Of a stretch of 10,651 nucleotides of DNA, positions 1 to 10,651 are shown in pieces; the first letter of the stretch is position 1, and every line of letters starts with the position of its first letter. The position numbers and the translations under genes are program-made. Where the stretch lies: contig JAEWIH010000071.1 of NCBI GenBank assembly GCA_023387245.1, positions 1 to 10,651 on the forward strand. The letters run 5' to 3'. Source of the stretch: Bacillota bacterium (GTDB lineage Bacteria > Bacillota_I > Bacilli_A > Erysipelotrichales > Erysipelotrichaceae). Below the pieces are notes generated by a model. It was not told where the DNA came from. It ran no database searches and was given only the letters and a program-made list of their open reading frames with translations.

Positions 1-1
1 A

Positions 2-52
2 TCTAGTTTTGATGATATTACTAATCAATTTAAGATTTGGACTGATTATTAA
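2..52 (+). CDS. 3' end of an unidentified upstream gene (partial)
   Basis: The frame starting at base 2 is open and gives 16 codons ending ...FKIWTDY and a TAA stop, 14 nt before a strong terminator hairpin. This position and the polar, acidic residues suit the C-terminus of a soluble protein. A second frame (bases 3-65) is also open, but it gives an almost wholly hydrophobic tail that runs up to the hairpin. The true frame is therefore not certain. Too little is present to name the product. Confidence 0.45.
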   Translation, partial: SSFDDITNQFKIWTDY

Positions 53-66
53 TTTATATTTATAAT

Positions 67-98
67 GCCTGATATATGTTTCGTATCAGGCTTTTTTT
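67..98 (+). terminator. Rho-independent terminator of the upstream gene
   Basis: A perfect 8-bp stem (GCCTGATA at 67-74 with TATCAGGC at 84-91) closes a 9-nt loop and is followed by seven T at 92-98. It insulates the RiPP operon from upstream transcription. The following 65 bases, up to the next promoter, are AT-rich and hold nothing else that I can recognise. Confidence 0.9.
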
Positions 99-163
99 AT
101 TATAAATATTTTTCAAAAAATGATAGAATTTTATATTAATTGTGAAAAAATTAGAAAAAGATA

Positions 164-192
164 TTGATTATCATTTTTAGTTAATTTATAAT
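164..192 (+). promoter_or_regulatory. Promoter of the RiPP operon
   Basis: TTGATT (164-169) and a consensus TATAAT (187-192) are separated by exactly 17 bp, the optimal sigma-A arrangement. Transcription should start near 198-200. That is almost on top of the ribosome binding site AAGGGAGGGG (199-208) of the precursor gene, so the 5' untranslated leader would be only about a dozen nucleotides. Confidence 0.75.
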
Positions 193-211
193 AATATCAA
201 GGGAGGGGATT

Positions 212-400
212 ATGAAAAAATATATAAGAAACTTCAATGACGAGAAAAATGATAATGTTTTGACTAGTGATGAAGGATCAGAAATGTTATTGTTTGATGC
301 TGAAGACATGTCGGATTTTGATGTGATTGAGGCTAAAAATATAGTTAATGGTACTTGTAGCTGCGGCTGTGGTGGTGCAGGAGCAGGAATGGGAGCATAA
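212..400 (+). CDS. Cys/Gly-rich RiPP precursor peptide
   Basis: This 62-residue peptide has the layout of a leader-core RiPP precursor and stands first in an operon with a SPASM radical SAM enzyme, a protease and an ABC exporter. Residues 1 to about 46 are acidic and lack cysteine, with a hydrophobic patch MLLF at 25-28 that could be a recognition element. The tail, residues 47-62, reads GTCSCGCG followed by GAGAGMGA. All three cysteines (49, 51, 53) alternate with Ser/Gly and precede a run made only of Gly, Ala and one Met. The start codon is set by the very strong site AAGGGAGGGG, 3 nt upstream of the ATG. By analogy with sactipeptides and ranthipeptides, the Cys would be thioether donors and the tail residues acceptors; this is inference. 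Gly54-Gly55 or the Asn-Gly at 46-47 are possible cleavage points. I do not recognise a named precursor family. Confidence 0.85.
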   Translation: MKKYIRNFNDEKNDNVLTSDEGSEMLLFDAEDMSDFDVIEAKNIVNGTCSCGCGGAGAGMGA

Positions 401-401
401 T

Positions 402-428
402 AAAGAGAGTGTTAATACATTCTCTTTT
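402..428 (+). promoter_or_regulatory. Intercistronic hairpin after the precursor gene
   Basis: An 11-bp stem (402-412 with 417-427, one G-U pair) closes a TAAT loop, beginning one base after the precursor stop codon. The T residues are mostly inside the stem and only one T follows, so it looks like a leaky terminator or an mRNA 3'-end stabiliser rather than a full terminator. Such elements commonly let a short precursor mRNA accumulate above the maturation genes. That function here is inferred. Confidence 0.7.
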
Positions 429-457
429 AAAGTATTTATGCTTATTTAAGGTTATTT

Positions 458-1702
458 ATGGTAATATTTTTTGATTCATTACATTATAAAATTAATAAAG
501 ATAACTATTCCATTTTTTATTTTCAATTTATTAATAAATTAATTAAATTAAAATATCATAATGCTTATTTATTATCTAAAATACTTGAATATAAATCACC
601 TTTAAATACTGATGATTTAGATTTAAGAATATACGGTTTTTCGTCTGAATATATTAATTCATTTGTTGATAAAATGATTGATTTAAAATTCTTTTTTAAA
701 ACGGAAGCTGAATTAGTAGAAAGTGATTTTAAGCACACTTATGAAAATCAATCTAATATTATTGGTTTGGAAAAGATATATTGTCATTTAACACAAAATT
801 GTAACTTATCCTGTAGTTATTGTTATAATATTAAAAATTTAAATTGTGATCGCAAAGAATTGACTACCGATGAGTGGATAAATAAAATAAAAGAATTTAT
901 TTTGATAGGTGTTAAAGAAATAGTTTTTACTGGCGGTGAAGTTTTGTTAAGAAAAGATTTAGTTGATATTTTAGAATCATTGAGAAAATATAATGTAAAA
1001 ACTATAATTTTGACTAATGGAACTTTGTTGGATACTAGCAGAGGTAAGAAAGTATTAGATTTAGTAGATAAAGTAATAGTGAGTTTAGATTCTATAAATC
1101 ATGATATGAATAATAAATATAGAGTAAATTCAATTAAATATAATATTTTAGAGACATTGAGTAATTTGCGTTTATACAGTGATAAAATATCAGTTAGAGC
1201 AGTTGTTGGTTATCATAATTTTCATGATGTAAGTAAATTAAAAGAATATGTTGTTAATGAATTGGGAATGAAGTTTATAAAATCTAAATTACTTCCTAAT
1301 AATATTAGAGAAATAGGTTCTTTTTGTCCTGATTTTAGTAATTTTTATGATAAAGATGAAATTGGTAATATTTCAAAATGTGGTGCATGTAAACAAATAT
1401 TTGCTATAGATTCAAATGGGGATTTTTATCCGTGCCAAACAATGATTAGACCAGAGATGAAAATAGGTAATATTATTAGTGATAATTTGAAGGACCTTGT
1501 TGTTAATGCTGATGATAAATTTGGATTTGGTGTTAGTGTCAATTATATTAAAGAATGCGATAAATGTGTTTTTAAATATATTTGTGGTGGCGGTTGTAAA
1601 GCATTAAATTATAATTTATACCATAAATTGAATTTAAAAAATGATTTTTTGTGTGATTTATATAAATATCAATGTATTAAAAAAATAGAAAATTTATATT
1701 AG
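458..1702 (+). CDS. Radical SAM/SPASM peptide maturase
   Basis: This 414-residue enzyme should install cross-links in the peptide encoded just upstream, using S-adenosylmethionine radical chemistry. The radical SAM cluster motif C-x3-C-x2-C is at Cys115, Cys119 and Cys122, followed by the SAM-binding segment FTGGEV (157-162), where the usual GGEP proline is Val. The C-terminus carries a complete seven-cysteine SPASM signature: Cys311-x9-Gly-x4-Cys326, then Cys367-x2-Cys370-x5-Cys376-x3-Cys380, then Cys399. This implies two auxiliary 4Fe-4S clusters. Residues 1 to about 95 precede the barrel and could be a winged-helix RiPP recognition element, but only its position and helix-rich composition suggest so. 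TAAGG at 447-451 serves as the ribosome binding site. Arginine is mostly AGA and isoleucine often ATA, unlike ppdK in the same window, which may mean low expression or a different origin. The substrate and the exact linkage are inferred. Confidence 0.93.
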   Translation: MVIFFDSLHYKINKDNYSIFYFQFINKLIKLKYHNAYLLSKILEYKSPLNTDDLDLRIYGFSSEYINSFVDKMIDLKFFFKTEAELVESDFKHTYENQSNIIGLEKIYCHLTQNCNLSCSYCYNIKNLNCDRKELTTDEWINKIKEFILIGVKEIVFTGGEVLLRKDLVDILESLRKYNVKTIILTNGTLLDTSRGKKVLDLVDKVIVSLDSINHDMNNKYRVNSIKYNILETLSNLRLYSDKISVRAVVGYHNFHDVSKLKEYVVNELGMKFIKSKLLPNNIREIGSFCPDFSNFYDKDEIGNISKCGACKQIFAIDSNGDFYPCQTMIRPEMKIGNIISDNLKDLVVNADDKFGFGVSVNYIKECDKCVFKYICGGGCKALNYNLYHKLNLKNDFLCDLYKYQCIKKIENLY

Positions 1703-1706
1703 GTTT

Positions 1707-2645
1707 ATGACTAAAAGACATATAAAGTATGAAAAATCGTTGTTTTCATTTTTAAATAAAATTGTTAGTAAAAACAATTTATTGACAGAAGACAAAGATG
1801 TAGAGATTTCTAAATATATAGTTAATAAATTAGGAATTAAATATTTAAATGTTTCAGAAAAATCGATGAATATATTGGATCTTTTTAATTTTCAATATTC
1901 TAAGTGTAATGATTATTATTTAATTGTTGAAGATAGTCCGAATTTTAAAAATATTCAGAAAAATGATTTAATATTGTCTGGTGTTATTGAGATTAATAGT
2001 ATGAGTTCTGAATTTTTTGCCGGAGAGTTTGAAATATTGAGGCAAGACATAAATGGCAATTTTGAAATATTTAATGAATTTTATCAAATTGATTTTAATA
2101 ATAGATCGGAAATAATGTTTAAAATTGATAATTATTTGTGTTTAAATGCTCAAAATTTTAATAATATGATGTATTTTGATAGAAAAAGAATTGAATCATA
2201 TTTAAAAAAAGGTATTAATCTTATTTTAGATTTTAAAAATAATGGAGGTAGCGACATAGATAATGTTATTTGTTGGTTGTCGGTTTTAGGCTTTTCTGCT
2301 ACATATACTATTGATAAAACGGCTAATTCTATTAATTTTAGAATTTTAAATAGTATTTATAATAACAAATATTTTATATTGTGTAATTCTGCTACTGCTA
2401 GTTCAGCAGAGGTTTTTATAAATTGTTTGCAGAGATATGGTGATTGTGTTGTTATTGGAACGGAAACTTATGGTAAGAATGTTGCTTGTGTTAGTAAATG
2501 TTATTATAATACGAAATTGAGTATTCCGATTTATAATATTAAAGTTGACAATATTATTTCAAAAGTGGATATTGATTTATATTGTGATGATATTGATAAT
2601 TATAGTTTTGATAATGTAATTGCATTAATTAATGATAAGGAGTAA
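1707..2645 (+). CDS. S41-family (C-terminal processing type) serine peptidase, probable leader peptidase
   Basis: The 312-residue protein carries the hallmarks of the S41/Ctp fold. They are a DFKNNGG strand-loop (175-181), a nucleophile segment TASSAE with Ser232 aligned to the catalytic serine of Prc/CtpA, and the lysine motif TETYGK with Lys257, 25 residues later as in Prc. The Gln that completes the triad in some Ctp proteases (Lys+4) is Cys261 here. Residues about 75-130 (containing QKNDLILSGV) may be a degenerate PDZ domain. Unlike ordinary Ctp proteases it has no signal peptide or membrane anchor; the N-terminus is charged (MTKRHIKYEK), so it probably acts in the cytoplasm. The start lies 4 nt after the maturase stop with only a weak AGG nearby, which suggests translational coupling. 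As the transporter lacks a peptidase domain, this is the best candidate for leader removal. The family call is firm and the role is inferred. Confidence 0.88.
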   Translation: MTKRHIKYEKSLFSFLNKIVSKNNLLTEDKDVEISKYIVNKLGIKYLNVSEKSMNILDLFNFQYSKCNDYYLIVEDSPNFKNIQKNDLILSGVIEINSMSSEFFAGEFEILRQDINGNFEIFNEFYQIDFNNRSEIMFKIDNYLCLNAQNFNNMMYFDRKRIESYLKKGINLILDFKNNGGSDIDNVICWLSVLGFSATYTIDKTANSINFRILNSIYNNKYFILCNSATASSAEVFINCLQRYGDCVVIGTETYGKNVACVSKCYYNTKLSIPIYNIKVDNIISKVDIDLYCDDIDNYSFDNVIALINDKE

Positions 2646-2649
2646 TAAA

Positions 2650-4254
2650 ATGCATAAGAAATTGGGTAGTGTATTAAATGGTAATTGGTTTTTGCAGATA
2701 TTAGTAATACTGCTGACTATTGTTCAAGTAGTGTGTGTTTTTTGTTTGCCGATATATGTTAATCATTTATTAAATAATATTGATAAGTATGATGTTTTTA
2801 ATTTGATTTTATTGTTTTTAGTATTTGCTGTGTGTTTATTGATTTTTAATGTTTTTTTAAATTATGTTAAAAAGAAATTTAAAATTTATTTTAAAATAAA
2901 ATTAAATGAAGACTTATATTATAAATTGTTTAGAGTTAGATATGATGTTTTAAATAAAAAGGGTATGTCATATTATACAGAGTATATTAATAATGTAGTA
3001 ACAAATATTAGTAATTATTTTACTGATGCTATTCCTGGTATTATTGCTACAGTTTTAATGTTATTTGTTTGTATAGTTATTATTGGACTGTATAATTTTT
3101 ACTTAACATTTTTATTATTTTTATTAGTATTTTTACAATATAATATTTTTAAACATATTAATAAACGTTTATCGTTTAAGTGTCAAAGATTGTCTAGTGT
3201 ATGTTCTACGGGGTTTAGTTATATATTATCAGCAGTTGAAAATTTAGAATTTTTAAAATCTCGTAGTCATCATAAATCTTTAATGAGATTATTATATCCT
3301 AAAATTAGTGAAATGCATGATGTAACTGAAGATGTTAATAATTATGCTGCTAATATGTGTAGTATTTATGCGATTTTTGTTAATTTTGTTCAATATTTTA
3401 TGTTGTTATATTTTGGATATTTAGTTTTAATTGGTCAATTAGGTGTTTCTAATTTTGTTTTTGTATCAATTATTTTAAGTGTTTTCTTTGATAATTTATC
3501 GGCAGTTTCTTCAATTTCTTTAAAATCGAGTGAAGCTTCTGCTTCTTGGAAATTTGTTGATGAAGAAATTCTGGAACTAATGGAAAGAGATAATGGTGTT
3601 GAATTGTGTGAAGTAACAAGACTTGATTTTGTTGATGGAGTTTTGGGTTATGATGATTTAGTTTTGGCTGATAATATTAATTTAAGTGCTAAAAAGGGTG
3701 ATGTTGTTTTTATTAAAGGTGAAACTGGTACTGGTAAATCGTCTTTGGTTAAGTGTTTGTTAGGATTAAAGGATATGGCTGGTTTAAAACTAAATGGACA
3801 GGATTATGTTGATTATAGTTTAGAAAGTATTCGTAGTCATATTGCGTATGTATCACAAAATTTTTTATTATTGGATGATAGTCTGTTGAATAATATTTTA
3901 ATGGGTGAAGAGTTAAGTGTTGATAATGTTTTGAAATTTAATTTCTTTAATAAATTTGTGGATAATGGTCATATTGCTAATATCGAGATTGTTAATAAGG
4001 GTAATAATTTATCTGGAGGAGATAAGCAAAAAATTATTTTGGCTAGAACTTTAATTAAAGATTATGATTTATTAATTTTAGATGAGGTTACTAGTTCAAT
4101 GGATAAAGAAACTGAAAAAATTGTATTTGATGAAATTTTTAGTCGTCGTCAAAATTTAATAACTATTATCATTTCTCATGATGATCATTTAATGGCATAT
4201 GCTAATAAAGTTTGGCAATTGGCAGATAAAAAATTTAGGGAGATTATTAATTAA
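2650..4254 (+). CDS. ABC exporter (fused membrane and ATPase domains) for the modified peptide
   Basis: This 534-residue half-transporter should work as a homodimer in the cytoplasmic membrane and export the mature or modified peptide. Roughly six hydrophobic segments lie at about 12-37, 48-71, 130-150, 150-166, 239-262 and 266-284. The C-terminal ATPase has a Walker A GETGTGKS (357-364), Q-loop Gln403, signature LSGGD (454-458), Walker B LLILDE (474-479) and switch His510. There is no C39 peptidase domain, so it cannot cleave the leader itself. I chose the ATG at 2650 because AAGGAG (2637-2642) lies 7 nt before it; an in-frame ATG at 2632 has no such site and would overlap the peptidase gene. 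It ends the RiPP operon, and no terminator of its own follows. Self-protection by export is possible, as no immunity gene is seen. Confidence 0.93.
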   Translation: MHKKLGSVLNGNWFLQILVILLTIVQVVCVFCLPIYVNHLLNNIDKYDVFNLILLFLVFAVCLLIFNVFLNYVKKKFKIYFKIKLNEDLYYKLFRVRYDVLNKKGMSYYTEYINNVVTNISNYFTDAIPGIIATVLMLFVCIVIIGLYNFYLTFLLFLLVFLQYNIFKHINKRLSFKCQRLSSVCSTGFSYILSAVENLEFLKSRSHHKSLMRLLYPKISEMHDVTEDVNNYAANMCSIYAIFVNFVQYFMLLYFGYLVLIGQLGVSNFVFVSIILSVFFDNLSAVSSISLKSSEASASWKFVDEEILELMERDNGVELCEVTRLDFVDGVLGYDDLVLADNINLSAKKGDVVFIKGETGTGKSSLVKCLLGLKDMAGLKLNGQDYVDYSLESIRSHIAYVSQNFLLLDDSLLNNILMGEELSVDNVLKFNFFNKFVDNGHIANIEIVNKGNNLSGGDKQKIILARTLIKDYDLLILDEVTSSMDKETEKIVFDEIFSRRQNLITIIISHDDHLMAYANKVWQLADKKFREIIN

Positions 4255-4262
4255 TTTAAAGT

Positions 4263-4292
4263 TTGATATTTGTTAATGGTTTATGCTATAAT
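4263..4292 (+). promoter_or_regulatory. Promoter of the valS T-box transcript
   Basis: TTGATA (4263-4268) and TATAAT (4287-4292) are 18 bp apart, and TG at 4284-4285 makes an extended -10 element. The start would be near 4298-4300, just before T-box stem I. It begins 8 nt after the exporter stop codon. Confidence 0.85.
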
Positions 4293-4299
4293 CATTACA

Positions 4300-4510
4300 A
4301 GTCATATAACTCGAGGAGTAGTTATGATTTATTTTTCAGGGACATGATGGTTGGTGTGAATCATGATTTAATCTTAATGAAGGTAGCGAGTTTGATACAG
4401 ATATGAATGTTTAGTAGTATTTGTCGTTGGTGGCGTTAACACATTTGAGAAAAAATCTAGGTGGTACCATGCATATATGCATCCTTGGGATCACCTTTTA
4501 TTTTGTTATT
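4300..4510 (+). ncRNA. T-box riboswitch, valine specific (valS leader)
   Basis: This leader senses uncharged tRNA-Val. The base of stem I is AACTCG (4308-4313) with CGAGTT (4387-4392). Above it is an internal loop with AGTA (4317-4320) opposite GAA (4379-4381), the usual loop-E type motif. The specifier codon GTA (4383-4385, valine) sits in this loop. The stem I tip is CATGAT (4343-4348) with ATCATG (4360-4365). The antiterminator has AGG (4459-4461) with CCT (4483-4485), the conserved 7-nt bulge TGGTACC (4462-4468), and an ATGCAT/ATGCAT upper helix. TGGT in the bulge complements the ACCA end expected for tRNA-Val. The downstream gene is valS, which agrees with the specifier. The pairings were worked out by eye. 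Confidence 0.93.
4459..4504 (+). terminator. Regulated terminator of the T-box leader
   Basis: AGGTGGT (4459-4465) can pair with ATCACCT (4490-4496), one pair being G-U, with further inner pairing, followed by TTTTATTTT. It uses the same AGG as the antiterminator, so the two folds exclude each other as expected for a T-box. It is also the first hairpin-plus-T-run terminator downstream of the RiPP operon. Confidence 0.75.
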
Positions 4511-4521
4511 AGGAGGTAATT

Positions 4522-7128
4522 ATGGCATTGTCTAATAAATATAATCATTTAGAGATTGAAAAAAAATATTATGATCAATGGATTAAAAATGAATATTTTG
4601 TTGCTAAAAAAAATGATAAACAACCATTTTCGATTGTTATTCCACCTCCAAATGTTACTGGAAAATTACATTTAGGTCATTCGTGGGATAATACTTTACA
4701 AGATATACTAGCTCGTTATCAGCGTCTATTAGGTAAAGATGTATTATATTTACCTGGGATGGATCATGCCGGTATAGCTACTCAGGCTAAAATTGATGCT
4801 CGTTTAAAAGAACAAGGTATTTCTCGTCATGATATTGGTCGCGAAAAGTTTTTGGAACACGCATGGAATTGGAAAGAAGAATATGCGGATACTATTTGTA
4901 AACAATGGGCCAAAATGGGACTTTCTTTAGATTATAGTCGTTTGCGTTTTACTTTAGACCAAGGTTTAAATGATGCTGTTAATGAAGTATTTGTTACATT
5001 ATATAATGAGGGATTAATTTTTCAAGGTGATCGGATTATTAACTGGGATCCTGTTGCTCAAACGGCTTTGAGTAATATTGAAGTTATTTATAAAGAAGTT
5101 GAAGGTAATTTTTGGACATTTAAATATCCATTAGTTGATAGTGATTCATTTTTATTAGTTGCGACAACTAGACCAGAAACGATGTTTGGAGATGTTTGTG
5201 TAGTTGTTCATCCTCTTGATTCTAGATATGCTCATTTAATTGGCAAAAAAGTTATTAATCCGGCTAACATGCAAGAAATACCAATTATTGGAGATGAATA
5301 TATAGATATTGAGTTTGGTACTGGGGCTATGAAATGTACACCTGCTCATGACCCAAATGATTTTAAACTAGGATTAAAATATAATTTAGAAATGCCTATT
5401 TGTATGAATCCAGATGGTACTATGAATGAGTTGGCTAATGAATATAATGGATTAGATCGTTTTGAATGTCGTAAACAATTAGTAGCTAAACTTGAAAAAA
5501 ATGGTTATTTAGAAAAAGTTGAAAAACATATTCATCAAGTAGGTCATAGTGAAAGAACCGATTGTATCGTAGAACCATATTTATCTAGACAATGGTTTGT
5601 TAAAATGGAACCATTGGCTAAAGATGTATTGGATAATCAAAAAAACGTTGATACTAAAATTAATTTTTATCCACCACGTTTTGAAAAGATTTTTTGTGAT
5701 TGGTTGGAAAATATTGAAGATTGGTGTATATCTAGACAATTATGGTGGGGCCATCGAATTCCGGCTTATACTCATAAAGTTACTAAGGAACTGCTTGTTA
5801 GTAAAACACCACCTACAGATATTGAAAATTGGGAACAAGATCCCGATGTTTTAGATACGTGGTTTTCTAGCGCATTGTGGCCATTTTCGACATTAGGTTG
5901 GCCGAATTCATCTAGTTTAGATTTAGAACGTTACTATCCAACAGATGTATTAGTAACTGGTTATGATATTATTTTGTTTTGGGTTGTTAGGATGGCTTTT
6001 CAAGCTCGTCATTTTACTAAAAATATTCCTTTTAAAGATGTTTTAATTCATGGTTTGATTAGGGCAGAAGATGGTAGAAAAATGTCGAAATCTTATGGTA
6101 ATGGAGTTGATCCTATTGATGTTATCGAACAATATGGTGTTGATGCTTTGCGTTATTTTTTAGTAACAAATTCGACACCGGGTTTAGATTTAAGATATTC
6201 AAAGACAAAAGTAGAAGCTGCTTGGAATTTTATTAATAAAATTTATCAGTCGGCACGTTTTGTATCTTTATATTTGCCATAAGATTTTGATTGTAAAAAC
6301 ATTAAATTAAATAATTTATCTTTATATGATCATTGGATTTTAACAAAATTGAAAAAAGTTTTAAAAGAAGTTGAATTAAACATGGGACAATATGAATTTG
6401 TTAATGTTGGTACTTGTTTAGAAAATTTTATTTGGAATGACTTTTGTAGTTGGTATATCGAACTTTCAAAATCGTCTTTAGCTAGTGATGATAGCAATGT
6501 TTTAAATGCTACTTATAATACTTTATATGTGGTTTTAATTAGTATTATTAAAATGTTATCTCCATTTATGCCTTTTGTTTGTGAAGAGATTTATTTATCT
6601 TTACCACATATTTATGAGTCAGTTAATTTAGAATCTTGGCCTCAAATTGATTATGTTGAAGATGAAGAGGCTATGAATAGTGTTGAACAATTGTTAGAAA
6701 TTATTAGTGCTATTCGCGAAACAAGAGTAGCATATAATTTAAAACCTTCTTTAGATTTAGCTGGTTGTATTTTTGATAGTGATAATAATCTATTAGAATT
6801 AAATAGTTTATTTAAATCAAGTTTACTAAAGATGTCTCACTTAATTATAGAGGATTTTGATGGGGAGAGAATGATTGTGCCACTAAAATTTGGTAGTTTA
6901 CATTTATTAAAATCACAATTAATTGATATTGAAGTTGAAAAGCAACGGTTATTGAAACAGAAACAACATTTTGAAAATGAAGTTGATCGCTGTTTAAAAT
7001 TGTTATCAAATCCTAATTTTATTAATAAAGCTGCTATAGATAAGGTTAATAGCGAAAAATTAAAATTAGATCAAAATCAGCAACAATTAAAATTGATTTT
7101 AGATCAATTATCTAATTTAGATGATTAA
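4522..7128 (+). pseudogene. valS: Valyl-tRNA synthetase, interrupted by one in-frame TAA
   Basis: The product charges tRNA-Val with valine in the cytoplasm. Residues 1-586 hold the class I catalytic core: [13 protein letters not shown] (HLGH at 50-53), an editing domain at about 190-340 with [21 protein letters not shown], and KMSKS at 520-524. Codon 587 (6280-6282) is TAA. The same frame then continues without a break for another 281 codons, with SLYDHWILTKL, the anticodon-binding domain (FIWNDFCSWYIELSK) and the C-terminal coiled-coil arm ending SNLDD. The total of about 868 residues is normal for bacterial ValRS, so nothing else is missing. The start follows AGGAGGT (4511-4517). No ribosome binding site precedes the TTG at 6349 or other restart codons. 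The gene is normally essential and its T-box is intact, so a sequencing error or a recent G/C/A-to-T change is the likeliest cause. A split enzyme or readthrough remains possible. Confidence 0.93.
6280..6282 (+). other. In-frame TAA stop inside valS
   Basis: The context is CCA TAA GAT. Removing the stop joins LYLP to DFDCKN in the same frame, in the variable linker between the catalytic and anticodon-binding domains. GAA, CAA or AAA would each become TAA by one base change. Other genes here end in TAA, so reassignment of TAA can be excluded. Confidence 0.9.
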
Positions 7129-7153
7129 ACCCCTTTCAGAAATTAATTTTTTT

Positions 7154-7162
7154 TGATACAAT
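7154..7162 (+). promoter_or_regulatory. Extended -10 promoter of ppdK
   Basis: TGATACAAT combines the TGn extension (7154-7155) with TACAAT (7157-7162). The -35 region 17 bp upstream (TTTCAG) is poor, which extended -10 promoters tolerate. The identical TGATACAAT precedes the S1-domain gene at 10160. No terminator is visible between valS and this promoter, so readthrough from valS may add to ppdK expression. Confidence 0.6.
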
Positions 7163-7189
7163 AGTAAATTGATGGAGGAGAATGTAAAA

Positions 7190-9814
7190 ATGAATTTAAA
7201 ATATGTTTATCAGTTTAGTGAAGCTGATGGAACTATGCGTGATTTGTTAGGTGGTAAAGGTGCTAATTTAGCTGAAATGACTAAATTAGGATTACCGGTT
7301 CCTAAAGGTTTTACTGTTAGTACTGCTACTTGTAATTTATATTATGATCAAAACGAAACTTTGTCTGATGAAATAGTGGCTGAAATTTTAGAAAATATTC
7401 ATAAATTGGAAGTGGCTACTAATAAAGGATTTGGAAATTTAGATAATCCATTATTAGTTTCTGTTCGTTCTGGTGCTAGAGCTTCTATGCCAGGAATGAT
7501 GGATACGGTTTTAAATTTAGGTTTAAATGATGAGGTTGTTGAGTCTTTGGCTAGATTGACTAACAATCCTAGATTTGCTTATGATAGCTATCGTCGTTTT
7601 ATTCAAATGTTTGCGGATGTGGTAATGGAAGTTCCTAAGCATGAGTTTGAAGTTATTATTGATGAAATGAAAGAAGAGCGTGGTATTAAGTTAGATAATG
7701 AGCTTAGTGCTGATGATTTAAAAGAGATGGTTGCTAGATTTAAGGCATATTATCAAAGTAAGAAACATGAATTATTTCCTAATGATCCTAAAGAACAGTT
7801 GATTGCTGCTGTTAAAGCTGTTTTTAGATCATGGAATAATGAGCGTGCTATTTATTATCGTCGTGTTAATGATATTCCTGCTTCTTGGGGTACTGCTGTT
7901 AATGTTCAAGAAATGGTGTTTGGTAATATGGGTGATGATTGTGCTACAGGTGTAGCTTTTACTCGTAATCCGGCTACTGGTGAGAAAAAAGTTTTTGGTG
8001 AATTTTTAATTAATGCTCAAGGTGAAGATGTTGTTGCTGGTATTAGAACACCGATGTATATGGATGAAATGGAAAAAATAATGCCAGAAGTTTATAAGCA
8101 GTTTATGGATATTTGTAATGTTTTAGAAAATCATTATCATGATATGCAGGATATGGAGTTTACTGTTGAAAAGGGTAAATTATTTATGTTACAAACTCGT
8201 AATGGTAAACGGACTGCTAAAGCTGCTTTAAAGATTGCGGTAGATTTAGTTAATGAAGGTTTAATTAATGAAAAAGAAGCGGTATTACAAATAGATCCTA
8301 AGTTATTAGATTCGTTATTGCATCCTCAATTTGATGCTGAAGATATTAAAAAACATCAAGTTATTGGTCATGGATTAGCGGCTTCTCCTGGTGCGGCTGC
8401 TGGTCATATTGTTTTAGATGCTGCTACTGCTAAAGATTGGGCAAATAATGGTAAAAAAGTTATTTTAGTTCGTTTAGAAACTTCGCCTGAAGATATTGAA
8501 GGTATGAATGTTTCAGAAGGTGTTTTAACTGCTCGTGGTGGAATGACTTCGCATGCTGCTGTAGTTGCTCGTGGTATGGGTATTTGTGCAGTTTCTGGTT
8601 CTAATGATTTAAAGATTGTTGATGATAATACAATTACTATTGGTGGTAAAGAGTATCATCAAGGTGATTTTATTTCTTTAGATGGTTCAACTGGTACTAT
8701 TTATGAAGGATTGATTAAAACTGTTCCTGCATCTATTTCTGGTGATTTTAAAGTATTTATGGAATGGGTTGATCGTTATCGTTTAATGCGTGTTCATACG
8801 AATGCTGATACTCCTAAAGATGCTAAACAAGCTCTAGATTTTGGTGCTGAGGGTATTGGTTTAGTAAGAACTGAACATATGTTTTTTGAAGCTAGTCGAA
8901 TTAGAGTTATGCGTGAAATGATTTTATCGCGTAATTTAGAACAACGCCAACATCATTTATCACAATTAGAAGTTTTCCAACAAGAAGATTTTGAAGGAAT
9001 TTATGAAGTAATGAAAGAATTGCCGGTTACTATTCGTTATTTGGATCCACCACTACATGAATTCTTGCCTCAAGATCCAGAAGAAATTAAGTCAATTGCA
9101 ACTGAGATGGGGGTTGATTTAGATTATTTAAATAGTGTAATTGCTTCATTACATGAATTTAATCCGATGATGGGTCATCGTGGTTGCCGTTTAGCTGTAT
9201 CTTATCCGGAAATTGCTAAAATGCAAACACGGGCTGTTATTAATGCTGCATTAAATGTTAATAAACGTCTATCTATTAATTTAGTTCCAGAAATAATGAT
9301 TCCATTAGTTGGTGATGTTAAAGAATTAGAATTCATTAAATCGGTAGTTGATAAAGAAGCACAAGCTATTATTAATGCTAGTGGTCAGTCTTTAACTTAT
9401 AAAGTAGGTACAATGATTGAAGTTGTTCGTGCTGCTTTAGTGGCTGATGAAATTGCGAAGGTCGCTGATTTCTTCTCATTTGGTTCTAACGATTTAACTC
9501 AATATACATTTGGTTTTTCACGCGATGATGCTGCTAAATTTTTGGATGATTATTATTCTAAGAAAATTTATGAACAAGATCCTTTCCAAAGAATGGATGA
9601 AAAAGGTGTTGGTCAATTAGTTAAAATGGCTATCGAGCGAGGTCGTAGTAGTAAACCAGAATTAAAATGTGGTATTTGTGGTGAACATGGTGGTGATCCT
9701 GCAACAATTAATTTCTTATATAAATTAGGATTGAATTATGTTTCATGTTCTCCATTTAGAGTTCCAATAGCAAGATTGGCTGCTGCTCAAGCTTCTATTA
9801 GAAATCCGCGATAA
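7190..9814 (+). CDS. ppdK: Pyruvate, phosphate dikinase
   Basis: PPDK interconverts pyruvate, ATP and phosphate with phosphoenolpyruvate, AMP and pyrophosphate in the cytoplasm. Many anaerobic Firmicutes use it in glycolysis in place of, or alongside, pyruvate kinase. The 874 residues are the typical length. The N-terminal nucleotide-binding domain begins with the family's LLGGKGANLAEM and has the loop SVRSGARASMPGMMDT (91-106). The swivelling phosphohistidine domain has GGMTSHAAVVARG with His455 as the phosphate carrier, next to the Thr/Ser that regulatory proteins modify in this family. The C-terminal TIM-barrel domain has the PEP-site sequence CGICGEHGGDP with Cys830. I set the start at the ATG 7190, because GGAGGAG (7174-7180) lies 9 nt upstream and the resulting N-terminus fits the family; earlier in-frame TTG/ATG codons overlap that site. 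Codon use (CGT, ATT) suggests high expression. It ends at a strong terminator. Confidence 0.97.
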   Translation: MNLKYVYQFSEADGTMRDLLGGKGANLAEMTKLGLPVPKGFTVSTATCNLYYDQNETLSDEIVAEILENIHKLEVATNKGFGNLDNPLLVSVRSGARASMPGMMDTVLNLGLNDEVVESLARLTNNPRFAYDSYRRFIQMFADVVMEVPKHEFEVIIDEMKEERGIKLDNELSADDLKEMVARFKAYYQSKKHELFPNDPKEQLIAAVKAVFRSWNNERAIYYRRVNDIPASWGTAVNVQEMVFGNMGDDCATGVAFTRNPATGEKKVFGEFLINAQGEDVVAGIRTPMYMDEMEKIMPEVYKQFMDICNVLENHYHDMQDMEFTVEKGKLFMLQTRNGKRTAKAALKIAVDLVNEGLINEKEAVLQIDPKLLDSLLHPQFDAEDIKKHQVIGHGLAASPGAAAGHIVLDAATAKDWANNGKKVILVRLETSPEDIEGMNVSEGVLTARGGMTSHAAVVARGMGICAVSGSNDLKIVDDNTITIGGKEYHQGDFISLDGSTGTIYEGLIKTVPASISGDFKVFMEWVDRYRLMRVHTNADTPKDAKQALDFGAEGIGLVRTEHMFFEASRIRVMREMILSRNLEQRQHHLSQLEVFQQEDFEGIYEVMKELPVTIRYLDPPLHEFLPQDPEEIKSIATEMGVDLDYLNSVIASLHEFNPMMGHRGCRLAVSYPEIAKMQTRAVINAALNVNKRLSINLVPEIMIPLVGDVKELEFIKSVVDKEAQAIINASGQSLTYKVGTMIEVVRAALVADEIAKVADFFSFGSNDLTQYTFGFSRDDAAKFLDDYYSKKIYEQDPFQRMDEKGVGQLVKMAIERGRSSKPELKCGICGEHGGDPATINFLYKLGLNYVSCSPFRVPIARLAAAQASIRNPR

Positions 9815-9828
9815 TTTATATTAATAAA

Positions 9829-9860
9829 AAGAATCCTCTACATTTTTGTAGAGGATTTTT
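9829..9860. terminator. Bidirectional terminator between ppdK and nifU
   Basis: A perfect 10-bp stem, AATCCTCTAC (9832-9841) with GTAGAGGATT (9848-9857), closes a 6-nt loop. T residues follow on the plus strand (9856-9860) and the mirrored A run (9826-9830) gives a T run on the minus strand. It suits the two convergent genes. Confidence 0.92.
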
Positions 9861-9871
9861 ATAAGTAGTAA

Positions 9872-10105
9872 CTATTCGATTACTTGTACTTCATTAATTT
9901 CAGGAATTTCGTCTAATAAAATAGCCTCAATTCCCATCTTAACAGTTACATCTGCTAAACCACAGCCTACACATGCGCCATGTAGACGAATATAGGCTAT
10001 TCCGGTTTCCATATCTACATATTCAAAAGAAACATCACCGCCATCACTTTGAATATATGGTCTAATTTTGTTTAATGTATAAATTACTTTTTCTTCTATG
10101 TTCAT
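9872..10105 (-). CDS. NifU C-terminal-domain iron-sulfur cluster protein
   Basis: The 77-residue protein is a stand-alone NifU-like (Nfu) domain, which carries or delivers iron-sulfur clusters in the cytoplasm. It has the family features IRPYIQSDGGD near the N-terminus (residues 14-24) and the cluster-binding pair Cys45-x2-Cys48 in GACVGC, followed by a helix MGIEAIL. I chose the ATG at 10105 because GGGTGG (10113-10118, minus strand) lies 7 nt upstream and the family begins about 12 residues before the RPYIQSDGGD segment. An in-frame extension upstream to 10282 would run through the promoter and into the divergent S1 gene, and it looks like noise. It may supply clusters to Fe-S enzymes such as the three-cluster maturase at the other end of the window, but nothing here links them specifically. 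Confidence 0.92.
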   Translation of the reverse strand: MNIEEKVIYTLNKIRPYIQSDGGDVSFEYVDMETGIAYIRLHGACVGCGLADVTVKMGIEAILLDEIPEINEVQVIE

Positions 10106-10124
10106 AAATTTTCCACCCGTTATC

Positions 10125-10154
10125 ATTATACTAACTTTTTTAAAAAAATACCAA
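10125..10154 (-). promoter_or_regulatory. Promoter of the NifU-like gene
   Basis: On the minus strand, TTGGTA (10154-10149) and TATAAT (10130-10125) are 18 bp apart. The spacer contains the tract T6A7 (10136-10148), likely to be intrinsically bent. Confidence 0.65.
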
Positions 10155-10159
10155 ATATA

Positions 10160-10168
10160 TGATACAAT
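10160..10168 (+). promoter_or_regulatory. Extended -10 promoter of the S1-domain gene
   Basis: TGATACAAT gives TG (10160-10161) plus TACAAT (10163-10168), identical to the ppdK element. The matching -35 position (about 10140-10145) has no good hexamer and falls inside the spacer of the divergent NifU-gene promoter, so the two promoters overlap. Confidence 0.6.
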
Positions 10169-10192
10169 AATATTCAGAAAGGGGTTTGTAGT

Positions 10193-10570
10193 TTGAAGAT
10201 TAATTATCGAAAAAATGATGTTGTTGAGGGAATAGTTAATAATGTTGTTGCTTATGGGGCGTTTGTTTATATTGATTATCATACTTCGGGATTAATTCAT
10301 ATTTCTGAGATTACTAATGGTTTTGTTAGTAATATACATCAACATTTAGTTGTTGGTCAAAAAATACATTGTAGGGTAATTGATGTCGATAATGAAAAAG
10401 GTCATTTACGATTATCATTAAAGAATATTCAAAAAAATATTAAACCCAGAATTTTACGAAGAGATCGTTTATTGCAACAAAAACACAATTTATTACCAGC
10501 TAATGAATTAGGTTTTTCGTCTTTAAAAAATAATCTTAATACTTGGATCGAAAAGGAGGAGTTATGTTAA
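10193..10570 (+). CDS. S1-domain RNA-binding protein, YugI/CvfD-like
   Basis: The 125-residue protein begins with one S1 RNA-binding domain. Residues 8 to about 75 contain the typical V-x-G-I-V, GAFVYID, SGLIHISEI and (D)VDNEKGHLRLSLK elements. A basic, polar tail without recognisable domain follows. Single-S1 proteins of this length include B. subtilis YugI (general stress protein 13 type) and streptococcal CvfD, which associate with ribosomes or regulate mRNA after transcription. The start is a TTG at 10193, fixed by AAAGGGG (10178-10184) 8 nt upstream and by the S1 domain beginning at once. The gene overlaps the following pgi by 7 nt, so the two are co-transcribed and probably coupled in translation. 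A yugI-pgi neighbourhood also occurs in B. subtilis, which supports the call. Confidence 0.9.
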   Translation: MKINYRKNDVVEGIVNNVVAYGAFVYIDYHTSGLIHISEITNGFVSNIHQHLVVGQKIHCRVIDVDNEKGHLRLSLKNIQKNIKPRILRRDRLLQQKHNLLPANELGFSSLKNNLNTWIEKEELC

Positions 10571-10651
10571 AATTAGATTTAAGTAATGTTTTAATTAATT
10601 ATGATTTTAATCAATATCGTGGTAAGGTTAATGATATTCATAATATGATAC
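10564..10651 (+). CDS. pgi: Glucose-6-phosphate isomerase, 5' end (partial)
   Basis: Only the first 29 codons are inside the window, starting MLKLDLSNVL and including a stretch ending NDIHNMI. This resembles the N-terminus of Firmicutes Pgi, which interconverts glucose 6-phosphate and fructose 6-phosphate in glycolysis. The start has a strong AAGGAGG site at 10553-10559 and overlaps the end of the S1-domain gene by 7 nt. The identification rests on a short N-terminus plus the known yugI-pgi gene order, and the active site lies outside the window. Confidence 0.7.
   Translation, partial: MLKLDLSNVLINYDFNQYRGKVNDIHNMI

Follow-up and report, generated by a model that had tools for sequence, protein, structure and literature searches.

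The window, a 10,651-nt stretch of contig JAEWIH010000071.1 from a Bacillota bacterium of the Erysipelotrichaceae, contains four head-to-tail genes at 212–4254 that encode, in order, a precursor peptide, a SPASM radical SAM enzyme, an S41 protease, and an ABC exporter. This set is likely to be a radical-SAM RiPP cassette of a known kind whose protease type differs from that of the comparison cassettes examined. On balance we favor a pathway in which the SPASM enzyme cross-links a 62-residue cysteine-containing peptide, the S41 protease cuts off the leader intracellularly, and a peptidase-less ABC exporter releases the product.

The frames as listed, all on the forward strand, are 212–400 (62 aa), 458–1702 (414 aa), 1707–2645 (312 aa), and 2632–4254 (540 aa); the spacing, in gene order, is 57 nt, 4 nt, and a 14-nt overlap when the exporter start is taken at 2632. 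The compact set with spacers of at most ~60 nt described in the initial annotation was thus confirmed. For the exporter, a start at 2650 (534 aa), preceded by AAGGAG at 2637–2642, looks better than one at 2632; this start leaves a 4-nt gap after the protease gene. The upstream terminator claimed earlier is likewise present: an intrinsic terminator of the upstream gene (67–91, forward strand; nine-pair stem with four GC pairs, and a T-run) bounds the operon, and the region 1–4700 held three terminator-type sites versus 0.4 ± 0.6 in shuffled sequences. The proposal of a single promoter held up only in part. A forward-strand TTGATT-N17-TATAAT at 164–192 is promoter-like by consensus match only (10/12), but the promoter scan returned 60 sites versus 43.8 ± 5.7 in shuffles. 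The DNA is AT-rich, and many promoter-like sites are expected by chance. Downstream, the boundary is set by valS, which lies behind a forward-strand T-box leader (4296–4489; RF00230, 95.9 bits, gathering threshold 93). No regulator or immunity gene was found within the four-gene operon.

Between the precursor and maturase genes, a computed fold gave an 11-pair hairpin at 402–427 (forward strand), a feature absent from the initial annotation. The fold of 398–457 had an energy of −13.9 kcal/mol (z −3.8) that was equalled by none of 200 shuffles. The hairpin is likely a transcript-dosage element; standing 3′ of the precursor gene, it would keep the precursor message above the enzyme message.

The precursor gene (212–400, forward strand) was recognized from its frame, a protein copy, and a ribosome-binding-site-like GGGAGGGG at 201–208. 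The 62-residue peptide has the C-terminal sequence TCSCGCGGAGAGMGA, with cysteines at positions 49, 51, and 53; the residues that follow the cysteines are Gly, Ala, and Met only, and the C terminus is GAGAGMGA. The core is likely NGTCSCGCGGAGAGMGA (347–397, forward strand), given a predicted cleavage point. Pfam had no match for the peptide. Its only NCBIfam match was to StsA (15.7 bits, cut-off 42, residues 48–61), and no NCBIfam model took it above cut-off. A search of a 5.8-billion protein set, which requires shared exact 5-residue words, returned two proteins among two candidates, the precursor itself and one 98% copy (P0002, on three contigs) that may come from the same species as the window; no divergent homologue was found by this search.

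The precursor gene adjoins a gene for a 414-aa radical SAM/SPASM peptide maturase (458–1702, forward strand), which is the general arrangement of radical-SAM RiPPs. Pfam placed Radical_SAM (1.9e-20) and SPASM (9.9e-6) domains on this enzyme and had no match to its N-terminal 100 residues. The CxxxCxxC motif occupies residues 115–122 (800–823), and seven SPASM cysteines lie at residues 308–399 (1379–1654) with the spacing C308-x12-G-x4-C326 ... C367-x2-C370-x5-C376-x3-C380-x18-C399. Sactipeptide-type maturase features, CxxxCxxC plus a SPASM domain with auxiliary cluster cysteines, are therefore present. In an alignment of the window enzyme with 10 relatives (A3), CxxxCxxC was kept in 11/11 sequences and each of the seven SPASM cysteines in at least 10 of them; this alignment omits the short radical SAM genes of three clostridial plasmid cassettes (L101–L103), two further L085 frames, L081, and L098 (the same place as L082). 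A profile comparison of the region where an RRE might lie with the L101–L103 enzymes scored 14.6, and the best of 50 shuffles scored 16.9. A reading of the maturase as antiviral viperin (PADLOC pVip, 80.2 bits) was dropped because the enzyme has a SPASM domain and sits beside a peptide gene; a metallophore reading was also considered and dropped.

Among the 89 NCBIfam models matched by the maturase, the top one was the sactipeptide maturase StsB of streptosactin, yet at 114.9 bits against a cut-off of 625. None of the 25 models listed for the maturase exceeded its cut-off. Thus neither streptosactin model (StsA for the precursor, StsB for the maturase) reached its cut-off, nor did the ranthipeptide/SCIFF maturases (SCIFF maturase, 63.2/425 bits; PapB, 78.8/340 bits). 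A close match to a characterized RiPP family, named in the initial annotation as counter-evidence, was therefore absent by NCBIfam cut-offs; the family may be undescribed, as that annotation suggested, or an unreported member of a known Cys-rich family. The ranking of StsB above all other models, though far below cut-off, suggests that the maturase probably forms Cα thioethers. We think it unlikely that it makes another bond, be it a ranthipeptide-type β/γ thioether or some other C–C or C–X link, a change that would leave the downstream logic as it is. This alternative draws on the PapB and SCIFF maturase scores and on the nearest solved structure by sequence, CteB (5wgg, 5.1e-16, matching best across the SPASM part), which is called a ranthipeptide maturase in one passage of the literature (PMC10352776) and a sactisynthase in another (PMC8172795). 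Against it, besides the lead of StsB, stands the composition of the tail: few β/γ bridge sites follow the cysteines, because Gly has no β carbon and Ala no γ carbon.

The third gene encodes a 312-aa S41 (CtpA-fold) serine protease (1707–2645, forward strand), identified by Pfam (Peptidase_S41, PF03572, 1.3e-9), alignment, and hhalign (probability 97.5 against 11 CtpA-like proteins). Its matches were to S41 families only (nine in NCBIfam, one in Pfam), with no QhpE-type S8 family among them. The Ser-Lys dyad of S41 enzymes sits in the contexts (T/S)ASxxE and TYGK. Both contexts were seen in the S41 alignments (A1/A2; the CtpA frame from 11 of the 12 loci L086–L097, L090 being omitted), in which the predicted catalytic pair Ser232 (2400–2402) and Lys257 (2475–2477) was invariant in 12/12 sequences, window included. 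Unlike the CtpA-like S41 proteins of genomes of the order, which have an N-terminal membrane anchor and a C-terminal tail domain, the window protease has neither; it shows no signal or membrane segment, and its N-terminal region reaches a peak hydropathy of 0.42 versus 2.6–3.0 in three CtpA-like proteins with a membrane segment. The pairing of a SPASM maturase with a cytoplasmic-looking S41 protease in a minimal RiPP cassette, proposed from the letters at the outset, is thus borne out by Pfam domains, dyad, and low hydropathy. A PDZ profile comparison on the protease alone scored 15.4, and the best of 100 shuffles scored 22.9; because neither this score nor that for the RRE exceeded the shuffles, RRE and PDZ are not claimed, plausible as both look by eye. 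A single-sequence structure model of the protease had a pLDDT of 36.8, and no fold search was based on it. At E ≤ 1e-4 the protease matched 120 of the 315 genomes of the order; 119 of these matches fell within residues 110–276 and one started at 66. The matching frames were at least 430 aa long in 116 of the 120, and the four shorter ones sit at contig ends by coordinates (the contigs' extent was seen for two).

The exporter (2650–4254 for the preferred start, forward strand) combines membrane and ATPase domains in one chain (ABC_membrane, 3.3e-11; ABC_tran, 1.9e-22) and has six hydrophobic segments. It has no C39 peptidase domain, its best NCBIfam match starting only at profile position 140, and export by way of a double-glycine leader was dropped on that ground. 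The absence of this domain, and of any other protease in the operon, speaks for the S41 enzyme as the leader protease. Proteins whose C termini are small and non-polar are known targets of S41/CtpA enzymes, and the tail of the precursor is made of just such residues; together with a catalytic half that is a full S41 core, this could mean that the protease works on the free C terminus, trimming the tail or destroying un-cross-linked precursor, while the leader is removed elsewhere. We regard this, too, as improbable: the single annotated protease of L101–L103 lies directly before the exporter genes, as in the window, and resembles the leader protease QhpE of the qhp operon.

In the favored pathway, the maturase would join Cys49, Cys51, and Cys53 to α carbons in the Gly/Ala/Met tail. 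The spacing of C-x-C-x-C followed by A-x-A-x-M would permit a nested ladder (53–56, 51–58, 49–60); streptosactin-like i to i+3 rings would be the alternative. The S41 protease would then remove the leader, in the slot that a QhpE-type S8 protease holds in the qhp operon and probably also in the clostridial plasmid cassettes, and the modified peptide would exit through the exporter that has no C39 domain. The product would be a small peptide with an antimicrobial or signaling role. A bolder version, which we offer tentatively and think less probable than its opposite, is that this is the first RiPP type to combine intracellular leader removal by a de-secreted CtpA-fold (S41) protease, which would have replaced the QhpE-type S8 enzyme by convergence, with three nested Cα thioethers in ~14 residues (C-x-C-x-C facing A-x-A-x-M).

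Protein, contig, and genome searches turned up no relative that shares the four-gene order, which counts against the favored pathway, as does the lack of a regulator or immunity gene in the operon. The maturase scan of genome_contigs (one genome per species, 84,980 species) and the maturase, protease, and exporter scans of viral_contigs, single-protein scans that detect close relatives only, gave no confirmed relative. Plasmid records matching the maturase numbered 255, none covering 80% of it, and three of these (L101–L103) were examined as chosen examples; nine records matched the protease, and 1198 matched the exporter, one of which (L100) covered 80% of it and had no radical SAM or S41 gene visible by eye. 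Eight phage records matched the maturase. In genome sets that overlap and cover ~820 different genomes, the maturase matched 1/5 genomes at E ≤ 1e-6 in a whole-genome search, 4/315 in the order at E ≤ 1e-15, 1/395 in the class and 1/392 in the phylum at E ≤ 1e-18 (a single genome, already matched in the order), 1/3 of a further set at E ≤ 1e-10, and 0/43 and 0/90 in two further orders. None of the ~820 genomes had a close maturase relative, and none of the three order loci read by eye had an S41 gene beside the maturase match. Either the operon is uncommon, or it comes from a lineage that sampling has not reached. A full-text literature search found no paper on a radical-SAM RiPP of Erysipelotrichales. 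A substrate other than the 62-aa frame, or an operon that is decayed or a chance assembly, is very improbable: forward-strand ATG frames of at least 62 codons did arise in 29/5000 dinucleotide shuffles of 93–457, and the precursor lacks a divergent homologue in the search made, but its ribosome site is strong, its 98% copy stands on other contigs, its C-terminal Cys pattern directly precedes a peptide-maturase gene, and the active sites of maturase and protease are intact.

If the favored pathway is correct, radical-SAM peptide biosynthesis has drawn on a second protease fold for one and the same step, the position of the cytoplasmic leader protease ahead of an exporter that lacks a peptidase is a modular one, and Erysipelotrichales offer a very small three-bridge core for study. 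The four-gene cassette is small enough for whole transfer to a laboratory strain.

Streptosactin (StsA/StsB), named GggA/GggB in a review, has Cys to Ser/Gly links in a 14-residue product and its own protease gene (PMC8172795). The figure legend there lists precursor, radical SAM enzyme, protease, and regulators and no exporter, unlike the window; the two streptosactin rings are described as unnested, whereas the window peptide has three cysteines two residues apart. In the suisactin (QMP) sactipeptides, the sactionine rings are described as very small, with a single residue in between (PMC13361665). Such rings are relevant to the C-x-C-x-C core of the window peptide, although the QMP motif is absent from it.

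The unnamed plasmid cassettes L101, L102, and L103, from Paraclostridium sordellii and Clostridioides difficile, resemble the window in that their radical SAM genes are followed in series by a single serine protease gene and then by one or two genes for ABC transporters. The protease, which is of the S8 type, directly precedes the transporter genes in 3/3 and matches QhpE best (90.6, 81.2, and 79.1 bits, cut-off 165); the exporters lack a peptidase part in 3/3, since matches to peptidase-bearing models start at profile positions 136–155. The L101 and L103 cassettes hold short cysteine-containing peptides, whose sequences have no visible similarity to the window precursor. These three cassettes carry two or three radical SAM genes with an S8 protease, whereas the operon at 212–4254 has one radical SAM gene with an S41 protease; their maturases are 21–23% identical to that of the window, and the L101 and L103 exporters are 26–27% identical to the window exporter over the ATPase half.

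A close published parallel in gene content is qhpC-D-E-F, which, like the window, comprises a leader-bearing Cys peptide, a radical SAM thioether enzyme, a cytoplasmic serine protease, and an ABC transporter. As described in PMC7876137, QhpC receives three Cys thioethers from QhpD, and its leader is removed by QhpE in the cytoplasm before translocation by the QhpF ABC transporter. The Qhp protease is S8 and that of the window S41, and QhpC is an enzyme subunit of quinohemoprotein amine dehydrogenase with Cys-to-Asp/Glu links, unlike the window peptide; no other qhp genes were seen in the window. By analogy, the mechanism proposed here likely follows the published qhpC-D-E-F logic: cross-linking on the leader-bearing peptide, a cut by a cytoplasmic serine protease, and export by an ABC transporter.

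The initial annotation had proposed a compact radical-SAM RiPP operon, and its four genes are present in the claimed order across 212-4254 on the forward strand of the window, whose GC content is 27.8%; as read from the sequence, this is a real, compact radical-SAM RiPP operon. A 62-codon precursor peptide gene (212-400) is followed by genes for a SPASM radical SAM enzyme (458-1702), an S41 protease (1707-2645) and an ABC exporter, the frame of which is open from 2632, with a better start at 2650, and ends at 4254. The upstream terminator that had also been claimed was located on the same strand at 67-91. No in-frame TGA occurs in the six larger window frames checked. We count the operon as a new variant on two grounds, its protease and its compressed core with three Cys; its function is predicted.

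The precursor start is preceded by GGGAGGGG (201-208). The leader is acidic and the C terminus is NGTCSCGCGGAGAGMGA, so that the anticipated three-Cys core is indeed present, as Cys49, 51 and 53 with a Gly/Ala/Met tail. A hairpin at 402-427, between the precursor and maturase genes, would shift the precursor-to-enzyme ratio upward, as is usual for RiPP operons. The mirror of C-x-C-x-C and A-x-A-x-M would leave room for three nested Calpha bridges. The Cys31-Gly34 link of streptosactin, described in PMC8172795, shows that chemistry permits i to i+3 linkage to a Gly. A search of the protein collection returned the precursor itself and one copy, found on three contigs, in which the single change (K42R) lies outside the core. 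Six short stop-to-stop frames among 108 loci (1.46 Mb) carried C-small-C-small-C in their last 40 residues, and none of the six had a Gly/Ala/Met tail like the precursor's.

The maturase has Pfam Radical_SAM and SPASM domains. Its Cys115, 119 and 122 are invariant in 11/11 aligned enzymes, itself included, and each of the SPASM cysteines 308, 326, 367, 370, 376, 380 and 399 is found in 10 or 11 of the 11; the cysteine spacing resembles the RumMC pattern cited in PMC8172795. The solved structure nearest by sequence is CteB. The top curated models were StsB (114.9 bits), CbpB (93.1) and ScmE (91.2), all far under their cut-offs, and the sole NCBIfam match of the precursor was StsA (15.7 bits, below the cut-off of 42). 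An RRE on maturase residues 1-100 was plausible by eye, but its profile comparison score fell within the range given by shuffles. The exporter combines an ATPase domain with a membrane domain that has six hydrophobic segments; it lacks a C39 part, since its top NCBIfam model, a peptidase-domain transporter, aligns only from position 140 onward.

The protease matched PF03572 (1.3e-9), its Ser232 and Lys257 line up with the catalytic Ser and Lys in 12/12 sequences, and hhalign of residues 61-305 against 11 CtpA-like proteins gave 97.5%. A PDZ domain, tested alone, was unsupported. N-terminal hydropathy was 0.42, denoting no hydrophobic anchor, versus 2.6-3.0 in the three CtpA-like proteins measured, and, by the alignment, the enzyme also lacks their C-terminal tail domain. 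Lacking both anchor and tail domain, the enzyme is likely cytoplasmic, in keeping with its earlier description as a cytoplasmic-looking S41 protease.

Downstream, a T-box leader (4296-4489) precedes two genes identified with NCBIfam, valS and one for pyruvate phosphate dikinase, beyond which lies an S1-domain gene, all on the forward strand; a NifU-like gene is on the reverse strand. The nearest valS genes come from metagenome-assembled genomes of Erysipelotrichales, at 73.4% identity for L001, which shares the valS-dikinase order, and 66.6-69.1% for four others (L002-L005). On these grounds the contig probably belongs to Erysipelotrichales. The window valS (4522-7128) has an in-frame TAA at 6280-6282 amid conserved sequence, past which the frame continues at once with valS C-terminal homology; no stop occurs at that position in the five relatives. 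The TAA may be a sequencing error, or this valS may be decaying while another copy exists; a stranger explanation is the third option.

The four-gene order did not turn up a second time in overlapping samples of the order (315), class (395) and phylum (392), nor in two further orders (43 and 90 genomes). Clostridia were covered only by a close-relative scan of genome_contigs (one genome for each of 84,980 species) and by plasmid records. Full-text searches, in which subscription papers are mostly not included, listed no publication recognisable as dealing with S41 pairing with radical SAM RiPPs, which is weak evidence of novelty.

Two other loci were noted. L106, from a genome (G032) of the same order as L001, has another radical SAM peptide cassette on the minus strand (3099-8224), with a 406-aa maturase, a 121-aa protein without Pfam match, a short peptide (frame 6463-6582) ending in NKAGCAAVGVVVCASIGYNTKNWSA and, named by eye, a 558-aa ABC-transporter-like frame and an ABC ATPase/permease-like pair with a possible role in immunity; no S41 gene was seen in this cassette. 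In L084 (genome G046; 1447-4055, minus strand), an M42 peptidase gene (6.4e-50) is followed, ~345 nt downstream, by a gene for a SPASM-like radical SAM protein of 439 aa; the peptidase may be another protease type found next to a peptide maturase.

The maturase matched 255 plasmid records, of which three clostridial loci (L101, L102 and L103) were opened. All three combine two or three radical SAM genes with an S8 protease gene that directly precedes ABC transporter genes, and the exporters have no peptidase part (3/3). Short Cys peptides lie inside the cassettes of L101 and L103, whereas in L102 the small frame precedes the first radical SAM gene by ~2.8 kb; none of the three peptides matches an NCBIfam model at E <= 0.01. 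The stretch 4756-5485 of L101, ~300 nt 5' of the cassette, encodes an AgrB-like protein and a cyclic lactone autoinducer peptide, which suggests quorum control of the cassette. QhpE was the best match of all three S8 proteases (90.6, 81.2 and 79.1 bits; cut-off 165). In the qhp operon, according to PMC7876137, QhpD forms three Cys thioethers, the leader is cleaved in the cytoplasm by QhpE, and translocation by the ABC transporter QhpF comes next. Whereas qhp has QhpE and the three plasmid loci a QhpE-like S8 protease, the window has an S41 protease in that slot. By analogy, we infer the same order of events: the maturase would first cross-link the precursor in the manner of QhpD, the S41 protease would then remove the leader in the cytoplasm at the QhpE step, and the exporter would translocate the product last, as QhpF does.
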